Positions 1 through 64,000 of a DNA stretch of 64,000 bases are shown here, piece after piece. The DNA is taken from NCBI GenBank assembly GCA_016875875.1, contig VGOP01000002.1, positions 186,001-250,000 of the forward strand. Direction: 5' to 3'. Origin of the DNA: Chloroflexota bacterium (GTDB lineage: Bacteria > Chloroflexota > Dehalococcoidia > GIF9 > UBA5629). A program made the position numbers and the translations under genes. Every line of letters starts with the position of its first letter. Positions within the stretch are counted from its first letter, which is position 1. The notes beneath the pieces are model-generated. The model made no database searches and was not told the DNA's origin. It worked only from the letters and a program-made list of their open reading frames with translations.

Positions 1-584
1 TGCAGAAGCTTTCCTTCCGTGATGTCGCCGGTAATAATCGCTCCGTTGCCGCTGGTGCTCATGACCAGAACCGCCGGTAACTCGGCAATAGCCAAGCGCT
101 CCGTCGTGGTTGAGAACTCGGGGTCGCTGGCGCTCAATGTGAAAGTCCCGACACTTGTATGTCTGGCCTCGATTTTTACTGTGGCGTCGGAAATCCGGTC
201 GGCAAGTGTTTTAGTTGAATCGCCATCACTTCCTGGCAGAACCACGAAAATTAAATCATGGTTAGTGAATATGGCATTGAGCTCTTGGACCCAAGCCAGG
301 TCGCCAATGCCCAGTGTAGATGCGGCATTGCAGACAGTATTGGATGCTATTTGCGGTATGCCACTCTTATCCAATGGGGTGCTTGAAGCATTGATATGCC
401 GCGTTACGATGGAATAGGTTGTCGCACTTATAACCATGAGCATTCCTAAGGCAAAGACGGCAATCTTCCACCATTGTTTCTTGCTCGGTGGTTGCTGCTT
501 AGTACTATCCGCCAGAGACGGACAACATCCCTTTTGGTCGCAACAATCTGCCTTTCGCATCTTTTCAGAGCCTTTATCGCTCAT
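1..584 (-). CDS. Membrane-anchored thioredoxin-fold-like protein, C-terminus cut by window edge
   Basis: An open frame begins at ATG 584, behind a GGAGG ribosome site, and runs off the left edge after 194 codons. The short N-terminus carries two Cys pairs (C14-C15 and C20-C21, CCDQKGCC), a possible soft-metal ligand set. A single transmembrane helix follows (about residues 39-58, rich in AVFALGMLMV). The extracytoplasmic part has alternating strands and an 'ELPAVLVM' segment resembling the cis-Pro strand of thioredoxins, but no CxxC is visible in the part present. It lies 32 nt downstream of arsR2 and probably shares its transcript. The family is not recognised; a role in arsenic handling is inferred only from the neighbours and the Cys pairs. 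Confidence 0.75.
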   Translation of the reverse strand, partial: MSDKGSEKMRKADCCDQKGCCPSLADSTKQQPPSKKQWWKIAVFALGMLMVISATTYSIVTRHINASSTPLDKSGIPQIASNTVCNAASTLGIGDLAWVQELNAIFTNHDLIFVVLPGSDGDSTKTLADRISDATVKIEARHTSVGTFTLSASDPEFSTTTERLAIAELPAVLVMSTSGNGAIITGDITEGKLL

Positions 585-616
585 TATATAGCCTCCTTTC
601 TGGCGTCAGAAAGAAA

Positions 617-946
617 TCAAACATTGACAGGCTGTTTAAAAAACGTGGCCAGCGAATCAAGCGTCTCGGGGTCGACCCAGCACTCGACGGTCTGTCCACG
701 CCTTTTCATTCTAATCAGGCCTGCTCTGTGGAGTTCTTTTATATGGTGAGAGATTGTTGAAGGCGAAAGACTCAGATTTCTGCCAATCGCCCCTACGCAT
801 TCACGAATGTCAGTATCTGTCTCGCAGGTCTCTCCAGGGGTGCAGCATGAAGCCAGGCGCATGAAAATGCTCAAGCGGTGTGGATTCGACAGCGCCTTGA
901 AGGCGATGGCGAGTCGCTCAGCGTCGGTATTTCGAAAATTCGACAT
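617..946 (-). CDS. arsR: ArsR-family metalloregulator (second copy)
   Basis: This is a 109-residue winged-helix repressor. The DNA-recognition region reads 'LSLSPSTISHHIKEL' (about residues 57-71), followed by the beta wing 'GLIRMKRRGQTVECWV'. Cys residues cluster before the recognition helix ('ASCCTPGETCE', then a further Cys in 'IRECVG') and are the likely As(III)/Sb(III) ligands; the arrangement differs from the CVC motif of the other ArsR at 8060-8419. The length is normal for the family. It has its own consensus promoter (-35 at 978-983, -10 at 954-959) placed so that the transcript should begin at or next to the start codon. It probably represses itself and the downstream membrane protein. 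Confidence 0.93.
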   Translation of the reverse strand: MSNFRNTDAERLAIAFKALSNPHRLSIFMRLASCCTPGETCETDTDIRECVGAIGRNLSLSPSTISHHIKELHRAGLIRMKRRGQTVECWVDPETLDSLATFFKQPVNV

Positions 947-953
947 ATTTCAA

Positions 954-983
954 ATTATAAACAAGATAATGTATTTTTGTCAA
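954..983 (-). promoter_or_regulatory. Sigma-70 promoter of arsR2, leaderless geometry
   Basis: On the minus strand, TTGACA (978-983) is followed after 18 nt by TATAAT (954-959). Only 7 nt separate the -10 box from the ATG of arsR2, so transcription should start at about 946-947, on the start codon itself. No Shine-Dalgarno sequence can fit. Confidence 0.8.
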
Positions 984-1013
984 GTGGTATAGTGGTTTAC
1001 TTTAACTCTCTTG

Positions 1014-2090
1014 TTAGCTCTTATTGTGGTTCGTGGCGAAATATTTTCGCCTAAGGTAGAAAGCCACGTTCACTAGGCTGATGAGTATTGGTACTTCAAG
1101 AAGTGGACCTATGACGGTGGCAAATGCCTCGCCCGAGTCAATGCCAAAAAGGGCAACTGCTACAGCTATGGCCAGCTCGAAATCGTTCGACGCCGCGGTG
1201 AAGGAAACTGCGGTTGCTTTCTGGTAATTAGCCTTTAGTTTGTAGGCAATGAAGAAGGTGAAAAACCACATAAAGAAGAAGTAGATAATAAGCGGCACTG
1301 CTATTCTGGCCACGTCCATGGGCAACTGCACGATGTATTCTCCCTTCAGCGAGAACATGACCACGATGGTGAAAAGCAGCGCTGCTGGCGTTACGAGGCT
1401 CAGCTTAGGCATCAAGGTGTGTTCAAACCATTCTCTGCCCTTCAGTTTTATCATGCCGTACCTGGTGATAATGCCGGCTAGGAAGGGTATTCCCAGGTAA
1501 ATGAACACTGTTTTGGCCGCCTCGGCGATGGATATGCTGGCGTTCACCCCCTCCACAATGCCGAGCTTGCTCAGCAGCACGGATATGAAGATGAATATGT
1601 AAACGGAATAGAAGAGGACCTGGAAGATGGCGTTGAAGGCTACCAGACCAACGGCGTATTCCCTATCACCCTGGGCGAGCTCATTCCAGACTATGACCAT
1701 AGCGATGCAGCGAGCCAGGCCGATAAGGATCACTCCTATCATGTATTCCGGGTAGCCTCTTAGAAAGACAATAGCCAGGACGAACATAAGAATGGGACCA
1801 AAAATCCAGTTCTGGAATAGAGAGAATCCCAGGAATTTGACATCAGAGAATACCTTGTTCATCTCCTCGTATTTCACCTTGGCCAGTGGTGGATACATCA
1901 TGAGAATAAGCCCTATGGCTATAGGAATAGAGGTGGTGCCTACTTGGAAGAAGGTGATGAAGTTAGCCACCCCGGGAACGAAGTAGCCTAGACCTACCCC
2001 TATGCCCATGGCAAGGAATATCCAGAGCGTCAAGAATCTATCTATTATAGAGAGTCTACCAGCTATAGTTTTCGGCCCGGCGTTTTCCAT
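1014..2090 (-). CDS. acr3: Arsenite efflux permease Acr3
   Basis: A 358-residue integral membrane protein of the bile/arsenite/riboflavin transporter superfamily, with about ten hydrophobic segments. The family signature around the essential Cys is present ('[21 protein letters not shown]', of which the core is GLARCIAM), as is the later '[19 protein letters not shown]' region with the conserved Asn-Asp-Phe-Glu. It exports As(III) from the cytosol using the proton-motive force. The gene starts 11 nt after the stop of the corrinoid/Fe-S gene, so it is probably the last gene of the long arsenic transcript; arsR2 downstream has its own promoter. Length is typical of Acr3 proteins. Confidence 0.96.
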
Positions 2091-2101
2091 AGATTATTCT
2101 C

Positions 2102-2935
2102 CTATTCCAGAAGGTTGGCTAAAGCCTTGCGGTTTTCAGTGAACTCAGGCTGGTCTAGGTAAGGACAATCCTCAAGGTGGCATTTCCCTTTTGCTAGGTC
2201 AATGGCGAAGGCAAGGCAGGTCTTTTTGCCGCACTTCTGGCAATCGGTCTGGGGCAGGAGTTTGTGCAGCACCAGCCCCGTGCCCATCTTCGATTTACCC
2301 GGTTCGGTAGCTTGATGTGGCTGATTTAGCTTAGATTCAATTTTATGATATATAGCCGGTTTGGGATATGCCCCCATATCATAGAGCGTGTAGCCCATGA
2401 ATGCTGTGGGAGCCTCCTGATAGCAGCTCCGAACTGCCTCTTCTATCACTTTTGGATTTAATCCGGGGACTTTGGTGTCTCTTTCACCTGGTTGACCCAG
2501 CAGATTGACGATGGTGACTGTTTGCTGGTTAAACCTGTCTATCAGTTTCGTGGGTATGTTGTAAAGAAATGGAGTGAGGGCTTTTGAGCCGATAACGCGT
2601 TTAGTGTCATCGACGCCATTTTGTTTGAGCGCCAGCAGCGCTTCGCCGGGCAAATGGCCGGCTGATTCCCTGCCGCAAAGAACCATGTAGCGGATATTCG
2701 GGTTAGCCACGATATTGCAAATCATCTTCTCTAACCCTATGTTCTCTGTCTGTAGCATGCCGGAAAGAGCCGCCCCTGAGTCTATTCCAGACATTACCAG
2801 TTCATTCAGCTCGGGGGGTATAGCCCAGTCAAAGGTGTCCAGAATGACGCAGACGGCGACGGGAGAATAGTCGTTGCCCCTAAGATAGCGGCCTTCCTCT
2901 GGAGGATAGCCCTCTGGTGGTTTTACCTTGAGCAT
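2102..2935 (-). CDS. MtrA-like corrinoid-binding domain fused to a CFeSP-type 4Fe-4S domain
   Basis: This 277-residue soluble protein has two parts. Residues 1 to about 200 follow subunit A of methanogen tetrahydromethanopterin S-methyltransferase: 'SPVAVCVIL', 'TENIGLEKMICNIVANPNIRYMVLCG', then GHLPGE with His94 at the position of the axial cobalt ligand His84 of methanogen MtrA. The membrane anchor of MtrA is absent. Residues 232-257 hold C-x2-C-x4-C-x16-C, the 4Fe-4S motif of the large subunit of the corrinoid iron-sulfur protein, which reduces inactive Co(II). The protein therefore looks like a self-contained corrinoid methyl carrier with its own reactivation centre. It sits 13 nt after the MauE-TlpA fusion and 11 nt before acr3. 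A role in methyl transfer to or from arsenic is an inference from location. Confidence 0.85.
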   Translation of the reverse strand: MLKVKPPEGYPPEEGRYLRGNDYSPVAVCVILDTFDWAIPPELNELVMSGIDSGAALSGMLQTENIGLEKMICNIVANPNIRYMVLCGRESAGHLPGEALLALKQNGVDDTKRVIGSKALTPFLYNIPTKLIDRFNQQTVTIVNLLGQPGERDTKVPGLNPKVIEEAVRSCYQEAPTAFMGYTLYDMGAYPKPAIYHKIESKLNQPHQATEPGKSKMGTGLVLHKLLPQTDCQKCGKKTCLAFAIDLAKGKCHLEDCPYLDQPEFTENRKALANLLE

Positions 2936-2948
2936 AGCGTACTTATTT

Positions 2949-4670
2949 TCAGGTACCTTTGAGGAAGGTGTTGAAGAGACGTTCCAAATCTTCGGTATTG
3001 CTAAATTCTGGGTCTATAAGCCGAATAATTCCGTCACCATCGATGAGAAAAGTTGTGGGTAAGACGGGCACCTTATAAAGGTCACTCACTACTCCTTCAG
3101 AATCTAAAAGAACGGGAAAAGTCAACCCCGTATCATCAACATACATCTGAATTATCGATTCCTTCACTTTGGGGTGGATAGAGAGTATCGCTATCTTGTC
3201 TGTCGGGATTTTGGCATAAGCCTCTTGAATTATAGACATCTTTTTTCTGCAGGCTGAGCATGACCATAGCCAGAAGTCCAGCATAACTAATTTCCCGCGG
3301 TAATCGCTTAACGTTACAGTTCTACCATCAAGAGAATTGAGGGTGAAATCAGGTGCGGGTTTGCCTGTTTGTCCACTCAGGGCAAGTTCAGGCGAGATTA
3401 CCTGATTGCCACTGACATCTATTGACCTTATCTGGTAATGGTATATGGCATCGACTTCGAGTGAGGTCAGATTGATACTGTGCTGCGTGGTAAGTGTATC
3501 GTTTGATATAGTGTTTCGGTCTTTAGCGCCTGGAATCCAATATTCGACTTTGCTGGTGGCCGGTCTGTTTGTACCCCAGGTTATTGTGGCACTGGAGTCG
3601 ATGAGGGCAGACACTCTAACATAAGAAATTGTAAATTGACTTGGAGCTGGAGCCAGTGTTTTGAACGAGTGCTCTTGCGATAGTGCCTGTTTATCTTCAG
3701 ACAGAATATTAAAGTAGTATGTGGTATCAGGGGAAAGTCCACCGACGAGCATCTGATGAGAATTAACCGGTTTTTTGTTAGTCACAGTAATGACGAAAAT
3801 GTGGTCTTCTGTATATATTTCAATGTTGCTTATTGCTGGCTCATCTGTTGTCCAGGAGATTACCGCACTTGTCTCAGATAGTTCTGAAACAGATATGTCA
3901 GAGGCCACCGGAATCTTTGCTGTGGTATCATTCCCGGGAGCGGCAGTGTGGGTGGATGCTGCGATGGCACCGTATGCAAGCAGGCCAAGAACACATATGC
4001 CGGCAAAAATTGCAATAAGAGGATGCTCTCTAATGCCTTTTCCAATCAGCCTGAAAAATGCCATAACTCTGGCTCCTAGATTTCCTAGTTGCTCACTAAA
4101 TACACGCATTTTTAACCTTACTGTTGCTGCATCAAACTTCTTTCCCTTGCCTAGATTGTCCAGCCATCGTCTGCTGGAAAGGAAACCCGCCGGATGGATG
4201 ATTATTATCAAAATGGCAAGAGCGATAAGTACGAGGTCATAAATAAGGGATTGAACAGGTGTGAGCGACCCGAAATACTTTTCCCAGATGCCAAAGCAAC
4301 TGGCACATGTGGTGTATCCTCCCTGGATAATCGACCAAAGATTTGTTCCTAGAAATGCTAGAAGGAGTGGAATGGTCAGAATAGCCATAAGCCGTGGTAG
4401 GAAACCGACGAGTAGACAAGCTCCTAAAATGAATTCTGCCCAGGGAATGACACGTGGTATAAAAATATCATACATAAAAGAGATAGTGCCCGGGGTTATG
4501 AAGATATCGGGGATGATGTTGCTGATGAAGTCAACAACTTGGGCTGGCGCCTCTTCTGCCGCAATTATTTTGCCTGTCCCCGATGCCAGCAATGTTAGCC
4601 CGATAAGGATACAAGCAATCAAACTTATTTCGCCTCTTACCCGCTCTCGACTTCTCTTAAAAATCGGCAT
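2949..4670 (-). CDS. MauE/DoxX membrane domain - two FN3 domains - TlpA-like thioredoxin fusion
   Basis: A 573-residue redox protein. Residues 15-165 form a four-helix MauE/DoxX-like membrane domain with a C122-A-S-C125-F-G motif. After a linker there is another transmembrane helix (about 217-238). Two fibronectin type III domains follow (about 255-338 and 345-433), each with the W-T/G-T...P...S...Y pattern and a '(Y/H)YF/YQI' strand. Residues 436-573 are a TlpA/AhpC-type thioredoxin beginning 'GKPAPDFTLNSLDG', with active-site C471-S-A-C474 and a 'VLPTTFLID' cis-Pro loop. Topology predicts an extracytoplasmic thioredoxin fed with electrons through the membrane domain, possibly from the ArsG-like CcdA relative encoded 22 nt upstream. 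Exact substrate unknown. Confidence 0.88.
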   Translation of the reverse strand: MPIFKRSRERVRGEISLIACILIGLTLLASGTGKIIAAEEAPAQVVDFISNIIPDIFITPGTISFMYDIFIPRVIPWAEFILGACLLVGFLPRLMAILTIPLLLAFLGTNLWSIIQGGYTTCASCFGIWEKYFGSLTPVQSLIYDLVLIALAILIIIIHPAGFLSSRRWLDNLGKGKKFDAATVRLKMRVFSEQLGNLGARVMAFFRLIGKGIREHPLIAIFAGICVLGLLAYGAIAASTHTAAPGNDTTAKIPVASDISVSELSETSAVISWTTDEPAISNIEIYTEDHIFVITVTNKKPVNSHQMLVGGLSPDTTYYFNILSEDKQALSQEHSFKTLAPAPSQFTISYVRVSALIDSSATITWGTNRPATSKVEYWIPGAKDRNTISNDTLTTQHSINLTSLEVDAIYHYQIRSIDVSGNQVISPELALSGQTGKPAPDFTLNSLDGRTVTLSDYRGKLVMLDFWLWSCSACRKKMSIIQEAYAKIPTDKIAILSIHPKVKESIIQMYVDDTGLTFPVLLDSEGVVSDLYKVPVLPTTFLIDGDGIIRLIDPEFSNTEDLERLFNTFLKGT

Positions 4671-4692
4671 TATATTTCACACCCTTTTCGGT

Positions 4693-5406
4693 TTAATAAT
4701 TTAAAGATTGTATCCATAGTAGTACATAATATATGCCCACACCTATAAAAATCAAGGAAACGATTATGCGAATTATCCGTTCGGCACGGGTAATGGCATT
4801 CAACCAGGTGGCAATTCCGGCTACCCCCAGAGACAAGAGTGTGCCAAATATCAGTACTGGCAAGCCGGTGCCGATGGCATATACCGCAGGCAAAGCCACG
4901 CCACCAGTGGACTCAAGAGCCATAGGTATCAATGCCCCAAAGAATAGCACAGCACTATAGGGGCAAAAAGCTAAGGCAAAGATAATACCCAGCAGGAATC
5001 CGCCTATCATGCCCCAGTCGGCCACTTTTCCTCCTAACGAGGCTAGTTTCCCACCTCCTCGGCCAAAAGAAAACCTGTCGATGGTTAGCATAAGCAAACC
5101 GACTATAATCAGGATTGGACCTAAGATTTGCTCACCGACATCCTGAAGAAATGAAGACACTCCTGGGATTTCGAGGCCAACCACGATGATGAGGACGCCA
5201 AGAACAGAATAAGAGACCATGCGTCCTAAGGTATAGAGGGTGCCGGTTATTACAGCGTACTTGCGGTCTGTCACGTTGCGACTGATGTAGGCTACAGCGG
5301 CGATGTTGGTCGCCATGGGGCAGGGGGCGATGGCGGTTATCAGTCCAAGGAGCAGTGCTGTGAGTACCGGGATATTAGAACTGCCCAAAATGCTGCCTAA
5401 GTCCAT
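4693..5406 (-). CDS. arsG: ArsG-like permease of the CcdA/DsbD membrane family
   Basis: A 237-residue protein with six hydrophobic segments in the CcdA/DsbD transmembrane arrangement. Each half carries a Cys in a proline-flanked motif ('AIAPCPMATN' near residue 28 and 'ALAFCPYSAVLFFG' near 147), typical of the family that moves electrons or substrates across the membrane through a Cys pair. Directly following an arsF-like gene (stop and start overlap by 1 nt), it matches the arrangement of arsEFG loci, where ArsG is reported to export aromatic aminoarsenicals. A plain CcdA electron-transfer role feeding the downstream thioredoxin fusion is the main alternative. Confidence 0.85.
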   Translation of the reverse strand: MDLGSILGSSNIPVLTALLLGLITAIAPCPMATNIAAVAYISRNVTDRKYAVITGTLYTLGRMVSYSVLGVLIIVVGLEIPGVSSFLQDVGEQILGPILIIVGLLMLTIDRFSFGRGGGKLASLGGKVADWGMIGGFLLGIIFALAFCPYSAVLFFGALIPMALESTGGVALPAVYAIGTGLPVLIFGTLLSLGVAGIATWLNAITRAERIIRIIVSLIFIGVGIYYVLLWIQSLNY

Positions 5407-5921
5407 TATTCTACGTCCTTAAGGCTTTGCTCGATGGCGCTCTTGACCTGTTGGTCGAAGCCCGCTTTGTTGGTTCTGCATTTCCAGTACCAGATTTCCT
5501 GTATGTCTCTAATGTGGTCGGTACCATCCTTTACCGTATTTATAAACAATTGTGAGCCAACAGCGCTGTATTTCTTGACGATAGCGGCGTTCTTGCTGTC
5601 CCCGATGTTGTATACTCCAAAAGTCAGCTTGCCGCTTTTCAACTCGTTCTGAAAGTACGTGTTCACAACGTAGATGATGCGCTCTTCGAAGCAGAGGCAG
5701 GTGACACAGCGTTGCGGGCGATGGCAATAGACGACGTCCACCCTTTGATTCTGAAAAGTTGACGGCTCATCAGGCGGCGTAGTCGTTATTTCAGATGGCA
5801 TGGTAGGTTCCTCTGGTGGTGTGGCTGGTGTGGCAGCCTGACTTGAGCAAGCACAAAGCAATCCGACAGCCAGGACAGCGGCTATAGCGAAGCGCAGCTT
5901 GGCTCTAAGTGATATGTTCAT
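5406..5921 (-). CDS. arsF: ArsF-like lipoprotein, putative nitroarsenical reductase subunit
   Basis: A 171-residue protein with an N-terminal lipoprotein signal: positively charged start, hydrophobic stretch and lipobox L-C-A-C with Cys25 as the likely lipidated residue. A Pro/Thr-rich linker (about 28-57) leads to a thioredoxin-like domain with 'YCHRPQRCVTCLCFE' and a final 'YWKC'. These features match the ArsF family, described with ArsE as a reductase of nitrophenyl arsenicals. It is encoded between the small thioredoxin (57 nt upstream) and ArsG (1-nt overlap). The domain is extracytoplasmic, so electrons may come through ArsG or the MauE-TlpA fusion. Function is taken from family resemblance only. 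Confidence 0.82.
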   Translation of the reverse strand: MNISLRAKLRFAIAAVLAVGLLCACSSQAATPATPPEEPTMPSEITTTPPDEPSTFQNQRVDVVYCHRPQRCVTCLCFEERIIYVVNTYFQNELKSGKLTFGVYNIGDSKNAAIVKKYSAVGSQLFINTVKDGTDHIRDIQEIWYWKCRTNKAGFDQQVKSAIEQSLKDVE

Positions 5922-5978
5922 ATTTTTCGGTATCTCCTTAATACTTTGAATTTGCCATGTTTTACCATGGTTATAATA

Positions 5979-6245
5979 TCAAGAGCCCTTTTTCTGCTCT
6001 CCTTTAGCCATGGCATTTATGATTAACTGCGTGACCTCTGCTTTTGAAGGCACCTTACCGCTACTGACCACCTGTTCATTGATCACCAAGCCAGGTGTGG
6101 TCAGGATGTTATAAGCTATGATTTTGCTCATGTCTTTGATCTCTTCCACAGTGGCGTCAATGCCGAGTTCTTTAACTGCCTCCCTGGCGGTCTTTTCCAA
6201 CTCGTAGCACCTGGCGCATCCCGGCCCTAGGACCTTTATGTTCAT
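5979..6245 (-). CDS. Small thioredoxin-family redox protein, ArsE-like
   Basis: An 88-residue cytosolic protein of the small redox-active disulfide protein 2/glutaredoxin-like family. The active site C-A-R-C lies at residues 10-13 ('GPGCARCYELEK'), and the cis-Pro strand is 'TTPGLVINEQVV'. The length and absence of a signal peptide are typical. An AGGAGG-type site precedes the ATG. It lies 36 nt after arsP and before arsF, the place occupied by the small thioredoxin partner ArsE in arsEFG loci. It probably supplies thiol electrons for arsenical reduction; a general thiol oxidoreductase is the fallback. Confidence 0.88.
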   Translation of the reverse strand: MNIKVLGPGCARCYELEKTAREAVKELGIDATVEEIKDMSKIIAYNILTTPGLVINEQVVSSGKVPSKAEVTQLIINAMAKGEQKKGS

Positions 6246-6281
6246 CTTTAACCTCCTTTATTTATCAAAATGTCTCAAATG

Positions 6282-7346
6282 TCATAGACTGGTAACAAAA
6301 CCGTATATCAGTCCGGCGGCGGTGCAGCAGACTGTTATGATACCGACGTACCAGAAGAGCCTCTTGGTGCCAATGAACTGTCTGACGACCAGAATGCTGG
6401 GCAGGGAGATCACCGGGTCGGCCAGCAGGTAGGCCAGGAGAACCCCCTTTCCCATGCCCAGGTCTAGGAACATCCGCGCCATTGGTACCTCCACTAGGGT
6501 TGGGAAGTACATGAAGACTCCGAACAGGACCGCCGCTAATGTCGCCCCCACCGTTGAGCTTCCGAAGTAGCGACCGATGAAATCTGCTGGTATGACTACC
6601 CGGAGCATGCCGGCCACAAAAACGCCGACCAGCAGCAGGGGAAGAATTTGGCGGACAAAGAACCATGTCTCCCGCATCCACCTCATCACATCGTCTCGGC
6701 TTAATGTGTGCCTGACTACGAGCACAAGCCCTGTTAGGAGCAGGACAAGCCCAATCAATTTCACCGTAAGCGTTATCAGAGATGAAGCTCCCCAGAGCAG
6801 GATGGCAACCAGAAGGGCGAAGAATACCCAGAGCCAGTTTGAGACTTTGCTCTTCTCGTTCATGGCGAAGGCTTGAGCAGGTGGGTCATCAGCCGCTTTT
6901 TCAGGCTTCTTGTCAGAGAACAGAGCGGCCATGCTGATGCCGATGATGACGGCAAAACTGATGGACAGGATGATGCGGGCAAGGGCAAAATCAATGCCAA
7001 TAAGACTTGCGGTGTAGATGATGGCCAGTATATTGGTAGCCGGGGCGGTATAAAGAAAGGCAATTGCTGGTCCAAGGCCGGCCCCGCTACGCCTTATTCC
7101 CGCAAACAGGGGTAGGATGGTGCAGGAGCAAACAGCCAGGCACAGCCCAGCCACAACCGACATAGGATACGAAATATACTTGGGTGAGTTTGGTCCGAGA
7201 TAACGGAGTATTTTCTCCTTAGGGAAAAGCGCATAGACAGCGCCGGCGATAAAGAAAGCCGGCACCAAGCAGGTCAGGGTGTGGGCAAGGATGTAGTCCT
7301 GGAGGGCAGCCACGCCACCTTTAAGAAGCTCAATAACTAACGACAT
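6282..7346 (-). CDS. arsP: ArsP-type permease (organoarsenical efflux)
   Basis: A 354-residue membrane protein of the DUF318/ArsP_1 permease family, with about eight hydrophobic segments in two groups separated by a charged loop (about 148-168). The first half carries the family's Cys-rich motif 'CLAVCSCTILPLFAGI' and 'AFLYTAPATNILAI'; the second half carries 'FPTLVEVPMARMFLDLGM' and 'LLADPVISLPSI'. Characterised ArsP proteins export trivalent methylarsenite and trivalent aromatic arsenicals. Its place between an ArsR/SCP2 pair and arsE/F/G-like genes fits organoarsenical detoxification. The start 18 nt after the previous stop indicates co-transcription. Confidence 0.9.
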   Translation of the reverse strand: MSLVIELLKGGVAALQDYILAHTLTCLVPAFFIAGAVYALFPKEKILRYLGPNSPKYISYPMSVVAGLCLAVCSCTILPLFAGIRRSGAGLGPAIAFLYTAPATNILAIIYTASLIGIDFALARIILSISFAVIIGISMAALFSDKKPEKAADDPPAQAFAMNEKSKVSNWLWVFFALLVAILLWGASSLITLTVKLIGLVLLLTGLVLVVRHTLSRDDVMRWMRETWFFVRQILPLLLVGVFVAGMLRVVIPADFIGRYFGSSTVGATLAAVLFGVFMYFPTLVEVPMARMFLDLGMGKGVLLAYLLADPVISLPSILVVRQFIGTKRLFWYVGIITVCCTAAGLIYGFVTSL

Positions 7347-7363
7347 TTTCCGAAACTCTTCTA

Positions 7364-7987
7364 CTAGTTGACCGGAACTTCAGCGAATACTTCAGTTACC
7401 AGCGTTACCACTGGTTTCATGCGTAGAATCATATATGATAGAGCGACTTCGCGCCTCAAGGCGACTTTAAGCTTCAATTTGCCGGTTATTCTCAATCTGA
7501 TGACATCCTGTTTGCCTGAAGCCATCAGCTTCCAGGTGCTGTAATTCCCGGAAAGCTTAAAAATTGCGTCTTCGTGTTCACCAGGAGCCACAGGCATCAG
7601 GTCTCTGAGAGCGCCATCCCGGAAATCTGCCCAGATGTGCATTCGTATATCTCTTATCTCGTCTGCAGATAACTTTGAGGCTTTATTCAACACTTTATCT
7701 ATATTCAACTCTCTAACAGAGGCGTCTAGCGGAATCCCCAGGCTTTCAAGAATCTTGCCTGTAGGTGCATCCTTATACTTTTTTCGTGCCTCCGGAGGCA
7801 TTATATCCATCAAGCTCATGAAACCTTCCACGATTTCTTTTTTGTTTAACTCTCTTAGGAGTTCCTCGTCGCCCTCGACTGTACACAGAAAATCACCGTG
7901 CCAATCCTTTGCCGCCTCTTTATTCTTATTTTGCTTTGCGGCCTCTAAAACCGCCTTAACCCATTCCTTTGACGGAAACACCACCAT
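7364..7987 (-). CDS. SCP2-like (sterol carrier fold) protein
   Basis: A 207-residue soluble protein opening with 'FPSKEWVKAVLEAA', then a charged acidic region and a C-terminal half resembling SCP2 lipid-binding domains ('AIFKLSGNYSTWKLMASGKQD' and 'ITGKLKLKVAL'). No catalytic motif is seen. The ATG at 7987 has an AAGGAG site upstream. It is the first gene after arsR1, with a palindrome resembling the arsR1 operator in its leader (8024-8037), so it may be arsenic-regulated. SCP2-like proteins bind hydrophobic ligands; binding of an arsenolipid or aromatic arsenical is possible but speculative. Confidence 0.75.
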   Translation of the reverse strand: MVVFPSKEWVKAVLEAAKQNKNKEAAKDWHGDFLCTVEGDEELLRELNKKEIVEGFMSLMDIMPPEARKKYKDAPTGKILESLGIPLDASVRELNIDKVLNKASKLSADEIRDIRMHIWADFRDGALRDLMPVAPGEHEDAIFKLSGNYSTWKLMASGKQDVIRLRITGKLKLKVALRREVALSYMILRMKPVVTLVTEVFAEVPVN

Positions 7988-8023
7988 TTTCTGGGCTCCG
8001 CTCCTTGGTTGAATTCTTAAATT

Positions 8024-8037
8024 TGCATATACGCATA
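8024..8037. promoter_or_regulatory. Candidate second ArsR1 operator
   Basis: The sequence TGCATATACGCATA between arsR1 and the SCP2 gene is nearly palindromic (TGC-N6-GCA). It shares the half sites TATGCG and TATGCA with the operator over the arsR1 promoter. Confidence 0.45.
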
Positions 8038-8059
8038 CAATGGGATAAAAAGAAATGGC

Positions 8060-8419
8060 TTAGTTGGGTGTTCCAACTACACAACCAGGGCCTATTCTTT
8101 GGGCGTTCCTCAGCCTTTTTCTATCCTGCAGGGCTGTTTCATTTCCCTCAAGCGCTTTGTTGACAGCCTCGATCAGGTCCGCATAGTGCTCTTTTAGGCC
8201 TTCTTTATCTATGGAATACAGTGCCCATAGCCCGAGGCGCCTGAGCTTCAAGAATCCGGCATCGTAGAGGGCACTCAGGTTTCGAGAGGCACGGGACTCG
8301 GAGATATTGAGCGCCTGCATCACCTCGCAGACGCAGCACTCCCGCTCCAATAACAGGTTGAGAATCCTCAGTCTGGTCTCGTCGGAAAGGGCCTTAAAAG
8401 CCTTTACTAACTCTCGCAT
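8060..8419 (-). CDS. arsR: ArsR-family arsenic-responsive repressor (first copy)
   Basis: A 119-residue winged-helix regulator. The classical As(III) site is present as 'ECCVCEVMQAL' (about residues 27-37) at the start of the recognition region, then 'ISESRASRNLSALYDAGFLKLRR'. The frame is open for 12 more codons upstream to 8455, but that upstream ATG lies inside the operator and at the transcription start. The start at 8419 (MRELVKAFKALSDETRLRIL) is therefore chosen; it matches the family's usual N-terminus. The C-terminal tail (about 88-119) is longer than usual and charged. It heads the arsenic island and probably autoregulates through the palindrome at 8438-8457. Confidence 0.93.
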   Translation of the reverse strand: MRELVKAFKALSDETRLRILNLLLERECCVCEVMQALNISESRASRNLSALYDAGFLKLRRLGLWALYSIDKEGLKEHYADLIEAVNKALEGNETALQDRKRLRNAQRIGPGCVVGTPN

Positions 8420-8437
8420 TTCTGAACCTCTGTCCCT

Positions 8438-8484
8438 ATATGCGCATTTATGCATATAGTACTACAGGAGAGTTATCTTGTCAA
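8438..8484 (-). promoter_or_regulatory. arsR1 promoter with overlapping ArsR operator
   Basis: On the minus strand TTGACA (8479-8484) and TACTAT (8456-8461) are 17 nt apart. An inverted repeat ATATGC-N8-GCATAT (8438-8457) covers the end of the -10 box and the expected transcription start near 8450. This is the placement expected for a steric ArsR/SmtB operator. Confidence 0.75.
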
Positions 8485-8497
8485 GTGCGGAGAATTT

Positions 8498-8527
8498 TAA
8501 TCTTGATATTGTTTTGGGATTTAGAAA
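8498..8527. repeat. Family D AT-rich repeat, single arm
   Basis: A fragment reading 'TTGATATTGTTTTGGGATTT', shared with the larger D copies at 23508, 34684, 41639 and 63583. Confidence 0.5.
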
Positions 8528-8528
8528 C

Positions 8529-8557
8529 GTAGGGACAGACCTTCAGGGGTTCTGTTC
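8529..8557. repeat. Family A (REP-like) repeat, degenerate copy
   Basis: It begins GTAGGGACAGACCTTCAGG and ends GGTTCTGTTC. It is in inverted orientation to the copy at 8858-8915, and the pair encloses the small membrane ORF at 8613-8843. Confidence 0.7.
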
Positions 8558-8612
8558 TAAAGTGGTTGCCGTACTCATGTAACCGCCTCAGGAATTATGC
8601 TAGAATTGTTAT

Positions 8613-8843
8613 ATGCGTGATATCATCAATATCGCCTTCGGTATTTTGCTTGCCAACTTCTTCTATACATTTCCCTTATTGCTTAAGGAGAAAGGCATAT
8701 TTGTGAATACGATTCCTTGGCTACCTTTCTATCTAACCGTAGGTTTGCTTATTATCCTTTTGCTATCTCGACCAATCGGTAGGCTTTTAAACAAATATTT
8801 GTCTCCTAAGGTAAAGGAATGGTTTATAAAATGGTTTCTTTGA
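8613..8843 (+). CDS. Small two-helix membrane protein of unknown function
   Basis: A 76-residue protein with two hydrophobic helices (about 6-24 and 34-52) and a basic, aromatic C-terminus ('KEWFIKWFL'). No family is recognised. No Shine-Dalgarno site is present, but an extended -10 element (TGcTAGAAT, 8601-8606) ends 6 nt before the ATG, which would give a leaderless transcript. The ORF is enclosed by inverted copies of repeat family A, so it may be cargo of a repeat unit rather than a chromosomal gene. It could also be a chance frame. Confidence 0.5.
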   Translation: MRDIINIAFGILLANFFYTFPLLLKEKGIFVNTIPWLPFYLTVGLLIILLLSRPIGRLLNKYLSPKVKEWFIKWFL

Positions 8844-8857
8844 AAACAACCAGTTCC

Positions 8858-8915
8858 GAGCAGAACCCCTTCAGGTCTGTCCGCTGCGGACAGGTCTAAA
8901 GACCTGTCCCTACAT
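8858..8915. repeat. Family A (REP-like) palindrome
   Basis: Two nested hairpin arms: CCTTCAGGTCTGTCCG, a short spacer, then GGACAGGTCTAAAGACC and the end CCCTACA. The first 19 nt are the inverse of the end of the copy at 8529-8557. Confidence 0.85.
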
Positions 8916-8928
8916 TTGTTGGCTGAAT

Positions 8929-10188
8929 TTACGGTGTGGTAGGCACAGGTTCTGACTCGTAAATCCTCTCTTCAGCAAGCTGCTCTTCGGTAAGGGAGAC
9001 ATCGGCTTCAATGTCTCTGCCCTCAATACCTCTAGCTAGGATTTCCTTGTAATATTCATGCTGGATGATTAAGTTCATGATTTCATTGCTTCCGGTCCAG
9101 ATCATGAGAAGTCTGGCTTCTCTTAGTGCCCGCTCCACGGGGAATACATTGGTATATCCGATGCCACCAAGAATTTGCATGGCGTCGTTTACCACTTCCC
9201 AATGCGTTTGGGTGGCCAGTTTCTTGACTTCGGATACCAGTCTTCTTTGATAACCCGGGGTACCTATGCCATCGTCTATTGTCTTGGCTACAGCATAGGC
9301 CAAAGCGCTGACGGCATCGAGTTTAGTTACGCAATCGGCGATTTTGAAGTTAACCCCCTCGAAATTTCTTATGGTCTGGCCAAAAGCTTTTCTCTTGTTG
9401 GCATATCTGGCGGCTATTTCCAGTAACGCCCGGGAGCCACCCACTCCACCTGAAAGAAGCCTTTCTGGCACCATCAACTTGTAAAATATCTTTGCCCCAT
9501 CGTTTTCCTTACCCAGCAGATTCTCCTCCGGCACCGGCACGTCTCGAAAAACTAATCTCCCTGTGCCCGACCCTCGGCTGCCCATCAAGCCGTAGACATG
9601 CTTTACCTCCACTCCAAAGTCCCTTTCCACGATGAAAGCACTGATTGAATCTCGGCCGGCGCCGGGATTGGTGACGGCGAACACCAGAAAGAAATCGGCA
9701 CCTTCAGAGCCGACGACAAAGCGTTTTTGCCCGGTAAGGTAATAGGTGTTGCCTTTCTTTCGAGCCACGGTGGTGGCACCGAAGAAATCAGAGCCGCCTC
9801 TGGGCTCAGTGAGCGCCTCTCCCGCCCACTGCGTTCCAGCCAGAAGAGGTTTAAGGTATTTCTCCTTTTGTGACTCGGAGCCGAATACATTTATGCCCTC
9901 GCCAACTATGGAGACCACTGAGCAGAGACAGGCAAAAGGTATGCCCAGTTTATTGATCTCTCCTATGTACAGGATTTCATCCACCCATTTGAGGTCCCTG
10001 CCACCGTACTTTTTGGGAAACCTGAGCCCAAGCAGATTTCGCTTGCCTGCCTCCCTGACAAATTCATAGGGAAACTCGACTTTATCAGCATCCATATCCA
10101 GAATGAGCTGTCGGGGTACGCTCTTGACGAAGTCCTGAACCTCCTGTTTGAGCTTCTTCTGCTCTTGGGTCAAAAACACTTCTAACAT
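8929..10188 (-). CDS. Acyl-CoA dehydrogenase with non-canonical active-site residue
   Basis: A 419-residue FAD enzyme of the acyl-CoA dehydrogenase family, which introduces an alpha-beta double bond into acyl-CoA esters and passes electrons to ETF. The flavin-binding segment 'ALTEPRGGSDFFGA' and the C-terminal 'QILGGIGYTNVFPVERALREAR' are present. The usual YEGT catalytic Glu segment reads 'IWTGSNEI', with Thr (about residue 365) where the Glu is expected. The base may sit elsewhere, as in isovaleryl-CoA dehydrogenases, or the substrate may differ. A roughly 35-residue acidic tail extends the C-terminus. AAGGAGGAG precedes the ATG. It is transcribed alone; neighbours give no pathway clue. Confidence 0.92.
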   Translation of the reverse strand: MLEVFLTQEQKKLKQEVQDFVKSVPRQLILDMDADKVEFPYEFVREAGKRNLLGLRFPKKYGGRDLKWVDEILYIGEINKLGIPFACLCSVVSIVGEGINVFGSESQKEKYLKPLLAGTQWAGEALTEPRGGSDFFGATTVARKKGNTYYLTGQKRFVVGSEGADFFLVFAVTNPGAGRDSISAFIVERDFGVEVKHVYGLMGSRGSGTGRLVFRDVPVPEENLLGKENDGAKIFYKLMVPERLLSGGVGGSRALLEIAARYANKRKAFGQTIRNFEGVNFKIADCVTKLDAVSALAYAVAKTIDDGIGTPGYQRRLVSEVKKLATQTHWEVVNDAMQILGGIGYTNVFPVERALREARLLMIWTGSNEIMNLIIQHEYYKEILARGIEGRDIEADVSLTEEQLAEERIYESEPVPTTP

Positions 10189-10215
10189 TCTTCTCCTCCT
10201 TTGTGCTTGGCTTCA

Positions 10216-10245
10216 ATAGTTGGGTATATCACAACCCCATGTCAA
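10216..10245 (-). promoter_or_regulatory. Probable promoter of the 8929-10188 acyl-CoA dehydrogenase
   Basis: Minus-strand TTGACA (10240-10245), an 18-nt spacer and AACTAT (10216-10221), followed by a 27-nt leader with a strong AAGGAGGAG site. Confidence 0.4.
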
Positions 10246-10313
10246 CAGATATCATGATTTTACCCCTTTTTAGGCGAAATGCCAAGGCAGTCACCCCTCT
10301 CACTTACCAACGG

Positions 10314-10420
10314 ATGTAGTTGCGACCCTTTAGGGTCGCCTCGCGTGAGGCTAAAGCCTCGTAGCTACATATAATTATCAGCGATAAAAGTGGGGGCAGA
10401 CCTCAAGGCCTGCCCCGCAT
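10314..10420. repeat. Short hairpins between acyl-CoA dehydrogenase and lipoprotein genes
   Basis: Three consecutive palindromes: GCGACCCTTTAGGGTCGC, GAGGCTAAAGCCTC and GGGGCAGACCTCAAGGCCTGCCCC-like arms. The GAGGCTAAAGCCTC type recurs near 17320, 52920 and 58940. They may act as bidirectional terminators. Confidence 0.6.
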
Positions 10421-10468
10421 CTGTTCAGATGTAAGGTGTCGCATTGAGACTTTTGAACTGAGCATCGC

Positions 10469-10897
10469 CTAAGGGCAGAGGGGACAGGTTGGACACTGGG
10501 TGCAGAACGTGTTCTTGCAGTCTTGATATCCAGTCCAGTAGTCTCCGTATCCGTAATAGTAATACGGGTAGTAATATGGATAATTATATGGATAGTAGGA
10601 ATATGGGTATTGAGGATATTGAGGACATTCCGGACACTTCTGACATTCTGGACATAGTGTCTTGCCCTCTTGTAGACCTTTGGTATAGCCCTCGCTGTAG
10701 CCAGTCTCTTTACCTCTGTTTAAACCCTCGTTGTAACCTGTGTTGTAACCCTCTTGTTTCCCCTTTTCATACCATTGCTGGCACACTGGGGGCATTGTTC
10801 CTGGTGGTACGCAGGCGCATCCGGCAAAGAAAGCCCCGAGCAGAGTCAGAACAATTACCGGAAGCAAAATATATATCGTTCGCCTACTTATTCTCAT
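10469..10897 (-). CDS. Lipoprotein with nine GX3 repeats and CxxC clusters
   Basis: A 142-residue secreted lipoprotein (signal helix 8-25, lipobox F-A-G-C27). Residues 46-78 contain Gly at every fourth position nine times in a row (G46 to G78, for example GYNTGYNEGLNRG), the pattern known as deca-GX3 in Yae1/Lto1 proteins. C82, C85, C88 and C91 form one CxxC ladder and C132, C135, C138 and C141 another, separated by a Tyr/Pro-rich stretch (94-124). A strong AAGGAGGAG site precedes the ATG. It lies 104 nt downstream of the E2 gene on the same strand and could be the last gene of the ubiquitin-like operon; no direct functional link is visible. Confidence 0.8.
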   Translation of the reverse strand: MRISRRTIYILLPVIVLTLLGAFFAGCACVPPGTMPPVCQQWYEKGKQEGYNTGYNEGLNRGKETGYSEGYTKGLQEGKTLCPECQKCPECPQYPQYPYSYYPYNYPYYYPYYYYGYGDYWTGYQDCKNTFCTQCPTCPLCP

Positions 10898-11001
10898 TGA
10901 CTCCTCCTTTCGCTAGCTCTTTCTCTTTCCATTTTTATTTTCTTTTTCCTCCTTTCCTTGACCGCGCTTTTATTATGCTCTGGTAAAGACCTGGTGGTGC
11001 T

Positions 11002-12027
11002 CTATTTTCGCTTACTGCGTGCAGTACTTAGTTTGGGAGATTTAGCCTTTACTACCTGCTTTGTTTTTTGCTGCTTGCCTTTTGTTTTTGTTGCGGCCTT
11101 TTTTGTGGCTCGCTTTATCTTTACCGACCGAGTCGACTTTGCAGTCACCCTTGCCACCGCAAAGGGTTTCTGGAATGTAACCTTATCCTCTTCAGCTTCT
11201 TTAGAAGGCGTTGTTACTACTGCGTCATCCTTAAACAGAGGTCGTTTATCTAGCGGCATTTTTGCCTCATTAGCTTTAGTCCATTTTACCGCTTTCTGGT
11301 TATAGGGTTTCTCGAAACCATAGACTCGGTAGGTAATCATGTCTGCCAGGTGTGTAACCAGCCAGGCTATATCCAGAGAACTTTCCCAGTCTCGTTCTAT
11401 ACCGATGCAGACCATGTTGTTTTCCGGGCTGATATTGGGATGAAAATGGGGGGTGAGACACAGGACATAGGGTGCTTCGTTGGGATAACCAGGTATACCG
11501 GCTGGCAGATAAATCTCCATGATGTGGTTTGCCGTCAGGGTTGGCTTCTCGCTGGCAGGATTAAGCATTATGCCTTTGTATTTAAAAGTGACGCGGTATT
11601 TTGTGGGCGGGTCGCCCTCTATAGATTCAACCTCGATAAGGTCAGATTTGGCAGCTAGCTCCTTGAGCCATTCATGTTCTTGTTGCAGCCGCTTTTGTAA
11701 GTCGATTGTTTGTGTTTTCACGCCCGGCTGTATGAAATAGCACAGAACCAGTATCTCATTTTCAACGACACCGACTGAGGCTAGAGTCTGCCACGGGTGA
11801 AGCGTTAAGTATCGGGAGACCCCACCTCTTCTTAAATAGCGTCCCTCGGGATTCCGGTATAATTGCTCACCGGTCTTCTGAAGATAAGCGACCATTTGCC
11901 TCCCAGGTCCCCGCTCCTTAACTATTTGCGGTGTAATTTGCGAGAGCAGCCTTCCAACCGTGGCATTTTCGGAGACTAATGCCGGATAATAGCGGTCATG
12001 GGTGAAATCCCAGATGTATACTCTCAT
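11002..12027 (-). CDS. E2 ubiquitin-conjugating enzyme-like protein with N-terminal ubiquitin-like domain
   Basis: A 341-residue protein. Residues about 115-240 follow the E2/UBC fold: 'IMEIYLPAGIPGYPNEAPYV', the HPN motif (H196-P197-N198), and Cys207 nine residues later in 'NNMVCIG'. A Trp in 'RDWESSLDIAWLVTHLADMI' matches the conserved helix after the active site. Residues 1-102 resemble a ubiquitin-like beta-grasp domain: an opening strand, a helix near 24-37, and a final 'TLASVGVVENEILVLCYF' strand, but without a terminal GG. Residues 296-341 are an unusually Lys/Arg-rich tail. AAGGAGGTGG precedes the ATG. It follows the RING-like gene by 38 nt. It should accept a ubiquitin-like protein from the E1 at 12972-14168; the Ubl assignment is weaker than the E2 call. 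Confidence 0.88.
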   Translation of the reverse strand: MRVYIWDFTHDRYYPALVSENATVGRLLSQITPQIVKERGPGRQMVAYLQKTGEQLYRNPEGRYLRRGGVSRYLTLHPWQTLASVGVVENEILVLCYFIQPGVKTQTIDLQKRLQQEHEWLKELAAKSDLIEVESIEGDPPTKYRVTFKYKGIMLNPASEKPTLTANHIMEIYLPAGIPGYPNEAPYVLCLTPHFHPNISPENNMVCIGIERDWESSLDIAWLVTHLADMITYRVYGFEKPYNQKAVKWTKANEAKMPLDKRPLFKDDAVVTTPSKEAEEDKVTFQKPFAVARVTAKSTRSVKIKRATKKAATKTKGKQQKTKQVVKAKSPKLSTARSKRK

Positions 12028-12065
12028 TTAAGCCACCTCCTTCATTTATGTTGCTGGCTGAATTA

Positions 12066-12371
12066 TCAGGCCTCTTCTTTTGCCTTTTCCCCGAGTGGTG
12101 CCAGAGGGCACTCCCATGTGGTGCAGCCTCCATATTCCATCCAGCATGACCGGTGATGCACTGTGCCACACTTGGGGCAGGTGAAAGAAGGGTTTTTACT
12201 GCTGTATTCTTGTTTGCCGCACCAGAGGCAAGGTGTCTCCTCCACGTTTTTTTTAACTATCTCTTGGCTTGCTGGCTTGGCCTTGGTGTATCGCCGACGC
12301 ATTGTGTACAGGACTATGAAACCAATAACAAAGCCGGCTATGCATAGGGTGAGGACAAGCAATACCGTCAC
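12066..12371 (-). CDS. Membrane-anchored RING-like zinc-finger protein (E3 candidate)
   Basis: A 101-residue protein: an N-terminal transmembrane helix (about 3-23), a basic stop-transfer segment (RRRYTK), then a cytosolic treble-clef/RING-like finger. Zinc ligands are C48-x2-C51, C65-x2-C68, H72/H73, C76, C83 and C88, close to the prokaryotic RING families. It starts with GTG. It is encoded 17 nt after the zinc-ribbon membrane protein and 38 nt before the E2, the position expected for an E3 partner. A ubiquitin-ligase role is an inference from fold and neighbours; a non-catalytic zinc adaptor is possible. Confidence 0.8.
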   Translation of the reverse strand: MTVLLVLTLCIAGFVIGFIVLYTMRRRYTKAKPASQEIVKKNVEETPCLWCGKQEYSSKNPSFTCPKCGTVHHRSCWMEYGGCTTWECPLAPLGEKAKEEA

Positions 12372-12388
12372 GACTTCAACACCCCGCC

Positions 12389-12958
12389 TTATGCTACCTT
12401 ATGGCTCTCGTAAGCCCGATTGTATTTGCCAACGCTGGCATTAGCATCTATGACTTGCCAGACAAACAGGAAAATGTAGGCGATGGCTAGTATGGCAATC
12501 AAGGCGATGTAGGCGGATTCCATGTAGTAGTAATATGTAACGGCGCAGGCTATCAAACCACCAATGAGCGCCAACCCGGCAAAGAGAATGAGAAAACCTA
12601 TGGCTATTCTGCCCAGAATTATGTGTCCTAGGCCATGCAATCCGAAAATGCCGGGGATTACAGCCAGAGCCATGACTGTGTTCCCTGAGACACGGCTGTC
12701 GGGTATATGGATGTCACAGTATTGACACACTCTGGCATTCATATCTATTTCTTTTCCGTGCTCATGGCACATCCTTTTACGCCCATAGCGTTCCTCCCGC
12801 TCTGTGACTGCTGCTGCAGGCCCTACGGCTAATTCGCCGGCGATGACTTCTTCCTTGGTATACTTTCCGCAAGCCTTGCATTTGAAGTCGGCATTGTAGT
12901 CGGTAACAGGACCACAGCTAGGGCATAGACGGACTAGTCTTACCTCCAACTCTTCCAT
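12389..12958 (-). CDS. Zinc-ribbon multi-pass membrane protein
   Basis: A 189-residue protein. Residues 12-30 form a zinc ribbon (C12-x2-C15, C27-x2-C30), and a second Cys/His set follows (C64, H65, H67 region, C78-x2-C81). Three hydrophobic segments (about 95-115, 117-140 and 147-170) resemble TM2-type domains, including 'GLHGLGHIILGRIAIGFLIL'. GAAAGGAGG precedes the ATG. It is encoded 13 nt after the E1 gene and 17 nt before the RING-like gene. It is probably a membrane platform or substrate receptor for the conjugation enzymes; no catalytic residues are seen and no specific family is recognised beyond zinc-ribbon/TM2 likeness. Confidence 0.8.
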   Translation of the reverse strand: MEELEVRLVRLCPSCGPVTDYNADFKCKACGKYTKEEVIAGELAVGPAAAVTEREERYGRKRMCHEHGKEIDMNARVCQYCDIHIPDSRVSGNTVMALAVIPGIFGLHGLGHIILGRIAIGFLILFAGLALIGGLIACAVTYYYYMESAYIALIAILAIAYIFLFVWQVIDANASVGKYNRAYESHKVA

Positions 12959-12971
12959 AGTGAACCTCCTT

Positions 12972-14168
12972 TCATGTGAAATTTAATACTTTATCCCTGT
13001 CCGCGTCAAGTTCAAAGTGGGCCACTGACGCCATATTCCTTGCCGTGATAACGTGGAACGGCGGCACTTGCCCCTGGGACAAAGTCTTGTCCAGAATCCA
13101 TGGTGTAGCTTTGCTGATAGTGGATGTCATATCTGGCTGCATGAGTTTTTTGCATTTTGGACATCTTAGCTTGTCTGAGCTAAGTTTGTCGAGTCGTTTC
13201 AGAATCTGCCTAGAGTGACCGCAAGTGCAAGTCGCTCTGAAAACCAGGTCAAAATCCAGTTGTATAACTGCCCCGGAACCAAGTTTCTCTTCGGCCATAT
13301 TCAACAGTTCCCCGAAAGTGCTGTCGGCAGCGCCCCTTGCAGTACTAATAACGGATTTGAATTGATTATGGTTTAGGCATCTTTCGTTGAGGGGAAAGTT
13401 AGCCGGCAAAAACTCATTGGTCAACCCGTTGAAAACAAGGCCGCTGCCGCCGGTAATCTCATGCCCGTGGGTAAGTTTAAGAGCTTCCTGGACCTGGAGC
13501 CCGCCGATAATGGAGGCGATGGTGGGTGTTGTCGGGACTCTTCCCTGTTCTAGCTCCTCAATCGGTAGCAGGCAGGATAGGCGGCGTTTCATTTCCTTGT
13601 AGGCTTCCTTTGGTAGATTGCATTCGTAGCAGGCACCTTCACCGGGTATATAGACGTGGAATTCTCCAATCAGTTCCTGTATGCCGCCGTTAATCCAGGG
13701 CGTGCCCACCTTGAAGCAGGCGCGGTTGATAAAAATCCTAGCGCCGAAATTGTCCACTCCAACCAGAATGACATCCATATTGCGGAAGATGCCGAGGCCG
13801 ACATCGCTAGTGATATCACCACAAATGTAGGAAGCCTTGACATCCGGATTCAGCTCCTTCAGTCGCTGGGCAGCTACCTTGGCCTTTAGTTTACCGATGT
13901 CCTCAGCCCGGAACAGGACAGAGCGGGTAAGGTTGGCAGCTTCAACGACGTCAAAGTCAATTATAAGTATGCGGCCGGTGCCGACCAGTGCCAGGTTTTT
14001 CAGGATTTCGTTTCCTAAAGCTCCAGCACCGACTACCATCACCTTGGCCTTGGCCACCTTTTCCTGTTGCCACCAGGAAATCAATCTAAGAGTGTCGTAG
14101 CGACCCTGAATGGGGTCTGGAGTATGGCTAGGGTGTGAAGAAGCGTTCTGATTCTTCATCATATTCAT
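12972..14168 (-). CDS. E1-like ubiquitin-activating enzyme (ThiF/UBA family)
   Basis: A 398-residue adenylating enzyme. Residues 43-66 carry the nucleotide loop GAGALG. They are followed by 'DFDVVEAANLTRSVLF', the D-I-G-K-x-K-A helix and 'LNPDV', all standard for E1/ThiF/MoeB. C180-x2-C183 is a half zinc site. C199 in 'RRLSCLLP', upstream of 'PTTPTIASIIGGLQVQEALKL', is the candidate catalytic Cys. Unlike MoeB or ThiF, there is a roughly 130-residue C-terminal extension with a second zinc site (C314-x-C316, C336-x2-C339) and an end resembling an E1 ubiquitin-fold domain. The reading frame overlaps the JAMM gene by 41 nt. It should adenylate the Ubl C-terminus and load the E2. Confidence 0.9.
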   Translation of the reverse strand: MNMMKNQNASSHPSHTPDPIQGRYDTLRLISWWQQEKVAKAKVMVVGAGALGNEILKNLALVGTGRILIIDFDVVEAANLTRSVLFRAEDIGKLKAKVAAQRLKELNPDVKASYICGDITSDVGLGIFRNMDVILVGVDNFGARIFINRACFKVGTPWINGGIQELIGEFHVYIPGEGACYECNLPKEAYKEMKRRLSCLLPIEELEQGRVPTTPTIASIIGGLQVQEALKLTHGHEITGGSGLVFNGLTNEFLPANFPLNERCLNHNQFKSVISTARGAADSTFGELLNMAEEKLGSGAVIQLDFDLVFRATCTCGHSRQILKRLDKLSSDKLRCPKCKKLMQPDMTSTISKATPWILDKTLSQGQVPPFHVITARNMASVAHFELDADRDKVLNFT

Positions 14169-15789
14169 CGGTAGTTGAGTTTAAATTTTTGACCTTAAAG
14201 ACTAAGTTCTCACTGATTCCACTTCTTATTGTCTTGGATTTAAGGTGGAATACAAATTCAAATTCTCCGTTAGGCTTTAGTTCTTGAGCTTCGGGTGACT
14301 CCAAAATGGCAAACACTGCGCTGGAATCGATTGAAACCTCAACCATACCAGAACTATCTCCTCTATTCTGTACCAGAACTAAAACCTTCTCGCCCTCCCG
14401 TGAAATTTTCCCATCATCGTTTTCATCTTTTACAGAAATAATCTTGAAGCTCGGCAGTTTCTGCTCTGGTTTGGCCAACGGTTCGGTCACCGGAACGACT
14501 GTAACAAAAATGATAACCTCCTCAGTCTTTTTGTCACTATTGTAGCTAAAGAGCATTTTGTCTAGGTGGTCTCCCGGGCTGAGATCACTGCGCTTCGCCG
14601 TAACATTGATAGTAGCATTACCGACTCCAGATTCTTTATCCACCTTTATCCAGTCCGGTTTAGATGAGACGAGCCAGGAGAGGTTTCCGCTGCCGGTGAA
14701 TGATAACTGTAGAGGCATTGTATCTTTGGCTGCGCCAAAGAGCAAATACTTCTCAGAGACGGAGAGTGAGATGCCGGCTGTTGGTGTTGCGCTCGTCTCT
14801 GTCTTTCGCCACTCTGTAAGCTCACCGGTATTGATGATATATGCACTCAGAGTCCAAGGCTTCCCAGTTCCATCATTAGCTTGCAATTCCAAGGCGCCGA
14901 TGTTGTTACCACTATTCTCTTGTGGATTAGCTGTTGGCTGTTCCACAATTTCTTTCAAGGTGATGGGCAAGGATTTTTCTTTAGTCCAGGGCTTTTCCTT
15001 GTTCAGTGTATAACGCCAAACCTCGCCGTTATTTTGAATGAAATAATAGTTATATACCTCCCCTTTCTCTTCGTTACGGAATGGGACAGCAGCTACTGGA
15101 AAATCCTTGAATGGTGGTTGGCTTGCCTCCTTCTGTCCTCCTGGTAACCAGACGGTAAAGGCAAGTCCTATGATGATAAACAGAGCCACAAAAAGCGCCA
15201 AAGCCGGTATAAGGAAAGCAGGCATCTTCCTTTGCGGTGGTGCCATTTTCTCTGGCTGAAGTAATGGTTCTGGCTCATTAGACAGGACTTCATAGGTGTA
15301 GAAACCTTTGATCGCCTTTATTTCTGAGCTATCCCAACCGAAAAAGCTGAGCTCGTTTTTTATGGGGTCACATACAGCAGCCACATGCCACGGGTGTGAG
15401 AAAGCAACGCGATGGGAATTTACGTCATCATCGGACATGAAGGCGCCGAATCCGGGATGAGTGTGGTACCAGCCGACAACTTTCTGGTTGGGATAGTTTC
15501 TCTGAGCTGATTCTACGAGCTGTAGCCAGACCTCATGGGTGAACTGCGCCTGGGTTTGATTCCCGGGAGCAGAATCCGATTTAACAATGCCGACGATGTC
15601 AACCCGATATTTGCCAGTGCTATCTTCGGAGACATTGCCCAGAAGGATACCGACTATCTCTCGTTGAGGATTGGCTGCACCGTGGCGATAAATGGCGTCG
15701 TAAGCTTGCTTCTCTATGTAGATAACAACCTTGCTATCTTCAGGGCTTCCCCAGACCTTCAAGCTCGCCTTGCCGCTGATTCTGTTCAT
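14128..15789 (-). CDS. JAMM/MPN isopeptidase with transmembrane helix and extracellular BACON/CARDB-like domains
   Basis: A 553-residue protein. Residues 18-170 are a JAB1/MPN domain with a complete metalloprotease set: E44, H109-x-H111, S119 and D122 (H-x-H-x7-S-x2-D). This predicts a zinc deubiquitinase-type isopeptidase, and with no signal peptide the domain is cytosolic. A transmembrane helix (about 190-215) is followed by a large outside part: a beta-rich region (225-335), a BACON-like domain (about 340-433, with 'WLVSSKPDWIKVDKESG') and a CARDB/Ig-like domain (about 447-535). The start overlaps the previous stop (ATGA). The architecture resembles a receptor that could sense outside signals and control de-conjugation inside. 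Confidence 0.9.
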   Translation of the reverse strand: MNRISGKASLKVWGSPEDSKVVIYIEKQAYDAIYRHGAANPQREIVGILLGNVSEDSTGKYRVDIVGIVKSDSAPGNQTQAQFTHEVWLQLVESAQRNYPNQKVVGWYHTHPGFGAFMSDDDVNSHRVAFSHPWHVAAVCDPIKNELSFFGWDSSEIKAIKGFYTYEVLSNEPEPLLQPEKMAPPQRKMPAFLIPALALFVALFIIIGLAFTVWLPGGQKEASQPPFKDFPVAAVPFRNEEKGEVYNYYFIQNNGEVWRYTLNKEKPWTKEKSLPITLKEIVEQPTANPQENSGNNIGALELQANDGTGKPWTLSAYIINTGELTEWRKTETSATPTAGISLSVSEKYLLFGAAKDTMPLQLSFTGSGNLSWLVSSKPDWIKVDKESGVGNATINVTAKRSDLSPGDHLDKMLFSYNSDKKTEEVIIFVTVVPVTEPLAKPEQKLPSFKIISVKDENDDGKISREGEKVLVLVQNRGDSSGMVEVSIDSSAVFAILESPEAQELKPNGEFEFVFHLKSKTIRSGISENLVFKVKNLNSTTDEYDEESERFFTP

Positions 15790-17231
15790 CGGCCTTTACG
15801 CGTGCTCTTGCTTGGCTTCTTTTTTTCGCCCTTTTTACCTCGGCCCTCTTTACCAGTCTTTTGTTGAGCTTTCCCCTTAGCCGCACCCTTCCGTTTTTGC
15901 AGTTTCAGCCCTCGGAATTTTCCACCGGTTAGAAAGTAGGCGGCAACAAGGCCACCTATGACTCCGACGACCGCTGGGATAATCACCAGAATTAAGGGAA
16001 ATGGTTTGATAGACTTTAACTCCATCCCGTTCTGGTTAAGCATAAGTCTGATCCGCTGGCCACTCTGGCCTTCGATCCTTCCGCTCATAGTCACTGGCTC
16101 GAAGTACTGGTTGTTCAGGGTTGTGGCAGCGGCAACTGTATAGTCAGTGTTCTGAGCGCCCTGGAGTTCTATAAAATAGCGGCCGAACTCTGGTTTGGTA
16201 ATGAGGTACAGTTTCTTATTGTCCATATTGAACCACGGTGGCGATATCTCCTTTGATCCAAAGAGCAACTTTCTCGGCTCCACCGGCCCGTCAATGGTGA
16301 TACCAACGATATTCTGCCATGTGGAGTATTCCTTAGCTTCTGGCCAGCCAGGGAAAGCATCGAAGGTGAAATCAGATAAATCAATATCCGGTGGATAAAA
16401 AGAACGCCTCAGGGTGAAGTTAACTTCGGAAGCGCCGCGCTCGGCCTGAACCTGTACACTTTTGCCAGGCTGTGGTTCGCAGGCGATTGCATCGGCAGAA
16501 ACAGTTTCTGTAACCGTAGGTATCTGGTTAATCAAAGTGTAATTGTTGCCAAGCTGGTAGGAGATAAATTCATAAAATCCATCGTTGTTTGTTGTGGTGC
16601 TTTGCATAGTACTGGCAAGATAAACAGTAGCCATGCTAATCGGGTTCTGATTGGTGTCAGTGACGCGGCCTGATATGGACGCTGCCCGGCTGAAAACGCG
16701 AATGTCATACGAGGCATTGCCCGTGACCGTAGTCGCCTGGAGGCAGGGGTAAGTCTCGAACCAGCAATCTGAAGCAACACATACGTAGCTGACGCAACTG
16801 CCCCATACTTCCACTACGGCTTGACCCTCGCAGGTGAATCTTACCTGTCCTGGTGTTGATGGTGCCGACCACGAGAATGTATAAGTGCCACTTGTGGTGA
16901 AGTTGGCAATTGTTTCCTGAAGACCACTTGGAAGCTGGGCTAGCACACGAACATAGGTGTTGACTACAGATGTGCTGACGGTAATATTTACAGTCTCGCC
17001 GGCCAAATATACTGGCTTGTCGGTCCTCAGCGACAGTGAAAGATATGATGTTTGGAGAGCGATTTTGCTCTGGATAGTTTCTTCATTAGATAAAGTGGCA
17101 TTTGTAAATATTGGAATAGCTTCCTTTACTTGGAAATTTGAAGCAGTTACTTGACATGGCACAACCACGGAACCTATTGTAAATAAGCCCAAAACCAAGG
17201 TACCAGCTAGGATCAGCAGAATGAATCTCAT
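15786..17231 (-). CDS. Surface-exposed membrane protein with carboxypeptidase-regulatory-like domain and Lys-rich cytosolic tail
   Basis: A 481-residue protein with an N-terminal signal peptide (about 1-30). The extracytoplasmic part has an Ig-like region (about 62-135, 'DKPVYLAGETVNITV'), a Cys-rich stretch (C133-C163), a carboxypeptidase-regulatory-like fold (about 185-265, 'ISGRVTDTNQNPISMATVYL') and a beta-rich domain. A transmembrane helix (about 413-438) leads to a cytosolic tail of about 40 residues dominated by Lys, Arg and Gly. The first gene of the ubiquitin-like operon, it overlaps the JAMM gene by 4 nt and has a strong GGGAGGAGGG site. The tail is a plausible conjugation target; that is inference. 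Confidence 0.85.
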   Translation of the reverse strand: MRFILLILAGTLVLGLFTIGSVVVPCQVTASNFQVKEAIPIFTNATLSNEETIQSKIALQTSYLSLSLRTDKPVYLAGETVNITVSTSVVNTYVRVLAQLPSGLQETIANFTTSGTYTFSWSAPSTPGQVRFTCEGQAVVEVWGSCVSYVCVASDCWFETYPCLQATTVTGNASYDIRVFSRAASISGRVTDTNQNPISMATVYLASTMQSTTTNNDGFYEFISYQLGNNYTLINQIPTVTETVSADAIACEPQPGKSVQVQAERGASEVNFTLRRSFYPPDIDLSDFTFDAFPGWPEAKEYSTWQNIVGITIDGPVEPRKLLFGSKEISPPWFNMDNKKLYLITKPEFGRYFIELQGAQNTDYTVAAATTLNNQYFEPVTMSGRIEGQSGQRIRLMLNQNGMELKSIKPFPLILVIIPAVVGVIGGLVAAYFLTGGKFRGLKLQKRKGAAKGKAQQKTGKEGRGKKGEKKKPSKSTRKGR

Positions 17232-17317
17232 CTTTGCCCTCCTCCCGATTGACTTACCACTATTCTAACACATTGTGTCGGTGGCATGACGACTGAATTT
17301 AGTTTTGATTGGAAAAA

Positions 17318-17343
17318 TGTAGCAGTGAGGCTTTAGCCTCGCT
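17318..17343. repeat. GAGGCTTTAGCCTC hairpin
   Basis: A short perfect palindrome upstream of the ubiquitin-like operon, related to hairpins near 10350, 52920 and 58940. Confidence 0.55.
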
Positions 17344-17361
17344 GAACTCTTATAGGTTTCC

Positions 17362-17461
17362 GTCATCGCGAGGAGTCCCGATTGCATCGGGACGACGTGG
17401 CGATCTCCGGTGGGGAGTGTTGAGATTGCCACGCCCCGATTGTATCGGGGCTCGCAATGAC
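17362..17461. repeat. Family B palindromic repeat
   Basis: About 100 bp. The left arm reads GTCATCGCGAGGAG...GACGTGGCGATCTC and the right arm GAGATTGCCACGCC...CGCAATGAC. Variable spacers such as CCCGATTGCATCGGG sit inside each arm. Confidence 0.85.
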
Positions 17462-17482
17462 ACGGGGGGCATTATCCATTGG

Positions 17483-18265
17483 CTACGTGTTTAAGTTTGA
17501 GGTTCTGGCGGTTACGGCGGCGCCTAGGGCGGTGATGATTTGGGGTTGTGGGGGCACAAGGGGCTGTATATTCAATTCCTGCTCTACAGTCTTGACGAGG
17601 CCGGTATTGAGCGCGCCACCACCGCAGAGGGCGCATGGCTCCTCCAGCTTAATCTTCTTGACCAGCGATGAAATCTTGCTGGCTAAGGCTTTGTTGACCC
17701 CGGCGGCGATGTCCTCCTTTGGGATACCTTCGGTGACTCTGGTGATGGCCTCTGATTCGCCGAAGACAGCGCAACCGGTGCCGAAGGTGATTGGGTTTTT
17801 GGACTTAAGCGAAAGCGGGCCGAAATCTTTTAAATCTATTCGCAGTACGTTGGCAATGACTTCGATAAACCGGCCACTTCCGGCAGCGCATTTTTCGCTG
17901 ACGGTGAAATTGGTCACCATTCCCTGTTCATTTATCCGTATTACTTTGGTAGACTGTCCCGCCACCTCGATTGCTGTTTTGACCTGGGGAAAGATGCTAT
18001 TTATGCCTCTGGCAGTGCAGACTATGTCACTGACTTGTCGGCTGGCGAAAGCCACGTTGTTGGCGCCGCTGCCAGTGGCTACAGTATCGGCTATATCATC
18101 TTGACTCAGCTTAAGCTGTCTCAGAAGCTCCTGCCTTATCGTCTCTGCCGCTGTCTGGTAATTGGCTCCGGAAGGAATCACGCGGTAAGCGGCAAGCTCG
18201 GAATCTCTGATTATGACTCCTTTACTATATGCCGAGCCGATGTCTATGCCCATAAACCACATCAT
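17483..18265 (-). CDS. BadF/BcrA-type activator ATPase (second, BcrD-like copy)
   Basis: A 260-residue ASKHA-fold ATPase that activates 2-hydroxyacyl-CoA dehydratases or acts as an ATPase subunit of class I benzoyl-CoA reductase. It hydrolyses ATP to drive low-potential electron transfer. Phosphate-binding motifs 'GIDIGSAYSKGVII' and 'DIVCTARGINSIFP' are present, with the Cys ligands in 'EKCAAGSGRFIEV' and 'GTGCAVFGESEA' that bridge a 4Fe-4S cluster in the dimer. The frame is open to a TTG at 18277 inside a family C repeat arm; ATG 18265 is chosen as it begins the conserved N-terminus. It is the last gene of the four-gene group and is shorter than the paralogue upstream. Confidence 0.88.
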   Translation of the reverse strand: MMWFMGIDIGSAYSKGVIIRDSELAAYRVIPSGANYQTAAETIRQELLRQLKLSQDDIADTVATGSGANNVAFASRQVSDIVCTARGINSIFPQVKTAIEVAGQSTKVIRINEQGMVTNFTVSEKCAAGSGRFIEVIANVLRIDLKDFGPLSLKSKNPITFGTGCAVFGESEAITRVTEGIPKEDIAAGVNKALASKISSLVKKIKLEEPCALCGGGALNTGLVKTVEQELNIQPLVPPQPQIITALGAAVTARTSNLNT

Positions 18266-18277
18266 ATTAAAAATCAA

Positions 18278-18338
18278 AAACCAAAAATCAAAATGACAGG
18301 TAAAAATGCAAAAATGTTTTAATCACTTTTATATTTTA
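18278..18338. repeat. Family C AT-rich repeat arm
   Basis: Contains CAAAATGACAGGTAAAAATG followed by CAAAAATG, shared with other C copies. It lies between the two activator genes. Confidence 0.7.
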
Positions 18339-19232
18339 TTGTTGAAAGAAGGTAGCCTTTTCCAGGCGACGAGGCTTTGTTGGGATGGGCTCGCCCTCTG
18401 CCGTTGCTTTCATATAGATTTCCTTTGCCAGTATGGCAGCCCCAAGCGCCCCAGTTAGTAGTGGCTCTTCAGGGACGAGGATTTCGCAGCCCAAACTCTC
18501 TTTCATCGCCTTAACCATGCCGATGTTCTTGGCCACGCCACCGGTGAGCACTACATCGGGTTCTATCTTCAGCCGCCGTGCCAGTGCTGCCACCCGGCTG
18601 GCCAGCGCATCGTGGAGCCCAGCTATGATATCTTCCAGCTTTTCCCCGCGGGATAGCAGTGCTACCACCTCCTGCTGAGCGAAGATGGTGCATAGGTTGC
18701 TGATCTGGATTTTCTTGGTAGATTTCAATGCGATGTCTCCCATGTCTTCCAGCCTGATACCCAAAGTGGCAGCGGTGACTTCTAGGAACCTGCCGGTTCC
18801 GGCAGCGCATTTATCGTTCATGACGAAGTCGACCAGCTTACCTTTCTCTGTCTTCATACACTTGGCGTCCTGTCCGCCGATATCTATGGCAGTCCTGACG
18901 TTGGGAAACAAACTGGAGACGCCTCTGGCATGGCAGGAAAGCTCTGTTATCTGGTCGTCAGCAAAAGGGACATTCACCCGCCCGTAGCCCGTGGCTACGA
19001 TGTAGGAGATGTCGCCGAGCTGCAAATCGGCTTGCTCCAGTGCCATTCTCATGACCTCGTTGGCTAGCTGGCGATGCTCAGGTCCAGTAGGGCCTTTTAT
19101 GGCAGACAATATCCTGTCAGCTGTGTCCGTGAGCACCACCTTGGTCATGGTGGAACCTATGTCTACGCCAGCGAAATACAAGTTGACCTCTGGAGAAATG
19201 TTCTTAGCGGATTGTCTCAAGGAAGGCCTCAA
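18336..19232 (-). CDS. BadF/BcrA-type activator ATPase (first copy)
   Basis: A 298-residue activator ATPase with the canonical motifs 'GVDIGSTMTKVVLTD', 'DIGGQDAKCMK', 'NDKCAAGTGRFLEV' and 'NLCTIFAQQEV'. The two Cys (in KCAAGTG and NLCTIF) are the expected 4Fe-4S ligands. The 'DIGGQDAK' motif is intact here but altered in the paralogue at 17483 (DIEVAGQSTK-like), so the two are not interchangeable. The upstream ATG overlaps the preceding dehydratase gene by 29 nt; a TTG with an AGAGGT site about 14 codons later is an alternative start. Together with the dehydratase genes it would form an ATP-driven reductase or dehydratase system in the cytosol. Confidence 0.9.
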   Translation of the reverse strand: MRPSLRQSAKNISPEVNLYFAGVDIGSTMTKVVLTDTADRILSAIKGPTGPEHRQLANEVMRMALEQADLQLGDISYIVATGYGRVNVPFADDQITELSCHARGVSSLFPNVRTAIDIGGQDAKCMKTEKGKLVDFVMNDKCAAGTGRFLEVTAATLGIRLEDMGDIALKSTKKIQISNLCTIFAQQEVVALLSRGEKLEDIIAGLHDALASRVAALARRLKIEPDVVLTGGVAKNIGMVKAMKESLGCEILVPEEPLLTGALGAAILAKEIYMKATAEGEPIPTKPRRLEKATFFQQ

Positions 19233-20370
19233 CCCTGGTTCTTAATGGGGCTAAAGCTCCTATAGTGTAATCATATTCTATGTAAGTGCTGGGAATGCCG
19301 ATGCTGTCGAGGTAGTCTTTGAGCGACGGCATTTCGAAGGCAAAGGGGTCGCAATACCTGACTAACAGCAATACGGCGCCATTGATTTTCCATTCTCTGA
19401 CGATGCCCTTGAGGTAACCGAAGCGGCTTTGTATGTCTTTGGCATAGTCTTTCTTTGTCTCACCGATATTGGCTTGTCTGAAGGTGCGGGCGCAGGTAAT
19501 CTCCTTCATGTAGTAATCAGCCAGTCCATCCAATGGGTCAGTGGTCAGCTTTACACTGCCCCTGTAGGCTCTGATGCTGCCGCAACTCTCATCCATCACC
19601 ACATTTGCCTTAGCCTCAAATACCTGCATGACATCAATATCATCCAATGTACTGCTCCAGATAAGTAGACGCGCTGGCTTTTTCTTGGGGCCATCGGCGC
19701 GGTCCTTGACCTCGCCTATAACCTGCGCTAACAGGTTATTCCCTTCGGCTACAGGCAGGCTCATAAGCGCTTTTACTACCTGGACAAGCTCAGTGCCTGA
19801 GATAAGCGGTGGGGCTGGCTTGGTCAGCTCGTATAATTCCTGCACCAACGCTCGTTGTTGATTATGAGACTTAATGGCTGCCTTAAGCTTATCTGCGGTC
19901 AGTTTCTTTCCGGTGAAGGACTCCAAAGTCTTCTTGAAGTCATTCAATTGTGACTTGAAGTATTCAATGGCCTCGGGACGGATGGTGCTGGGCATATCTA
20001 TGAAGTGAAAATATGGGTAGTTGATATAAGATTCCCAGACGCGGGCTGTCTTTTCCTGAGGGTCGCTGGAATGGACGGTGACCATACCATCAAGGAAATC
20101 GTTTTTACTTTTCAAGGCACAATCGAGGCAGGTGCGCATAATAGGGCAGAATGAACTGGGCAGCGCTCTATCTGCCTCAGTTACCGGCTCTTTGATGTCC
20201 CCGCACGTCCGGTACGAGACGAGGTCTAGTGCGGTAAGCATTTCTAAAGGGACATAGACGCAGGGATAGCCTATTATCTTCTTGCCAGTTGCTTTGAGTT
20301 CCCTGACCCTCTTCGACCGGTTTAAGTAGATCTCCTGGGCTTTGCTCAGTCCTTGGCTTTTATCTGACAT
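19204..20370 (-). CDS. 2-hydroxyacyl-CoA dehydratase / benzoyl-CoA reductase subunit (HgdB/BcrC-like)
   Basis: A 388-residue protein of the HgdB/BcrC/BcrB family, which binds a 4Fe-4S cluster and catalyses radical dehydration of 2-hydroxyacyl-CoA or two-electron ring reduction of benzoyl-CoA. Conserved Cys are in 'SSFCPIMRTCLDCALK' and near the end in 'LLVRYCDPFAFEMP'. The frame opens at 20397, but ATG 20370 (MSDKSQG), preceded by AAAGAGG, is preferred. The adjoining activators and second subunit complete the system. Substrate cannot be told from sequence by eye; aromatic acyl-CoA and 2-hydroxyacyl-CoA are both possible. Confidence 0.88.
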   Translation of the reverse strand: MSDKSQGLSKAQEIYLNRSKRVRELKATGKKIIGYPCVYVPLEMLTALDLVSYRTCGDIKEPVTEADRALPSSFCPIMRTCLDCALKSKNDFLDGMVTVHSSDPQEKTARVWESYINYPYFHFIDMPSTIRPEAIEYFKSQLNDFKKTLESFTGKKLTADKLKAAIKSHNQQRALVQELYELTKPAPPLISGTELVQVVKALMSLPVAEGNNLLAQVIGEVKDRADGPKKKPARLLIWSSTLDDIDVMQVFEAKANVVMDESCGSIRAYRGSVKLTTDPLDGLADYYMKEITCARTFRQANIGETKKDYAKDIQSRFGYLKGIVREWKINGAVLLLVRYCDPFAFEMPSLKDYLDSIGIPSTYIEYDYTIGALAPLRTRVEAFLETIR

Positions 20371-20387
20371 TGCTGCAACCTCTTTTT

Positions 20388-20519
20388 GAAAAATCAAAGA
20401 TTAAAAACCAAAAATCAAAATTACAGATAAAAATGCAAAAATGTTTCTTTTTCAAGCGAACAAACATCAAAGCACATTTTCGTCTTTGACTTTTGATGTT
20501 TTATTTTTTACTTTTGTTC
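20388..20519. repeat. Family C AT-rich palindrome
   Basis: The left arm contains AAAAATCAAAATTACAGATA then AAAATGCAAAAATG; the right arm reads GACTTTTGATGTTTTATTTT. It lies between the two dehydratase subunit genes. Confidence 0.75.
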
Positions 20520-21861
20520 ACCAGTCGAAGCCTTCCTGTTTCCTCACTCTTCTGTAGTGCTCCATTGTTTCCTCGAATGGCTCTGCCTTGGCTAAAGCAT
20601 CTTCAGGGTTGAACAATCTGAGGTCTACGATATCTCCTTCTATGCTCAGTGAAGGCACTTTCAGCTTTTCCATCAGCATATTTGCCACGTAAGGCAGGTG
20701 CGTGGAGGCGCTGCGGCAGGTGATAAGGGGATGAAGCATTGCCCCGTCACATTTCCATTCTCTGGCATATTTCAAATAAGGATAAGCGAAAGAGCCACCG
20801 AGCACATTCTGTTGCCGGGCATCTTCGTAGTAGCCAGCAAAGAACTGGAGGCTGAATCTGGTGATTCGTTCCAGCGGGTCTTTGACCTGGCTGAGGTCAA
20901 CGGGGATGGGCGGGCGATAGCCAAAGCTCTCGACGACGAAGTTCCACCCCCTCTCAGCCAGTTTGTCAAAAAATCCCAAGCTATGCCAGGGTGGAAGCTC
21001 GGCGAATACCAACCTGTATTTCTCCTCAGGAACGGCTCCTACGTGGTCATTTACCCTGTCTTTCACCTCTTTATACATATTTTGGTAGAGCTGCAGCGAA
21101 TCCTTTAGGTCGCCGGCCAGGAACAGAGCTGCTGGCATGGTGCTCCAGAAGTCCCTGCTGTGCATGGGGCATGGTTTTGCCTTGCGCAGCTCGTTCACCT
21201 CATGCCACACCCGGTTTATTTCTATCATGAGGTTAACCGTTTCATCTAGCTTGTCCCAGTCTATTTTCCTGCCCACCATGCGTTCGACGAAGGTGACAAA
21301 GTCCCTGAGATGTTTCACTCCCAGGTCAACCATTTTCTGGAAAGCGCCTTCGATGAAGAACTCTTTTGTTCCGGGGCTGGGTGATTCCAGTGGCCATACC
21401 GGCACATCCATGTAGCGGCCTAATGACTGGAACCACTTGTACCTGGCGTCGCAGATAGCGGCTGAGGACAGCAGAAATACCGGCTTTGGCATGCCTCCAA
21501 AGGGAGCCTCTGGCGGCACCTCACCTTTGAATTCTCTCATCATCCGCGATGTATAGCCGAGACTGGTCAGACTGTAGCCGCAGAGATGTGTAGGAAAGCC
21601 ATCGGCATCAGCCTGTTCCAGGTATCGCTGGGCAACTCCTGTTGCCGCAGCAATGGCACCATAGTTTTCGGGATAGACCACTTCCACGTCCATGGCTTTG
21701 AGTATAGGGTCGCCGTAGTAGAAGTTGAGCATAGCCCAGACAGCGGGCTTGCCCGCCTTGATGGCTTCAGTGCTCTTCAGGTAGGTCTCATTTACCTTGG
21801 CTCGAAGCGGGTACATTGATTTCAGCCGGTTTATAACCTTCTTTTTCTCTTCCGTAACCAT
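20518..21861 (-). CDS. 2-hydroxyacyl-CoA dehydratase / benzoyl-CoA reductase subunit (HgdA/BcrB-like)
   Basis: A 447-residue protein of the same superfamily as the 19204-20370 gene, forming the likely second catalytic subunit. It carries 'ENYGAIAAATG', the Cys segment 'FPTHLCGYSLTSLGY', 'VFLLSSAAICDARYKW' and a C-terminal 'GAMLHPLITCRSASTHL' with a further Cys. The start at 21861 follows an AAGGAGTG site; 13 further upstream codons to 21900 are open but lack support. First gene of the operon. The set (two catalytic subunits, two ATPases) equals the BcrCBAD composition, though lengths also fit a dehydratase with a duplicated activator. Confidence 0.87.
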   Translation of the reverse strand: MVTEEKKKVINRLKSMYPLRAKVNETYLKSTEAIKAGKPAVWAMLNFYYGDPILKAMDVEVVYPENYGAIAAATGVAQRYLEQADADGFPTHLCGYSLTSLGYTSRMMREFKGEVPPEAPFGGMPKPVFLLSSAAICDARYKWFQSLGRYMDVPVWPLESPSPGTKEFFIEGAFQKMVDLGVKHLRDFVTFVERMVGRKIDWDKLDETVNLMIEINRVWHEVNELRKAKPCPMHSRDFWSTMPAALFLAGDLKDSLQLYQNMYKEVKDRVNDHVGAVPEEKYRLVFAELPPWHSLGFFDKLAERGWNFVVESFGYRPPIPVDLSQVKDPLERITRFSLQFFAGYYEDARQQNVLGGSFAYPYLKYAREWKCDGAMLHPLITCRSASTHLPYVANMLMEKLKVPSLSIEGDIVDLRLFNPEDALAKAEPFEETMEHYRRVRKQEGFDW

Positions 21862-22001
21862 AGCTAATTCACTCCTTTTGAAATCTTGGCTGAAGGGCAT
21901 CAGATATATGTCCCGTATTATAACACAAGAGAGGATTATGCATCGTTTAATTTGCCACTACATATAGTGGCGAAGCAATCTCGGTTTCTATTCTGCCATC
22001 G

Positions 22002-22035
22002 CGAGGAGGTCCTTCCGTGGAAGGGCTGGCAATGA
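22002..22035. repeat. Family B repeat, shortened copy
   Basis: GCCATCGCGAGGAGGTCCTT joined directly to GGCTGGCAATGACA, with the middle missing. Confidence 0.6.
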
Positions 22036-22116
22036 CAAACAGGGGGCAGACCTCCATGTCTGTCGGCAGCATTACCAACAGGTCGTCCTTGGGAAAGAAG
22101 CTATTGACTGACCTGT

Positions 22117-22122
22117 TATAAT
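22117..22122 (+). promoter_or_regulatory. Extended -10 element before the acyltransferase gene
   Basis: TGtTATAAT ends 14 nt before ATG 22137, giving a leader of about 8 nt. Confidence 0.45.
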
Positions 22123-22136
22123 ATGCGGAAGATTTC

Positions 22137-23345
22137 ATGGCTGGGTCTAAGGTGCACAGTAGCTCTGTGAGGCGTTATGACCTTGACTGGGTCAGGGTTC
22201 TGGCTATATTGGCGTTGTTCCTATTTCATTGCAGCAGGTTTTTTGACTTTGACCCCTGGCATTTGAAAAACGCTAAAACCGGTCTGGCCTTCGCGACTTA
22301 CAATCATTTCTTCAATTACTGGGGCATGCAGCCTCTTTTCCTGGTAGCTGGTGCTGCTGCCTGGTTTTCCCTCGGCGCTAGAAAGAAAGGACCTTTTATC
22401 AAGGAACGTGTCTTGAGGCTACTGGTCCCTCTAATTTTCGGCATGCTGCTAGTTGTGCCGCCACAAGTATACCTGGAACGGATATATGAGGGGCAGTTCA
22501 CTGGCTCGTTCTTTCAGTTCTACCCGCACTTTTTTGAAGGCACCTACTCGGGAAGTTATGCAGGGACGGGCAACCTCAGCTGGCATCACCTCTGGTTCCT
22601 CGCCTACCTGTTCACCTTCACGCTGTTAGCGTTGCCGCTTTTTCTATGGCTGCGCAAGCCAGCGGGCGAGAAGTTGATTTCAAAACTGGCTGATTCTGTA
22701 CGTAAGCGAGGAATCATATTCTTGTATGCCGTGCCCTTGTGGATTTTCCTTGCCGCGCTGCTGCCATTGTTTCCCGGCGGAGAACAAAATCTGGTGAAAG
22801 ATTGGGCATTCTTTCTCTACTACATTACTTTCTTTGTCTATGGCTGCCTTTTCTGCGCTGATGGCAGGTTCTGGCAGGCCATTGACCGCCACAAAGCGCT
22901 GGCACTTATCCTGGCGCTGATGATGACTGCAACAGACGCATATGTTGAACTATCAGAACGCGTACCGCCCCTTGGTTACTCGCCGGCGAGTATATTGTTC
23001 ACCTGTCTCCGGTGCTTTAATACCTGGTTCTGGATAATGGCTATCCTGGGCTATGCCCGCAGGTACTTATCTTTCACTAATCGTTTCCTGCAATACGGCA
23101 ATGAGGCGGTGCTGCCGTTTTATATACTGCACCAGACTGTGATAATCATCGTAGGCTACTATGTGATCCAGTGGGATATCAACATCTATCTCAAGTACCT
23201 TATCATCGCGGCGTTATCGTTCACGACGATTATGCTTCTCTACGAGTGTATAAAACGAACTAATGTCACCAGGTTCATCTTCGGGATGAGGTTGAAGAGG
23301 AAGCAGCCTAGTGCGGTGCCATCCACTATAGGCGGTAGCGACTGA
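22137..23345 (+). CDS. Acyltransferase family 3 membrane protein
   Basis: A 402-residue integral membrane protein of the Acyltransferase_3 (OafA/NodX) family, which O-acylates surface glycans or other extracellular molecules. The family start 'RRYDLDWVRVLAILALFLFHCSRFF' includes the conserved H of the first helix. 'KERVLRLLVPLIFGMLLVVPP' and 'LSWHHLWFLAYLFTFTLLALP' are the other signature segments. About ten hydrophobic helices are visible. It has a very short leader behind an extended -10 box and is not part of an operon. The acyl acceptor cannot be predicted. Confidence 0.9.
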   Translation: MAGSKVHSSSVRRYDLDWVRVLAILALFLFHCSRFFDFDPWHLKNAKTGLAFATYNHFFNYWGMQPLFLVAGAAAWFSLGARKKGPFIKERVLRLLVPLIFGMLLVVPPQVYLERIYEGQFTGSFFQFYPHFFEGTYSGSYAGTGNLSWHHLWFLAYLFTFTLLALPLFLWLRKPAGEKLISKLADSVRKRGIIFLYAVPLWIFLAALLPLFPGGEQNLVKDWAFFLYYITFFVYGCLFCADGRFWQAIDRHKALALILALMMTATDAYVELSERVPPLGYSPASILFTCLRCFNTWFWIMAILGYARRYLSFTNRFLQYGNEAVLPFYILHQTVIIIVGYYVIQWDINIYLKYLIIAALSFTTIMLLYECIKRTNVTRFIFGMRLKRKQPSAVPSTIGGSD

Positions 23346-23389
23346 ATTCTCGGACAGGTTCTGAAGGACTGTCCCTACATTTGTCCTTT

Positions 23390-23494
23390 GTCATCGCGAG
23401 GAGCCCTTCCCGTATGGGAAGGGCGACGTGGCGATCTAAGCAGAGGCAAACGTTGTTGCTGTGCGGGGATTGGCACGCTCCGCTCGCAATGACA
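23390..23494. repeat. Family B palindromic repeat
   Basis: GTCATCGCGAGGAGCCCTTC ... GACGTGGCGATCTAAGCAG ... TTGGCACGCTCCG ... CGCAATGAC. The spacer 'AAGCAGAGGCA' is shared with the copy at 63434. Confidence 0.85.
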
Positions 23495-23507
23495 GTTCTT
23501 TAAAATT

Positions 23508-23577
23508 GAGCGTTTTGAATTTGGAGCATTCGAATTTTGATATTGTTTAGGATTTAGTGCTTAGTATTTGGGATTTG
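23508..23577. repeat. Family D AT-rich repeat
   Basis: Contains TTCGAATTTTGATATTGTTT and GGATTTAGTGCTTAGTATTT, nearly identical to the copy at 63583. Confidence 0.7.
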
Positions 23578-24681
23578 CTATTGTGCGGGTGAGACTAAAG
23601 CCTTCTTAAGCTCTTGGGCTACCTGGAACGGGTCGCTGGAGATGATGCTGGCGGCGTAAAGCTCCATAGTACCGAAATCAGAGGAGCCATCCCACGGATA
23701 GCCGCGGTCAACTATTCGGGCGACGATGGGGAAGCCTTTCCATTCTTTGGGGAGAGAGTTAAGGGGTGGGGTGGCTATGCCCACGTTGAAGGCGGTTACA
23801 TGCATGCAATCACGGAAGCAGGCCAGGACCTCATAGAGCCTGTCTTTGAAGGAGTCGTTCAAGGCGGGTGAAAGGAGCATCATTTCTTTTTCCTTGATGG
23901 GGGTCAGGTAAGACAGGATTCGGATTCCGTCCTTCTCTAGAGCCAGGCCAAGGTTGAGATGAACTTGGTACAGGTCGTCGAAATAATTGGAGCCATTTTC
24001 GGCTTTGTAGCGAAGGGCGGCCTGGCGCAAGGCTTCGATTTTGGCGTAATGACAATCGTGGCTGAGCACCACCTGGGCATGGCCATGAGCCATACTCGCT
24101 CCGGCTTTCTTCAGTGCGTTCCACAGGAAGAAGTAGTACTTGGCCGAGGGGTCGAACTGGTGGGCTTTTTGTGCCCACTTCCAGCCGGTGTCCAGATAGT
24201 CGATAATCTCCTCTCTGGAGAACTTGAGCGGGTTAAAGTCTTTGAAGATTATCATGCCGTGGAGCCCGTCATATTTGGCGATATTGCTGGCGGTGATGCA
24301 GTACTTTCCTTTTATTCTGCCGAAAAGGTCTTCCGGGGTATCTTCCAGAGGTTTGCTTAGCGGGTCGTCTTTGGCTTTATCCAGAATATTGGCTTCGACT
24401 CTAAGCCTGTCTTCATACTGCCGTGGACGCAGGGCTCGCAGTGAGTTGAATATGGCGCCTTCAAAGGTGACCAAGTTGGTTACCTTGATGATTTTCTGCT
24501 CGGTTACCCTATCCACCGAACCGAACTGCTGCTCAATCCAGGGGAGCATGGTGGCAGGTGGCTTGAGGCAGCCCTTAGCAGTCGAAACCGAGAATATGCG
24601 TTGGAAAAGCCTTTTTGCTTTCTGGGGCAGAGCCTCGACCAGAGTATCGAGGTCAACAATAGTTTGGCTGGCTGGGTTCAC
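23578..24681 (-). CDS. HIT/GalT-superfamily nucleotidyltransferase-like protein
   Basis: A 367-residue protein with the histidine-triad-like motif 'GASMAHGHAQVVLSHDCHYAK' (H-G-H-A-Q), typical of galactose-1-phosphate uridylyltransferase and Ap4A phosphorylase relatives. Those enzymes transfer nucleotidyl groups through a phosphohistidine. The upstream 'YFFLWNALKKAG' and the 'GLHGMIIFKDFNPLKFSREEI' segment also fit. It starts at GTG 24681, overlapping the preceding small gene by 29 nt. The substrate is unknown; the sequence is too divergent to call GalT itself. Confidence 0.8.
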   Translation of the reverse strand: MNPASQTIVDLDTLVEALPQKAKRLFQRIFSVSTAKGCLKPPATMLPWIEQQFGSVDRVTEQKIIKVTNLVTFEGAIFNSLRALRPRQYEDRLRVEANILDKAKDDPLSKPLEDTPEDLFGRIKGKYCITASNIAKYDGLHGMIIFKDFNPLKFSREEIIDYLDTGWKWAQKAHQFDPSAKYYFFLWNALKKAGASMAHGHAQVVLSHDCHYAKIEALRQAALRYKAENGSNYFDDLYQVHLNLGLALEKDGIRILSYLTPIKEKEMMLLSPALNDSFKDRLYEVLACFRDCMHVTAFNVGIATPPLNSLPKEWKGFPIVARIVDRGYPWDGSSDFGTMELYAASIISSDPFQVAQELKKALVSPAQ

Positions 24682-24976
24682 AGCTTGCCTCTAATGCATT
24701 GATATACTCTTGTAATAAGTCGGTGGCTTGAGCCGTATTACCATTTTCCAATGCCGACAGGGTGTTTTCCAGTATGCTTACTTCACGGGTGAGATGTGCC
24801 GATATATTGCATAGAGAGCCGCAGCAGGGCGTCATCCCTTCAGACCGCCACAGGAGAGCCTCTTTTATCTCCAGCATTTTTTTCACATCTTTAATAGCCT
24901 GTTTTATTTTCTTAGGGTCAGCCACCTTCTGCTTGGTAGCACTGACACTATCTTTATCGATTATCATCATTTCCAT
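24653..24976 (-). CDS. Small Cys-containing hypothetical protein
   Basis: A 107-residue soluble protein with a strong GGAGGTGAA site before its ATG. It is mostly helical and charged. Cys occur in 'GMTPCCGSLCNISAH', in 'ALEASCEPS' and at the extreme C-terminus. The 3' end overlaps the GalT-like gene by 29 nt, which suggests translational coupling and a common job. No family is recognised; the CC-x3-C-x4-H cluster could bind metal. Confidence 0.7.
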   Translation of the reverse strand: MEMMIIDKDSVSATKQKVADPKKIKQAIKDVKKMLEIKEALLWRSEGMTPCCGSLCNISAHLTREVSILENTLSALENGNTAQATDLLQEYINALEASCEPSQPNYC

Positions 24977-25038
24977 TTCACCTCCAAACTATTCACCTCT
25001 GTGGACTAAACATGTAGCTTCCTCGTGTCTTTAACTCT

Positions 25039-25096
25039 GTAGGGACAGACCTTCAGGTCTGTCCGTTGCGGACAGGTCTAAAGACCTGTCCCTACA
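25039..25096. repeat. Family A (REP-like) palindrome downstream of RAYT
   Basis: A complete copy: GTAGGGACAGACCTTCAGG, GTCTGTCCGTTGCGGACAGG and TAAAGACCTGTCCCTACA. Confidence 0.88.
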
Positions 25097-25112
25097 TTAT
25101 GCACTCTGCTTG

Positions 25113-25595
25113 TTAAGTCTGTCTACTCGCCACGTTTGTATCGAAAACGAAAGAACCAGAAAAGGCGTAGCTCCGATAGTCATCCACCAGCCCTGCGCGC
25201 ACCGGATTATTCAGTATATATAAAGCCACCTCTTCAAGTGCCTCTTCTTTTCTCAGAACATGGTCATAATAACTCCTGTGCCAAAGAGGGCTATTACATG
25301 TCCTCCTAAATTTAAAGCTGGTCTCTTGTTTAAATGTTTTCATAAACGTGTGTAAAGAGGATTTATCCTCTCCTAATAGTAAAAGGTGAAGGTGGTCAGG
25401 CATAAAACAGTAGGCGTAAATAGTGAAGCTATTCTGCGTACCCAAACGTTTCAATAAGGGCATAACAGTGTCAATGACTGCCTTTTCTTTGAAATATGGT
25501 CTTTTTTGATAGGTTGAACAAGTGACGAAATATGCATAAGGCCCTGAATAATCGAAGCTGCACAGCCTTGGTGAACTCTTTCGTTGCTTTAGCAT
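25113..25595 (-). mobile_element. RAYT: REP-associated Y1 (IS200-like) transposase
   Basis: A 160-residue single-strand transposase. It has the HUH pair in 'FMPDHLHLLLLGE' (H-x-H), the catalytic Tyr region 'WHRSYYDHVLRKEE' and the C-terminal 'YILNNPVRAGLVDDY' typical of REP-associated tyrosine transposases. Complete family A palindromes lie on both sides (25039-25096 and 25607-25717), and such REP hairpins are the known substrates of RAYTs. A paralogue differing at scattered positions lies at 39688-40167. The frame is intact, so it may be active. Confidence 0.92.
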
Positions 25596-25606
25596 TCCTC
25601 CCCGTT

Positions 25607-25717
25607 TTGCGGACAGGTCTAAAAACCTGCCCCTACATTCGCCATGTTATCAATTCTGTAGGGATAGACCTTCAGGTCTGTCCGTTGCGGACAGGCCTTA
25701 AAGACCTGCCCTCTACA
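25607..25717. repeat. Two family A palindromes upstream of RAYT
   Basis: A partial copy (25607-25637, TTGCGGACAGGTCTAAAAAC onward) and a full copy (25657-25717) in tandem, on the opposite side of the RAYT from 25039-25096. Confidence 0.85.
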
Positions 25718-25733
25718 TTATGTGTCCGTCGTC

Positions 25734-27266
25734 TTAGTGCTTGAAATGGCGTATACCGGTGAGCACCATAGCCATATTATACTTATCGGCCGTGGCGATT
25801 ACCTCTTTGTCTCTTACTGAGCCGCCGGTTTGGATTACGGCAGTTGCTCCGCCCTGTGCTGCCACCTCAACGGTGTCAGGGAATGGAATCATGGCATCGG
25901 AGGCGAGGACACTGCCTTTGGCGGCATCACCAGCCCTCTTCAGAGACAACTCGACGCTAACTACCCTGTTGGGTTGCCCTGTGCCCATGCCGAGCAGCGT
26001 GTTGTCTTTAGCCAGGACGATACCATTCGACTTTATGTGTTTCACCGCTTTCCAGGCGAAGAGAAGGTCGCGCATTTCAGCCTTGGTTGGCTCGCGCTTG
26101 GATACCGTCTTGGGCTTAAATTCTTCCTCGGTGTAATAGTCCTGCTCTTGCACCAGGAAACCGCCGCCGATAGGGCGCAGGTCGATGTTCCCGGTTTTGC
26201 CTTGATGTGTCTGTATGGGCAACGAGAGTAGACGCATGTTCTTCTTGCGTTTAAAGATTTCAAGGGCTTCGTCACTGTAGCCTGGGGCTATGATGCAGTC
26301 GTAATGAGTTTTATCAATTTCGGCAGCTAGGGCGAGGTCAATGGGGCGGTTACAGGCAACGATGCCGCCGAATGCGGATACCGGGTCACCGGCAAGAGCT
26401 CTCTTGTAGGCTTCGATAAGGTCTTTGTTGCTACAAAGCCCGCAGGCGTTGTTGTGCTTGATTATGGCTATGGTGGGATCGTTGAAGTCGCAGGCAGTGC
26501 TCCAGGCGGCCTCAAGGTCGAGGAAATTATTGAAGGATAGTTCCGGGCCGCTGAGCAGCTTGACCGATGTCATGCCCGTAGGCTTCTGCTTTATGGATTG
26601 CTCGGTGTAGAGGGCAGCTTTTTGGTGGGGATTTTCCCCATAGCGCAGGTCATAGAGCTTCTTCATGGCTATGGTCATGTCTTGTGGGAAGGTCTCTTCG
26701 TCTCGGAGATACTGGGAGATGGCAGTGTCATACATGGCAACGTGCTGGAAAGCTTTTTGAGCCAGCCTTTTCCGCTCTTTCTGGTCCACCTTGCCCTGGC
26801 GCAGCTTGTCGAGGATAACGTCATAGTCTTCAGGGTCGACGATTACCAGGACAGATGGGAAGTTCTTGGCGGCGGCACGGATCATCGTCGGCCCGCCGAT
26901 GTCTATATTCTCAAGTGCCTCCTCAAGGGAGACATTTGCTTTGGTCACTGTCTGGACAAAGGGATATAGGTTGACCACTACCATATCTATAGTTTGAATC
27001 TTGTTCTTTGCCAGCTCGTCCATGTGCTGGGGAAAGTCACGCCTGGCTAAGATGCCACCGTGGACTACCGGGTGAAGGGTTTTCACCCGACCATCTAAAA
27101 TCTCAGGGAAACCGGTTAGCTCTGAGATGCTGTGGACCTTTATGCCCTCGGCATCAATAGCCTTTTTAGTGCCACCGGTGCTGAAGATTTCGACATCTAA
27201 ATCTTTTAGTTTTTGGACAAAATCGACCAGTCCTGATTTGTCGGATACGCTGACAATAGCGCGCAA
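25734..27266 (-). CDS. purH: Bifunctional AICAR transformylase / IMP cyclohydrolase
   Basis: A 510-residue PurH, which catalyses the last two steps of purine synthesis (AICAR to FAICAR to IMP). The N-terminal MGS-like cyclohydrolase domain starts 'VSVSDKSGLVDFVQKL' with 'STGGTKKAI'. The transformylase domain shows 'LRYGENPHQKAALY', 'IIKHNNACGLC' (K-H) and 'IPFPDTVEVAAQGGATAVIQ'. The start codon is TTG 27266, preceded by a strong TAAGGAGGTTAAC site. It lies 10 nt after purM. Length is normal. Confidence 0.97.
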   Translation of the reverse strand: MRAIVSVSDKSGLVDFVQKLKDLDVEIFSTGGTKKAIDAEGIKVHSISELTGFPEILDGRVKTLHPVVHGGILARRDFPQHMDELAKNKIQTIDMVVVNLYPFVQTVTKANVSLEEALENIDIGGPTMIRAAAKNFPSVLVIVDPEDYDVILDKLRQGKVDQKERKRLAQKAFQHVAMYDTAISQYLRDEETFPQDMTIAMKKLYDLRYGENPHQKAALYTEQSIKQKPTGMTSVKLLSGPELSFNNFLDLEAAWSTACDFNDPTIAIIKHNNACGLCSNKDLIEAYKRALAGDPVSAFGGIVACNRPIDLALAAEIDKTHYDCIIAPGYSDEALEIFKRKKNMRLLSLPIQTHQGKTGNIDLRPIGGGFLVQEQDYYTEEEFKPKTVSKREPTKAEMRDLLFAWKAVKHIKSNGIVLAKDNTLLGMGTGQPNRVVSVELSLKRAGDAAKGSVLASDAMIPFPDTVEVAAQGGATAVIQTGGSVRDKEVIATADKYNMAMVLTGIRHFKH

Positions 27267-27276
27267 GTTAACCTCC

Positions 27277-28302
27277 TTAGGAAATGATTATTTTTTGGCT
27301 ATTTGTGGACTTGATAACTTTACCAATTTTTTGGGTTTCAGGCAAGGCAGTGGCGAGTTCGGCTACTTGTTCTGGCGAGCAAATAATGACCATGCCTATT
27401 CCCATATTAAAGACCTGGTACATCTCGACTTCTTTTATTTTGCCCCGCTCTTGAATGAGCTTGAAGATGGGCGGAACAGGCCAGGAATCCTTGCTGATTT
27501 GGGCAGCTATGCCCTGGGGTAAGATTCTGGGGATATTTCCTTCGAATCCCCCGCCGGTAATATGAGCCAGACCTTTAACCATCGGCAAAACTGACTTCAG
27601 CTCTGAATAGTAGCATCGGTGCGGCTGGAGAAGCTCCTCGCCGAGATTCCGTTTCAGTTCGGGGTACAAGACCTGCAACGAAGACGGGTTGCGGTCTATA
27701 TCGAAGACCTTACGCACCAGCGAATAGCCATTAGTATGCAGCCCGCTGGAAGGCAAACCGAGGATAATATCACCGGAAGTGATGAAATTGCCATTGAGTA
27801 TGTTTGCCTTTTCCACCACCCCAACGATGAAGCCGACGAGGTCATAGTCATCGCCCTGGTATATTCCCGGCATCTCGGCGGTTTCACCGCCGATGAGGGC
27901 GCAGGCGACGTTTTTACAGGCCTGGGCTATGCCGCTGACGATGCTTTCCACTCTTTCTGGCAGTAGTTTGCCCATAGCGATATAGTCGAGAAAGAAAAGC
28001 GGATTGGCACCGCAGGTGAGTATGTCATTAACGCAGTGGTTTACTAAATCGAAGCCGATGGTGTTGTGCTTATTCAAAAACGAGGCGATTTTGAGCTTGG
28101 TGCCCACGCCGTCGACGCTGGAAACTAATACCGGCTCGGCGTAGTCCTTTAATTGGAACATGCCGCCGAATAAGCCGATATCGGTTAAGACTTCGGGTCT
28201 GGAAGTAGACCGAGCCAGTCGCTTAATCAGCTCTTTGGCTTTATCGGCGGCTTTGATATCAACGCCGGCCTGGGCGTAAGCCTCACGATCCGCCGAGTTC
28301 AC
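27277..28302 (-). CDS. purM: Phosphoribosylformylglycinamidine cyclo-ligase
   Basis: A 341-residue AIR synthetase of the PurM/SelD fold. Motifs include 'EPVLVSSVDGVGTKLKIA', 'NDILTCGANPLFFLDYIAMG', 'LIGGETAEMPGIYQ' and 'HITGGGFEGNIPRILP'. It converts FGAM to AIR with ATP. Translation starts at GTG 28302, overlapping the end of purF by 20 nt, so the two are probably translationally coupled. Confidence 0.97.
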   Translation of the reverse strand: MNSADREAYAQAGVDIKAADKAKELIKRLARSTSRPEVLTDIGLFGGMFQLKDYAEPVLVSSVDGVGTKLKIASFLNKHNTIGFDLVNHCVNDILTCGANPLFFLDYIAMGKLLPERVESIVSGIAQACKNVACALIGGETAEMPGIYQGDDYDLVGFIVGVVEKANILNGNFITSGDIILGLPSSGLHTNGYSLVRKVFDIDRNPSSLQVLYPELKRNLGEELLQPHRCYYSELKSVLPMVKGLAHITGGGFEGNIPRILPQGIAAQISKDSWPVPPIFKLIQERGKIKEVEMYQVFNMGIGMVIICSPEQVAELATALPETQKIGKVIKSTNSQKIIIS

Positions 28303-29698
28303 TCAAGCTCCCTGAAGGTATGGCTTCTAGTGCCAGTTTGTCCATCTCCAGCTGAACCGGTATGGGGTATTCGCCGGTGAAGCAAGCCAGGCAGAATATA
28401 TCTTTAGGCAGATCTACCGACTCGATTAAGCCGTCGATGCTTATATAACCGAGGGAATCAGCTCCAATGACGTCTCTGATTTCAGGTATGGTCTTCTGGG
28501 CAGCGATAAGCTCCCATCTGGTTGCCATATCCACGCCGAAGAAGCAGGGGTGACGTATGGGTGGGGAGCAGATGCGCAGGTGTACCTCTCTGGCGCCAGC
28601 TCGCTTGAGCATAGCGACTACCTTAGGAGTGGTGGTGCCGCGGACGATGCTATCATCAACGACTATCAGCCTTTTCCCGACGATTGTTTCAGACAGTGGA
28701 TTGAACTTCAGCTTAACGCCGAGGTCTCGCAGTCTCTGGTCAGGCTCGATGAAAGTGCGTCCCACATAGCGGTTCTTGATTAGGCCCTCGCAGTAGGGAA
28801 TGCCCGAAGCTGTGGCATAACCGATGCCAGCAGCGGTAGCCGAGTCAGGAACACCCATCACCAAATCAGCCTCAATAGGATATTCTCGAGCCAGTATTCT
28901 GCCCATGGCTTGCCGTACTGGATAAAGAAGCTTGCCCTGGATAATGCTGTCGGGACGGGCGAAGTAGATATACTCGAAGATACATAAGGCTTTTCGGGTG
29001 CTCTCTTCGGTAAAACTCTTGACCCCATTTTTATTTATGACCACTATTTCGCCAGGTTCTACTTCCCTGATAAATTGAGCTCCAACATGGCCGAGGGCGC
29101 AGCTTTCTGAGGCAATTACCCAGCCGCCATCGATAGTCCCAAGACAAAGCGGCCGTACTCCCATAGGGTCGCGAACTCCAATCAGCTTATCTTTAGTCAA
29201 AATTACCACAGAATAGGCTCCTTGCAGCCGGCGCATAGCATACCTTATCCTGTCTACAGGATTCCTTTCTGTGGAGGACATGACGAGATTGGCTATAATT
29301 TCAGAATCGGTGGTGGTAGCGAAAGTGTATCCCAGATGACAGAGCTCGTCGCGGAGGAATTTGGCATTAACTATGTTGCCGTTGTGGGCTAAAGCTATGG
29401 TTGTCGAGTTTGCTTCAATCAGTATGGGTTGGGCGTTGCTGGCGCGGCTTGAGCCGGTGGTGGAGTAACGAGTGTGACCTATAGCTATATGACCCTGGAG
29501 TTGGGCTAGCTCGTCCTCGGTAAACGCCTGGGAAACAAGTCCCATTGAGGTGTGGAGGCAGATTTTCTTTCCGTCGGCGGTGGCGATACCGGCGCTTTCC
29601 TGACCACGATGCTGGAGGGCATAAAGGCCAAAAAAGGTAATTCGGGCTACATCTACTCCAGGAGCATAGATGCCGAATATACCGCAGCTTTCATGCAT
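28283..29698 (-). CDS. purF: Amidophosphoribosyltransferase
   Basis: A 471-residue enzyme for the first committed step of purine synthesis (PRPP plus glutamine to phosphoribosylamine). The N-terminal glutaminase begins after a short propeptide MHES with the nucleophile Cys5 ('CGIFGIYAPG'), then 'ALQHRGQESAGIAT' and 'GHTRYSTTGSS'. The PRTase domain holds the PRPP loop 'LIVVDDSIVRGTTTPKVV', and 'FCLACFTGEYPIP' near the end carries Cys of a probable Fe-S cluster as in the Bacillus type. First of the purF-purM-purH set, with an alpha/beta hydrolase gene 33 nt upstream. Confidence 0.97.
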   Translation of the reverse strand: MHESCGIFGIYAPGVDVARITFFGLYALQHRGQESAGIATADGKKICLHTSMGLVSQAFTEDELAQLQGHIAIGHTRYSTTGSSRASNAQPILIEANSTTIALAHNGNIVNAKFLRDELCHLGYTFATTTDSEIIANLVMSSTERNPVDRIRYAMRRLQGAYSVVILTKDKLIGVRDPMGVRPLCLGTIDGGWVIASESCALGHVGAQFIREVEPGEIVVINKNGVKSFTEESTRKALCIFEYIYFARPDSIIQGKLLYPVRQAMGRILAREYPIEADLVMGVPDSATAAGIGYATASGIPYCEGLIKNRYVGRTFIEPDQRLRDLGVKLKFNPLSETIVGKRLIVVDDSIVRGTTTPKVVAMLKRAGAREVHLRICSPPIRHPCFFGVDMATRWELIAAQKTIPEIRDVIGADSLGYISIDGLIESVDLPKDIFCLACFTGEYPIPVQLEMDKLALEAIPSGSLSELGGS

Positions 29699-29731
29699 AG
29701 CTAAACTTGCATCTTAATTATAAGCCTTTTC

Positions 29732-30520
29732 CTATGTAGAGGTCAATTTGGTGGTTGCTCTTAGCCAGTCCAGGGCGGTGGTTACGGCTTTTTCTTCTAG
29801 GCGCAATTTGTGCCCGGCGCCAGGAATTATTACCATCTCTTTAGGCTGGCCGGCTTCTTTATAGAGCTTGTAGGCGTGTTCTATTGGCACCAGGTCGTCT
29901 TTATCGCCGTGAATCAGGAGCAGGGGGTGGGGAGAGATTCTGTCTATCCAGCGGAGCGGCGAGACTGTGTTGAAGCCATGAAGCCATTCATCGGCCGAGG
30001 GCGGAAAGTCTTTATCTCTTATCAGCCCGATGTTGCGGAAGTGGTTAATGGTAGCCTTAGCGCGCTGTTTATCAGTCAAGAAATTGAATTCAGCCGGGCA
30101 GGCGAGGGTTACCACAGAAGATACCCTGTGGTCATTGGCGGCGACATAAACGCTCACAGCAGCACCACCACTGGAACCGAGGAGGCAGAGGCGTGACTTG
30201 TCCACTTCCTGTATGCCGGCTAGATAGTCGATGGCAGCCTTTAAATCTCGTGTCCAGCCCAGCATGTCCAGATTGCCCTGAGCCGGGCCTGCTCCCCGGA
30301 AGTTGAAAATCAGGGTGATAAAGCCGGCAGCGCAGAACCTTTCGGCTAACCCTGGATAGCCTCCGTCATCGCTTGAGCTGGGCTTTCCGGAGGGGATGCC
30401 GTGGCAAAGGCACAGGGCTGGGCAAGGCCGTTTGGTGGTTTCTGGGAAATAGACCTCACCGGGAAGGCGAAGGTTGTCCACTGTGAGCGTGAAGTTCTTT
30501 TTCTTTTTTTCTCCTGTCAT
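29732..30520 (-). CDS. Alpha/beta hydrolase
   Basis: A 262-residue soluble alpha/beta hydrolase. It has the oxyanion segment 'LCHGIPSGKP', the nucleophile elbow 'LLGSSGGAAVSVYVA' (G-S-S-G-G), a late acid in 'LLIHGDKDDLVPIEHAY' and a catalytic His in 'IIPGAGHKLRLEE'. The dienelactone-hydrolase/acyl-esterase group is closest. ATG 30520 is chosen over an upstream GTG at 30535 because it follows AGAGG and starts after the family B repeat end; both starts lie in repeat-derived DNA (TCATTGCGAG). It is encoded directly upstream of purF; a link to purine synthesis is not apparent. Confidence 0.85.
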   Translation of the reverse strand: MTGEKKKKNFTLTVDNLRLPGEVYFPETTKRPCPALCLCHGIPSGKPSSSDDGGYPGLAERFCAAGFITLIFNFRGAGPAQGNLDMLGWTRDLKAAIDYLAGIQEVDKSRLCLLGSSGGAAVSVYVAANDHRVSSVVTLACPAEFNFLTDKQRAKATINHFRNIGLIRDKDFPPSADEWLHGFNTVSPLRWIDRISPHPLLLIHGDKDDLVPIEHAYKLYKEAGQPKEMVIIPGAGHKLRLEEKAVTTALDWLRATTKLTST

Positions 30521-30539
30521 TGCGAGCCTCTTCACTCAT

Positions 30540-30630
30540 GTCATTGCGAGCGAAGCGTGGCAATCTCTGCTTGGCAACCACGTCTGCCTTTTAATGAGAT
30601 CGCCACGTCGCTACACGCCTCGCGATGACA
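30540..30630. repeat. Family B palindromic repeat, complete copy
   Basis: GTCATTGCGAGCGAAGCGTG, GCAATCTCTGCTTGG, then GAGATCGCCACGTCGC and CTCGCGATGACA. Oriented opposite to the copies at 17362 and 63434. Confidence 0.85.
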
Positions 30631-30642
30631 AACAAGAAATGC

Positions 30643-30669
30643 TATTGCGAGCGAAGCGTGGCAATCTCT
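30643..30669. repeat. Family B left half flanking the GIY-YIG pseudogene
   Basis: ATTGCGAGCGAAGCGTGGCA followed by ATCTCTC, ending at the stop codon of the GIY-YIG remnant. Confidence 0.75.
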
Positions 30670-30955
30670 CACAAATCATCATATAGGTCCTGCCACTTAT
30701 TGTTTATATTGCAAATCAGGTCTATCTTCTTCTGTCTTGAGCCACCTTTGATTTGCTTTTCCCTGGAAATGGCAGCTTTTACATCATCACAGGCCTCGAA
30801 GTATACTAGCTTAGTCACATTGTATCTTTTGGTGAAGCCTTCTATCAATTTCTCCTTATGCTCATAAACTCTCTTTTTAAGGTCATTTGTAACACCTGTA
30901 ATAGCACTCTGTTACTATTGTTTGTCATTATATAGACATAATACTGCTTATGCAT
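30669..30955 (-). pseudogene. Frameshifted small GIY-YIG endonuclease
   Basis: On the minus strand, ATG 30955 opens 'MHKQYYVYIMTNNSNRVL', a typical small GIY-YIG nuclease start. After a frame change near 30900 the family continues as 'ITGVTNDLKKRVYEHKEKL' and then 'TKRYNVTKLVYFEACDDV', 'AISREKQIKGGSRQKKIDL' and a TGA at 30669-30671. The distance from ATG to stop is not a multiple of three, so one base is lost or two are gained at the 'LYTGVTN' position. The remnant lies exactly between a left half (30643-30669) and a right half (30971-31001) of repeat family B. Confidence 0.82.
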
Positions 30956-30970
30956 TTTCGTCTCTGTTCA

Positions 30971-31001
30971 GATCGCCACGTCGCTACGCTCCTCGCGATG
31001 A
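30971..31001. repeat. Family B right half flanking the GIY-YIG pseudogene
   Basis: GATCGCCACGTCGCTACGCT followed by CCTCGCGATGA; together with 30643-30669 it makes one full family B unit split by the nuclease gene. Confidence 0.75.
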
Positions 31002-31049
31002 CACAAAGAAGGAAGCTCTTCGTGATGATAAGTAAACGTAACTCTTATG

Positions 31050-31784
31050 TCATTTCATCTGGCTTGGTGTGAGCAGTATCAGAAATTCCTTGTTGCCCTC
31101 GGCACCCAGTATAGGCGAGGCGACCAGTCCGCGCAATCTTAAGTCATGCTCGGTTATCCAGACGATGAAGCGTGCCAGAACTCGGGCGTGAATCTGCGGG
31201 TCTTTGATTATGCCACCCTCGCCCACCTCTTTTCTCTTTGCCTCGAATTGCGGCTTGAATAGCACTATTATGCAACCTGGTAGTGCAAGGTGTTCTACGA
31301 CATTGGGGATTACTTTGGTCACCGAGATGAAGGACAAATCCATGGTGGCTATATTAACCTTTTCCGTCAGGGAGAAGGGATAATGGGCGTTGACCCTTTC
31401 CATGACAATTAATCTGGGGTCCTGCCTCAGTTTGTAGTCGAGCTGGCCGTAGCCGACGTCTATGGCGTAGACACGCCTGGCACCACGCTGGAGCAGGCAA
31501 TCGGTGAAGCCGCCGGTGGAGGCGCCGACGTCCATGGCTGTCAGGGAGGTGGCATCGAGCTTGAACTCATCTAAGGCGTAAGCCAGCTTGAAGCCGCCCC
31601 GGCTGACATATGGCAGTTTTTCGGCTAGCTCAAGCTCTGCGTTTTCATCAACCAGGGTGCCCGGCTTGGTGATTTTCCTGCCGGACACGGTTACCTTGCT
31701 GGCCATAATCAGAGCTTGGGCCATTTTCTTGTTTTCAGCCAGCTCTCTCGTCACCAGCAGATTGTCCAGCCGCTGCTTTGGCAT
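31050..31784 (-). CDS. tlyA: TlyA-family rRNA 2'-O-methyltransferase
   Basis: A 244-residue protein with an N-terminal S4 RNA-binding domain ('RLDNLLVTRELAENKKMAQALI') and an FtsJ/RrmJ-type SAM methyltransferase domain ('AMDVGASTGGFTDCLLQRGA', 'MDLSFISVTKVIP'). TlyA proteins methylate ribosomal RNA riboses; older names call them hemolysins. ATG 31784 (MPKQRLDNLL) is chosen over an upstream start at 31820 that would overlap the radical SAM gene. The gap to that gene is then 11 nt, so the two are probably co-transcribed. Confidence 0.92.
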   Translation of the reverse strand: MPKQRLDNLLVTRELAENKKMAQALIMASKVTVSGRKITKPGTLVDENAELELAEKLPYVSRGGFKLAYALDEFKLDATSLTAMDVGASTGGFTDCLLQRGARRVYAIDVGYGQLDYKLRQDPRLIVMERVNAHYPFSLTEKVNIATMDLSFISVTKVIPNVVEHLALPGCIIVLFKPQFEAKRKEVGEGGIIKDPQIHARVLARFIVWITEHDLRLRGLVASPILGAEGNKEFLILLTPSQMK

Positions 31785-31795
31785 AGCAATAGCAT

Positions 31796-33502
31796 TTACC
31801 GTCCTGTCACTAAGAACCACAGCGCTCGGAATGGCTTCAGTTTGATGAATGGCGGCGGTACTTCCAGTTGAATTTTCTCGGCTACGGGGAACATGTTGAT
31901 TCTGTCCACCTCTGGTTTCAGGTGGTCTATTTCCTCAATATTGTTCTTTGACAGCAAGTCATCAAGGCGACGTGCCATCTCCCAGGCGGCTCTAAGGCGC
32001 TGGTCGCTTATTTTGGCTAATCGTTCAGATATAATTCTGTATTTCACTCTGAGTTGATTCAGGCGCAGTATGGCTTCGTAGGATGTGTCCACAATCTGCT
32101 GGCGGGTCATCCAGTCCGTCTCATAATTGAGGGAATATTTCCAGCTCGGCGATGCCAGCGCCTGGCGGTGCTCTTTCAGCGTCCGAAACAGTATATGGTA
32201 GCCGTAGCGCTCGGGGTACTCGAAGCCAAGGCTGCCCGGGTCGAGAAATGGCGCCAACGGGGAGGTGAACATGGAAATCCGCTTGTCTCCACGGAATCTT
32301 TCAAGTAAATGTTCGCAATAATCGGTGGTGTCTATGGCTGACTGTGGGGTTTGCCCGGGCAGTCCAATCATGAAGAACACATCCAGCCGCCGGCAGCCGA
32401 CATCGAGGGCGTCGCCCAGCGTTTGTTCCAGTTCCTGGCTGGAATATGGCCTGCCGATGACTTTCCTTATCTCGGGGTCGTGAGATTCGGGAGAAATCTC
32501 CAGGCAGAAGTCAGGGCAGGCCAGGCTCATCTGGCGCAGGAAGTCCTTCGAAGCCGGGTAGAATAGCTCGAGAATGAACTGGTTTTTAACCCGGTTCTTC
32601 TGAAGCAGGCTAAAGACCTGGCTGGCGTAGTCTTCTCCTGCCTGACGCAGGTCGCCCAGTATGAAGATGGGGCCGTTGCTGAAGCGCGAGATTTGCCTGA
32701 CGTCTCGAACCACCGCTTCCGGAGAGCGGAAAACTGGCTTGCCTCGGTTATAGCACTTGCGGAAAGCTGCGGCAGAGCCTCCGCAGATAACGCAGTTCTC
32801 GGTACAGCCGCGGCAGGTGAGCACCGCCGTAATGGGATAGCGAAGCCAGTCCTTGACCGGTGTGTAGCTGATGAGGTCGCGGTACCTAATCACAGACCGA
32901 ACTACGTTGCCGTAATGGTTGACCATGACATCGCTGATGTCGGTGGGGACGTGGGAGAAGGGGTTTTCTTGTATCCTGCCCTGGCTGTCTTTCCAGGCAA
33001 GGTTTGGCACTTTCCCCAGTTCCCCCTTATGCCTTATTATGCAGTCCATTAGCTGGCGGAATGGTTCTTCCGTGGAATCTCCCCTGAGCACGTAGTCTAT
33101 ATCGGGGTATTCAAGCAGCTCTTTGGAGAAGTAGGTGGAGGAGAAGCCGCCGAATATCAACTTTGACTCAGGGTGCCATTTTTTAACTATCTTTGCCACC
33201 TCAATTGAGCCGTGACAGTGCACCATCCAGTGCAGGTTGATACCGAAGATTGGCGCCTTAAGGCGCTTTATAAAGGCTTCGGCATCGAATTTCCCGTCTC
33301 TGAGCATACGCACGGCAAGGTTTACGATGCGCACTTGGTAGCCGGCGCGTCCCAGATATTCGGCGATGCTGGTGAGCCCGATGGGGTACATCTCGAAGAC
33401 GTAGGAAGGTGGAATCAGGTCGCTGACCGGTCCGTAAAGTATAGTCTTTTTGCGGAAGTCGTAGATGCTGGGGGCATGTAGCAGAATCAGGTCAGTTGGC
33501 AC
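31796..33502 (-). CDS. B12-binding-domain radical SAM protein
   Basis: A 568-residue protein starting at GTG 33502. Residues about 1-170 are a cobalamin-binding-like Rossmann domain ('MYPIGLTSIAEYLGRAGYQVRIV', 'LIFGGFSSTYF', 'YVLRGDSTEEPF'). The radical SAM core has C-x3-C-x2-C in 'GCTENCVICGGS'. Later segments 'LEISPESHDPEIRKVIGR' and 'DVFFMIGLPGQTPQ' fit this family. Products of such enzymes include methylated or rearranged lipids and cofactors; the reaction here cannot be predicted. The C-terminal roughly 110 residues are charged and specific to the subfamily. It is co-transcribed with tlyA. Confidence 0.9.
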   Translation of the reverse strand: MPTDLILLHAPSIYDFRKKTILYGPVSDLIPPSYVFEMYPIGLTSIAEYLGRAGYQVRIVNLAVRMLRDGKFDAEAFIKRLKAPIFGINLHWMVHCHGSIEVAKIVKKWHPESKLIFGGFSSTYFSKELLEYPDIDYVLRGDSTEEPFRQLMDCIIRHKGELGKVPNLAWKDSQGRIQENPFSHVPTDISDVMVNHYGNVVRSVIRYRDLISYTPVKDWLRYPITAVLTCRGCTENCVICGGSAAAFRKCYNRGKPVFRSPEAVVRDVRQISRFSNGPIFILGDLRQAGEDYASQVFSLLQKNRVKNQFILELFYPASKDFLRQMSLACPDFCLEISPESHDPEIRKVIGRPYSSQELEQTLGDALDVGCRRLDVFFMIGLPGQTPQSAIDTTDYCEHLLERFRGDKRISMFTSPLAPFLDPGSLGFEYPERYGYHILFRTLKEHRQALASPSWKYSLNYETDWMTRQQIVDTSYEAILRLNQLRVKYRIISERLAKISDQRLRAAWEMARRLDDLLSKNNIEEIDHLKPEVDRINMFPVAEKIQLEVPPPFIKLKPFRALWFLVTGR

Positions 33503-33540
33503 AGTAATCTCCTAGATGGCAATTCTATAGCTTTGCTATC

Positions 33541-33716
33541 TTAAAAATCAAAAATAAAAAGTTTAAAATCAAAATGACAGATAAAAATGCAAAATAGAAA
33601 CCTTGCTCAATGGACGCAGTAGAGTCCACTTTATAAAGCGTAAACTTGCTCTTTAAGAACCATTTTTGGATTTTGACTTGTAATTTTGCATTTTGATGTT
33701 TAGTTTTTACATTTTC
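33541..33716. repeat. Family C AT-rich palindrome, both arms
   Basis: The left arm AAAAATCAAAAATAAAAAG and CAAAATGACAGATAAAAATG; the right arm GATTTTGACTTGTAATTTTG and CATTTTGATGTTTAGTTTTT, about 90 nt apart. It fills the gap between two minus-strand genes. Confidence 0.8.
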
Positions 33717-34605
33717 AGAAGATTCCTGCTAGGAGATAGCCAATGCCCAGAAGTAATTGAGTCAGCAGAACAACAAGGACGTTATTTGCCATAGCCGGCA
33801 TCAGCTTGCTTTCGTCTTGATATCTCAGGGCACCTTGAATAGCCCTGATGGCGAAGGGGAGCGTTAGCAAAGCTATGAGACAGAATGCAGGTATCAGCTT
33901 TAGTTCCACAGAGCCGAATATCCATACATATACTGCTACAGTGAGAACTGAGTAGACTATGCTCGCCCTTGCCTTCCCCAAAGTTATGGGCAGTGTCTTT
34001 CTGTCTGCTATCATATCAGCCTCGGTGTCAGGGAATTCGTTCAGAAACAACAAATTGTGCACTAATATGCCGGAGGGGATAGACGCTATAACAGCGGGGA
34101 GCGTGTATTCGCCCGTCTGAATGAAGTAAGCTCCCAGAACCGGCAGTGTTCCCAGACCAACTCCCGGTGACCACTCAGGCCATCCCAGCCTGGTCAGTAG
34201 CGGCGTGTAGAGTAGAATGCATACAGCAGCTATAACAAGCAGCGGCAGCAGGAGCCAGCCGCTGACCAGCACGAAGTAAATGCCTATGGGTACTGCCAGC
34301 AGGAAGCAGGTTAGGCCAAACCAGAAGACATGCTTAGGCTTTAGAGAGGCGGCGGGAAGGAAGCCGCTGCCGCCGCTGAATGGTGTCCTCCTGGTCTTCA
34401 GGTCAATGCCGCTTTTATAGTCATAGTAGTCGTTGAGGACGTTGACACTGATATGGCACAGAAGCAGTCCGATGAAAGCCAGTATAGCGTGGCCAAGATG
34501 AAAGGCGCCGTCATGCCAGGCCATGCAGGTGCCCAGAAAAGCTAGCACCACGGAGAGGAGCAAAAACTGTGGCCTGGTCTCGAGGAACCAAACTTTTAGC
34601 TTCAC
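33715..34605 (-). CDS. UbiA-family prenyltransferase (MenA-like)
   Basis: A 296-residue membrane protein with about eight helices. It has both Asp-rich prenyl-diphosphate/Mg motifs: 'NVLNDYYDYKSGID' (N-D-x2-D-x3-D) and 'NEFPDTEADMIADRKTLP' (D-x3-D-x3-D). The 'RTPFSGGSG' loop resembles 1,4-dihydroxy-2-naphthoate prenyltransferase in menaquinone synthesis. No other menaquinone genes are visible, so the aromatic acceptor is not certain. It starts at GTG 34605. Confidence 0.9.
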   Translation of the reverse strand: MKLKVWFLETRPQFLLLSVVLAFLGTCMAWHDGAFHLGHAILAFIGLLLCHISVNVLNDYYDYKSGIDLKTRRTPFSGGSGFLPAASLKPKHVFWFGLTCFLLAVPIGIYFVLVSGWLLLPLLVIAAVCILLYTPLLTRLGWPEWSPGVGLGTLPVLGAYFIQTGEYTLPAVIASIPSGILVHNLLFLNEFPDTEADMIADRKTLPITLGKARASIVYSVLTVAVYVWIFGSVELKLIPAFCLIALLTLPFAIRAIQGALRYQDESKLMPAMANNVLVVLLTQLLLGIGYLLAGIF

Positions 34606-34683
34606 GAGTTCTTGAGTATAGCAAACAGGCGAAGGCCATGTCTACAGTATGTTCGATAGTGATCTATTCTGTGCATCTTACCG

Positions 34684-34822
34684 TATAAATCCTAAATTCG
34701 AATTTCTAAGCTCTAAACAAACTCAAAACCCAAAATTCTAATGACCAAAACAGCGCAGTTTCGAATTTGGAGAATTCGAGTTTTGGTATTGTTTGAGATT
34801 TAGGGTTTAGTATTTAAGATTT
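34684..34822. repeat. Family D AT-rich palindrome, both arms
   Basis: ATCCTAAATTCGAATTTCTA and AACTCAAAACCCAAAATTC on the left; TTCGAGTTTTGGTATTGTTT and GAGATTTAGGGTTTAGTATT on the right. Confidence 0.75.
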
Positions 34823-34842
34823 TTGGGTGATGGATGGGTTGT

Positions 34843-35061
34843 TCAGGCTGCTGCTGATTTCCTCCGGCTGAATCCGAAGATATATATTATCTCCAGGATG
34901 GCCAGCGTATTGAGCACAAACAGTGCCACAAACCACCATAGATGCTTGTTGCCGGCAGCACGCCATAGAGCCACGCCTTTCCACGGCATAGTCCAGAGGG
35001 CGACCAAGAGGATAATCCATGTCCACACAATTTCTGTCGGATACGAATTTAAGCAGAACAT
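34843..35061 (-). CDS. Small membrane protein, DUF5652-like
   Basis: A 72-residue protein with two transmembrane helices (about 11-30 and 43-65). The core 'GVALWRAAGNKHLWWFVALF' and 'LNTLAILEIIYIF' match the DUF5652 pattern, and the C-terminus is basic ('SRRKSAAA'). A strong AAGGAGG site precedes the ATG. It is downstream of a methyltransferase gene on the same strand (18 nt). Function unknown. Confidence 0.82.
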   Translation of the reverse strand: MFCLNSYPTEIVWTWIILLVALWTMPWKGVALWRAAGNKHLWWFVALFVLNTLAILEIIYIFGFSRRKSAAA

Positions 35062-35079
35062 TCCGTATTTACCTCCTTA

Positions 35080-35823
35080 TCAAACAGTCTTTAGTCCACA
35101 TATTATCGTCCCATGCCAGTTCCTGAATTCTGACTGATTCCGGTTCACGATGAACGCTTCCAATTGCCTAATACCACTCTCGAATTCGCCTTGGGGTATA
35201 AGGTGGTAAGTCGAGACATATTTGCTCTTCACTTTTTGCAGATATTCGTAGTCTATGGGGATGTTCTCAACAGTCACCTCTTCGTGTTTAATATTTTTGA
35301 AACCGTGACAGTTCAACAGGTAATCTATCTGGTGAATATCTGGGAATCTACCTTTATCGATATCGATGTAGCTGGGGAAAAAATTTTTAATAATCGGATG
35401 TTGATTTTCGATTTGTTTATGACTGGAGGTTAAAAGAACCAGGACGCCACCACGCAACACGCGATAACACTCTGAAAGCATGGAGTTCAGGTTTTTTATT
35501 TGATGAACAACGTAAGCTCCTATTATGGTATCGAAAGAACCGTCACGGAAAGGCAATTGCCGGTTATCGATATCGGCACAGATAACTTCAACAGATTTGC
35601 CCCTGGCGACCTTCAACATGGGGAGCGACGCGTCTACACCGATTACATCTGTCTTTATTATATTCCGTAATTGCGAAGCTATATTTCCCGTGCCGCAGCC
35701 CAGGTCTAAGACCTTCTTTCCTGCACTAATCCTCCCCAGTGCAATAACCTTTTTTATCAGACTCTGTGGGTAGGAGCGATAATTGTCATATGTCTTTGAA
35801 ATATCGGTGTAGTTGACTGCCAT
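35080..35823 (-). CDS. Class I SAM-dependent methyltransferase
   Basis: A 247-residue methyltransferase of the UbiE/Methyltransf_11 type. Motif I is 'VLDLGCGTGNIA' (about residues 38-49), the acidic residue after strand 2 is in 'VIGVDASLPML', and motif III region is 'FDTIIGAYVVHQIKNLNSML'. The substrate-binding C-terminal half is not diagnostic. It is followed by the DUF5652-like gene. Given the prenyltransferase nearby, a quinone methyltransferase is conceivable but unsupported. Confidence 0.88.
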   Translation of the reverse strand: MAVNYTDISKTYDNYRSYPQSLIKKVIALGRISAGKKVLDLGCGTGNIASQLRNIIKTDVIGVDASLPMLKVARGKSVEVICADIDNRQLPFRDGSFDTIIGAYVVHQIKNLNSMLSECYRVLRGGVLVLLTSSHKQIENQHPIIKNFFPSYIDIDKGRFPDIHQIDYLLNCHGFKNIKHEEVTVENIPIDYEYLQKVKSKYVSTYHLIPQGEFESGIRQLEAFIVNRNQSEFRNWHGTIICGLKTV

Positions 35824-35838
35824 GCGACTTCTAAGGTT

Positions 35839-37392
35839 TCAGAGGTTGATATTAGAATACTTTCTCCATGGTCGGGCCACGGTCTTATTTCCCAAGGTGT
35901 CTAGGGCTCTATTTATCATCTTCCTGGTATCGCTAGGCATTATGATGTCATCGATGTAGCCTCGCTCGGCTCCCATGTAGGGATTCTCGTAGAGTTCTCG
36001 ATACTCCTGTATTCGTTTGCCCTTCACCTCTTTGGGGTTTTCTGCCTCTTTTATCTCCTTGGCAAAGATGACGCTGGCTGCAGTCTCAGCTCCGACAATG
36101 GTGACCTGTGCTGTTGGCCAGGCGAAGACTAGGTCGGCACCGATGGATTTGTCCAACATCCCGTAGTGGGCACCGGCGTAAGATTTCCTTACCATGATTG
36201 AAATCAGGGGCACGGTAGCATCGGCCCAGGCGTAAAGCAACTTGGCGCCATGCCGCAGAATACCTTTCCAGTCCTGTTCAGAGCCTATCATATACCCGGG
36301 ACAGTCCTGGAAGCTGATCAGCGGGATGCTAAACAGGTCGCAAAACCTTATAAATCTGGCCATTTTGTCTGCGGCGTCTACGTCGATTACCCCGCCAATG
36401 TACGTTGACCGATTGGCTACTATACCTGCCGGGCGACCATTGAATCGGGCAAAGCCTATGATGCAGTTCGGTGCGTGGTCTTTCAGTAGCTCAAAAAGGC
36501 AGCCATCATCAACTACCAGTGTGATTAGTTTAAGCATGTCAAAGGGTTGGGCTGAGTTGTCGGGAATTATGGTATCCAGTTCTGGGATTGTTCTCTCGGG
36601 GTCGTCCTTCGTCTTGACACAGGGTGGCTTTTCCTTATTATTAGAGGGGAGGAAGGACAAAAGCTGTTTGCAGGCATCTAAGGCTTCTTTGTCGTTTCCG
36701 ACTACGATGTGGGTTTGCCCCGATTTAATGGCATGAGCTTTCCAGCCAGAAAGCTCCTCCAGTGTAATTTCCTCCCCGATTTGAGTTTTTACGAAGGCAG
36801 GGCCAGCGATGCCCATGAAGCCGGTGTGCCGGCATTGAATGAGGAAGTCCTGCATTACCGGGTGATAAGCCTGCCCGCCTAAACATGGTCCCATGAGCAA
36901 AGATATTTGGGGCACTATGCCAGAAGCCAGGATTTGGGCTCTGAAGAGCCAGCCATAAGCCTCAAGAGTATCCATTCCTTCTTGGAGCCGGGCTCCTCCT
37001 GAGTCGTTCATGCTTATGCAGGGCCAGCCCATGTCTTTGGCAAATTCGAGGGCGCGGGCAAATTTCTTGCCGTGATATTCGCCAAAGGTTCCTGCCATAG
37101 CAGTAAAGTCCTCGGCAATAGCGACGACTGGTCTGCCATTTACCTTACCGTAGCCAGTTATTACTCCTTCAGCCGGCACCTCCCTTTTGTCCATACCGAA
37201 ACTTGTAGTCCTGTGCTTAACGAAAAGTCCTATTTCGGTGAAAGTATTTGCGTCAAAGAAATAGTCAATTCTTTCCCGTGCTGACCATTGCCCAGCTTTA
37301 TGGCGCTGCTCAATGGCTTTAGGGTCACCCATTTGCTTTATTTTGTCTCGCTTTGCCTTGTAAGCCTCAATTAGCTCTTTGGTCTTTGACAT
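35839..37392 (-). CDS. Acyl-CoA carboxyltransferase beta subunit (propionyl/methylmalonyl-CoA type)
   Basis: A 517-residue carboxyltransferase subunit. The first half has 'GKKFARALEFAKDMGWPCISMNDSGGARLQEGM', the second half 'DVDAADKMARFIRFCDLFSIPLISFQDCPGYMIG' and 'KSYAGAHYGMLDKSIGADLVFAWPTAQ', the acyl-CoA and biotin binding halves of PccB/MmdA. Depending on partner proteins it acts in propionyl-CoA carboxylase or in a methylmalonyl-CoA decarboxylase/transcarboxylase. No biotin carrier or biotin carboxylase gene is adjacent, so the complex is incomplete here. It fits the acyl-CoA mutases of this window in a methylmalonyl-CoA pathway. Confidence 0.94.
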   Translation of the reverse strand: MSKTKELIEAYKAKRDKIKQMGDPKAIEQRHKAGQWSARERIDYFFDANTFTEIGLFVKHRTTSFGMDKREVPAEGVITGYGKVNGRPVVAIAEDFTAMAGTFGEYHGKKFARALEFAKDMGWPCISMNDSGGARLQEGMDTLEAYGWLFRAQILASGIVPQISLLMGPCLGGQAYHPVMQDFLIQCRHTGFMGIAGPAFVKTQIGEEITLEELSGWKAHAIKSGQTHIVVGNDKEALDACKQLLSFLPSNNKEKPPCVKTKDDPERTIPELDTIIPDNSAQPFDMLKLITLVVDDGCLFELLKDHAPNCIIGFARFNGRPAGIVANRSTYIGGVIDVDAADKMARFIRFCDLFSIPLISFQDCPGYMIGSEQDWKGILRHGAKLLYAWADATVPLISIMVRKSYAGAHYGMLDKSIGADLVFAWPTAQVTIVGAETAASVIFAKEIKEAENPKEVKGKRIQEYRELYENPYMGAERGYIDDIIMPSDTRKMINRALDTLGNKTVARPWRKYSNINL

Positions 37393-37480
37393 TGTTGCCC
37401 CGCCTTTCGCAGTCTGGTTTTTAGCTGCTAGATGTTTCGCTTACCTCAATGCCTAAATGCAATGAAACTTATTCCTGGCT

Positions 37481-38623
37481 TTAGCGAATGCCGATTTCTC
37501 TGGAGATGACGAGCTGCTGGATTTCTGAAGTTCCTTCGGTGATGGTTGACATTCGGGAGTCGCGGAAGTAGCGCTGGACCACGGACTCTTCCGTCAGACC
37601 ATAGCCGCCGTGAATCTGCATGGCTTCGGCGGTCACGCTTACTGCTACCTCGCTGGCAAAAAGCTTGGCCATAGCTGCTTCTTTCAAGTGTGGCTTGTTT
37701 TGGTCATAGAGCCAGGCGGCGTGGAATATCAGCCAGCGCGCTGCTTCTATGTCCATGGTCATTCGTGCCAGTTTGAAGGCATTGGCTTGGAATTTGGCGA
37801 TAGGTTGCCCGAATTGTACCCTTTCCTGAGCGTATTTGAGGGAAGCATCATAAGCTGCCCGGGCCAAGCCTAGACTTCGGGAGGCGTGGGATATTCTGCC
37901 GCCAGTTAGCGATTCCATAACGTAGGGAAAGCCTTTACCTTCTTCACCGATGAGATTTTCTTCGGGTACGGGACAATCTTCGAAGCTTAGCTCCCCTGTT
38001 TCACCGGAACGGCCACAAAACTTATGCAGCTTGGCACGGTTGAATCCGGGGGTGCCTTTTTCGACAATGAACAGGCTGACTCCGCCTCTAGACCCTTTGC
38101 TTTTGTCCGTATAAGCGGCAGCCAGAACGAAGTCGCAGATATTTCCATTGGTGATAAAGATCTTTGTGCCATTGAGAATGTACTTGCCGTTCTTTTTAGT
38201 TGCTGTTGTCTCTATAGCTGCGGCATCGGAGCCGGCGTTAGGCTCGGTAAGCCCGAAAGCGGCTATTTTTTCTCCTTTAATGGCTGGCATTAAGTATTTC
38301 TGCTTCTGGTCTTCACTCCCTCGTGCGTAGACAGCAGAGGTAGCAATTCCTCCCTGTACCATGATACCGGCACATATGCCGACGCTGTGGTAAGCTACAG
38401 CCTCGACTGAAATACAGTCGCCTACCTTGCCTATCTCGGCGCCGCCATACTTGGCGGGATACCTGACGCAGAGGTAACCTAACTTGCCCATCTGGGGAAA
38501 TAGCTGGAGGGGGAAGGTGGCTGTTTTCTCAGCTTCCTCAACGAGCGGAGCGATTTCTTTTTCCGCGAAATTACGTATGGCTTCTTGGAACATTTTATGC
38601 TCTTCGGAAAGCTCGAAGTCCAT
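37481..38623 (-). CDS. Acyl-CoA dehydrogenase, canonical
   Basis: A 380-residue flavoenzyme of short/medium-chain acyl-CoA dehydrogenase type. It shows 'FGLTEPNAGSDAAA', 'QIHGGYGLTEESVVQRYFRDSR' and the catalytic-base segment 'ITEGTSEIQ' with Glu (about residue 363) in the normal place. Electrons would go to ETF. ATG 38623 is preceded by a weak GGAGG-like site. It lies 88 nt upstream of the carboxyltransferase gene on the same strand, so an acyl-CoA oxidation/carboxylation unit is plausible. Confidence 0.95.
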   Translation of the reverse strand: MDFELSEEHKMFQEAIRNFAEKEIAPLVEEAEKTATFPLQLFPQMGKLGYLCVRYPAKYGGAEIGKVGDCISVEAVAYHSVGICAGIMVQGGIATSAVYARGSEDQKQKYLMPAIKGEKIAAFGLTEPNAGSDAAAIETTATKKNGKYILNGTKIFITNGNICDFVLAAAYTDKSKGSRGGVSLFIVEKGTPGFNRAKLHKFCGRSGETGELSFEDCPVPEENLIGEEGKGFPYVMESLTGGRISHASRSLGLARAAYDASLKYAQERVQFGQPIAKFQANAFKLARMTMDIEAARWLIFHAAWLYDQNKPHLKEAAMAKLFASEVAVSVTAEAMQIHGGYGLTEESVVQRYFRDSRMSTITEGTSEIQQLVISREIGIR

Positions 38624-38716
38624 TTTTTATTGTCCTCCTTGTATTTGAAAGTAATTGGGCAAACCTTTAATATTGTATAGTAAATCCATGGAAGTTAAAA
38701 TAGTGTGTTCCTTTGT

Positions 38717-38765
38717 CATTGCGAGGCGTCCCGAGTGAAGCGAGGGAACAGCCGTGGCAATCTCG
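38717..38765. repeat. Family B half repeat
   Basis: GTCATTGCGAGGCGTCCCGA ... CCGTGGCAATCTCGTAG; only one half of the full unit is present. Confidence 0.65.
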
Positions 38766-38786
38766 TAGTTGAACTGCAGGTATGGC

Positions 38787-39500
38787 ATGGAGATAATTCC
38801 AGCCGTTGATATCAAAGGTGGCAGATGTGTCCGGCTGTATCAGGGCGATTACAGCCAGGAGATGGTTTTCTCTGAGGACCCGGTGGCTGTTGCCCTCGAC
38901 TGGCAGGCTCAAGGAGCTAGTCGGCTGCATCTGGTTGACCTGGACGGTGCTGCCGGTGGTGAGCCGCGTAATATTGCTGTTGTCGAGGCTATAGCAAAAC
39001 GGGTGAACTTACTCGTGCAGCTTGGCGGCGGTATAAGGGATGAAGCTACGGTGGTCAGGCTGTTAGCTATAGGGATAAATCGCGTGATTCTGGGGACAGT
39101 GGCAGTAGAGCAGCCAGAGATGGTGGAAAAATTGTGCCAGAAGTTCGGTGAAGCCATAGTCGTTGGTGTAGATGCCAGGGATGGGCGTGTGGCTACTCAT
39201 GGCTGGCAGAAGGGCACTGGGATTACAGCTTTAGAGCAGGGCTTGAAGATGGCGGCTATGGGAGTGAGACGTATTATCTATACCGATATAAAACGCGATG
39301 GCACACTTACCGAGCCTGGTTTTGAAGCCATAGCCGGGATGGTCAAAGGTTTGAATTTGCCGATTATTGCTGCCGGTGGCATTTCAGCCTTGAATCACTT
39401 GAGTAAGCTCAAGGAGATAGGGGTAGAAGGTGCTATTGTGGGCAAGGCGCTTTACACCGGCGATATGAAATTGAGCGAGGCTCTAGCTCTGGGGCTATGA
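38787..39500 (+). CDS. hisA: Phosphoribosylformimino-AICAR-phosphate isomerase
   Basis: A 237-residue TIM-barrel isomerase of histidine synthesis. 'EIIPAVDIKGGRCVRLYQGDY' holds the first catalytic Asp, 'HLVDLDGAAGG', 'VQLGGGIRD' and 'IIYTDIKRDGTL' with the second Asp are all intact, and 'IIAAGGIS' closes the phosphate site. ATG 38787 is chosen over TTG 38769, which would add six residues not seen in the family. hisI lies further downstream but is separated by a RAYT and repeats. Confidence 0.96.
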   Translation: MEIIPAVDIKGGRCVRLYQGDYSQEMVFSEDPVAVALDWQAQGASRLHLVDLDGAAGGEPRNIAVVEAIAKRVNLLVQLGGGIRDEATVVRLLAIGINRVILGTVAVEQPEMVEKLCQKFGEAIVVGVDARDGRVATHGWQKGTGITALEQGLKMAAMGVRRIIYTDIKRDGTLTEPGFEAIAGMVKGLNLPIIAAGGISALNHLSKLKEIGVEGAIVGKALYTGDMKLSEALALGL

Positions 39501-39504
39501 GGAG

Positions 39505-39533
39505 GGCGGACAGACCTGAAGGTCTATCCATAC
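39505..39533. repeat. Family A arm
   Basis: GGCGGACAGACCTGAAGGTC then TATCCATAC; just after the hisA stop. Confidence 0.7.
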
Positions 39534-39551
39534 GTTTGTCTTTTTCTCTGG

Positions 39552-39630
39552 TGTCATCGCGAGGAGCGTTAGCGACGTGGCGATCTCGGTGAGGGGAACT
39601 ATGAGATTGCCACGCTTCGCTGGCAATGAC
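39552..39630. repeat. Family B palindromic repeat
   Basis: GTCATCGCGAGGAGCGTTAG, GACGTGGCGATCTCG, then GAGATTGCCACGCTTCGCTG and GCAATGAC. Confidence 0.85.
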
Positions 39631-39642
39631 GGGGGAGGGTAT

Positions 39643-39671
39643 GTAGGGACAGGTCTTTAGACACGTCCGAA
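39643..39671. repeat. Family A arm upstream of second RAYT
   Basis: GTAGGGACAGGTCTTTAGAC followed by ACGTCCGAA. Confidence 0.75.
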
Positions 39672-39687
39672 AGTAGAGGGGGAAATA

Positions 39688-40167
39688 TTGCAGCAGCGAA
39701 GAAGTTCACCAAGGCTTATGAGTTTTGATTACACAGGGCCTTATGCTTATTTCATCACGTGCTCTACATATCAAAAGAGGCCATATTTTAAAAACAAAGA
39801 AATAGTTGATATTGTTTTACCTGTTTTAAGACGGAGCGGTGAACAAAATGACTTTGGTATTTATGCTTACTGTTTCATGCCTGACCATCTTCATCTCTTG
39901 CTTTTGGGAGAGAAAGAATCTTCCCTGCATAAATTTATTAGGACGTTTAAGCCAGAAAGCAGTTTTGCATTTACGAGAGCGCATGCTAGTCCTCTTTGGC
40001 AAAGGAGCTATTATGACCATGTCCTCAGGAAGGAAGAGGTGCTTGAAGAGGTGGCTTTGTATATACTGAATAATCCGGTGCGGAAGGGGTTAGTGGATGA
40101 TTATAAGAGCTATGCTTTTGCAGGCTCCTTCATGTTTGATATCAAGGAACTGGGCGGACAGACCTAA
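39688..40167 (+). mobile_element. RAYT: REP-associated Y1 transposase (second copy)
   Basis: A 159-residue paralogue of the 25113-25595 gene, starting at TTG 39688 behind GAGGGGGAA. The HUH motif 'FMPDHLHLLLLGE' and Tyr region 'WQRSYYDHVLRKEEVLEEVALYILNNPVRKGLVDDY' are intact (the latter spans about residues 111-145). Family A arms lie on both sides (39643-39671 and 40154-40220). The insertion separates hisA from hisI, which are often adjacent in bacterial his clusters. Confidence 0.92.
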
Positions 40168-40220
40168 AGGTCTGTCCCTACAGATTAGAAAATGTAGGGA
40201 CAGGTCTTCAGACCTGTCCG
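40154..40220. repeat. Family A tandem inverted pair downstream of second RAYT
   Basis: GCGGACAGACCTAAAGGTCT, GTCCCTACAGATTAG, then GTAGGGACAGGTCTTCAGAC and CTGTCCGA. Begins within the last codons of the transposase gene. Confidence 0.85.
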
Positions 40221-40249
40221 ATGTCGGATAATAAATAAGGTGGTGTGTG

Positions 40250-40570
40250 ATGTTGAAATTCGATGATAAGGGTCTAATTCCGGTCATAATTCAAGATGCC
40301 GATAGCGGCGAAGTGCTGATGTTGGGCTACGCTGATAAGGAAGCTCTGCAGCGGACGCTGGATAGCGGTGAGGCCTGGTTCTACAGCCGCAGCCGACAGG
40401 AATTATGGCACAAAGGGGCTACCTCCGGTAGCATTTTGAAAGTGCAGTCCATGGCTAAAGACTGTGATAGCGATGCTATCCTGATTCGGGCTAAACCGGC
40501 CGGCCCGGTATGTCACACCGGCAACCGGAGCTGTTTCTTTCAGGAATTTGACAGGAAAGATATCGGCTAA
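40250..40570 (+). CDS. hisI: Phosphoribosyl-AMP cyclohydrolase
   Basis: A 106-residue HisI (the cyclohydrolase part only, not fused to HisE). '[36 protein letters not shown]' (about residues 20-55) and '[11 protein letters not shown]' with the zinc ligands C, D and D, then '[13 protein letters not shown]' match the family. It opens the ring of PR-AMP in histidine synthesis. ATG 40250 follows GGTGGTGTG; a GTG directly before it is also possible. Its stop overlaps that of the convergent DUF1385 gene by 3 nt, leaving no space for a terminator. Confidence 0.95.
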
Positions 40571-41472
40571 GCTTGATTGTTAGAGGTTAATGGCTCGCCA
40601 CTATCGGCTTCGATGACTTTTTTCAGCGCAGATAAGGCTGTTTCCAGTTGGTTGTCGTTTGGTTCTCCTGTGGTCATGGTTTGTAATAGAAGACCTGGGG
40701 CGAGGAGACCACGTATAAACCAGTTCCGACTATGGTTGGCTCCGAAGCGGATAAACTCATAACCGATGGCGGCGATGACAGGGATGAGAACGATGCGGGA
40801 CAGAATGCCCAGCCACAGTGGCGGGCGACCCAGCAGGGCGAAGACAAAAATAGAGATAACCAGGACTGCCAACAGGAAGCTGGTGCCGCAGCGGGCGTGG
40901 GATGTAGAGTAGTTTTTGACATAATCTATTTCCAGGGGCATCCCGGCTTCGTAGGCATTGACCACCTTGTGTTCGGCGCCGTGATAGGCAAAAATCTTCT
41001 TCACATCTGGCATCAGGCTTATCACTTTCAGATAGGCGATAAAGATGCCGATGCGTATGATGCCCTCGACGATGTTGCTGGCTAGGGCTGAGGCGATGTA
41101 TGGATCGACCAGGTATCGAGTGAGCAGCAGTGGAGTGACAAAGAATAGAGCTACAGCGAAGGCAACGGCGATAACCAAGCTCCCCCACAGCAGCGCTGGA
41201 GATATGCCCTTTTCGTCTTCCTCGGCTGCGGCAATCTGGGCGGAGTGAAGCAGGGTTTGAATCCCCAGGGCTAAAGTCTCGATGAGTACTATTATGCCCC
41301 TGATGATGGGCCAATTTCTCACGCGGCCTTTGTATAGGTTGGCAAGTGGCTGGCTGGTTACGCTTATCTCACCATCGGGTCGGCGGACAGCGACAGCCAC
41401 ATTCTCCTGCCCTCGTATCATCACGCCTTCGATTACCGCTTGCCCACCGTAATGGAAAGGTTTCTCTTTCAT
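40567..41472 (-). CDS. DUF1385 membrane protein
   Basis: A 301-residue integral membrane protein. The N-terminal signature '[24 protein letters not shown]' and the central '[15 protein letters not shown]...[17 protein letters not shown]' define the DUF1385 family; four to five helices are visible. In many Firmicutes and Chloroflexota this gene sits next to rpmE and prfA, and here it lies downstream of rpmE with 377 nt of repeats between. The biochemical role is unknown; conserved His/Glu/Cys in the AEHK and HARCGT motifs suggest a metal or enzymatic site. Confidence 0.93.
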
Positions 41473-41490
41473 ACTTAACTTTTCTGCTGA

Positions 41491-41550
41491 CGTAGGGACA
41501 GGCTTTTAAGCCTGTCCGCAGGCGGACAGACCTGAAGGTCTGTCCCTACA
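41491..41550. repeat. Family A palindrome between DUF1385 and rpmE
   Basis: GTAGGGACAGGCTTTTAAGC, CTGTCCGCAGGCGGACAG and ACCTGAAGGTCTGTCCCTAC. Confidence 0.85.
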
Positions 41551-41579
41551 CTCATCACTTTAGCCCCATCAGAGAAATC

Positions 41580-41634
41580 CTAGACCCGAGGTTTTAACCT
41601 CGGGAACTCGACCCTAAAGAGTCGAGACTCGCTC
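41580..41634. repeat. Two short hairpins
   Basis: CCCGAGGTTTTAACCTCGGG and CTCGACCCTAAAGAGTCGAG lie in tandem. No T-run follows, so they are not typical intrinsic terminators. Confidence 0.6.
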
Positions 41635-41638
41635 ATAA

Positions 41639-41786
41639 GATAAGAAATCCTAAATACTAAACCCTAAATCCCAAACAATATCAAAATCCGAATTTGCCAA
41701 ATTCGAAACACCTGATGGTTTTGGTCATTTGTATTTTGAGTTTGGGATTTGCTTGGTGCTTGGAAATTTGAGATTAGGATTTTCGT
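41639..41786. repeat. Family D AT-rich palindrome, both arms
   Basis: AATCCTAAATACTAAACCCT and CAAACAATATCAAAATCCG on the left; TTGAGTTTGGGATTTGCTTG and AAATTTGAGATTAGGATTTT on the right, around a short middle with AATTCGAAAC. Confidence 0.78.
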
Positions 41787-41791
41787 GAGAT

Positions 41792-41822
41792 TGTAGGCAC
41801 AGGTCTTTAGGCCTGTACGTAG
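41792..41822. repeat. Family A partial copy
   Basis: GTAGGCACAGGTCTTTAGGC then CTGTACGTAG. Confidence 0.65.
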
Positions 41823-41848
41823 ATAAGGAGTGTCTCAAATCCGCCTGG

Positions 41849-42055
41849 TTATTTGGTAAGCTTGTAGCGGCGTTTGAAGCGTTCCACTCTACCGGCGGTG
41901 TCCACTATCCTCAGTTCGCCGGTGAAGAATGGATGGCATTTGCTGCATAGCTCCACTTTCAGTGTCTTCCTGGTGGAGCCTGTAGTGAAGGTATTGCCAC
42001 AGGAGCAGATCACCTTAGCATCGTTGTGGTATTCAGGATGTATTTTAGCCTTCAT
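41849..42055 (-). CDS. rpmE: Ribosomal protein L31
   Basis: A 68-residue L31 of the zinc-containing (C+) type: 'VICSCGNTF' with two Cys and '[12 protein letters not shown]' with two more. It sits at the large-subunit central protuberance. Its start overlaps the rpmA stop by 4 nt, giving an unusual L21-L27-L31 cluster on one transcript. Confidence 0.97.
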
Positions 42056-42315
42056 TTCGTTTGCTCAGCATAAACGCTAGCTTTTTTCCGGTTCTTGGTT
42101 GCCGGTTCATATTTGACGGTGCCGTCAATCAGGGCAAACAGGGTGTGGTCTTTGCCTATGCCCACGTTGTTACCCGCGTGAATGCGAGTTCCTCGCTGTC
42201 TGACCAGTATGGTGCCAGCATGAACCTGCTGACCGCTGTACCGTTTCACGCCAAGCCTTTTAGACTTGCTGTCGCGCCCGTAGCGTGTACTGCCTCCGCC
42301 CTTCTTATGTGCCAT
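42052..42315 (-). CDS. rpmA: Ribosomal protein L27
   Basis: An 87-residue L27. It begins [20 protein letters not shown] with the conserved N-terminus directly exposed, so no N-terminal extension needing cleavage is present. '[21 protein letters not shown]' is the core signature. It overlaps L21 by 1 nt (TAATG) and L31 by 4 nt. Confidence 0.97.
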
Positions 42316-42698
42316 TAGCTCTTACCTCCGGTTGTCGCCTTTTTCTTTTGGGTTTTCTTTGGTGCTATCTCCTTGCCGGGTTTAACGATTTCCTTGATTT
42401 CCAGTCTAGCATAAAGCTGTCTATGTCCCTTTTTCCGGCGATAGCGCACCTTGGGTTTATACTTAAAGACGATAACCTTGTCGCCTTTACCTTCACCGAG
42501 GCAGGTGGCAATTACCTTGGCGCCATCGATGGTCGGGCTGCCGACGATGGTGTCTTCTTCATCGGCGATAAGCAGCACCTTAGAAAGTTCGACATCTTCG
42601 CCGTCGGCAACTTCTAGACGGTCAACACTGATCTTTTGGCCCGGGGCTACTTTATATTGCTTGCCGCCGGTTTCGACTATAGCGTAAGTTTGTGTCAT
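42315..42698 (-). CDS. rplU: Ribosomal protein L21
   Basis: A 127-residue L21: '[24 protein letters not shown]' (about residues 4-27) and '[27 protein letters not shown]' are characteristic. The C-terminus is a Lys-rich tail (about 105-127) longer than in E. coli L21. ATG 42698 is used rather than a TTG two codons upstream. First gene of the cluster. Confidence 0.96.
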
Positions 42699-42764
42699 TT
42701 TCAAAGCAAAGGGTAATTTACCAGATTAGATAGCTGAATGTCAAATTCACCCTCACCTGGCAGC

Positions 42765-44606
42765 TTAACCCCATAGAGCCTTAGCCGCGTCCTCCAGACC
42801 GAGCTCGAGCAGTTTCTCTTTGCTGGGTTTGCCGCTGGCGTCCCAGTCCCTGGCGGCGAGATAATCGTTGCGCAGTGTGGGGAAATCCGCGCTCTTTCCC
42901 GCCGTGGGGCCAGCTTCGGGTGGAGGATTGCCGGAAATTCTGCCCGGGACTTTGAAGTCAGCCATGCCTATACCTTCACGGATATTGAACGCCTGCCGTA
43001 TGTTGGCGATTCTGTCTCCTATTTTCAGCAGGTCATCTATACTGTAGTTCCAGCCTGTGGTCAGGTTTATGAAGTCGGTGAGGGCGCTGGCGGGCATGAA
43101 ACCCAAACCGAACATGCACAGGCCGGCGCAGCTTATGGCATGCATCAGGTCGCTGCCCATCTTGTTTGCCTGGCCGCGGCCGGCAGTGGACTTGCTGTCG
43201 TAAGCGGGAAATTCCAGACCGCTGGCTGGCTTGGTGCCGTAGCTTCCCTGTGTATGGCGGGCTGGCGTGGTATCAAGATAGGCAGTGGCATAGTACAGGT
43301 AGCGTTTGGGGTCGTGCATGGGCACTTCTTGGCCTTGGATGTGGATGGCGAACTCTTCGGCTCCTTTGCCTATCTGCTGCGCTGCCCGCTTGACGCCATC
43401 GGCTAGCACCTGACCAAAACCCTCTCTCTTTGCCAGCTTCTCGGTCATCTCCACGATGGCTTTGTGGTTACCCCATTTAAGCTCGATGCCATCGGTGTCT
43501 TTGTTGCTGATAAGCCCATTTTCGTAGCACTCTATAGCGAAGGCCATTGTGCAGCCGGCGGAAATCGTGTCCAGCCCGTAGCGATTACAGATATCGTTGA
43601 TCTTTATTATGGACTCGAGGTTGTCGTTCAGGCACATGGAGCCGAAGGCTGCCAGGGTCTCGTATTCCGGCTTGTGCACTTCCGCCGGATAGTTGTATTG
43701 TCCTGTGCCTGGCTTCATATGGCCGCCGCAGGCAACGGGGCATTGCCAGCAGCCGTATTTGCGTTCCTGCAGGTTAATCACGCTCTGGTCGCTTATGTCG
43801 GCAGCAGTGGTAAAGTCCAGCGCTGTCCCTTGCCAATTCTTGACCGGGGCATCACCGATTTGCACTAATACATTCATACCGGCGCAAGTGCCGAAATTGC
43901 GGAATGCCTCAACGGCGCCGCCTAGCTCCTTGAGGTATTTCGTCCTAGCCTCTTTTAGCTCTGACTCATGGGCAATAGGAACTGGCTTATTCCCTCGCAC
44001 CACTATGGCTTTGAGCTTCTTCGACCCCATCACCGCCCCCAGCCCAGAGCGGCCGGCGGCCCTCCCCTTGTTGTTTATGATGCAGGAGATGAGGGACAGA
44101 CTCTCTCCTGAAGGGCCGATGCAGGAGATTCGAGCCTCTTTGCCAAGCTCAGCCTGGAGCAGCGACTCCGTTTCCCAGGTGTCTTTGCCCCACAATTTGT
44201 CTGCTTTTCTCAGCTCGGCTTTACCATCATCGATTAAGAGGTAAACGGGTGCTGGTGATATGCCGGTGAAGAAAATGGCGTCATAGCCGGCGAATTTCAG
44301 GTGTGGTCCGAAATCACCGCCGGAGTTGGCATCACCCCAGGTTCCGGTGAGCGGTGATTTGCCCACCGCCACATATCTCGAGCCGAAGAGGGCGGGAGTG
44401 CCGGTGAGAACGCCGGTAACGAATCCCAGCATGGCATCTGGCCCCAAGGGGTCTACTTGAGCTCTCTGACGGCTGAATAATATCCTGGCGCCGATACCGT
44501 AACCGCCGAGGAAATTCCGATACAGAGCCTCTTCAACAAGCTCCTCCATTATCTTGGCTTTTGTCAGGTCAACGTAGAGAATTTTACCTAAGTAGCCACC
44601 GGCCAT
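42765..44606 (-). CDS. Aldehyde:ferredoxin oxidoreductase family protein
   Basis: A 613-residue AOR-family enzyme that uses a tungsto- or molybdopterin and one 4Fe-4S cluster to interconvert aldehydes and carboxylic acids with ferredoxin. The pterin/N-terminal domain has 'GYLGKILYVDLT' and 'GGYGIGARIL'. The middle has 'GRAAGRSGLGAVMGSKKLKAI' and the cluster motif C-x2-C-x3-C in 'CWQCPVACGG', with a distal Cys in 'ISCAGLCMFG'. AGGAGGTGA precedes the ATG. The moaA/moaC genes in this window would supply the pterin. Substrate unknown. Confidence 0.95.
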   Translation of the reverse strand: MAGGYLGKILYVDLTKAKIMEELVEEALYRNFLGGYGIGARILFSRQRAQVDPLGPDAMLGFVTGVLTGTPALFGSRYVAVGKSPLTGTWGDANSGGDFGPHLKFAGYDAIFFTGISPAPVYLLIDDGKAELRKADKLWGKDTWETESLLQAELGKEARISCIGPSGESLSLISCIINNKGRAAGRSGLGAVMGSKKLKAIVVRGNKPVPIAHESELKEARTKYLKELGGAVEAFRNFGTCAGMNVLVQIGDAPVKNWQGTALDFTTAADISDQSVINLQERKYGCWQCPVACGGHMKPGTGQYNYPAEVHKPEYETLAAFGSMCLNDNLESIIKINDICNRYGLDTISAGCTMAFAIECYENGLISNKDTDGIELKWGNHKAIVEMTEKLAKREGFGQVLADGVKRAAQQIGKGAEEFAIHIQGQEVPMHDPKRYLYYATAYLDTTPARHTQGSYGTKPASGLEFPAYDSKSTAGRGQANKMGSDLMHAISCAGLCMFGLGFMPASALTDFINLTTGWNYSIDDLLKIGDRIANIRQAFNIREGIGMADFKVPGRISGNPPPEAGPTAGKSADFPTLRNDYLAARDWDASGKPSKEKLLELGLEDAAKALWG

Positions 44607-44710
44607 TGGTTCACCTCCTGAAGCGAAATCTGGTGCGAAATTTTGGAATGACGGGACAACAAGGTTATTATACAGTTAAGGCTAAAGATGTCAATAATTG
44701 GCTCGCCAAG

Positions 44711-44880
44711 TCAAAAATCAAAAATAAAAAGTCAAAATGGCAACTGAAAATGCAAAAATATTGTGTCTTGCTCAGCTGGTCTGATAACTCAAGGAAAACC
44801 TCTGACTCGCCTGTTGAAGTCCTTTCTGAATTTTGACTTGTCATTTTGCATTTTGATCTTTAACTTTTGCATTTTGTCCA
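44711..44880. repeat. Family C AT-rich palindrome, both arms
   Basis: GTCAAAAATCAAAAATAAAA and GAAAATGCAAAAAT on the left; GAATTTTGACTTGTCATTTT and CATTTTGATCTTTAACTTTT on the right, with a middle of about 70 nt. Confidence 0.8.
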
Positions 44881-44884
44881 TCGT

Positions 44885-44914
44885 TTGACACTGTATCTGG
44901 CTTTTTGTTAAACT
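44885..44914 (+). promoter_or_regulatory. Promoter of cobO, near-leaderless geometry
   Basis: TTGACA (44885-44890), an 18-nt spacer and TAAACT (44909-44914). The GTG start codon is 9 nt after the -10 box, so the transcript should begin about 3 nt before it. No ribosome site is present. Confidence 0.6.
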
Positions 44915-44923
44915 GCCATTGAA

Positions 44924-45484
44924 GTGGCTAGGGAATCAGCCGAGACCTTGCCTGCTGAGACTTCAACCAGGGGCCTGGTCGAAATCTTCACCGGTCATGG
45001 CAAAGGCAAAACATCAGCAGCTCTGGGAGTGCTTCTACGTGCCCTGGGGCATGGTCTCCACATACATATTGTCTTCTTCATGAAGGGCGATTTCCCCTAC
45101 GGAGAGCAGAAAATCCTATCCGAACTATCCAATGTTACCGTTGAAAGATTCGGCTTTCAAGATTTCGTTGACCCGGCAAATGTTAAACCGGAGGAGAAAG
45201 AAGAAGCTCGAAAGGCTCTGGGGGCTGCCCGAAAAGCTGTGCTCAGCCTGAAAAATGATGTAGTCATCCTCGATGAAGTGAACGTAGCTGTAGCCTGGAA
45301 GCTGATTAGTGTGGATGACGTCATAAAACTGATACATGACAAGCCGGAGAAGGTAGAGCTTATACTCACCGGCCGCTACGCTGACCCTAAGCTAATCGAG
45401 TTGGCTGATTTAGTCACCGATATGGTCAAAGTGAAGCACCCGTATGATAAAGGGATATTATCCCGCAAGGGGTTTGAATACTGA
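44924..45484 (+). CDS. cobO: Cob(I)yrinic acid a,c-diamide adenosyltransferase
   Basis: A 186-residue CobO/BtuR enzyme that adenosylates corrinoids with ATP. The P-loop is 'IFTGHGKGKTSAALG' (about residues 20-34); 'VVILDEVNVAVAWKLI' is the Walker B-like segment, and the end 'KVKHPYDKGILSRKGFEY' is the family signature. GTG 44924 is the only start that leaves the N-terminus normal. It lies 87 nt upstream of an acyl-CoA mutase gene on the same strand; adenosylcobalamin is that enzyme's cofactor, so the pairing is functional. Confidence 0.94.
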   Translation: MARESAETLPAETSTRGLVEIFTGHGKGKTSAALGVLLRALGHGLHIHIVFFMKGDFPYGEQKILSELSNVTVERFGFQDFVDPANVKPEEKEEARKALGAARKAVLSLKNDVVILDEVNVAVAWKLISVDDVIKLIHDKPEKVELILTGRYADPKLIELADLVTDMVKVKHPYDKGILSRKGFEY

Positions 45485-45502
45485 GATCATCAAATATCAA
45501 GG

Positions 45503-45557
45503 TGTAGGGACAGACCTTCAGGTCTGTCCAATTCGGACGGGTCTTTAGACCTGTGTA
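45503..45557. repeat. Family A palindrome between cobO and mutase genes
   Basis: GTAGGGACAGACCTTCAGG, GTCTGTCCAATTCGGAC and GGGTCTTTAGACCTGTG. Confidence 0.82.
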
Positions 45558-45571
45558 AGGGAGATATTGGA

Positions 45572-47233
45572 GTGTCAGGCCAGCGAAAGAAGGAAGAATT
45601 GGAGAAAAAGGCCAACCAGTGGCATGCCCAGGCTCAGAGTTCTGAGGAAAGACAGGATTCCTTTATCACCAACTCTGGGGTTCCTGTTGAACGGCTTTAT
45701 ACACCACTCAACATTGCAGACATGGACTATCTTCGGGACTTGGGTTTTCCCGGTGAGTATCCATATACCCGCAGTGTTCACTACACCGGCTATAGAGGCA
45801 AGCTGTGGACGATGCGCATGTTTGCCGGCTTCGGCTGTGCCGAAGAGACCAATGCCCGCTACAAGTATCTTTTAGAGCATGGTGACACTGGGCTGAGCGT
45901 TGCCTTCGATTTCCCGACTTTAAATGGCTACGATAGCGATGATCCTGAGGCCAGAGGGGAATTCGGTAAATGTGGTGTGGGCGTCTCATCCTTGGCTGAC
46001 ATGGAGATATTGTTCGATGGCATTCCTGTCGATGAGATAACCACATCTATGACCATAAACGGGCCGGCAGCGGTTATCTGGGCGATGTATCTGGCTAACG
46101 CTCAGAAGCGAGGCATCCCTCTGGATAAGTTAGGTGGCACCATACAGAACGATATACTCAAAGAATACATGGCGCAGAACGCTTTTATCTTCCCGCCCAA
46201 GCCTTCTATGCGCCTTATTGTTGACACTTTTGAATTCGGCATGAAACAGGTGCCACGCTGGAACACCATCAGCATCAGCGGCTACCATATACGCGAAGCT
46301 GGTGCCACCGCTGTTCAGGAGCTGGCGTTCACCCTGGCTGATGGTCTTGCCTATGTTCAGGCGGGCATTGACCATGGGCTGGAGGTGGATGATTTTGCCC
46401 CCAGGCTCAGCTTCTTTTTCAATTGTCATATTGATTTCTTTGAGGAAATCGCCAAGTTCCGTGCTGCGCGCCGCATCTGGGCACGGGAAATGAAAGAGCG
46501 GTTCAACGGTAGCGAGCGCTCTCAGTGGTTGCGTTTCCATACCCAGACAGCCGGCTGCTCGCTCACCGCACAGCAGCCGGAAAACAACATTGTTCGTACC
46601 GCCATTCAGGCACTGGCTGCTGTCCTCGGCGGGACACAATCCCTGCATACCAACTCTATGGACGAAGCACTTGCCCTGCCATCGGAGAAGGCGGTGACCA
46701 TAGCTTTACGCACCCAGCAGATTATCGCCCACGAAAGCGGAGTGGCTAACACCATTGACCCTCTCGGTGGCAGCTACTTCCTCGAATACCTTACCAATAA
46801 GACGGAAAAGGCTGTGTACGAATATTTTGCCAAGATAGATTCGCTTGGCGGCGTTATACCGGCTATAGAGGCCGGCTTCTTCCACAGGGAGATCGCTGAC
46901 TCGGCTTATCGCTATCAGCAGGAGATAGATAGCAAAAAGCGCATGGTTATCGGCGTTAATGAATATGCTGTGAATGAGCCGATAACCATTCCAATCCTGG
47001 AGATGGATAAAGAGGGGGAGAAGCGGCAGCTTGAGCGGCTCAGCCGACTGCGACGCGAGAGGGATAACGAGCAGGTTTCGGTAAAGCTTGAGGCATTACG
47101 CCAGGCTGCCCAGGGCAACGGAAATCTCATGCCTTATATTCTAGATGCCGTAAGCGCCTATGCAACTCTGGGTGAAGTCTGTGGCGTATTACGGAAGGTC
47201 TTCGGTGAATATCGGCTGCCGGCATTGGTATAA
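45572..47233 (+). CDS. Acyl-CoA mutase large subunit (methylmalonyl-CoA mutase family)
   Basis: A 553-residue TIM-barrel substrate subunit starting at GTG 45572. It follows methylmalonyl-CoA mutase closely: '[22 protein letters not shown]', '[26 protein letters not shown]', '[18 protein letters not shown]', 'RTHTQTAG'-like '[19 protein letters not shown]', and '[18 protein letters not shown]'. There is no C-terminal B12-binding domain and none is encoded adjacent, so the cobalamin subunit must come from elsewhere. The '[17 protein letters not shown]' region replaces the usual 'YATMY-x-FRPWTIRQ' where the substrate Tyr lies, so a non-methylmalonyl substrate is possible. Confidence 0.92.
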
Positions 47234-47238
47234 TATAA

Positions 47239-47300
47239 AAGTCAAAAATCAAATATCAAAAATCAAACAAATATCAAAGAGCAAAATGCAAAATGGCAAG
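47239..47300. repeat. Family C left arm enclosing the S23 gene
   Basis: GTCAAAAATCAAATATCAAA, AATCAAACAAATATC and GCAAAATGCAAAATGGCAAG. It runs into the start codon of the S23 gene. Confidence 0.7.
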
Positions 47301-47492
47301 TCAAAATTCAAAAATGAATTTAAGGGGCGAGTTTACAAGTTTGCGTTGGAGGTTATCGGATTTGTTGAGCAGTTGTCGAAGGGGCAAGTTTCAACTGTTA
47401 TTGGTGACCAGCTATTGCGGAGCGCTACAAGTATCGGGGCCAATATTATTGAAGCCAAAAGTGCCTCATCAAACAAAGACTATATTAACTTT

Positions 47493-47952
47493 GGTAAGTA
47501 TCCCCCCATAACACGTATAAGTAATAGGGTGTATAATCCTCTTAACAAATTAGTTAGGAGGATGAAAGGGATTATGGCTAACTGGTTTACAACATATGGG
47601 GCACTATTCTTCCCTGTGGGGGCAACGCTACTAATTCTCCCTCTTACTCTTGAAATTAGTAGTGGGCCAGCTAATATTCTCATTGCCTTTGGGATTGCCT
47701 TTATACTATTAAGTTTGTGTGTTTTGTTTTCTCATTATATCGGCTTCGGGCAGAGGAAAGACGTGATGAAGCCAGATTTCAGGAATTAATGAGAGCAATT
47801 CATGGGATAAGAAACGGTTTAACTAAAGGACAAAGAAAGCGGCAAAGGGAAAAGTAAAAATTCAAGGTTTGTAAATGGCAAAATATTTAAGCGACAGCAC
47901 CTACACGTTGCCTGATAGAGAATGATATACGTGGTGTCAAGGGATACTTACC
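47493..47952. mobile_element. 460-bp insertion element with imperfect 27-bp terminal inverted repeats and 8-bp target duplication
   Basis: The ends start GGTAAGTATCCC on both strands; over 27 bp they agree at 22 positions, with a second matching block CACGTATA. TTAACTTT occurs directly before (47485-47492) and after (47953-47960) the element, so the target duplication is 8 bp. No transposase is encoded, hence a MITE-like or internally deleted element. It carries the small membrane ORF at 47574-47789. Confidence 0.9.
47574..47789 (+). CDS. Small membrane protein carried by the 460-bp element
   Basis: A 71-residue ORF with two transmembrane helices (about 7-27 and 34-55), preceded by TTAGGAGG 12 nt upstream. 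The tail after 'SHYIGFGQR' is odd. One frame over, from about 47750, an uninterrupted charged stretch 'AEERRDEARFQELMRAIHGI' continues to 'GQRKRQREK' and a stop at about 47857, which looks more protein-like. The original product may have been longer and lost its frame, or there are two short products. No family is recognised. Confidence 0.5.
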   Translation: MANWFTTYGALFFPVGATLLILPLTLEISSGPANILIAFGIAFILLSLCVLFSHYIGFGQRKDVMKPDFRN

Positions 47953-48123
47953 TTAACTTTTTTACGCATGCTTTGAAATCGGCCAATGAGACGAAATTTT
48001 GGTTAGGGCTTCTCAGAGATTCAGGCAAGGCTGAAAGAGAGACAACCGATAGACTTTTGAAAGAGGTGACTGAGCTTTCTAATATACTTGCTACCAGCAT
48101 TCTAACCTTAAAGGGCAAGAAAT

Positions 48124-48180
48124 GATTTTTGCATTTTTATCTGACATTTTGAGTTTTAACTTTTGATTTTTGATATTGTG
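48124..48180. repeat. Family C right arm enclosing the S23 gene
   Basis: GATTTTTGCATTTTTATCTG, ACATTTTGAGTTTTAAC and TTTTGATTTTTGATATTG. The first 20 nt are nearly identical to the right arm of the empty copy at 51517-51662. Confidence 0.75.
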
Positions 48181-48228
48181 AACAATCTTTAGAGGCACAA
48201 CATATCAACCAAATAGAAGGGGGACAAG

Positions 48229-49323
48229 ATGAAAGTAACTTTAAGCGTGATCAAGGCTGACATCGGCGGCTATGTCGGCCATTCCAGCTCGCATCCTGAG
48301 GTGCTGGATAAAGGGGAAAAGTGCATGGCAGTGGCTAAGAAGTCCGGGCTGCTAATCGACTATCATGTTACCAGGTGCGGTGACGACCTCCAGCTGATAA
48401 TGACTCACCAGCATGGAGAGGAGGATGAGAAAATCCACAAACTGGCCTGGGATACCTTTGTCGACTGCACCAAAATAGCCAAGAAGCTGAAGCTGCATGG
48501 TGCCGGTCAGGACATGCTGGCTGATGCCTTCTCCGGCAACGTCAAAGGCATGGGGCCCGGCGTTGCCGAGATGGAAATCGAGGAACGAGAGGCTGAAAGC
48601 ATCATCATCTTTATGGCGGACAAAACTGCCTCAGGTGCCTGGAACCTGCCCCTGTACAAAATTTTTGCCGACCCCTTCAATACCATTGGTCTGGTTATAG
48701 CCGGTAACATGCATGGTGGCTTCTCCTTTGAGGTTCATGACGTAAAAGAGCACAAGAAGATAGTCTTCAATGCCCCCGAAGAAATTTATGACATGCTCGT
48801 TTTTATAGGCGCACCCAGCCGCTTTTGCATTAAAGCGGTGTACCATCGGGAGAGCGGTGACATAGCCGCTGTCTCTTCCACTCAGCGCTTGTCTATGATG
48901 GCTGGCAGGTATGTGGGCAAAGATGACCCGGTATGCATTGTCCGCTCTCAAGGGCATTTCCCGGCTGTAGGCGAGGTCCTTGAACCCTTTGCTTCTCCCA
49001 ATATAGTGGAGGGCTGGATGAGAGGCTCGCATAACGGCCCCTTGATGCCGGTAGCCGTCAGAGAGAGTAACCCCACTCGTTTTGATGGCCCGCCCAGGGT
49101 GATTGCTGCCGGTTTCCAGCTTGCCAATGGTAAACTGGTTGGCCCACTGGATATGTTCGATGACCCGGCTTTCAACAACGCCCGCCAAGCGGCCTGCGAT
49201 ATCGCTGATATGCTACGCCGTCTCGGACCTTTCGAACCCCATCGTTTGCCTCTGGAAGAGATGGAATACACCACCTTGCCCCAGGTGATGAAGAAGCTTA
49301 AAGGAAGACTCAAAAACATTTAG
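48229..49323 (+). CDS. fbp: Fructose-1,6-bisphosphate aldolase/phosphatase (class V)
   Basis: A 364-residue bifunctional archaeal-type FBP aldolase/phosphatase, an enzyme of gluconeogenesis found in archaea and deep-branching bacteria. 'TLSVIKADIGGYVGHSSSHP' contains the N-terminal Asp/His metal ligands; 'VTRCGDDLQLIMTHQHGEED' and 'GPGVAEMEIEER' are further metal-site motifs, and 'YHRESGDIAAVSSTQRLSMMAGRYVGKDDP' a later one (split over residues 205-235). AGAAGGGGG precedes the ATG. It fits an autotrophic or acetate-assimilating anaerobe. Length is normal. Confidence 0.95.
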   Translation: MKVTLSVIKADIGGYVGHSSSHPEVLDKGEKCMAVAKKSGLLIDYHVTRCGDDLQLIMTHQHGEEDEKIHKLAWDTFVDCTKIAKKLKLHGAGQDMLADAFSGNVKGMGPGVAEMEIEEREAESIIIFMADKTASGAWNLPLYKIFADPFNTIGLVIAGNMHGGFSFEVHDVKEHKKIVFNAPEEIYDMLVFIGAPSRFCIKAVYHRESGDIAAVSSTQRLSMMAGRYVGKDDPVCIVRSQGHFPAVGEVLEPFASPNIVEGWMRGSHNGPLMPVAVRESNPTRFDGPPRVIAAGFQLANGKLVGPLDMFDDPAFNNARQAACDIADMLRRLGPFEPHRLPLEEMEYTTLPQVMKKLKGRLKNI

Positions 49324-49332
49324 ATGCGGAAC

Positions 49333-49380
49333 CCACTCACCTAACCTCTCCCTCGAGGGGAGAGGAATAAGGTGAGGGTG
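49333..49380. repeat. Hairpin repeat between fbp and rdgB
   Basis: CTCACCTAACCTCTCCC paired with GGGGAGAGGAATAAGGTGAG around TCGA; a long imperfect stem that could end fbp transcription. Confidence 0.7.
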
Positions 49381-49410
49381 AAGAAATAGTGGCTACATCA
49401 AAAGGGAAAA

Positions 49411-50019
49411 ATGTCTAAGTTACTCTTGGCTACCACCAACCGGGGAAAAGCCCGCGAATATCGCCATCTCCTGAGCGGACTCCCCTTCGAACTTGTGACC
49501 CCAGATGAGATAGAGATAGATATAGATGTGGAGGAAAACCGTCCTAGCTATGAAGAGAACGCCAGTATTAAAGCTGCCGCATATGCCGGGGCGAGCCATC
49601 TTATCACTTTAGCTGACGATTCGGGAGTTGAAGTTGATGCCTTAGGTGGCGAGCCAGGTATCCGCTCAGCTCGTGCTGCTGGTGAAGAGGCCAGCGATAA
49701 AGACAGGGTTGAGCACCTTTTATCCAGATTGAAGAATGTCCCTTGGGAAAAGCGGACTGCCCGTTTCAAATGTGTTATCGCCATAGCTACCCCGGAAGGA
49801 AGAACCGAGCTATGTCATGGGGAGTGCCAGGGCATAATTGCTTTCGAGCCTGAGGGCGAGAATGGGTTTGGCTACGACCCGGTTTTTTACCTCCCTGAAT
49901 TTGAGAAAACCATGGCTGAGCTGCCCCTAGAGATAAAGAATCAAATAAGTCACCGTGGCAGAGCTGCTCGTAAGGCATACCGAGTGCTGGAGCGGCTTAC
50001 GGAGAAAGTCAAACCATGA
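49411..50019 (+). CDS. rdgB: XTP/dITP diphosphatase (RdgB/HAM1 family)
   Basis: A 202-residue house-cleaning nucleotidase that hydrolyses non-canonical purine triphosphates. 'LLLATTNRGKAREYRHLLSGL', 'SYEENASIKAAAYAG', 'TLADDSGVEVDALGGEPGIRSAR' and 'GENGFGYDPVFYLPEFEKTMAEL' are the family motifs. The stop overlaps the moaA start by 4 nt (ATGA), so it is coupled to molybdopterin genes. Confidence 0.96.
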   Translation: MSKLLLATTNRGKAREYRHLLSGLPFELVTPDEIEIDIDVEENRPSYEENASIKAAAYAGASHLITLADDSGVEVDALGGEPGIRSARAAGEEASDKDRVEHLLSRLKNVPWEKRTARFKCVIAIATPEGRTELCHGECQGIIAFEPEGENGFGYDPVFYLPEFEKTMAELPLEIKNQISHRGRAARKAYRVLERLTEKVKP

Positions 50020-51032
50020 CCGGCCTTTCCGACCCATTTAACCGCCCCATCAACTACCTTCGTATCTCGGTGACTGACCGCTGCAACCTGCGCTGTATTT
50101 ACTGCCTGCCCCCTGAGGGCATTCGCCTGTTGCCTTATGGTGAGATATTTACCTACGAGGAGATTGCTACGGTTGCCAAGCTGGCTGCTGAGCTTGGTAT
50201 TAAGAAGGTTAGACTTACCGGCGGTGAACCGCTGGTCAGAGCCAAACTGCCTGAGCTGGTAGCCATGCTAGCCCAGATTGATGGCATTGACGACATCTCG
50301 CTGACTACAAACGGTGTTCTCCTGAAGCAGTATGCCGGTGAGCTTAAACGGGCTGGCTTGAAACGGGTTAACGTCAGCCTGGATTCCCTAAAGCAAGATA
50401 AGTTTGAACGCATCACCCGCCATCGTAAGCTAAGCGACGTGCTGCAGGGCATAAAAGAGGCTAAAGCTTGCGGGCTGCATCCAGTCAAGGTCAATATGGT
50501 GGTCATGCGTGGCATAAATGATGATGAGATTGTGGACTTTGCCAGATTGACCATAACTGAAGGCTGGCATTTACGGTTTATCGAGCTGATGCCCTTTGCC
50601 ATGGATAACCCGCCGGAGGGGCATTCAACTAGAGGAAAGACCAATGTTCATCCTCAATTTATGTCAGCCGATGAGGTGAAAGAACGTCTGGGCAGTGTGG
50701 GAAAGCTGGAACCTAGCCTGCCCATCAGCGGAAATGGTCCGGCTAAATACTTTCGCTTTCCGCAAGCTAGTGGCACCATCGGCTTCATCACGCCGGTTAG
50801 CCAGCACTTTTGCTTCAGTTGTAATCGCCTCCGTCTTACTGCCGAAGGTAAGCTACGACCGTGCCTGCTCGGCGACCAGGAAATTGATCTGCGCCAACCA
50901 CTGCGTGAAGGTGCTTCACCCGAAGAGCTGAAAAAGGTCATCACTGAGGCTATTCAATCGAAGCCGCAAAAGCATCAGCTACAACAAGGTCAGGTCTCTA
51001 GAAAACGCCTCATGTCTCAGGTAGGAGGTTGA
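50016..51032 (+). CDS. moaA: GTP 3',8-cyclase MoaA
   Basis: A 338-residue radical SAM enzyme that starts molybdopterin synthesis together with MoaC. The first cluster is C-x3-C-x2-C in 'DRCNLRCIYCLPPEG', 'RLTGGEPLVR' is the SAM site, and the C-terminal cluster is 'HFCFSCNRLRLTAEGKLRPCLLG'. The conserved C-terminal Gly-Gly tail is present. It is followed after 1 nt by moaC. The cofactor would serve the AOR encoded at 42765-44606 if it uses Mo or W. Confidence 0.97.
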   Translation: MTGLSDPFNRPINYLRISVTDRCNLRCIYCLPPEGIRLLPYGEIFTYEEIATVAKLAAELGIKKVRLTGGEPLVRAKLPELVAMLAQIDGIDDISLTTNGVLLKQYAGELKRAGLKRVNVSLDSLKQDKFERITRHRKLSDVLQGIKEAKACGLHPVKVNMVVMRGINDDEIVDFARLTITEGWHLRFIELMPFAMDNPPEGHSTRGKTNVHPQFMSADEVKERLGSVGKLEPSLPISGNGPAKYFRFPQASGTIGFITPVSQHFCFSCNRLRLTAEGKLRPCLLGDQEIDLRQPLREGASPEELKKVITEAIQSKPQKHQLQQGQVSRKRLMSQVGG

Positions 51033-51033
51033 C

Positions 51034-51492
51034 ATGAGTTCATCTTCAGATATTCGGATGGTGGATGTCGGTAGAAAGCCGGTTACTGCCAGGCAGGCTG
51101 TAGCCAAGGGCAGAGTTTTGATGCAGGCGGCAACGTTGAAACTGCTCAAACAAGGCAAGTTGCCCAAAGGTGATGTTCTAGCGGCGACTCGAGTCGCCGG
51201 CATCATGGCAGCCAAAGAAACCCATCGTCTCATCCCGCTATGTCACCCCCTGCTCATTGAGGATGTCGTTATCGACTTCACCATAGATGAGAAAGCCTCG
51301 GCGGTGGAAGTCGCGGCAACGGTTAAAGGCAGCGGCAAGACCGGCTTTGAGATGGAGGCGTTAACTGCCGTGGCCATAAGCGGGCTGACCATTTATGACA
51401 TGTGCAAGACCGTAGACCAGACGCTACGGCTGGATAATATCCGCCTCATCAAGAAAAGCGGCGGCAAAAGCGGCACCATCTCGCTAGAATAA
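51034..51492 (+). CDS. moaC: Cyclic pyranopterin monophosphate synthase MoaC
   Basis: A 152-residue MoaC. 'MVDVGRKPVTARQAVAKGRV', 'AGIMAAKETHRLIPLCHPLLIE' (catalytic His/Asp region), 'GKTGFEMEALTAVAISGLTIYDMCK' and 'LIKKSGGKSG' are all intact. It lies 1 nt after moaA. Confidence 0.97.
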   Translation: MSSSSDIRMVDVGRKPVTARQAVAKGRVLMQAATLKLLKQGKLPKGDVLAATRVAGIMAAKETHRLIPLCHPLLIEDVVIDFTIDEKASAVEVAATVKGSGKTGFEMEALTAVAISGLTIYDMCKTVDQTLRLDNIRLIKKSGGKSGTISLE

Positions 51493-51516
51493 AGCAGACA
51501 GACATTACCGTCAAGT

Positions 51517-51662
51517 CAAAGATTAAAACTTAAAAATCAAAATGACAACTCAAAAGTCAAAAGTGAAGGCACACTTTCGTCTCTATTCGCTTCTAAGGTA
51601 CAAGAGTATTTTTGCATTTTTATCTGTCATTTCCCATTTTGATATTTGATATTTGATTTACA
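51517..51662. repeat. Family C AT-rich palindrome, both arms
   Basis: GTCAAAGATTAAAACTTAAA and AATCAAAATGACAACTC on the left; TTTTTGCATTTTTATCTGTC and CATTTTGATATTTGATATTT on the right, separated by about 60 nt. Confidence 0.8.
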
Positions 51663-51679
51663 TATTTAGTCCAAAACCG

Positions 51680-51708
51680 TTGACTTGACCCAGCGGGCGG
51701 GGTATACT
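51680..51708 (+). promoter_or_regulatory. Promoter of dnaN
   Basis: TTGACT (51680-51685), a 17-nt spacer and TATACT (51703-51708), then a leader of about 25 nt with a GGGGGGTGTG ribosome site before ATG 51740. Confidence 0.7.
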
Positions 51709-51739
51709 TTGACACAATACAACTGTTGGGGGGTGTGAC

Positions 51740-52867
51740 ATGAAACTATCCTGCCTGCAAGAAAACCTGAGTAAAGGGTTAGGCATAGTTAGCCGGGCCG
51801 TAGCCACAAGAAGTACCTTACCTATCACTCAGAATGTCTTAATAGCCACTGACCAATCCCGTCTTAAGCTAGCTGCTACCAATTTGGAGATTGCCATCAG
51901 TTGCTGGGTTGGTGCCAAAATAGAGGAGGAAGGTGCCATCACCATCCCCGCCCGACTTTTGACTGAGTTCATCAGCTCTCTCCCCAACGATAAAATTGAC
52001 ATTGCTCTTACTCAGCGCACCCTGCAACTCAATTGTGCTCGTTTTGAGGCTCGGATCAATGGTCTCGATGCTCAGGATTTTCCGCCCATTCCTCAGGTCA
52101 GCGATGGCATAGCCACCAAAATTGAGATTGAAGCCTTGAGGGAAGGGATTAGCCAGGTCACATTTGCCGCAGCTACCGAAGAATCCCGCCCCGTGCTTAC
52201 CGGGAACCAGCTTGAATTTGATGGAGATAAGCTGGCTCTGGCGGCGGCTGATGGCTTTAGATTGGCTGTCCATAATACCTCTCTGCTGGAGCCAGTTAAA
52301 AACAAAACTGCCATAATCGTGCCGGCGCGAGCCTTGAACGAATTAAGCCGCTTTCTCACTGACCAGGAAGAGCCGGTTGAAATCACAGTAAATCAGCAAA
52401 AGAGCCAGGTACTATTCAAGCTCAAGAACATAGAGATGGTTTCTCAGCTTATCCAGGGCACATTCCCCAACTACTCGCAGCTCATCCCGCAAAGTTATGT
52501 GACCCGAGCTGTTGTTGATGTGGCTGAGTTCTTGCGAGCCATCAGGATGGCCTCCATTTTCGCCCGCGATGGCAGCGGCATCGTCCGGCTGGTCGTTACC
52601 CCCGGCGTCGAGCTTACTCCAGGTAAAATGAATATCTCAGCCCGAGCTGAAGAGGTCGGTGATAACGTTGGCGAGATTGACGCCTTGATTGACGGCGAGG
52701 CGGCTAAGATTGCCTTCAATGCCAAATACCTCTCCGATGTCCTGTCTGTCCTGCGCCAAAAGCAAGTCGCTTTGGAAACCACCACTTCCTCCAGTCCCGG
52801 CGTCCTCCGCCCCGTCGGCGTCGACAACTACGTCCACGTCGTCATGCCCATGTTTGTCCAGTGGTAG
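51740..52867 (+). CDS. dnaN: DNA polymerase III sliding clamp (beta subunit)
   Basis: A 375-residue beta clamp with three repeated domains. 'KGLGIVSRAVATRSTLPITQNVLI', 'TIPARLLTEFISSLP', 'RPVLTGNQLEFDGDKLALAAADGFRLAV', 'IVPARALNELSRFL' and 'FNAKYLSDVL' are the signature segments. The usual C-terminus 'VMPMF' is present (followed by VQW). It is not next to dnaA or recF in this window, so the locus is not obviously the replication origin. It has its own promoter. Confidence 0.97.
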   Translation: MKLSCLQENLSKGLGIVSRAVATRSTLPITQNVLIATDQSRLKLAATNLEIAISCWVGAKIEEEGAITIPARLLTEFISSLPNDKIDIALTQRTLQLNCARFEARINGLDAQDFPPIPQVSDGIATKIEIEALREGISQVTFAAATEESRPVLTGNQLEFDGDKLALAAADGFRLAVHNTSLLEPVKNKTAIIVPARALNELSRFLTDQEEPVEITVNQQKSQVLFKLKNIEMVSQLIQGTFPNYSQLIPQSYVTRAVVDVAEFLRAIRMASIFARDGSGIVRLVVTPGVELTPGKMNISARAEEVGDNVGEIDALIDGEAAKIAFNAKYLSDVLSVLRQKQVALETTTSSSPGVLRPVGVDNYVHVVMPMFVQW

Positions 52868-52881
52868 AAAACCAACCGCTA

Positions 52882-52945
52882 TCCTGGCGAACGTAACTGC
52901 AACCTTTTAAGGTTGTCCAGTGAACAGGCTTTAGCCTCGCAACTA
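52882..52945. repeat. Two short hairpins after dnaN
   Basis: GCAACCTTTTAAGGTTG and GGCTTTAGCC; the second belongs to the GAGGCTAAAGCCTC group. Confidence 0.5.
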
Positions 52946-52980
52946 CTTCAAGCCAAACGAAAGAAGACAGAAGGAGTATC

Positions 52981-53952
52981 ATGGCCAAAGTTAATACTGT
53001 GCTGGGTCCAGTTTCCGCAGATGAGCTGGGCGTTACGCTGATTCATGAGCATCTGACTTTTGGTTATCTGGGATGGGACTGCGATGCATTGGCTCCACCG
53101 TATGACCGGGAAGCTGCCGCCAAGGCTTGCGTAGGCGCTTTGAAGGGAGCTAAGGCTTATGGGCTGAAGACGATGGTTGATGCTACTGCCAGCGACGCCG
53201 GCAGGGATATAGAGCTGCAGAAGATTGTCTCCGAGAGATTGGGTATAAATATCATCTGTGCTACAGGTTTTTATACGGAGAAATATGGGAAGCCCGGATA
53301 CCTCAAGTTTCGAAGCCAGATGTATGATATCACCGCTGAAGTCTGCGAGACATTTGTTAAGGAGATTACACAGGGCATTGGAAATACGGGAGTGAAGGCG
53401 GGTGTCATTAAGGCAGCCACGGGACATGCCAAGATAACGCCTTATGAGGAGAGGATACTTAAGGCGGTGGCTAGGGCGCAGAAAGAGACAGGTGTGCCTA
53501 TAATAACACACACTGAGGCTGGAACCATGGGGCCAGAGCAGGCCGAGCTGCTCATCTCCGAAGGTGCTGACCCCAGGCGTATAGTTATCGGGCACATGTG
53601 CGGCAATGCCGACCTGAAATACCATCTCTCCGTCCTGGAAAAGGGAGTGAACATAGCCTTTGACCGGCTGGGTATCGACATGCTCTTCCCGGATAAGCTG
53701 AGGCAGGCTTGCCTCATTGGTCTGATTGGCGTCGGCTACGGCGACAGAATTCTGCTGTCTCAGGATTACGCGGCATACTGGCTGGGCCGTCCCTTCGAGT
53801 TTCCAGAGGCGGCAAAGCCACTTATGGCCAACTGGTCCTACGTGCATGTCTTCAATAACATCATCCCAACACTGAAAGAGGCGGGAGTCAGTGAGGACAA
53901 GATTAATACCATGATGGTGGAAAACCCACGGGGACTATTCGGTGGCGAATAG
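52981..53952 (+). CDS. Phosphotriesterase-family metal-dependent hydrolase
   Basis: A 323-residue TIM-barrel amidohydrolase-superfamily protein. Binuclear-metal ligands are visible as 'TLIHEHLTFGY' (H-x-H), 'GVIKAATGHAKITPYEE' (Lys bridge), 'PIITHTEAGTMG', 'RIVIGHMCGNADL' and 'ILLSQDY' with the late Asp. Homologues include PHP, lactonases and phosphotriesterases; the natural substrate is usually a lactone or ester. AAGGAG precedes the ATG. The stop overlaps the next gene's GTG by 11 nt. Confidence 0.93.
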   Translation: MAKVNTVLGPVSADELGVTLIHEHLTFGYLGWDCDALAPPYDREAAAKACVGALKGAKAYGLKTMVDATASDAGRDIELQKIVSERLGINIICATGFYTEKYGKPGYLKFRSQMYDITAEVCETFVKEITQGIGNTGVKAGVIKAATGHAKITPYEERILKAVARAQKETGVPIITHTEAGTMGPEQAELLISEGADPRRIVIGHMCGNADLKYHLSVLEKGVNIAFDRLGIDMLFPDKLRQACLIGLIGVGYGDRILLSQDYAAYWLGRPFEFPEAAKPLMANWSYVHVFNNIIPTLKEAGVSEDKINTMMVENPRGLFGGE

Positions 53953-54859
53953 CTTGAATCGAGAACTGTTTAAGGCGAACCCGGCTGCGTTTCTGGAGGA
54001 GGCGATTAAAGAGTATGTGGCTACAAGCCCGGGCAACCGCTTTCAGTCCTTTGGTGACGGTCAGTTTTTCGATGAGCCATTGGTTGGTTTTGCCCATGGC
54101 GATGACACCATCTTTCAGGACTATAAAGCAATAATAGGTGATTTCCACCTTACCCCGCGTGAGGCTCTGGAAAGGTACCTTGAATCCAAAGAGGGCAGCC
54201 AAGAGCACCCATCCCAAGTGAGCGTAATCTCCTTTATCCTGCCTGTTACCTACGAGACACGGCTGAGTTTGCGCCAGGAAACCGTGGTCCCCTCTCTGAG
54301 GTGGAACCACACCCGCTGGCATGGTCAGGACTTCATCAATGAGCTATCACGCTATGTGGTATCTCTATTGGAGAGCTTAGGCTACCAGGCTATAGCCTTG
54401 GAGTTGGCAGATTTTTATGAGCTGAAGAGCCTGCCCGAGGGATTTGCATCCAACTGGTCGCAGAGACACATTGCCTACGCCGCTGGCTTGGGGACTTTCA
54501 GCCTCAGTGACGGCTTCATTACACCGAGAGGAATTGCCATGCGCTGCGGCAGTGTGGTAACCGATGCAAAGCTACCACCCAGCCCTAGGTCGTACAAAGA
54601 CCATTTGGCCAACTGCCTTTTCTACAGTGATGGCTCATGTCGGCGTTGTATAGAACGATGCCCTGCTGATGCTATCAGCGAGCAGGGGCACGACAAGAAC
54701 AAATGTCAGGAGTTCATGTTTATCAAGCAGAAAGCTATGCTCAAGAAATTGGGAAGAGGAGAAGGTTATATCGGCCGCTACCAGGGCTGTGGCCTATGTC
54801 AGACGAAGGTGCCCTGCGAAGCCAGGATACCGCCCAAAGTCCGGGATAAGGGCCGATAG
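53942..54859 (+). CDS. 4Fe-4S reductase of the epoxyqueuosine reductase-like family
   Basis: A 305-residue protein starting at GTG 53942. The C-terminal half has a QueG/reductive-dehalogenase-like ferredoxin region: 'CRRCIERCPADAI' (C-x2-C-x3-C-P) and a second Cys group 'YQGCGLCQTKVPCEARIPP'. Upstream 'RHIAYAAGLGTFSLSDGFITPRG' is the QueG-like flavin/corrinoid region. It lacks the full QueG length and the terminal HEAT domain. Coupled translation with the phosphotriesterase-like gene (11-nt overlap) suggests a joint catabolic step rather than tRNA modification. Cofactor not determined. Confidence 0.85.
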   Translation: MANSLNRELFKANPAAFLEEAIKEYVATSPGNRFQSFGDGQFFDEPLVGFAHGDDTIFQDYKAIIGDFHLTPREALERYLESKEGSQEHPSQVSVISFILPVTYETRLSLRQETVVPSLRWNHTRWHGQDFINELSRYVVSLLESLGYQAIALELADFYELKSLPEGFASNWSQRHIAYAAGLGTFSLSDGFITPRGIAMRCGSVVTDAKLPPSPRSYKDHLANCLFYSDGSCRRCIERCPADAISEQGHDKNKCQEFMFIKQKAMLKKLGRGEGYIGRYQGCGLCQTKVPCEARIPPKVRDKGR

Positions 54860-54861
54860 AA

Positions 54862-54925
54862 CGTAGGGACAGGTCTTTAGACCTGTCCGATAAAGGCGGA
54901 CAGACCTGAAGGTCTGTCCCTACAT
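54862..54925. repeat. Family A palindrome
   Basis: GTAGGGACAGGTCTTTAGAC, CTGTCCGATAAAGGCGGAC and AGACCTGAAGGTCTGTCCC. Confidence 0.85.
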
Positions 54926-54948
54926 TAATGGCTCGGGGGGATTGAGAT

Positions 54949-55386
54949 ATGAGTGACGTTGAAAAAGCTGTTTCCTGCTTTAATGAAGGTTTCATGTGTT
55001 CTCAGGCGGTACTTACAGCGTACGCCGGACAATGCGGCTTGGACCATGAAACTGCCTTGAAAGTCAGTGCTGCCTTTGGAGGGGGCATGGGTCGGATGGG
55101 CGAAACATGTGGGGCGGTAACTGGAGCCTTTATGGTCATAGGCCTTAAATACGGTCGGACAACGGTTCAGGATACACAGTCACACGAAAAGACTAACCGG
55201 CTTGTTAAGGAATTTGTGGACAGGTTTAAGTCTCTTAATGGCTCAATTGTATGCCGGGAATTGCTCGGCTGTGATTTAAGCACTCCTGATGGTTTGAAAA
55301 TTTTTGTGGATAATAAGCTCCGTGATACACTTTGTTCCAAACTTGTCCGGGAGGCGGCGGAGATTGTGGAGCAGTTATTAGTATAG
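54949..55386 (+). CDS. C_GCAxxG_C_C family redox protein
   Basis: A 145-residue protein of the C-GCAxxG-C-C family, linked to split-Soret cytochromes and redox-active membrane-associated proteins. 'AVSCFNEGFMCSQAVLTAYA' holds the first Cys pair, 'GGGMGRMGETCGAVTGAFMVIG' the GCAxxG-like motif, and 'SIVCRELLGCDL' the last Cys pair. No signal peptide is seen. It is a single-gene unit behind a family A repeat. Function is not established for the family. Confidence 0.88.
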   Translation: MSDVEKAVSCFNEGFMCSQAVLTAYAGQCGLDHETALKVSAAFGGGMGRMGETCGAVTGAFMVIGLKYGRTTVQDTQSHEKTNRLVKEFVDRFKSLNGSIVCRELLGCDLSTPDGLKIFVDNKLRDTLCSKLVREAAEIVEQLLV

Positions 55387-55451
55387 GTAGCATCCTATGT
55401 TTCAAAAGCCTAAGCTGCTGTTACTCGGGATTGTTTGACAGGGACAGACTT

Positions 55452-55928
55452 TTACAGTTCAATACCCAAAACTACCGAAGTCTCAATCTGACGCTGGGGG
55501 ATATCCCAATACCTCATCAGTAGCTCGTCTTTATCAGGCATGAGTCTAAACCCCTGCCTTTGGTAGAATTCTATTGCCCACGTGGCATCTGCCCAGGTAC
55601 CCACGAGCAACTGCTTGGTCTTTGTCATCTGCTTCAGGTGGTCGAGAAGCCTGGTGCCGATGCCCTTTCTCTGGCAGTCAGGTGATACATAGGCGTGCCT
55701 GATGAGCGTCACGTCTTCAATCGGCTGAAATCCCATGACACCGACCAACCCCTTTTCATCTTCCCAACCGAAGAAATTCATGCTGCGCATCTCTCTTTGG
55801 AGCTCTTCTTTCGGCATGTATGGCTCGTGGTAGCAGTCGTCGGGAATAGCGCCCTTGTAGACGCGAGATGCACGGTTTATGATGTCGTGAATGCTATTTG
55901 CGTCTTTGTAGGAAAGTTCTCTGATCAT
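55452..55928 (-). CDS. GNAT-family N-acetyltransferase
   Basis: A 158-residue acetyl-CoA-dependent N-acetyltransferase. The acetyl-CoA loop is 'AYVSPDCQRKGIGTRLLDHL' (Q-R-K-G-I-G), the following 'WAIEFYQRQGFRLM' is the usual C-terminal motif, and 'DEKGLVGVMGF' forms the beta4 strand. It is convergent with the C_GCAxxG_C_C gene. Acceptor not predictable. Confidence 0.9.
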   Translation of the reverse strand: MIRELSYKDANSIHDIINRASRVYKGAIPDDCYHEPYMPKEELQREMRSMNFFGWEDEKGLVGVMGFQPIEDVTLIRHAYVSPDCQRKGIGTRLLDHLKQMTKTKQLLVGTWADATWAIEFYQRQGFRLMPDKDELLMRYWDIPQRQIETSVVLGIEL

Positions 55929-56102
55929 CTGCTGGGATTGAATCGGAATGCAATTACCAGTATGATACTATCCACGGCAGTGGAAGTTCAACCGCAGTCG
56001 CCAGTGGTGGAAGTGACCTATTGACAGGGGAGAGGTTATGGTTTATGCTAAGCCTTGTAATGCGAGGTATAACCTTGCATGTAGCTAGGGGGCATCTGTA
56101 GA

Positions 56103-56738
56103 GTGGAGATATTTTATTTTGCATTGCTCGTTGTGCTAGCTTTTTGGCTTGGCGCTTGTCCCTTTTCATTGTGGGTGGGGAAGTGGCTGTTAGGTAAGGA
56201 CATAAGAGATTATGGAGATGGTAATCCCGGTGCATTTAATGTTCTGCGAGCCGGAGGCCGTAAGGCGTTTGCCCTGGCCATGTTTCTGGATATAGGCAAA
56301 GGCATCCCTTTTGTAGCCCTGGCACATTATTACTTTGAGCTGCCTATGGCTATGGTGATGGCGGTGGGGCTGAGCGCCATATTGGGTCATGCTTTTACCC
56401 CAATACTACGGTTCAATGGAGGTAAGGCGCTGGCGGTCACTGGCGGTGTCCTGTTAGCGCTACCGCAACATGAGATGTTCATTTCAGTTGTCATCTTCAT
56501 GTTATTGGGTTTTCTTTTGATAAATGTTGATGCTTGGCGGGTGATGTTCGGTATGGCAGCCACATTGATTTACTTGGTGGTTGCGAAAGGAGTATCATTA
56601 GAACCGCTGTTCGTGCTATGTGCGATAGCCATACTGGTGGTAAAACACTTTGACGATTTGAAAACTAGGCCAAGATTGAAGGGTAAGCTTATCACTTGGC
56701 TTCGGGGAAGGAAAGCGGCGAACTTGGGCCGCTCATAG
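56103..56738 (+). CDS. plsY: Glycerol-3-phosphate acyltransferase PlsY
   Basis: A 211-residue membrane enzyme that acylates glycerol-3-phosphate using acyl-phosphate. Three family motifs are present: 'GDGNPGAFNVLRAGG', 'LDIGKGIPFVALA' and 'GHAFTPILRFNGGKALAV'. Five hydrophobic segments fit. It starts at GTG 56103. The C-terminus is longer than usual and basic. It lies just upstream of a glycosyltransferase and a nucleotidyltransferase gene, which together may serve glycolipid or glycan synthesis. Confidence 0.9.
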   Translation: MEIFYFALLVVLAFWLGACPFSLWVGKWLLGKDIRDYGDGNPGAFNVLRAGGRKAFALAMFLDIGKGIPFVALAHYYFELPMAMVMAVGLSAILGHAFTPILRFNGGKALAVTGGVLLALPQHEMFISVVIFMLLGFLLINVDAWRVMFGMAATLIYLVVAKGVSLEPLFVLCAIAILVVKHFDDLKTRPRLKGKLITWLRGRKAANLGRS

Positions 56739-56752
56739 CGGGTAGTGAGATA

Positions 56753-57901
56753 ATGTTGTATCAGATAGTAATTGCTGTCTTGCTGGTTATCTTTGCGATT
56801 AATCTCATTCTTAATTTGAGATCGCTCAGGATGCCGGATATTGATAGTAAGATACCTGAACCAGCGCCTCTTATTTCGGTGCTTATTCCTGCTCGGAACG
56901 AAGAAGAAAACATAGAAACCTGCTTAAAGTCCTTGCAGAAACAGGACTATCCCAACTTTGAGATTATAGTTTTAGACGATAACTCCACGGACCGCACGGC
57001 TGAGCTTGTGGAGCTGATAGCGGCTAAGGATGACCGTATCAGGCTGGTAAGAGGCGAACCACTTGCTGAGGGCTGGGCAGGTAAGCCGTTCGCCTGCTAC
57101 CAGCTTGCCGAAAAGGCCAGAGGTTCCTGGCTGCTGTTTATTGATGCTGATACCACACATGCTCCGCATATGCTGCGCAGCACACTGGCGCTGGCTCTTG
57201 AACTTAAACCCTCCATGCTTTCTGGATTTCCCCGCCAGATGGCTGAATCCCTTCCTGAGAAGATAGCCATGCCAGTATTGTACTTTGTCATTATGAGCTT
57301 TCTGCCATTATGGTGGGTGCATCGCTCCAAAGGGCATAGGCCATCGCTTACCATCGGTCAATTCATCCTATTTCCCAGAGAAGATTACTGGCGTATTGGC
57401 GGACACATGGCAGTGCAAGATAAAATACTGGAGGATGTGTGGCTAGGTGTTGAAACAGTTCGGCATGGTGGTCGGCATATAGCTATTGATTTATCTACAG
57501 TGTTCTATTGTCGCATGTACCGGGATGTGGGGAGAATGTGGGAGGGATTTGTCAAGTGGATATATTCAGTGGCGGCGTTATCACCGGTAGCGCTGGTTGG
57601 GCTGTTAGCTGCTGGCTTTGTTTTCTATCTAGCCCCGTTCTACTGGCTGTGGAGTGCCTATTTTTCGATGGCGGCTCCCACCGATTGGCGATTCATCGTT
57701 GCTTTCCAAGTAGTCATGATTATATTTATGCGCTGGCTGGTGGAGCATCATTTTAGACAATCGCTTCTTTCCACCTTCTTGCATCCGCTTGGTTTTTCAT
57801 TCCTTTTCGCGGCTGGTCTATATGGTGGTTGGCGAGAAGTGGTTGGTCTGGGTGTCCGTTGGAAGGATCGCCTGTACGGCGCGACGTCTGGCGTCAAGTA
57901 A
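56753..57901 (+). CDS. Membrane-bound family 2 glycosyltransferase
   Basis: A 382-residue processive-type GT2. An N-terminal membrane helix (about 2-22) precedes the GT-A catalytic domain: 'ISVLIPARNEEENIETCLKSL', 'IIVLDDNSTDRTAELV' (UDP-sugar site), 'WLLFIDADTTH' (D-x-D) and 'QDKILEDVWLGVETVRHGG' (the ED-x-x-L motif). Three C-terminal helices follow (about 285-375). ATG 56753 is chosen because the 19 upstream codons overlap plsY and lack family similarity. Resembles hopanoid- and carotenoid-glycosylating enzymes; acceptor uncertain. Confidence 0.9.
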   Translation: MLYQIVIAVLLVIFAINLILNLRSLRMPDIDSKIPEPAPLISVLIPARNEEENIETCLKSLQKQDYPNFEIIVLDDNSTDRTAELVELIAAKDDRIRLVRGEPLAEGWAGKPFACYQLAEKARGSWLLFIDADTTHAPHMLRSTLALALELKPSMLSGFPRQMAESLPEKIAMPVLYFVIMSFLPLWWVHRSKGHRPSLTIGQFILFPREDYWRIGGHMAVQDKILEDVWLGVETVRHGGRHIAIDLSTVFYCRMYRDVGRMWEGFVKWIYSVAALSPVALVGLLAAGFVFYLAPFYWLWSAYFSMAAPTDWRFIVAFQVVMIIFMRWLVEHHFRQSLLSTFLHPLGFSFLFAAGLYGGWREVVGLGVRWKDRLYGATSGVK

Positions 57902-57945
57902 AATAAAATCAAGTTAAACCCTCCTAACCGTTTAAGCTCAGCTAA

Positions 57946-58653
57946 ATGAAAAGTTTGATATTGGCTAGCGGCTTCGGAACAAGGCTCTATCCGCTCACTG
58001 TCATTAAAGCAAAAGGCCTGCTCGATTACAAGGGCAAAGCATTAATAAGCCACGTTGTGGACAAGATTCCGCAGGATATAGATATTCTGGTTAACACTAA
58101 CAAAAAGTTCGAAGCTGATTTCCGCCGCTGGCAGGAGAGCATTAGCAGGGTAGTGACCCTGTGTGTCGAGCCGGTCTTTACTGAGGAGCAGGCATTTGGT
58201 GCTGTAGGTTCTCTGGATTACTGGATTAGAGCCAAAAACATAGCTGATGACCTATTGGTCATCGCCAGCGATAACTATTTTGAGTTCGACCTGCGTCAGT
58301 TCATCGCCGCTTACAATGGTAAGGATACCTTGGTAGCTGTTTATGATATCGGCGACAAAAACAAAGCCAGCCAATATGGTGTTGTCCTTTTGGATGGGCA
58401 TAGGATAGCCGAACTTGAGGAAAAGCCAGCGCAGCCTGCATCTAGCCTTGTGGCTATCGCCTGTTACATTTTCCCCCCGCGAGTATTCTCTCTCTTATCT
58501 CAGTTCTATGCCCAGGGCAAGAGGGACAATCTGGGCAACTTCATCGCTTACCTTATAGAAACAGATGAAGTCCATGCTTACACTTTCAGTGAGCTATGGA
58601 TTGACATTGGCAGCATCGACGTCTACCAGTCGCTCCAACAAGCCGGCTCTTAG
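57946..58653 (+). CDS. Sugar-phosphate nucleotidyltransferase
   Basis: A 235-residue NTP_transferase-family protein that would form an NDP-sugar from NTP and sugar-1-phosphate. The opening 'ILASGFGTRLYPLTVIKAKGLL' is a variant of the G-x-G-T-R-L-x-P-L-T signature. 'IDIGSIDVYQSL' at the end matches the family, and 'LVIASDNYFEFDL' is the metal-binding D region. It is shorter than RmlA/GalU. Together with the upstream GT2 it may provide an activated sugar. Confidence 0.88.
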   Translation: MKSLILASGFGTRLYPLTVIKAKGLLDYKGKALISHVVDKIPQDIDILVNTNKKFEADFRRWQESISRVVTLCVEPVFTEEQAFGAVGSLDYWIRAKNIADDLLVIASDNYFEFDLRQFIAAYNGKDTLVAVYDIGDKNKASQYGVVLLDGHRIAELEEKPAQPASSLVAIACYIFPPRVFSLLSQFYAQGKRDNLGNFIAYLIETDEVHAYTFSELWIDIGSIDVYQSLQQAGS

Positions 58654-58815
58654 ATATCTGAGAACAGCTAGCTTTAGTTGACTCCCTTGCTCTGCTAATC
58701 TGGCTTCTGATTTTACAAAAGTTTTACACAGAGACAAAACTGCGGTAACACCCTATGATTATACTGATCGCACTTTTAGCTGCTTGCCTTTGAAAGGAGC
58801 GAGCAAAAGAGGCAA

Positions 58816-58902
58816 ATGATGAGCAAGGAACTTATGGCTATTTTCAGTGGTTATGTGTTTGCCTGTCTGGTTCTTTGTCTGTGTGCCCTGTATTTGCTGT
58901 GA
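58816..58902 (+). CDS. Candidate 28-residue membrane peptide
   Basis: A short frame, MMSKELMAIFSGYVFACLVL followed by CLCALYLL, forms one hydrophobic helix after a short charged start, with AGAGG 5 nt before the ATG and GAAAGGAG further up. It is in the 520-nt gap before the second mutase operon. No homologue is recalled; short hydrophobic frames arise easily by chance. Confidence 0.3.
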   Translation: MMSKELMAIFSGYVFACLVLCLCALYLL

Positions 58903-58933
58903 CACCATCTTAGACTTGAAGAGATATACCGGC

Positions 58934-58964
58934 GCGAGGTGAGGCTAAAGCCTCGCAGCTACAT
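58934..58964. repeat. GAGGCTAAAGCCTC hairpin
   Basis: GCGAGGTGAGGCTAAAGCCT then CGCAGCTACAT; same type as at 10340. The rest of the 58654-59173 gap shows nothing else recognisable. Confidence 0.55.
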
Positions 58965-59173
58965 GCTATCTTCATCAGTCACTGCGAACCATTCGCTATT
59001 GTCATTCTGAGCCTTCTCACCCGGCCATGTTCCTGGCAATGACAAAAAGTCTGTATTGACAAGGTATTGTAAGGACATTATCATTGTACGAGGTAAGCAT
59101 TTGAAGCAAGGCATAACTGTAAATCTGTTCAGTGATACTCTTCGAATGCGCATTTTGAAGGAGGGTTGCTGGC

Positions 59174-60826
59174 ATGGCTGACAAGAATAATGAAGACGGG
59201 CTGAGGGAAATGACTCAGGAATGGGAAAGGGAGTACGAGAGCTCATTAAGGAAAAGGCCTGAGAGAAAAGAGAGGTTTGAGAATCTTTCCTGGATAAGGG
59301 TAAAACCTCTGTATACGCCAGGTGATATTGAGGGGCTGGATTATGAAAGGGACATAGGTTTTCCTGGCAAATATCCATATACCAGGGGTGTATACTCCAC
59401 GATGTACAGAGTGAGACCCTGGACGGTGAGACAGGTAATTGGCTATGGTGGTGGAGTGGAGAGCAGCCAGAGATTTAAATTTATGGAAGAGCATGGACAG
59501 ACAGGCTTCAGTATTGTTTTTGACCATCCTACTAATATGGGCTTGGATTCGGATGAAGAGGTTGCCGAGGGCTTTGTCGGCAGGGAAGGAACGGCTCTCG
59601 ACACTATTCAGGACATGAGGGACCTTCTAGAAGGCGTGGATATGGAAAAGGGCGGCATTAATATAATTGCGGCACATCCTGCCATACTTGCCATGGTGGT
59701 TGCCGTCGCTCAGGAAAGATGCATAGATTTAAGAAATCTTTCTGGCACTCTACAAAACTACCCTATTATAGGGCATACAATGGGGAGCTGTTCTGATATA
59801 TATGGCGGCACGAATTTCTTTTCTAAGAGGTTTTGCATAGATATTGTGGAGTACTGTACCCGAAATCTCCCCAGGTGGAATTCTGTTAGCGTGGCGGTGA
59901 GAAATACCCGAGAAGCTGGCTGCACTGCGGTTCAGGAGATCGCCTTTGGCATCGCTCCTGCCCTGGCTGTGATAAAAGGGTGTGTGGAGAGAGGCATTAA
60001 TGTAGATGAGGTAGCTCCTAGGATTTCCTTTTTCCTCAACTCCCACAGGGATTTCTTTGAAGAGATAGCCAAATTTCGGGCTATGAGAAGGCTCTGGGCC
60101 AGGGTTTTGAGAGAGGAGCTAGGTACCAAAGACACCAGGTCATGGCAGATGAGGTTTCACTGCCAGACGTCAGGTGATGCTATGACTTATCAACAACCTT
60201 TAGTGAATATAATCAGGGGCACTCTCTATGGACTGGCAGCGGTTTTGGGCGGCTGCCAGTCATTACATATAAACTCTGCCGATGAGGGCCTCTCCATACC
60301 TATTGAAGAGACGGCAAAGCTATCTCTAAGAACTCATCAGGTAATTTTGGAAGAATCGGGAGCTGCAGACATGATAGACCCGCTTGCCGGTTCCTATTAT
60401 GTGGAGTGGCTGACAAATAAGCTTGAAGATGAAGCACGAAGCATTCTAAACAAGATTAATTCAATGGGCGATTGGTGGGACCCGAAAGTCCGTCAATGGG
60501 TGAGTCGAGAGATAGCGGATGCCTCGTATAGATTTCAAAGGGAGGTGGAGAGTGGGGAAAGGGTGATAATCGGTGTAAACAAATACGTGGAGGAGATAAA
60601 ATACCCGTTCCCGATATGGAGGGAAGATAAAGAGTTCACAGAGAAGCAGCTAGCGAGGTTGAACAAGGTGAAAGAGAAGCGAGATGTGAAGAGATGGGAA
60701 GAGGCCGCAAATAATCTCAGAGATGCCTGTAAAAACGGTGTAAATATATTGCCGCCCACGATAGATGCAGTGAAAGCGTACATGACTATAGGGGAGATCA
60801 CCAAGATTTACATGGAAAATTCTTAG
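59174..60826 (+). CDS. Divergent acyl-CoA mutase large subunit
   Basis: A 550-residue methylmalonyl-CoA-mutase-type substrate subunit. 'YPYTRGVYSTMYRVRPWTVRQVIGYG' keeps the Tyr/Arg entry region, but the barrel motif usually 'AFDLPTHRGYDSDNP' reads 'VFDHPTNMGLDSDEE', and the usual '[10 protein letters not shown]' reads 'GTLQNYPIIGHT'. Later segments '[28 protein letters not shown]' and 'SLHINSADEGLSIPIEETA' are normal for the family. The B12-binding domain is encoded separately just downstream. The changes fall in substrate-contact regions, so the substrate is probably not methylmalonyl-CoA. AAGGAGG precedes the ATG. Confidence 0.9.
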   Translation: MADKNNEDGLREMTQEWEREYESSLRKRPERKERFENLSWIRVKPLYTPGDIEGLDYERDIGFPGKYPYTRGVYSTMYRVRPWTVRQVIGYGGGVESSQRFKFMEEHGQTGFSIVFDHPTNMGLDSDEEVAEGFVGREGTALDTIQDMRDLLEGVDMEKGGINIIAAHPAILAMVVAVAQERCIDLRNLSGTLQNYPIIGHTMGSCSDIYGGTNFFSKRFCIDIVEYCTRNLPRWNSVSVAVRNTREAGCTAVQEIAFGIAPALAVIKGCVERGINVDEVAPRISFFLNSHRDFFEEIAKFRAMRRLWARVLREELGTKDTRSWQMRFHCQTSGDAMTYQQPLVNIIRGTLYGLAAVLGGCQSLHINSADEGLSIPIEETAKLSLRTHQVILEESGAADMIDPLAGSYYVEWLTNKLEDEARSILNKINSMGDWWDPKVRQWVSREIADASYRFQREVESGERVIIGVNKYVEEIKYPFPIWREDKEFTEKQLARLNKVKEKRDVKRWEEAANNLRDACKNGVNILPPTIDAVKAYMTIGEITKIYMENS

Positions 60827-60892
60827 CGGCTTGATAGTTAGTTGCCATGTATTGGCGTTTAGTTACTTGAATTCGGAGGCGAATTTCATATT

Positions 60893-61306
60893 ATGGCAGA
60901 AAAGATAAGGGTTCTTCTGGCAAAGCCACCTCTTGACTTGCATAGTAGAGGGATTCTGGTTGTGGCCACGGCATTGCGTGATGCAGGCATGGAGGTGATA
61001 TATCTGGAGGCATCACCGAAGGTCGGCTTGAGGGAAATAATTCAGGCAGCGATGCAAGAAGATGTAGATATAATAGGCATGAGCATAATGTCTGGTTCTC
61101 CGGGGATTATTCTGTCGAAAATGTTGAAGATAAGAGATGAGATGGGGCTGAAACATATTCCTGTAGTCGCTGGCGGCATCTTCCCTGAAGAGGAGATTGA
61201 GGAGCTGAAAGCCGCAGGAGTAGCCGGCATATTCAGGCCCGGAACCCCCATTGAGAGCATAGTCGAGACTGTTCGAGAACTAGCTGCCAGCAGACAACAA
61301 TCTTAA
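60893..61306 (+). CDS. B12-binding small subunit of acyl-CoA mutase
   Basis: A 137-residue cobalamin-binding domain with the base-off motif D15-x-H17-x2-G20 ('PLDLHSRG'), followed by 'DVDIIGMSIMSGSPGIIL' and 'VAGGIFPEEEIEELKAAGVAGIFRPGTP', the later signature pieces. It matches the C-terminal domain of methylmalonyl-CoA mutase. It lies 66 nt after its partner subunit and is probably part of the same heterodimeric enzyme; it could also serve the cobO-linked mutase at 45572. Confidence 0.95.
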   Translation: MAEKIRVLLAKPPLDLHSRGILVVATALRDAGMEVIYLEASPKVGLREIIQAAMQEDVDIIGMSIMSGSPGIILSKMLKIRDEMGLKHIPVVAGGIFPEEEIEELKAAGVAGIFRPGTPIESIVETVRELAASRQQS

Positions 61307-61404
61307 ACACCACAAACCGGATTTCGCTATACATTAGTTTGTTGCCTTCCGTGGTATTACCCTAGCTGAGGTAAAATAGGCTAATCCATAAGAACAACGG
61401 TAAT

Positions 61405-61428
61405 CCCTGTGGTACAGTACAGGGTTTT
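61405..61428 (+). terminator. Weak hairpin with T-run after the mutase genes
   Basis: CCCTGT pairs with ACAGGG around an 8-nt loop, followed by TTTT. Nothing else recognisable was seen in 61307-61534. Confidence 0.35.
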
Positions 61429-61534
61429 CAGAAAACCTAAATAACGGATACATCGCTGTAAAAGGAGAACATCTTGGAATTAATCTTGAGCAATAGGGCG
61501 TCTCATGTATCTGCGGTTGCCTGGGATTTGTAGC

Positions 61535-62146
61535 TCAGGTATTGGATGTCTGTCCCTCCACCAGATTTTGCCACAGGTCGGTTACTATGCCTCTGAGTTC
61601 GTCTCGAGAACAATCGGTGTCGATGACCACATCAGCCTGCTTTGCCTTTTGCTCTTGAGGTATCTGACTGTGGAGACGAGCCAGGATCTGCTCTTCGCTA
61701 AGCCCTCGTGAGCTTTTCAGCCGTCTCACAATAGTGGCTTCCGGTGCTGTAGTCACCCAGAGCTGGTCTACCAAGGGCGCCCAGCCGGCTTCGATGAGCA
61801 GGGCAGCCTCAAGGACTACCACTGTGGCATCTGTCCGGCGATATCCCTCTATTCTTTGTTTGGCTATCTCATATATCTTGGGGTGTGTTATCTGGTTGAG
61901 TCGAGCTAGGGCTGCGGTGTCGTCAAAGACCAATTTGCCCAGCCTGTTGCGGTCTACTTTACCATCGGGCTTGAGGATGGACTTGCCGAAAGCAGCCAAT
62001 ATTTGCTTATAGGTCTGGGTATTGGGTTGGAGAAGTTCATGCCCCAACTCATCTGCATTGATTACAACGGCACTGAGCTCGGCAAGCATTTGAGATACGG
62101 TGGTCTTGCCGGTGCCAAAGTTGCCAGTTATGCCGATAATCAGCAT
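61535..62146 (-). CDS. coaE: Dephospho-CoA kinase
   Basis: A 203-residue P-loop kinase for the last step of CoA synthesis. 'IIGITGNFGTGKTTVSQML' carries the Walker A motif, 'VINADELGHELLQP' the lid/substrate Asp and 'LEAALLIEAGWAPLVDQLWVTTAP' the family core. ATG 62146 is the family start; the frame is open 16 codons further upstream into the neighbouring acyl-CoA dehydrogenase gene. It is probably co-transcribed with that gene (16-nt gap). Confidence 0.95.
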   Translation of the reverse strand: MLIIGITGNFGTGKTTVSQMLAELSAVVINADELGHELLQPNTQTYKQILAAFGKSILKPDGKVDRNRLGKLVFDDTAALARLNQITHPKIYEIAKQRIEGYRRTDATVVVLEAALLIEAGWAPLVDQLWVTTAPEATIVRRLKSSRGLSEEQILARLHSQIPQEQKAKQADVVIDTDCSRDELRGIVTDLWQNLVEGQTSNT

Positions 62147-62162
62147 GGTTTTATACACGGCC

Positions 62163-63329
62163 TTAGACAAAGGCTGATATGCCGAGCATCTCACGGCCGA
62201 TGACTAGTTTTTGAATTTGTGTGGCGCCATCGGGAAAAGTAAGAGTGCGGGCATCACGGAAATAACGCTCCACAGGGTACTCCTCGGAAATGCCGTAGGC
62301 GCCGTGAACCTGGATAGCTTTGGAGGTTACCTCAACGGCCATTTCTGTGCTGTAAGCTTTTGCCATAGAGGCCTCTTTAAAGGGGATTTGGCCTTTGCCT
62401 ATGAGGTATAAAGCTCGGTAGCAGAGGAAGCGGGCGGCATCGGTAAGTATGGCCATATCAGCGATCATTTCCTGAATGAGCTGAAAACTGCCGATGGGGC
62501 GACCGAATTGTTTTCGTTCCCGGGCGTATTTGACAGCAGCGTCGATAGCAGCCTGTGCTAAGCCCAAGGCTCCTATGCCCACGGCGACTCGGAGTTTACA
62601 AAGCTCGCCCAGCGCCAATAGATAGGCGCTGCCTGGTGTGCCGATCAGGTTATCCTTGGGCACGCGGCAGTCCTCAAAATTCAACTCGGAGGTGGGGCAA
62701 GAGCGGCAGCCTAGCTTGGGTAATTCTCGGGTGGCGAATGGAGACTCGGCATTATCGACAAGCAAACAGGAAATGCCTCTAGCTCCCTTACCTTTGTCGG
62801 TAGAAGTAAAGACAACTGCCAGGTCAGCGATGCCACCGCTCGTTATCCATGTTTTGGTGCCGTTGAGTATGTAGTGGTCTCCGTCAAGTACGGCTGCAGT
62901 TTTCAAATCCCGGGCTCCAGAACCAACATCAGGCTCGGTCAGGCAAAAGCAGGTGATTTTTTCCAGCGACATTATCTTTGGTATGTATTTTGCCTTTTGC
63001 TCAGGGGTACCGTGTTCCACTAGTATGGGGAGCACACTACCGTCCTGTATCAGCACAATCATGCCTAAGCTGAGGTAAGCGCGGGCTAGCTCCTCGCCGA
63101 GGACGGCGTATGAGATGGGGTCTAGATTTTGGCCGCCGTACTCTGGAGACAAAGTTGAGCCCACATAGCCGAGAGGGACTAATTTCTTTAGCAGGCCGAG
63201 AGCTATATCTTTGGGCAGGGGGTGATATTTGCGGTCATATTCATCGGCGATGGGGATTATTTCGCGTTCCATGAAGTCACGGGCGTTCTTCTGCAGTATC
63301 TTCTGCTCTTCGTTGAGTTCTAGAATCAT
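62163..63329 (-). CDS. Acyl-CoA dehydrogenase with Asp at the catalytic-base position
   Basis: A 388-residue acyl-CoA dehydrogenase. 'CFCLTEPDVGSGARDLKTAA', 'QVHGAYGISEEYPVERYFRDAR' and 'LGLAQAAIDAAVKYARERKQFGRPI' are typical. The base segment reads 'FPDGATQIQ', with Asp (about residue 367) where the usual enzyme has Glu in YEGT. ATG 63329 is chosen, preceded by AAAGAGGTAG. coaE follows. Substrate range may be altered; cyclic acyl-CoA substrates are worth considering. Confidence 0.93.
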   Translation of the reverse strand: MILELNEEQKILQKNARDFMEREIIPIADEYDRKYHPLPKDIALGLLKKLVPLGYVGSTLSPEYGGQNLDPISYAVLGEELARAYLSLGMIVLIQDGSVLPILVEHGTPEQKAKYIPKIMSLEKITCFCLTEPDVGSGARDLKTAAVLDGDHYILNGTKTWITSGGIADLAVVFTSTDKGKGARGISCLLVDNAESPFATRELPKLGCRSCPTSELNFEDCRVPKDNLIGTPGSAYLLALGELCKLRVAVGIGALGLAQAAIDAAVKYARERKQFGRPIGSFQLIQEMIADMAILTDAARFLCYRALYLIGKGQIPFKEASMAKAYSTEMAVEVTSKAIQVHGAYGISEEYPVERYFRDARTLTFPDGATQIQKLVIGREMLGISAFV

Positions 63330-63395
63330 AGCTACCTCTTTCAGATTTTTCTCCAAGGAATTGTAGACTAAGTCTTGAACCTTGTCTAGGGGGTT

Positions 63396-63420
63396 GGGCA
63401 GGGGCTAAAGCCCTGTCCCT
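63396..63420. repeat. Short hairpin GGGGCTAAAGCCCC-type
   Basis: GGCAGGGGCTAAAGCCCTGT then CCCTA, near the start of the 63330-63679 gap. Confidence 0.55.
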
Positions 63421-63433
63421 ATAATTGTCCTTT

Positions 63434-63525
63434 GTCATTGCCAGGAGCGATAGCGACGTGGCGATCTAAGCAGAGGCAGACGCCGTTGCTGTGCGGAGAT
63501 TGCCACGCCTTCGGCTCGCAATGAC
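63434..63525. repeat. Family B palindromic repeat
   Basis: GTCATTGCCAGGAGCGATAG, GACGTGGCGATCTAAGCAG and GAGATTGCCACGCCTTCGGC, ending CGCAATGAC. Confidence 0.85.
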
Positions 63526-63582
63526 AAAAATGAAAGAAGCTCCTCCCAATGACGATAGGGAGCTGCACAGCCCCTAATTTTT

Positions 63583-63640
63583 ATGAATTCGAATTTAGAT
63601 ATTGTTTAGGATTTAGTGCTTAGTATTTGGGATTTCTATT
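63583..63640. repeat. Family D AT-rich repeat
   Basis: GAATTCGAATTTAGATATTG, TTTAGGATTTAGTGCTTAG and TATTTGGGATTTCT; nearly identical to the copy at 23508. Confidence 0.7.
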
Positions 63641-63651
63641 GATTGGGTGTG

Positions 63652-63660
63652 TGTTATAAT
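63652..63660 (+). promoter_or_regulatory. Extended -10 element of the radical SAM gene
   Basis: TGtTATAAT is a consensus extended -10. The expected start point is near 63667, 13 nt before ATG 63680, which supports that start codon. Confidence 0.55.
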
Positions 63661-63679
63661 GAGATTGGGGTACTGGCTG

Positions 63680-64000
63680 ATGCACGAGGCGCTGCTTTAT
63701 GAAAAGCTTCCCGACTCGAGAGTACGCTGCAGTGTGTGTCAATGGCGTTGTGTTATTGGGTCGGGCAAATTTGGGGTTTGTCGGGTGCGCCGAAACGATG
63801 GCGGCGTCCTTCATGTACTTAATTACGCTCAAGTCTCCTCGGTAGCTGTTGACCCCATTGAGAAAAAGCCGCTGTTTCATTTTTTTCCGGGAAGTCTGGC
63901 TTTGTCTCTGGGCACCTGGGGATGCAATTTTCATTGTAAGCATTGCCAGAACTGGCAGATTTCTTGCGTTGAGGAGCCAGCCGAGATGACGGGTGAATCA
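63680..64000 (+). CDS. amrS: AmmeMemoRadiSam system radical SAM enzyme, cut by window edge
   Basis: The first 107 residues are present. 'MHEALLYEKLPDSRVRCSVCQWRCVIGSGKFGVCRVRRN' (residues 1-39) is the family start, with C-x2-C and later Cys. 'LSLGTWGCNFHCKHCQNWQIS' holds the radical SAM C-x3-C-x2-C near residue 93. The frame is open to the right edge. In other genomes this enzyme accompanies AMMECR1 and MEMO1 proteins; those partners may lie beyond the window. An in-frame ATG at 63659 overlaps the -10 box and is rejected as the start. Confidence 0.92.
   Translation, partial: MHEALLYEKLPDSRVRCSVCQWRCVIGSGKFGVCRVRRNDGGVLHVLNYAQVSSVAVDPIEKKPLFHFFPGSLALSLGTWGCNFHCKHCQNWQISCVEEPAEMTGES

Follow-up and report, generated by a model that had tools for sequence, protein, structure and literature searches.

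An arsenic-operon protein of Dehalococcoidia joining an MtrA-type corrinoid domain to a CFeSP-type 4Fe-4S domain: a candidate methyl carrier at arsenic

Described corrinoid and arsenic systems

In flooded paddy soil methylarsenicals are formed, which are harmful to rice and serve as antibiotics between microbes. Under aerobic conditions the methyl group of these arsenicals is removed by ArsI. For anoxic soil, methylotrophic methanogens have been reported to demethylate methylarsenicals in paddies; the authors suggest corrinoid transfer, and the available portions of these reports name no gene for the anaerobic reaction (PMC6776024, PMC10579292). More generally, demethylation in anoxic soil is observed without a gene being named for it in the available portions of the literature searched.

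Here we describe a protein, termed MtrA-FeS, that is encoded in a 64,000-nucleotide stretch (the window) of a Dehalococcoidia genome and resembles several known systems in part. MtrA of the Mtr complex and its soluble homologues (PF04208; 5l8x, 5laa) have the fold, the His ligand and the cobalamin-contact residues in common with it. Unlike MtrA of the complex, however, MtrA-FeS has no transmembrane anchor, belongs to a separate clade (100/99) and is found in a host without the Mtr complex, where it lies in an ars operon and carries a fused Fe-S domain as well as a clade-specific Cys171 and C-terminal region. The large subunit of the corrinoid iron-sulfur protein CFeSP (AcsC/CdhE) has the same 4Fe-4S spacing and likewise places corrinoid and Fe-S on one chain, but there the Fe-S domain is N-terminal rather than C-terminal, the corrinoid domain is a TIM barrel/Rossmann pair rather than of the MtrA type, and the gene belongs to the CODH/ACS cluster, outside which the MtrA-FeS gene is found.

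Another parallel is HgcAB, which combines a corrinoid with low-potential Fe-S to act on a toxic element, as MtrA-FeS may do on arsenic, and which also has ars neighbours (PMC7438021). MtrA-FeS lacks three features of HgcA, namely its membrane part, its NVWCAAGK motif and a corrinoid domain of the CFeSP type; when all loci and the window were scanned for the motif, only genes of Methanoregula matched. In these Methanoregula loci (L078, L090, L091; e.g. L078:12924-14358), HgcA is encoded ~3 kb or less from an ars-linked MtrA and Acr3 and is preceded by an AbrB-like gene; in L078 it matches PF03599 and an HgcB-like 2[4Fe-4S] gene follows directly. As for arsenic enzymes proper, the SAM methyltransferase ArsM is encoded in arsenic operons like MtrA-FeS and would have methyl chemistry in common with it, on an unrelated fold and cofactor. 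The C-As lyase ArsI carries out the same net reaction that we propose for MtrA-FeS, methylarsenical to As(III), but is an O2-dependent VOC dioxygenase.

The fusion protein and its predicted cofactor site

Pfam assigns residues 3-148 of MtrA-FeS to MtrA (PF04208; E 3e-37, 128 bits against a cutoff of 25) and residues 227-259 to FeS (PF04060; E 7e-12). A profile built from five two-domain proteins matched the MtrA chains in the PDB over residues 2-145 (5laa, E 5e-37; 5l8x, E 7e-33; also 8q3v), and its match over residues 219-262 was to the N-terminal end of the large CFeSP subunit (2h9a, E 1.5e-10). The AlphaFold2 model, built on 61 homologues, has a mean pLDDT of 90.5 and a single weak stretch, the interdomain linker at residues 204-217 (pLDDT <50). 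Aligned with VIA-align, the first domain of the model superimposes on M. jannaschii MtrA (5l8x_A) with an rmsd of 1.0 A over 169 residues, and the second on the CFeSP FeS domain (9fzy_F) with 1.1 A over 54 residues. The original prediction of an MtrA-like domain fused to a CFeSP-type 4Fe-4S domain is thus confirmed by Pfam, PDB profile and model alike, on the minus strand (Table 1). The protein falls below the equivalog cutoff of the canonical Mtr subunit A (TIGR01111; 118.6 bits vs 249), and Pfam finds no match in it to the CdhD/CFeSP corrinoid domain PF03599; the genome's CFeSP genes are separate.

Table 1. Features of the MtrA-FeS gene and its arsenic operon, in window coordinates
Feature	Position	Strand	Evidence
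MtrA-FeS fusion protein, 277 aa, subject of this report	2102..2935	-	Pfam MtrA + FeS; profile vs PDB; AF2 model
MtrA-fold corrinoid domain, residues 1-200	2336..2935	-	VIA Z 28.2 to 5l8x_A; conservation
His94 codon (predicted cobalt ligand)	2654-2656	-	conservation
Cys171 codon (invariant, clade-specific)	2423-2425	-	conservation
CFeSP-type 4Fe-4S domain, residues 218-277, Cys232/235/240/257	2105..2284	-	VIA Z 9.5 to 9fzy_F
ArsR/SmtB-type regulator (first), operon head	8060..8455	-	NF033788 79.5 bits, cutoff 55
SCP2-domain protein	7364..7987	-	PF02036 above cutoff
ArsP-family permease (PF03773)	6282..7346	-	E 1.2e-71
ArsE/MTH895-type small thioredoxin-like protein	5979..6245	-	TIGR00412 103 bits, cutoff 62
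ArsF-family lipoprotein	5406..5921	-	NF040494 85 bits, cutoff 60
ArsG-family DsbD-like permease	4693..5406	-	NF040495 272 bits, cutoff 200
MauE/DoxX-like membrane domain + FN3 + ResA/TlpA-type thioredoxin domain	2949..4670	-	PF07291, PF00041, PF00578
Acr3 arsenite efflux permease	1014..2090	-	TIGR00832 450.8 bits, cutoff 282.8
ArsR/SmtB-type regulator (second)	617..946	-	NF033788 above cutoff
217-aa membrane/thioredoxin-like gene, start only, runs past window edge	6..584	-	no Pfam match

The cysteines of the second domain follow the pattern C232-x2-C235-x4-C240-x16-C257, and the spacing, recognised as that of CFeSP in the original prediction, exactly matches the CFeSP large subunit encoded in this genome. 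Among the 106 ORFs of 100 aa or more in the window, only one has this pattern, and when residues 206-277 were shuffled 20,000 times it came up twice; all four cysteines are invariant in the two-domain homologues (18/18).

The cobalamin contacts of MtrA are the cobalt ligand His84, its hydrogen-bond partner Glu54, and Thr53, Asn55, Gly57 and Asn64 (Wagner 2016, PMC4915002). In the same order these align with His94, Glu64, Thr63, Asn65, Gly67 and Asn74 here. Glu64 is present in 18/18 two-domain proteins and 31 of 43 stand-alone relatives, and the other five residues are invariant in all 61 homologues, which bears out the earlier equation of His94 with the cobalt-ligand His84. From the retained ligand and cofactor-site residues, MtrA-FeS is predicted to hold a cobamide. 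Cys171 is also invariant across the ars clade (61/61) and is missing from the canonical MtrA rows; an equivalent is present in the ArsM-linked MtrA of Methanosarcina, a comparison for which the protein of locus L046 was used in place of the window protein. Although invariant, Cys171 is positioned at the end of the domain's last helix, and we do not claim it as an arsenic site.

The arsenic operon and the distribution of the family

On the minus strand, the gene order is ArsR, SCP2, ArsP, ArsE, ArsF, ArsG, MauE/FN3/ResA, MtrA-FeS, Acr3 and a second ArsR. Gaps of 11 bp and 13 bp separate the MtrA-FeS gene from acr3 downstream and from the MauE/FN3/ResA redox gene upstream, respectively. After the membrane gene at the window edge, the run continues with genes for a DsbD-like protein and a CARDB lipoprotein, followed by an arsM-type gene (G000:C2:183532-184359), in the same directon as MtrA-FeS and 1.6 kb outside the window. 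The profile matches of the neighbours agree with the initial description of a gene lying between acr3 and redox genes in an arsenic operon. ArsP is described as a family for organoarsenicals (PMC4435449), and PMC10190100 cites a title that describes ArsEFG likewise.

Elsewhere in the window, a bacterial ubiquitin-like set, made up of consecutive E2-like (UQ_con), E1/ThiF-like and JAB-domain genes together with a zinc-ribbon membrane protein, is found on the minus strand at 11002-15789. Two BcrAD/BadFG ATPase genes are located at 17483-19232, with homologues in L054:1-3886. In L054, BcrAD/HGD-D ATPase genes adjoin MtrA-FeS, and we considered them as an ATP-driven reactivator; they are retained as a lead only, and the adjacency may reflect local synteny, since a 79% identical copy is found ~15 kb away in the window. 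A RACo-type reactivator was likewise dismissed as a constant partner, being present in 6 of 12 genomes and not in the window's own.

Scanning a single genome for each species gathered 77 loci. A 100/99 branch sets the ars-linked MtrA proteins, along with close relatives, apart from canonical and DUF4346 MtrA, and within this group the two-domain proteins form a single clade (support 100/97); the CFeSP-type fusion therefore arose once. Two-domain proteins were found in Dehalococcoidia/Chloroflexota and in three deltaproteobacterial genomes, whereas the stand-alone relatives, of ~230 aa, come from methanogens, ANME, Bathyarchaeota, Spirochaetes, Aerophobetes and others. No relatives were found on viral contigs, and plasmids yielded distant DUF4346-type proteins only, with no two-domain protein.

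The original prediction would have been undermined by homologues lying mostly beside Wood-Ljungdahl or other one-carbon genes, and the opposite was seen. At least one of acr3, arsP and arsM is present within 6 kb of 20/20 two-domain loci and 29/50 stand-alone relatives, as against 0/7 control loci, which encode MtrA of the DUF4346 type and come from the same phylum. Acr3 is encoded in 18 of the 20 two-domain loci, the remaining two being interrupted by contig ends, and in 14 of these 18 acr3 is within 100 bp of the two-domain gene. The two-domain genomes have one MtrA each, sited in the ars operon. With the genome's own Wood-Ljungdahl cluster and a Methanosarcina Mtr cluster as seeds, no two-domain locus was found to have a Wood-Ljungdahl or Mtr gene within 6 kb. 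Since it recurs in every two-domain locus found, the arsenic setting is far beyond chance, and the arsenic link of the two-domain family is conserved and clade-wide. The proposed pairing of a corrinoid with a built-in low-potential Fe-S centre on one chain is thus not only supported but dedicated to arsenic operons. The 21 stand-alone relatives with no acr3, arsP or arsM within 6 kb are partly on short contigs, and those checked have housekeeping neighbours, not one-carbon genes.

Several other genes recur in these neighbourhoods. A DUF169 (COG2043) gene is found by ars-linked MtrA in L035:4907-5512, L067:9245-9991, L076, L085 and L087, directly adjoining it in L035 and L067, and is a candidate partner. 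A separate protein of 180-189 aa, in which an FeS domain of the CFeSP type is accompanied by an N-terminal domain not described before, is encoded within the same ars operons as MtrA-FeS (L053:6732-7274, L055:3432-4001, L056:6952-7497), and a short relative of it precedes MtrA-FeS in L046. In Methanomicrobiales, a DUF166 gene is located near ars-linked MtrA (L091:8256-8942, L078, L090, L102, L108); the window's genome has a DUF166 homologue in its own CODH/ACS cluster. In L114 (9746-9943) a remnant of MtrA-FeS, its first 58 residues, is found in an otherwise complete ars operon, and the contig continues.

The CFeSP-type module is not the only one joined to this corrinoid domain. An N-terminal 2[4Fe-4S] ferredoxin is fused to MtrA in L062, L082 and L115, of a Bathyarchaeota/Thorarchaeota group, and partial versions are found in L099 and L120. 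Because two unlike Fe-S modules have been fused to the same domain, low-potential electron delivery appears to matter to it, and these archaeal fusions support the idea of reductive reactivation. In ANME/Alkanophaga-type archaea (L063:9992-10864; L064, L065, L076), the MtrA domain is followed by a C-terminal winged-helix-like domain (HTH_20, E 2.5e-8 in L063), possibly making a corrinoid- or arsenic-sensing regulator. Finally, a Methanosarcina locus (L184:1406-9365) has the run arsR-acr3-hydantoinase-like ASKHA protein-arsD-arsA-arsM-mtrA, in which a soluble MtrA is encoded ~230 bp after arsM. This MtrA is on the canonical side of the tree, on a long branch; if this placement holds, there were at least two recruitments of MtrA to arsenic.

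ArsM was detected in all ten two-domain genomes tested (E <= 1e-20, most far lower) and in 16 of 27 genomes with stand-alone relatives. In a 294-genome sample of the class, at E <= 1e-60, it is present in 8/8 two-domain genomes vs 124/286 others (43%), with a Fisher p of 0.0015 that is a guide only because the genomes are related. ArsI (NF041414) is absent from 12/12 two-domain genomes searched, whereas it was recovered from Bacillus subtilis as a control. The suggestion that the fusion is an alternative to ArsM did not hold up: the two co-occur, across these genomes and in the window's own directon, so MtrA-FeS is not an ArsM substitute. It acts beside ArsM, in cells that are able to methylate arsenic but have no aerobic demethylase.

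Proposed role, alternatives and significance

The folds, cofactor-site residues and ars context make it probable that MtrA-FeS performs methyl chemistry at arsenic in one direction or the other. Sequence alone cannot separate the two directions. Methyl removal is the more likely, being the most useful reaction for an anaerobe given the adjacent Acr3, the organoarsenical transport and reduction genes upstream and the presence of ArsM. We tentatively favor MtrA-FeS as a demethylase of methylarsenicals, an anaerobic counterpart of ArsI. It would be a cytosolic corrinoid methyl carrier belonging to the ars operon, with the cobamide bound base-off in the MtrA domain and His94 on the cobalt. The flexibly tethered 4Fe-4S domain would supply a low-potential electron to return the occasional oxidised Co(II) to Co(I), which could accept a methyl group from a methylarsenical produced by the cell's own ArsM or by its neighbours. 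The resulting inorganic As(III) would be exported by the Acr3 encoded next door, and methyl-Co(III) might be unloaded into the folate/Wood-Ljungdahl pool by general corrinoid methyltransferases of the cell. As a possible methyl sink, CFeSP and pterin-binding enzymes are present in 10/10 two-domain genomes.

Several considerations count against demethylation. The two-domain operons have no dedicated methyltransferase partner: none of the MtrH, MtaA or MeTr type was found among the 25 commonest Pfam families, and none by homology to the genome's Wood-Ljungdahl cluster or the Methanosarcina Mtr cluster. Having ArsM and a demethylase in one cell risks a futile cycle; Nostoc is a precedent for such a combination (PMC5258700). 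Also, no acr3, arsP or arsM lies within 6 kb in 21 of the 50 stand-alone cases.

The chemistry could run in the opposite direction, which we regard as a less probable but serious alternative. Here methyl-Co(III) MtrA-FeS would methylate As(III) or methylarsenite, and the product would exit via ArsP, which the operon encodes. The methyl source would be methyl-folate or, as for HgcAB, SAM, with ArsM and MtrA-FeS each taking one methylation step. This direction is chemically easier to show, since methylcobalamin, arsenite and GSH give monomethylarsenic with no enzyme needed (PMC2801198). It also has a model in HgcAB, a corrinoid pair that methylates mercury with SAM as the donor (PMC11588087), whose genes are frequently near ars genes (PMC7438021) and lie beside ars-linked MtrA in Methanoregula. 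However, every two-domain genome tested already has ArsM, and the adjacent product transporter is Acr3, which serves arsenite.

Somewhat more doubtful is a sensor, chaperone or redox protein, in which the corrinoid or Cys171 would bind As(III) or MAs(III) and the protein would deliver, report or reduce the arsenical with no methyl transfer. The abundance of thiol redox proteins in the operon is consistent with this, as are the winged-helix domain that replaces the Fe-S domain in some ANME relatives and the conservation of Cys171 in the ars clade and the ArsM-linked Methanosarcina MtrA. Yet all members keep a complete cobalamin site and its His ligand, beyond what a chaperone needs, and the added low-potential Fe-S domain is better suited to Co(I) chemistry.

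That MtrA-FeS is a general one-carbon carrier, beside ars genes by chance, is improbable: MtrA is a one-carbon protein of methanogens and many stand-alone relatives are found away from ars genes, but the ars link spans two-domain loci of several families and extends to both archaea and bacteria, and neither the two-domain loci nor the checked non-ars loci have one-carbon neighbours. Least credible of all is a degenerate MtrA that has lost cobamide binding, given how closely the model follows MtrA and the conservation of His94 and the cobalamin contacts (Glu64 excepted in some stand-alone relatives).

Our search found no paper linking the MtrA-FeS family to arsenic in the searchable literature, which mostly excludes subscription papers and is thus weak proof of novelty; this is apparently an undescribed, widespread ars gene family. 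One immediate consequence is for annotation, where its genes are labelled as subunits of a methanogenesis enzyme in hosts that do not have that enzyme complex. More broadly, we give about even chances to a B12-dependent arsenic methyl cycle, in which C-As bonds are formed or cleaved in anaerobes by a family of corrinoid carriers that has repeatedly acquired low-potential Fe-S modules, either by fusion or as partners. For the anaerobic demethylation gene, the ars-linked corrinoid protein found in many anaerobes, archaeal and bacterial, is a concrete candidate. If the proposal is true, the anaerobic removal of methyl groups from methylarsenicals would gain its missing gene, and B12 methyl chemistry would handle arsenic in addition to mercury, with the MtrA-FeS family being to arsenic what HgcAB is to mercury.

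Follow-up and report, generated by a model that had tools for sequence, protein, structure and literature searches.

MauE works as a pair with MauD, both of which are required for maturation of the disulfide-rich small subunit of methylamine dehydrogenase. Two cysteines in the loop that follows helix 3 are a hallmark of the MauE family. The role of MauE is poorly understood; a fixed partner within the same chain would make its redox direction testable with one purified protein. A second described system, ArsEFG, was reportedly connected with roxarsone and nitarsone by Chen, Zhang and Rosen in 2019. Its family names speak of nitroreduction and export, yet ArsG is built like a thiol carrier. A third parallel is one of gene setting: in PMC7438021, the hgcAB corrinoid methylation genes adjoin acr3, arsM and arsR-like genes.

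Here we describe a fusion through which ArsEFG is tied to MauE and to dithiol proteins on stalks. It is encoded within a 64,000-nucleotide stretch of DNA (hereafter the window), whose host is an uncultured sediment-type bacterium of the Dehalococcoidia.

The fusion and its arsenic island

The fusion gene lies in an island on the minus strand, in which the gene order, read from right to left, is ArsR, SCP2, ArsP, ArsE, ArsF, ArsG, fusion, MtrA-FeS, ACR3 and ArsR, as follows:

8060..8455 (-), ArsR-type regulator (NF033788, 79.5 bits)
7364..7987 (-), SCP2-domain protein (PF02036, 25.1 bits, cut-off 21.3)
6282..7346 (-), ArsP-family permease (ArsP_1; PF03773, 241.8 bits)
5979..6245 (-), ArsE, small thioredoxin-like protein (TIGR00412, 103 bits, cut-off 62)
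5406..5921 (-), ArsF-family lipoprotein (NF040494, 85 bits, cut-off 60)
4693..5406 (-), ArsG, CcdA/DsbD_2-type membrane protein (NF040495, 272 bits, cut-off 200)
2949..4670 (-), MauE-TM-FN3-FN3-TlpA fusion, a single ORF with Pfam domains, kept in relatives
4200..4628 (-), MauE (DoxX-like) four-helix membrane domain, residues 15-157 (PF07291)
4296..4307 (-), MauE CxxC, C122-C125, in a predicted extracytoplasmic loop
3954..4022 (-), fifth membrane helix, residues about 217-239 (hydropathy peak; helix in the model)
3657..3902 (-), first FN3-like domain, residues about 257-338 (PF00041 / PF16656)
3381..3638 (-), second FN3-like domain, residues about 345-430 (second PF16656 stretch; model strands 348-418)
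2994..3371 (-), TlpA/ResA-type thioredoxin domain, residues 434-559 (PF00578; PDB profile matches including ResA)
3249..3260 (-), thioredoxin CxxC (WSCSAC), C471-C474, in 12/12 copies reaching it
2102..2935 (-), MtrA-type corrinoid-binding plus CFeSP-like 4Fe-4S domain (MtrA-FeS; PF04208, 128 bits; PF04060, 45 bits)
1014..2090 (-), ACR3 arsenite efflux permease (TIGR00832, 450.8 bits, cut-off 283)
617..946 (-), second ArsR-type regulator (NF033788, 56.9 bits)

The fusion ORF encodes 573 aa from an ATG start, with zero internal stops. Its MauE domain scored 41.8 bits against PF07291 (curated cut-off 27) and its first FN3 domain 41.8 bits against PF00041 (fn3; cut-off 25; residues 257-333), while the FN3-like model PF16656 (Pur_ac_phosph_N) matched in two stretches, the first at 258-338, with 56.4 bits (cut-off 30). 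The thioredoxin domain matched AhpC-TSA (PF00578; 86.9 bits, cut-off 26, residues 436-551) and Redoxin (57.0 bits, cut-off 26.6), as well as PDB profiles, ResA among them (best E 3.8e-28). The preliminary description, which had placed a membrane redox domain, FN3 spacers and an extracytoplasmic thioredoxin in one chain, is thus borne out in its domains by Pfam, all over their cut-offs, and so is the adjacency it reported to ArsG/CcdA-like and ArsF-like proteins, which ArsE joins (NF040495, NF040494 and TIGR00412, over cut-offs). A selenocysteine in the fusion was ruled out, as the thioredoxin motif reads CSAC with no in-frame stop.

The fusion is a real, inherited joining of known domains, at the level of the family. 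In a set of 100 genomes (30 from the host's own Dehalococcoidia family, f1, itself included, and 70 from the order and class), the architecture occurred in at least 13 of the 30 family genomes among the matches listed, whereas no match spanning both ends of the fusion appeared among those listed for the 70 genomes outside the family. Across 400 genomes of the phylum, with three candidates scored per genome, the window's own genome was the only one with the fusion among the matches listed.

Both cysteine pairs are kept. That of MauE (C-x(1,2)-C) is present in 36/36 aligned MauE sequences and in 13/13 fusions, with C-x-C spacing in many standalone MauE copies, and that of TlpA in all 12 copies that extend to the site; K34, P76 and E79 of the MauE domain are likewise found in 36/36 sequences. 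The loop at residues 165-217 is basic (12 K+R). From hydropathy, charge and model helices we predict that this loop is cytoplasmic and that a fifth helix then leads to a C-terminus outside the cell. Because of this positive-inside topology, the MauE pair, whose loop connects helices 3 and 4, and the TlpA pair are both predicted to face outward.

An AlphaFold model of MauE (residues 1-172, from the 36-sequence alignment) reached a pLDDT of 91.9 and a pTM of 0.84, whereas in the full-length model (mean pLDDT 65 and pTM 0.34 for the whole) the TlpA part was poor. The top structural match of the MauE model, at a Z of 11.8 and with 124 residues superposed to 2.7 A, was NACHO/TMEM35A (9h9e_B), the following row having a Z of 7.4; these values are to be read against the Z of 13 that helical bundles can reach through arrangement alone. 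NACHO is presumably DoxX-like, and two relatives gave DoxX (PF07681) hits, of 28.1 and 20.4 bits (cut-off 23.6). VKOR rows scored Z 5.1-5.7, level with unrelated helical bundles, so that a VKOR/DsbB kinship of MauE was indistinguishable from background.

The neighbours of the fusion include further thiol proteins. Two conserved cysteines are expected of a CcdA-type thiol carrier, and in ArsG C29 and C148 are present in 13/13 aligned copies. ArsF carries an invariant C72 (22/22), and its RCxxC motif suggested a thioredoxin fold; comparison with thioredoxins by hhalign gave a probability of 43% (E 2.5e-4), a PDB profile search returned weak unrelated matches only (best E 0.026), and the annotation of the protein is that of a 'nitroreductase subunit' family only. 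Profile scans of the neighbours brought up no extracytoplasmic arsenical reductase, the end point that the preliminary description had suggested for an electron wire. The island extends to the left of the window (L107) with a 217-aa protein, a DsbD_2/CcdA-type protein, a CARDB protein and ArsM (NF008823, 366 bits, cut-off 263). Left of the window's ArsR, at L107:11228-12585, this second CcdA/DsbD_2-type protein and the 217-aa protein, which ends in GCCSGK, broaden the thiol theme of the island.

Gene settings and stalked dithiol proteins

ORFs of the relatives were called by a longest-ORF script rather than a gene finder, and families were assigned by blastp against the proteins of the window and its relatives. 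Seven of the 13 fusions lie in an ars neighbourhood (the window, G009, G015, G001, G002, G011 and G027; the six loci besides the window being L029-L033 and L039), and five lie elsewhere (L034-L038). Among the latter, the fusions of G026, G018, G025 and G028 adjoin a protein of 307 aa (in G026 it was identified as CARDB), whereas ARMT1-like and GTPase genes adjoin that of G004; the contig of the remaining one (G012) is too short to judge its setting. In G004, moreover, an ars cluster (L088) carries a separate TlpA lipoprotein without MauE, and the fusion is found elsewhere in the genome (L035). Because five of the 13 occupy non-ars places, arsenic is not the sole setting, and the fusion is usable outside arsenic. 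It is therefore not a dedicated arsenical device; some of its members probably have an arsenic role, though not an exclusive one.

Viewed from ArsG, the association is also partial. Proteins over the ArsG cut-off occurred in 23 places in 22 of 294 class genomes, and MauE was found within nine ORFs in four of these 23 (the window, G045, G520 and G255) but not in the other 19. By our own estimate, chance would account for about 2%, if a genome has fewer than two thousand genes and about two of them encode MauE. A larger set of 33 ArsG loci was partly picked for MauE or MtrA, and 4/23 is the unbiased figure.

MauE also occurs by itself near arsenic genes. At L103, L104 and L105, which belong to a different family within the order, MauE is a separate gene directly after ArsG, itself followed in L104 and L105 by an Ig/PKD lipoprotein with a CxxC near its last residue; the copy in L103 is cut. 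MauE lies three ORFs from ArsG in G520 and G255, members of the class, and between the ArsA and ArsD genes in G028 (L118). A 304-aa MauE protein of G427, from yet another family, is encoded between the MtrA-FeS and ACR3 genes; a thioredoxin-like C-terminal domain in this protein (L199) was an impression by eye that was not confirmed. The window's family has a second MauE, a standalone one, whose partner is an Ig lipoprotein that ends in CC. This pair of standalone MauE and Ig-dithiol lipoprotein is kept beside HcyBio (homocysteine-biosynthesis), NIL-ferredoxin and helicase genes at L043 and L108-L122. Bare CC/CxxC-tailed Ig/PKD lipoproteins beside MauE or ArsG can be seen at L043:8147-8854, L104:1745-2710, L105:5785-6747 and other places.

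We counted such tails in Ig-stalk proteins, excluding ORFs shorter than 120 aa, open 3' ends and duplicates, and leaving ArsF out as a neighbour label, as some ArsF queries have Ig domains themselves. Within four ORFs of MauE, 23/24 carried CC or CxxC in their last 16 residues, the remaining one having a C-terminal thioredoxin domain; these counts are not independent, because the proteins are related and the 24 are largely one family. Near ars genes without MauE (n = 23), 15 ended in CC/CxxC, one in CxC, four in an ArsF-type domain and three in none of these, and the background was 68/816 among ORFs of at least 150 aa. The tail is not confined to the surroundings of MauE, however, since CC/CxxC was found in 13/25 Ig proteins (CxC in one) that had no MauE or ars genes nearby, many of them viewed with no more than 1.5 kb of flanking sequence.

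Terminal thiol modules thus recur in this lineage on FN3, PKD/Ig and CARDB stalks. FN3 spacers had been considered unusual, but here they are not exceptional, because these other thiol stalks recur and because FN3-FN3-TlpA paralogues without MauE are many, among the matches listed. As MauE and a stalked thiol module recur as two genes, the fusion represents their one-gene, covalent form.

Proposed thiol exchange at the outer face and its alternatives

We propose that the fusion is a membrane-anchored, outward-facing thiol-disulfide oxidoreductase that forms a relay beside ArsE-ArsG-ArsF and serves the arsenic system, a reading to which we give an even chance. It is built from the observed domains, their fusion, conservation and gene neighbourhood, together with the predicted topology and MauE fold. 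The MauE cysteine pair would exchange disulfides at the outer face with the chain's own TlpA domain, held off the membrane by a stalk of the fifth helix and two FN3 domains, the latter setting its reach. In parallel, a thiol relay from cytosol to outside might run from ArsE (cytosol) through ArsG (membrane) to ArsF (lipoprotein). The fusion would keep the extracytoplasmic thiols of the arsenic system in a working redox state or, as an alternative output, might pass electrons to arsenicals via ArsF-type proteins. A partnership with ArsF/ArsG, and an arsenical as end acceptor, are both conjectural. Electron direction is not readable from sequence, and we lean slightly towards the reductive over the oxidative one. 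The proposal is favoured by the invariant cysteine pairs and their predicted outward position, the ars settings of 7/13 fusions, the occurrence of MauE by ArsG and the 23/24 Ig tails; the five non-ars fusions, the ars cluster of G004, the 19/23 ArsG places without MauE, the poor TlpA model, the relatedness of the 24 Ig proteins and the presence of such tails far from MauE and ars genes count against it.

A rather unlikely alternative is that the chain runs in the opposite sense, with MauE moving electrons from TlpA to the quinone pool in the manner of VKOR/DsbB, so that disulfides are formed, or thiol-bound trivalent arsenicals are oxidised, outside the cell. The need for MauE/MauD in maturing a disulfide-rich subunit agrees with this, as do the invariance of Lys34 and Glu79 in the MauE domain and the presence of VKOR entries among the structural matches of its model, although those entries score no higher than unrelated helical bundles. 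Having corrinoid and Fe-S proteins next door also hints at an anaerobic host, in which a reductive role would fit better.

Equally improbable in our estimate is general envelope thiol housekeeping, in which the fusion would serve extracytoplasmic proteins at large. Its recruitment into the ars island would then reflect only that thiols are a target of arsenic. Consistent with housekeeping, five of the 13 fusions stand beside CARDB, glutamine cyclotransferase or unrelated genes, the MauE-only copy with its Ig-dithiol partner accompanies homocysteine-biosynthesis genes in many family members, and FN3-TlpA paralogues are plentiful among the matches listed. However, six fusion loci other than the window's have ars neighbours, and a standalone MauE stands beside ArsG in another family.

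The corrinoid neighbour allows a broader reading than the thiol-disulfide relay. MtrA-FeS (2935-2102) matched the MtrA chain 5laa (phmmer E 7.5e-33), and its Fe-S domain is as in the corrinoid iron-sulfur proteins 4djd and 2h9a. H94, E64 and the four Fe-S cysteines are present in 12/12 copies; the first two fall on a His and a Glu when aligned to 5laa, and these were taken as His84/Glu54. According to PMC4915002, His84 of MtrA is the cobalt ligand, with Glu54 as partner; the published meander motif, GAIPF-Y/F-XEN, is not conserved in MtrA-FeS copies. ACR3 or ArsG lies within four ORFs of MtrA-FeS at 15/17 loci outside the window; of the two exceptions, one sits at a contig edge and the other is a distant protein of 506 aa. 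The 400 phylum genomes gave seven matches, of which the five full-length ones were all by ACR3 and the two partial ones were not. B12-dependent arsenic methylation or demethylation by MtrA-FeS is possible on this evidence, and ars operons of sediment bacteria may accordingly encode an anaerobic route of arsenic methyl transfer. In a literature search, which left most subscription journals outside, a pairing of MtrA with arsenic was not found, nor did it turn up in searches on MauE, on ArsE/F/G, on FN3-thioredoxin in Dehalococcoidia or on Dehalococcoidia with arsenic and PKD domains.

Taken together with the thiol modules, these genes might make up an undescribed arsenic system of the Dehalococcoidia, combining a MauE-fed stalked thiol network, MtrA-FeS corrinoid chemistry and ArsP/ACR3 export, which we hold to be more doubtful than either of the preceding alternatives. 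Here MauE would feed TlpA, thioredoxin, ArsF or bare CC/CxxC tails on FN3, PKD or CARDB stalks; the cytosolic B12 protein (MtrA + 4Fe-4S) would methylate or demethylate arsenic, and ArsP and ACR3 would export the products.

Other proteins in these clusters deserve mention. At L093:1024-3883, two acyl-CoA-dehydratase-activase ATPases and an HGD-D component precede MtrA-FeS and ACR3, and are candidate reductive activators of the corrinoid. Ars-cluster proteins of ~180 aa (L090_13, L091_6 and L092_14) carry the same kind of Fe-S domain with another N-terminal half; PF04060 was found in L090_13. In the ars cluster of G427, a frame at L199 (about 4440-4080, minus strand), between the genes for ArsE and a thioredoxin-like lipoprotein, contains Y-C-A-E-TGA-G-F, which we take to be a motif as in SelW/Rdx selenoproteins.

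Origin of the fusion and comparison with known systems

That two genes were fused by an assembly or annotation artefact is virtually excluded, because independent, diverged copies (10 full length, own genome included, and three contig-cut, in G001, G002 and G027) share the architecture in the 30 family genomes, nothing speaking for an artefact save the near-identical copies of G009 and G015, maybe one mis-binned source. The copies in the family have 33-67% identity to the window protein, and along the gene GC (0.42-0.47) and GC3 (0.36-0.45) are even, with no sharp break; the possibility of an assembly join, raised in the preliminary description, was checked on these grounds and refuted. The ars islands of G009 (L029, G009:C50) and G015 (L030, G015:C15) are near-identical. 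The two genomes belong to separate genera and show 6 and 9% contamination, so either mis-binning or a recent transfer would account for the likeness.

A tree of the FN3-FN3-TlpA part was built from rows with more than 80% cover of the thioredoxin-side part (26/41 hits), leaving 24 rows, the window included, once duplicates were dropped. One branch (support 100/98) separated 12 fusion and two MauE-less rows from 10 FN3-TlpA paralogues without MauE, and the MauE label needed two changes on this tree. The simplest reading would be one gain and one loss of MauE; alternatively, MauE may have been gained twice. In the paralogues scanned (L041, and L042 twice), zinc-ribbon hits stand where MauE would be, over cut-off in two of the three. 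A plasmid source was rejected: of the 77 plasmid records matching the fusion, none spans 80% of the query at a single site, and the 20 of these 77 rows that were listed all fall in the thioredoxin end. Viral carriers were looked for and none was confirmed.

Among known systems, the fusion is akin to the MauE + MauD methylamine pair in combining a MauE membrane domain with a thioredoxin-fold thiol oxidoreductase. It differs in that all parts are joined in a single chain, to which a further helix and two FN3 domains are added, among neighbours that, where examined, are ars rather than mau genes, and its TlpA domain scored 22.7 bits against the MauD equivalog TIGR02661, below the cut-off of 188.6. 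With the TlpA/ResA family (PF00578; ResA 4nmu, 1st9) it shares a membrane-tethered thioredoxin domain with CxxC; the tether of ResA, however, is one helix, whereas that of the fusion is a MauE domain and an FN3 stalk, and the score against the ResA subfamily NF002854 was 98.6 bits, below the cut-off of 170. The BT_3928 family (NF045576) shares the MauE-like N-terminal part and matches 36/36 MauE sequences, but at 27.7 bits against a cut-off of 250 the fusion is not a member.

As at the hgcAB loci cited above, a corrinoid protein with an Fe-S partner is encoded here beside acr3, arsM and arsR-like genes; unlike hgcAB, the corrinoid domain is MtrA-type and fused to the Fe-S domain. With the ArsEFG system the locus has in common adjacent members of the ArsE, ArsF and ArsG families, all over cut-off, to which it adds the fusion, which belongs to none of these families, the MtrA-FeS protein and the SCP2 protein.

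Follow-up and report, generated by a model that had tools for sequence, protein, structure and literature searches.

Six minus-strand open reading frames occupy positions 11002-17231 of the window (the whole 64,000-nt stretch of Chloroflexota DNA that was analysed), all at the coordinates given by an earlier note made from the sequence. That note spaced the genes by 38 nt at most, which fits the gaps of 13, 17 and 38 nt and the 4 nt overlap of Surf and JAMM; the JAMM and E1 frames, however, overlap by 41 nt when E1 is read from its first ATG, or by less if its first residue is the Met four codons further on, as in the relative L125. A probable seventh gene of the operon, ORF142, is absent from the earlier note. 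The features are:

15786..17231, minus strand: Surf, surface protein (481 aa) with an N-terminal signal and a CarboxypepD_reg-like domain at residues 185-274
14128..15789, minus strand: JAMM isopeptidase (553 aa), with a JAMM domain, a helix near residue 196 and a BACON-like ectodomain
12972..14168, minus strand: E1-like enzyme (398 aa), with a ThiF domain and a C-terminal zinc-ribbon-like Cys set
13572-13574, minus strand: E1 Cys199 codon
12389..12958, minus strand: ZnTM, zinc-ribbon-like membrane protein (189 aa), with N-terminal Cys pairs followed by about three helices
12066..12371, minus strand: RING-like protein (101 aa), with an N-terminal helix at residues 2-30 and a Prok-RING_1 domain
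11002..12027, minus strand: Ubl-E2 fusion (341 aa), comprising Ubl, E2 core and Lys-rich tail
11722..12027, minus strand: apparent YukD/ubiquitin-like domain of Ubl-E2 (residues 1-102), ending I-Q-P-G102
11722-11724, minus strand: Gly102 codon, the putative processing site
11224-11700, minus strand: E2 core (residues 110-268)
11434-11442, minus strand: E2 HPN codons
11407-11409, minus strand: E2 Cys207 codon
10469..10897, minus strand: ORF142, with a signal/lipoprotein-like start, Yae1-like Gly repeats, CPECP and a Tyr-rich tail
10393..10416, minus strand: terminator-like hairpin of 10 pairs, 3' of ORF142 (such sites are not commoner in the region than in shuffled sequence)

The gene order, which the earlier note had proposed to seek in other Chloroflexota, recurs in four loci of the same family. 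Surf-JAMM-E1-ZnTM-RING-UblE2 is complete in G641 (L125), G658 (L154) and G652 (L152), and the same order is found in G640 (L141), an operon truncated on either side by the limits of its contig; G268 (L151) and G659 (L153) carry partial operons. Genes in the relatives were taken as the longest open reading frame from its first start, so that their starts are approximate, as are a few of the calls themselves. Between the window and L125, dN/dS lies at 0.10-0.36 for every gene. Because the order recurs in four relatives under these dN/dS values, the operon is real, far beyond chance. ORF142 adjoins the operon in L125 and L154 and is duplicated upstream of Surf in L152. Just upstream of the window operon, positions 17483-20397 hold two BadF/BcrAD-type activator genes (the first by Pfam, the rest of this segment by eye) and an apparent 2-hydroxyacyl-CoA dehydratase subunit, all suggestive of ordinary anaerobic metabolism. 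In two relatives (L125:764-3898 and L154:5277-8369), the interval from the BcrAD gene to Surf holds an opposite-strand gene of 1030-1044 aa, which is absent from the window.

The E1, E2 and JAMM assignments are supported. Each matched its Pfam family above the curated cut-off (ThiF 5e-56, UQ_con 4e-9 and JAB E=5e-14), so that an E1, an E2 with HPN and a catalytic cysteine, and a JAB protein lie together in one operon. The active-site residues named by the earlier note are correct: Cys199 in E1, H196-P197-N198 and Cys207 in E2, and E44/H109/H111/S119/D122 in JAMM. In homologous loci they are invariant in 84 of 84 E1s, 92 of 92 E2s and 109 of 109 JAMMs, and structure prediction (AlphaFold, high confidence) bore out the UBC fold of the E2; the two outcomes that the earlier note named as refuting its reading thus did not occur for E2 and JAMM. 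The best PDB matches of the E1 and JAMM are yeast Uba1 and Rpn11, respectively. The E1 falls within the ThiF/MoeB superfamily, which would also suit a sulfur-transfer or cofactor pathway without protein tagging; with an HPN-type E2 carrying Cys207 in every homologue, a JAMM, a RING-like and a surface protein alongside, and neither a sulfurtransferase nor a cofactor gene in the operon, we give that reading next to no weight.

The remaining enzyme class is less clear-cut. The RING-like protein matches Prok-RING_1 (2e-9; 37.5 bits against a cut-off of 29.1), and its ligands C48, C51, C65, C68, H73, C76, C83 and C88 are near-invariant in 100 homologues. Its predicted fold is a binuclear treble clef that resembles PHD, FYVE and RING domains about equally weakly, with no match under 1e-3 in the fold search. 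The RING call is therefore good by sequence and weak by fold, and the claim that all classes of ubiquitin enzyme are encoded stands for E1, E2 and JAMM and, by family match, for RING.

Hydropathy places membrane helices in Surf, JAMM, ZnTM and the RING-like protein, the four products expected to have them; by this measure the E2 lacks helices and the E1 has no convincing one. Positive-inside residues agree with the proposal that two products, JAMM and Surf, reach outside the cell. In the topology derived from them, the JAMM domain would be cytosolic, N-terminal to the helix near residue 196, and Surf would have a single helix near residue 414 followed by a Lys-rich cytosolic tail, which is less Lys-rich in L151 and L152. 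The presumed extracellular parts of Surf and JAMM contain the Pfam domains CarboxypepD_reg and BACON_2, respectively.

The modifier, overlooked by the earlier note, appears from the sequence to be the N-terminal domain of the E2 itself (residues 1-102), a divergent YukD/ubiquitin-like domain. Direct sequence searches of this domain against Pfam, NCBIfam and the PDB returned no significant match. It does align to the Ubl portion of fused Ubl:E2 proteins from Anaerolineae, and profile-profile comparison with 17 free Ubls of relatives, all 17 of which match Pfam YukD, gave 91% (E=9.5e-7, an E-value for the single comparison and not for a database). The AlphaFold model has the element order of ubiquitin, strand-strand-helix-strand and further strands, the last at residues 91-100. 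Foldseek matches of the full Ubl-E2 model were E2s and E2-like proteins only, among the 50 listed, and thus neither confirm nor deny a Ubl fold. A Ubl is the likeliest assignment, given the profile-profile match, the position of the domain, the order of its predicted elements and a conserved glycine.

That glycine is the most regular feature of the family. Of 86 free Ubls in the wider family, 77 have AG as their very last residues, and the others carry short extensions past AG, for example VAG continued by DQHGCPG, which suggests that processing is needed (extended Ubls include L016:6758-7030, L036:1042-1329, L030:4108-4395 and L099:7649-7975). The terminal AG supplies two of the only six invariant columns in the 17-Ubl alignment, and TAG stands at the junction in all 46 Ubl:E2 fusions listed (42 once duplicate loci are removed). 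The window Ubl ends in Pro-Gly exactly where the free Ubls of relatives end in Ala-Gly; IQPG is identical in 5 of 5 orthologues of this lineage, and the linker after it is variable. The parts of the E2 gene differ in dN/dS (window versus L125): the Ubl domain has 0.057, the E2 core 0.076 and the tail 0.45.

These features bear on whether the Ubl is ever released. It could instead be a permanent in-cis module that docks or regulates the E2 by binding E1, RING or JAMM, the real modifier being encoded elsewhere, such as a ThiS/MoaD or an unrecognised Ubl. The PG ending of the window lineage would fit such a module, as would the Anaerolineales, which have a free Ubl besides the fusion, so that the fused copy is not their sole source of Ubl. 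Yet every fusion keeps glycine at the exact C-terminal position with a variable linker beyond it, and a homologous JAMM, the Rpn11 of Caldiarchaeum, trims pro-ubiquitin, cleaves a linear ubiquitin-GFP fusion and reverses conjugation (PMC5654768). A search of the window's own genome with a window-type Ubl profile found the fused copy as the only copy, plus one further fragment at E=0.1 that is interrupted by a stop. Same-family genomes searched with the relatives' Ubl profile yielded nothing, but that profile also misses the known window Ubl, so its negative is empty and the window-type search is the valid one. A free Ubl elsewhere in the genome could be too divergent for detection. We regard an unreleased Ubl as possible, though on balance we lean against it.

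The earlier note took a version built around the membrane to stand apart from known systems. A scan of GTDB representatives does not support this: 232 loci encode a relative of the E2 (80 were kept), and most of those examined have a membrane helix on JAMM and/or RING. The hosts are Anaerolineae, Ardenticatenia, Planctomycetota, Armatimonadota, WS1 and Myxococcota, and include the cultured Leptolinea tardivitalis and Pelolinea submarina. Three operon types were distinguished. Type A (Anaerolineales) encodes E1 with a GntR domain, a RING with several helices, Ubl:E2, Ubl, JAMM, a helix-FHA protein and a VWA surface protein; type B (Chloroflexota) E1, Ubl, E2, a JAMM-helix-ectodomain protein, a second JAMM and one or two RING proteins; and type C (Planctomycetota) Ubl, E2, E1, a JAMM with two helices and a RING with a helix. 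As all three include membrane-helix proteins, anchoring is common to the wider family. The system is thus not unique, and the window operon is a divergent branch of this bacterial family. In a tree of E1 and E2, the scan loci from Chloroflexota form one group (98), with the window family as a separate deep lineage, although support is SH-aLRT only, from a short search, and the exact position of the window clade is unsure because long branches meet there. Given this separate lineage, the Ubl:E2 fusions of the window and of type A seem to have arisen independently.

Several further features were seen among the relatives. The GntR-type DNA-binding domain of type A E1s is N-terminal (e.g., L019:5027-6664). 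Type A proteins share a short basic-hydrophobic C-terminal motif (such as KPKIRLK or RIKLK), present in 38 of 40 E2s, 29 of 42 VWA proteins and 13 of 40 E1s against 2 of 824 background ORFs (examples are L024:6701-7549 for E2, L027:4691-5848 for VWA and L024:4164-5807 for E1); it is a possible docking or acceptor site, of which the window operon shows no clear instance. Just upstream of the type B E1 (e.g., L018:1396-5992) lie genes for dynamin-like GTPase (9 loci), ADP-ribosylglycohydrolase-like (13) and CAP-domain (8) proteins. Two Planctomycetota loci (L060:6657-7943 and L064:6531-7850) encode a protein in which Prok-RING_1, membrane helices and a trypsin-like protease domain are joined. 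A Crinalium epipsammum plasmid (NC_019754.1; L167:4233-7710) carries E1, two tandem Ubl-like genes, E2 and JAMM, one Ubl-like product ending EGGY and the other lacking the glycine.

The YukD matches of the free Ubls, the FHA and VWA membrane proteins of type A operons and a report that YukD is not conjugated (PMC1779556) would be expected of a secretion or envelope-assembly module akin to YukD/EsaB of type VII secretion, its Ubl acting non-covalently. The E1, E2 and JAMM active sites are nonetheless intact in all homologues and the C-terminal AG is conserved, while no secretion gene occurs in the operon or the neighbours scanned, Pfam finding neither a type VII FtsK/EssC ATPase nor WXG100 among the operon genes and their direct neighbours; we consider such a module very unlikely. 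Antiphage defence in the manner of BilABCD or type II CBASS, with phage or immune proteins as targets, is also unlikely. It would account for the patchy presence of the operon in 7 of 30 same-family genomes and of the system in 40 of 150 genomes of one Anaerolineae family, and the generic E1-E2 and JAB models of PADLOC match. PADLOC matched neither E2, Ubl, RING nor surface protein, however; searches gave no phage match and a single distant match to a plasmid; of the type A loci, 13 of 42 occupy a fixed chromosomal site, between nusG-rplK-rplA-rplJ and lexA; and the E2 has HPN, unlike that of Bil (PMC11354881).

We give an even chance to the preferred reading, in which the operon encodes a membrane-anchored ubiquitin-like conjugation and deconjugation system whose Ubl, made as an E2 precursor and cut free by JAMM, tags membrane proteins. 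The modifier would be the N-terminal domain of the Ubl-E2 precursor, and a JAMM cut after Gly102 would yield free Ubl and free E2. Residue conservation and the homologues suggest that E1 activates the Ubl C-terminal glycine and that the Ubl then passes from Cys199 to E2 Cys207. The membrane-anchored RING and ZnTM may hold E2~Ubl at the cytosolic face, with the RING-like protein as E3. In the weakest step, Ubl would be joined to lysines of membrane proteins; our best guess, made from tail composition, is the Lys-rich cytosolic tails of Surf and of the E2 itself, the latter fast-evolving. The Caldiarchaeum E2 modifies its own C-terminal lysine (PMC5654768). JAMM, anchored by its own helix, would remove the tag, and its ectodomain might, more speculatively, link removal to conditions outside. 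Proteasome families gave no match in 6 of 7 genomes tested, including the window's own; the match in the seventh, G658, was weak. Since the window's own genome yielded no proteasome homologue, proteasomal degradation is an unlikely fate. A bolder and doubtful version is transmembrane Ubl signalling, in which a membrane JAMM with a surface-sensing ectodomain frees the E2-fused Ubl for reversible, non-degradative tagging of the Surf tail, such fusions having two origins, one in the window lineage and one in Anaerolineales. If true, transmembrane tagging would be a means of controlling a receptor or scaffold at the cell surface.

A 2006 study described operons of bacteria that combine Ubl, E1, E2 and JAB (PMC1779556), and complete operons in some bacteria have been mentioned (PMC5654768); another study found no complete bacterial ubiquitin toolkits (PMC4327156), and bacterial homologues of human E2s have been noted as single instances in few phyla (PMC11354881). 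Literature searches of incomplete coverage returned no description of the window operon, nor of the AG tail rule, the Ubl:E2 fusions or the spread of the family. Whereas bacterial ubiquitin toolkits are often thought absent or sporadic, a coherent family is seen here at more than 200 loci, with E1, HPN-type E2, RING-like protein, Rpn11-like JAMM and AG-tailed Ubl, mostly membrane-anchored; of the genomes tested, most lack a proteasome. Such a family, with cultured members, makes testable both the role of Ubl tagging without a proteasome and the tagging of membrane proteins in bacteria.

Like the window, the Caldiarchaeum subterraneum operon encodes Ubl, E1, E2, a small RING and an Rpn11-like JAMM, and free Ubls of the wider family match its ubiquitin chain by profile; there, however, the ubiquitin is a free precursor with GG and a propeptide, and no membrane helices or surface protein are known (PMC5654768), whereas the window Ubl is fused to E2, ends in PG and has no free copy that was found, and the window RING is membrane-anchored. 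BilABCD shares Ubl, E2, JAB and E1 but has a two-domain Ubl (BilA), a CEHH E2 and no RING (PMC11354881), against a single Ubl and an HPN E2 here. Type II CBASS (Cap2/Cap3) uses the same E1, E2 and JAB chemistry, but its E1-E2 is one protein acting on a cGAS-like enzyme; in the window E1 and E2 are separate, and no CD-NTase or cyclase was found among the operon genes and neighbours scanned. Within the wider family, type A shares with the window the Ubl:E2 fusion with its junction glycine, a transmembrane RING and a surface protein with a cytosolic tail, and differs in its free Ubl, E1 GntR domain, helix-less JAMM and FHA and VWA proteins. Type B shares the JAMM with helix and ectodomain, RING-like proteins and an HPN E2, and differs in its free Ubl, second JAMM and frequent dynamin-like GTPase, ADP-ribosylglycohydrolase-like and CAP neighbours. 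Burroughs, Iyer and Aravind reportedly predicted bacterial YukD-Ubl/E1/E2/Prok-RING/JAB systems (Pfam PF14446) in 2011, with membrane RINGs beside E1/E2/JAB. The window resembles them in its Prok-RING_1 match, E1, HPN E2, JAB and membrane helices, and its relatives in their YukD-like Ubl; it differs in the E2-fused Ubl ending in PG, with no free Ubl found, and in the BACON ectodomain on JAMM, a surface protein and ZnTM of its own, and its deep separate lineage.
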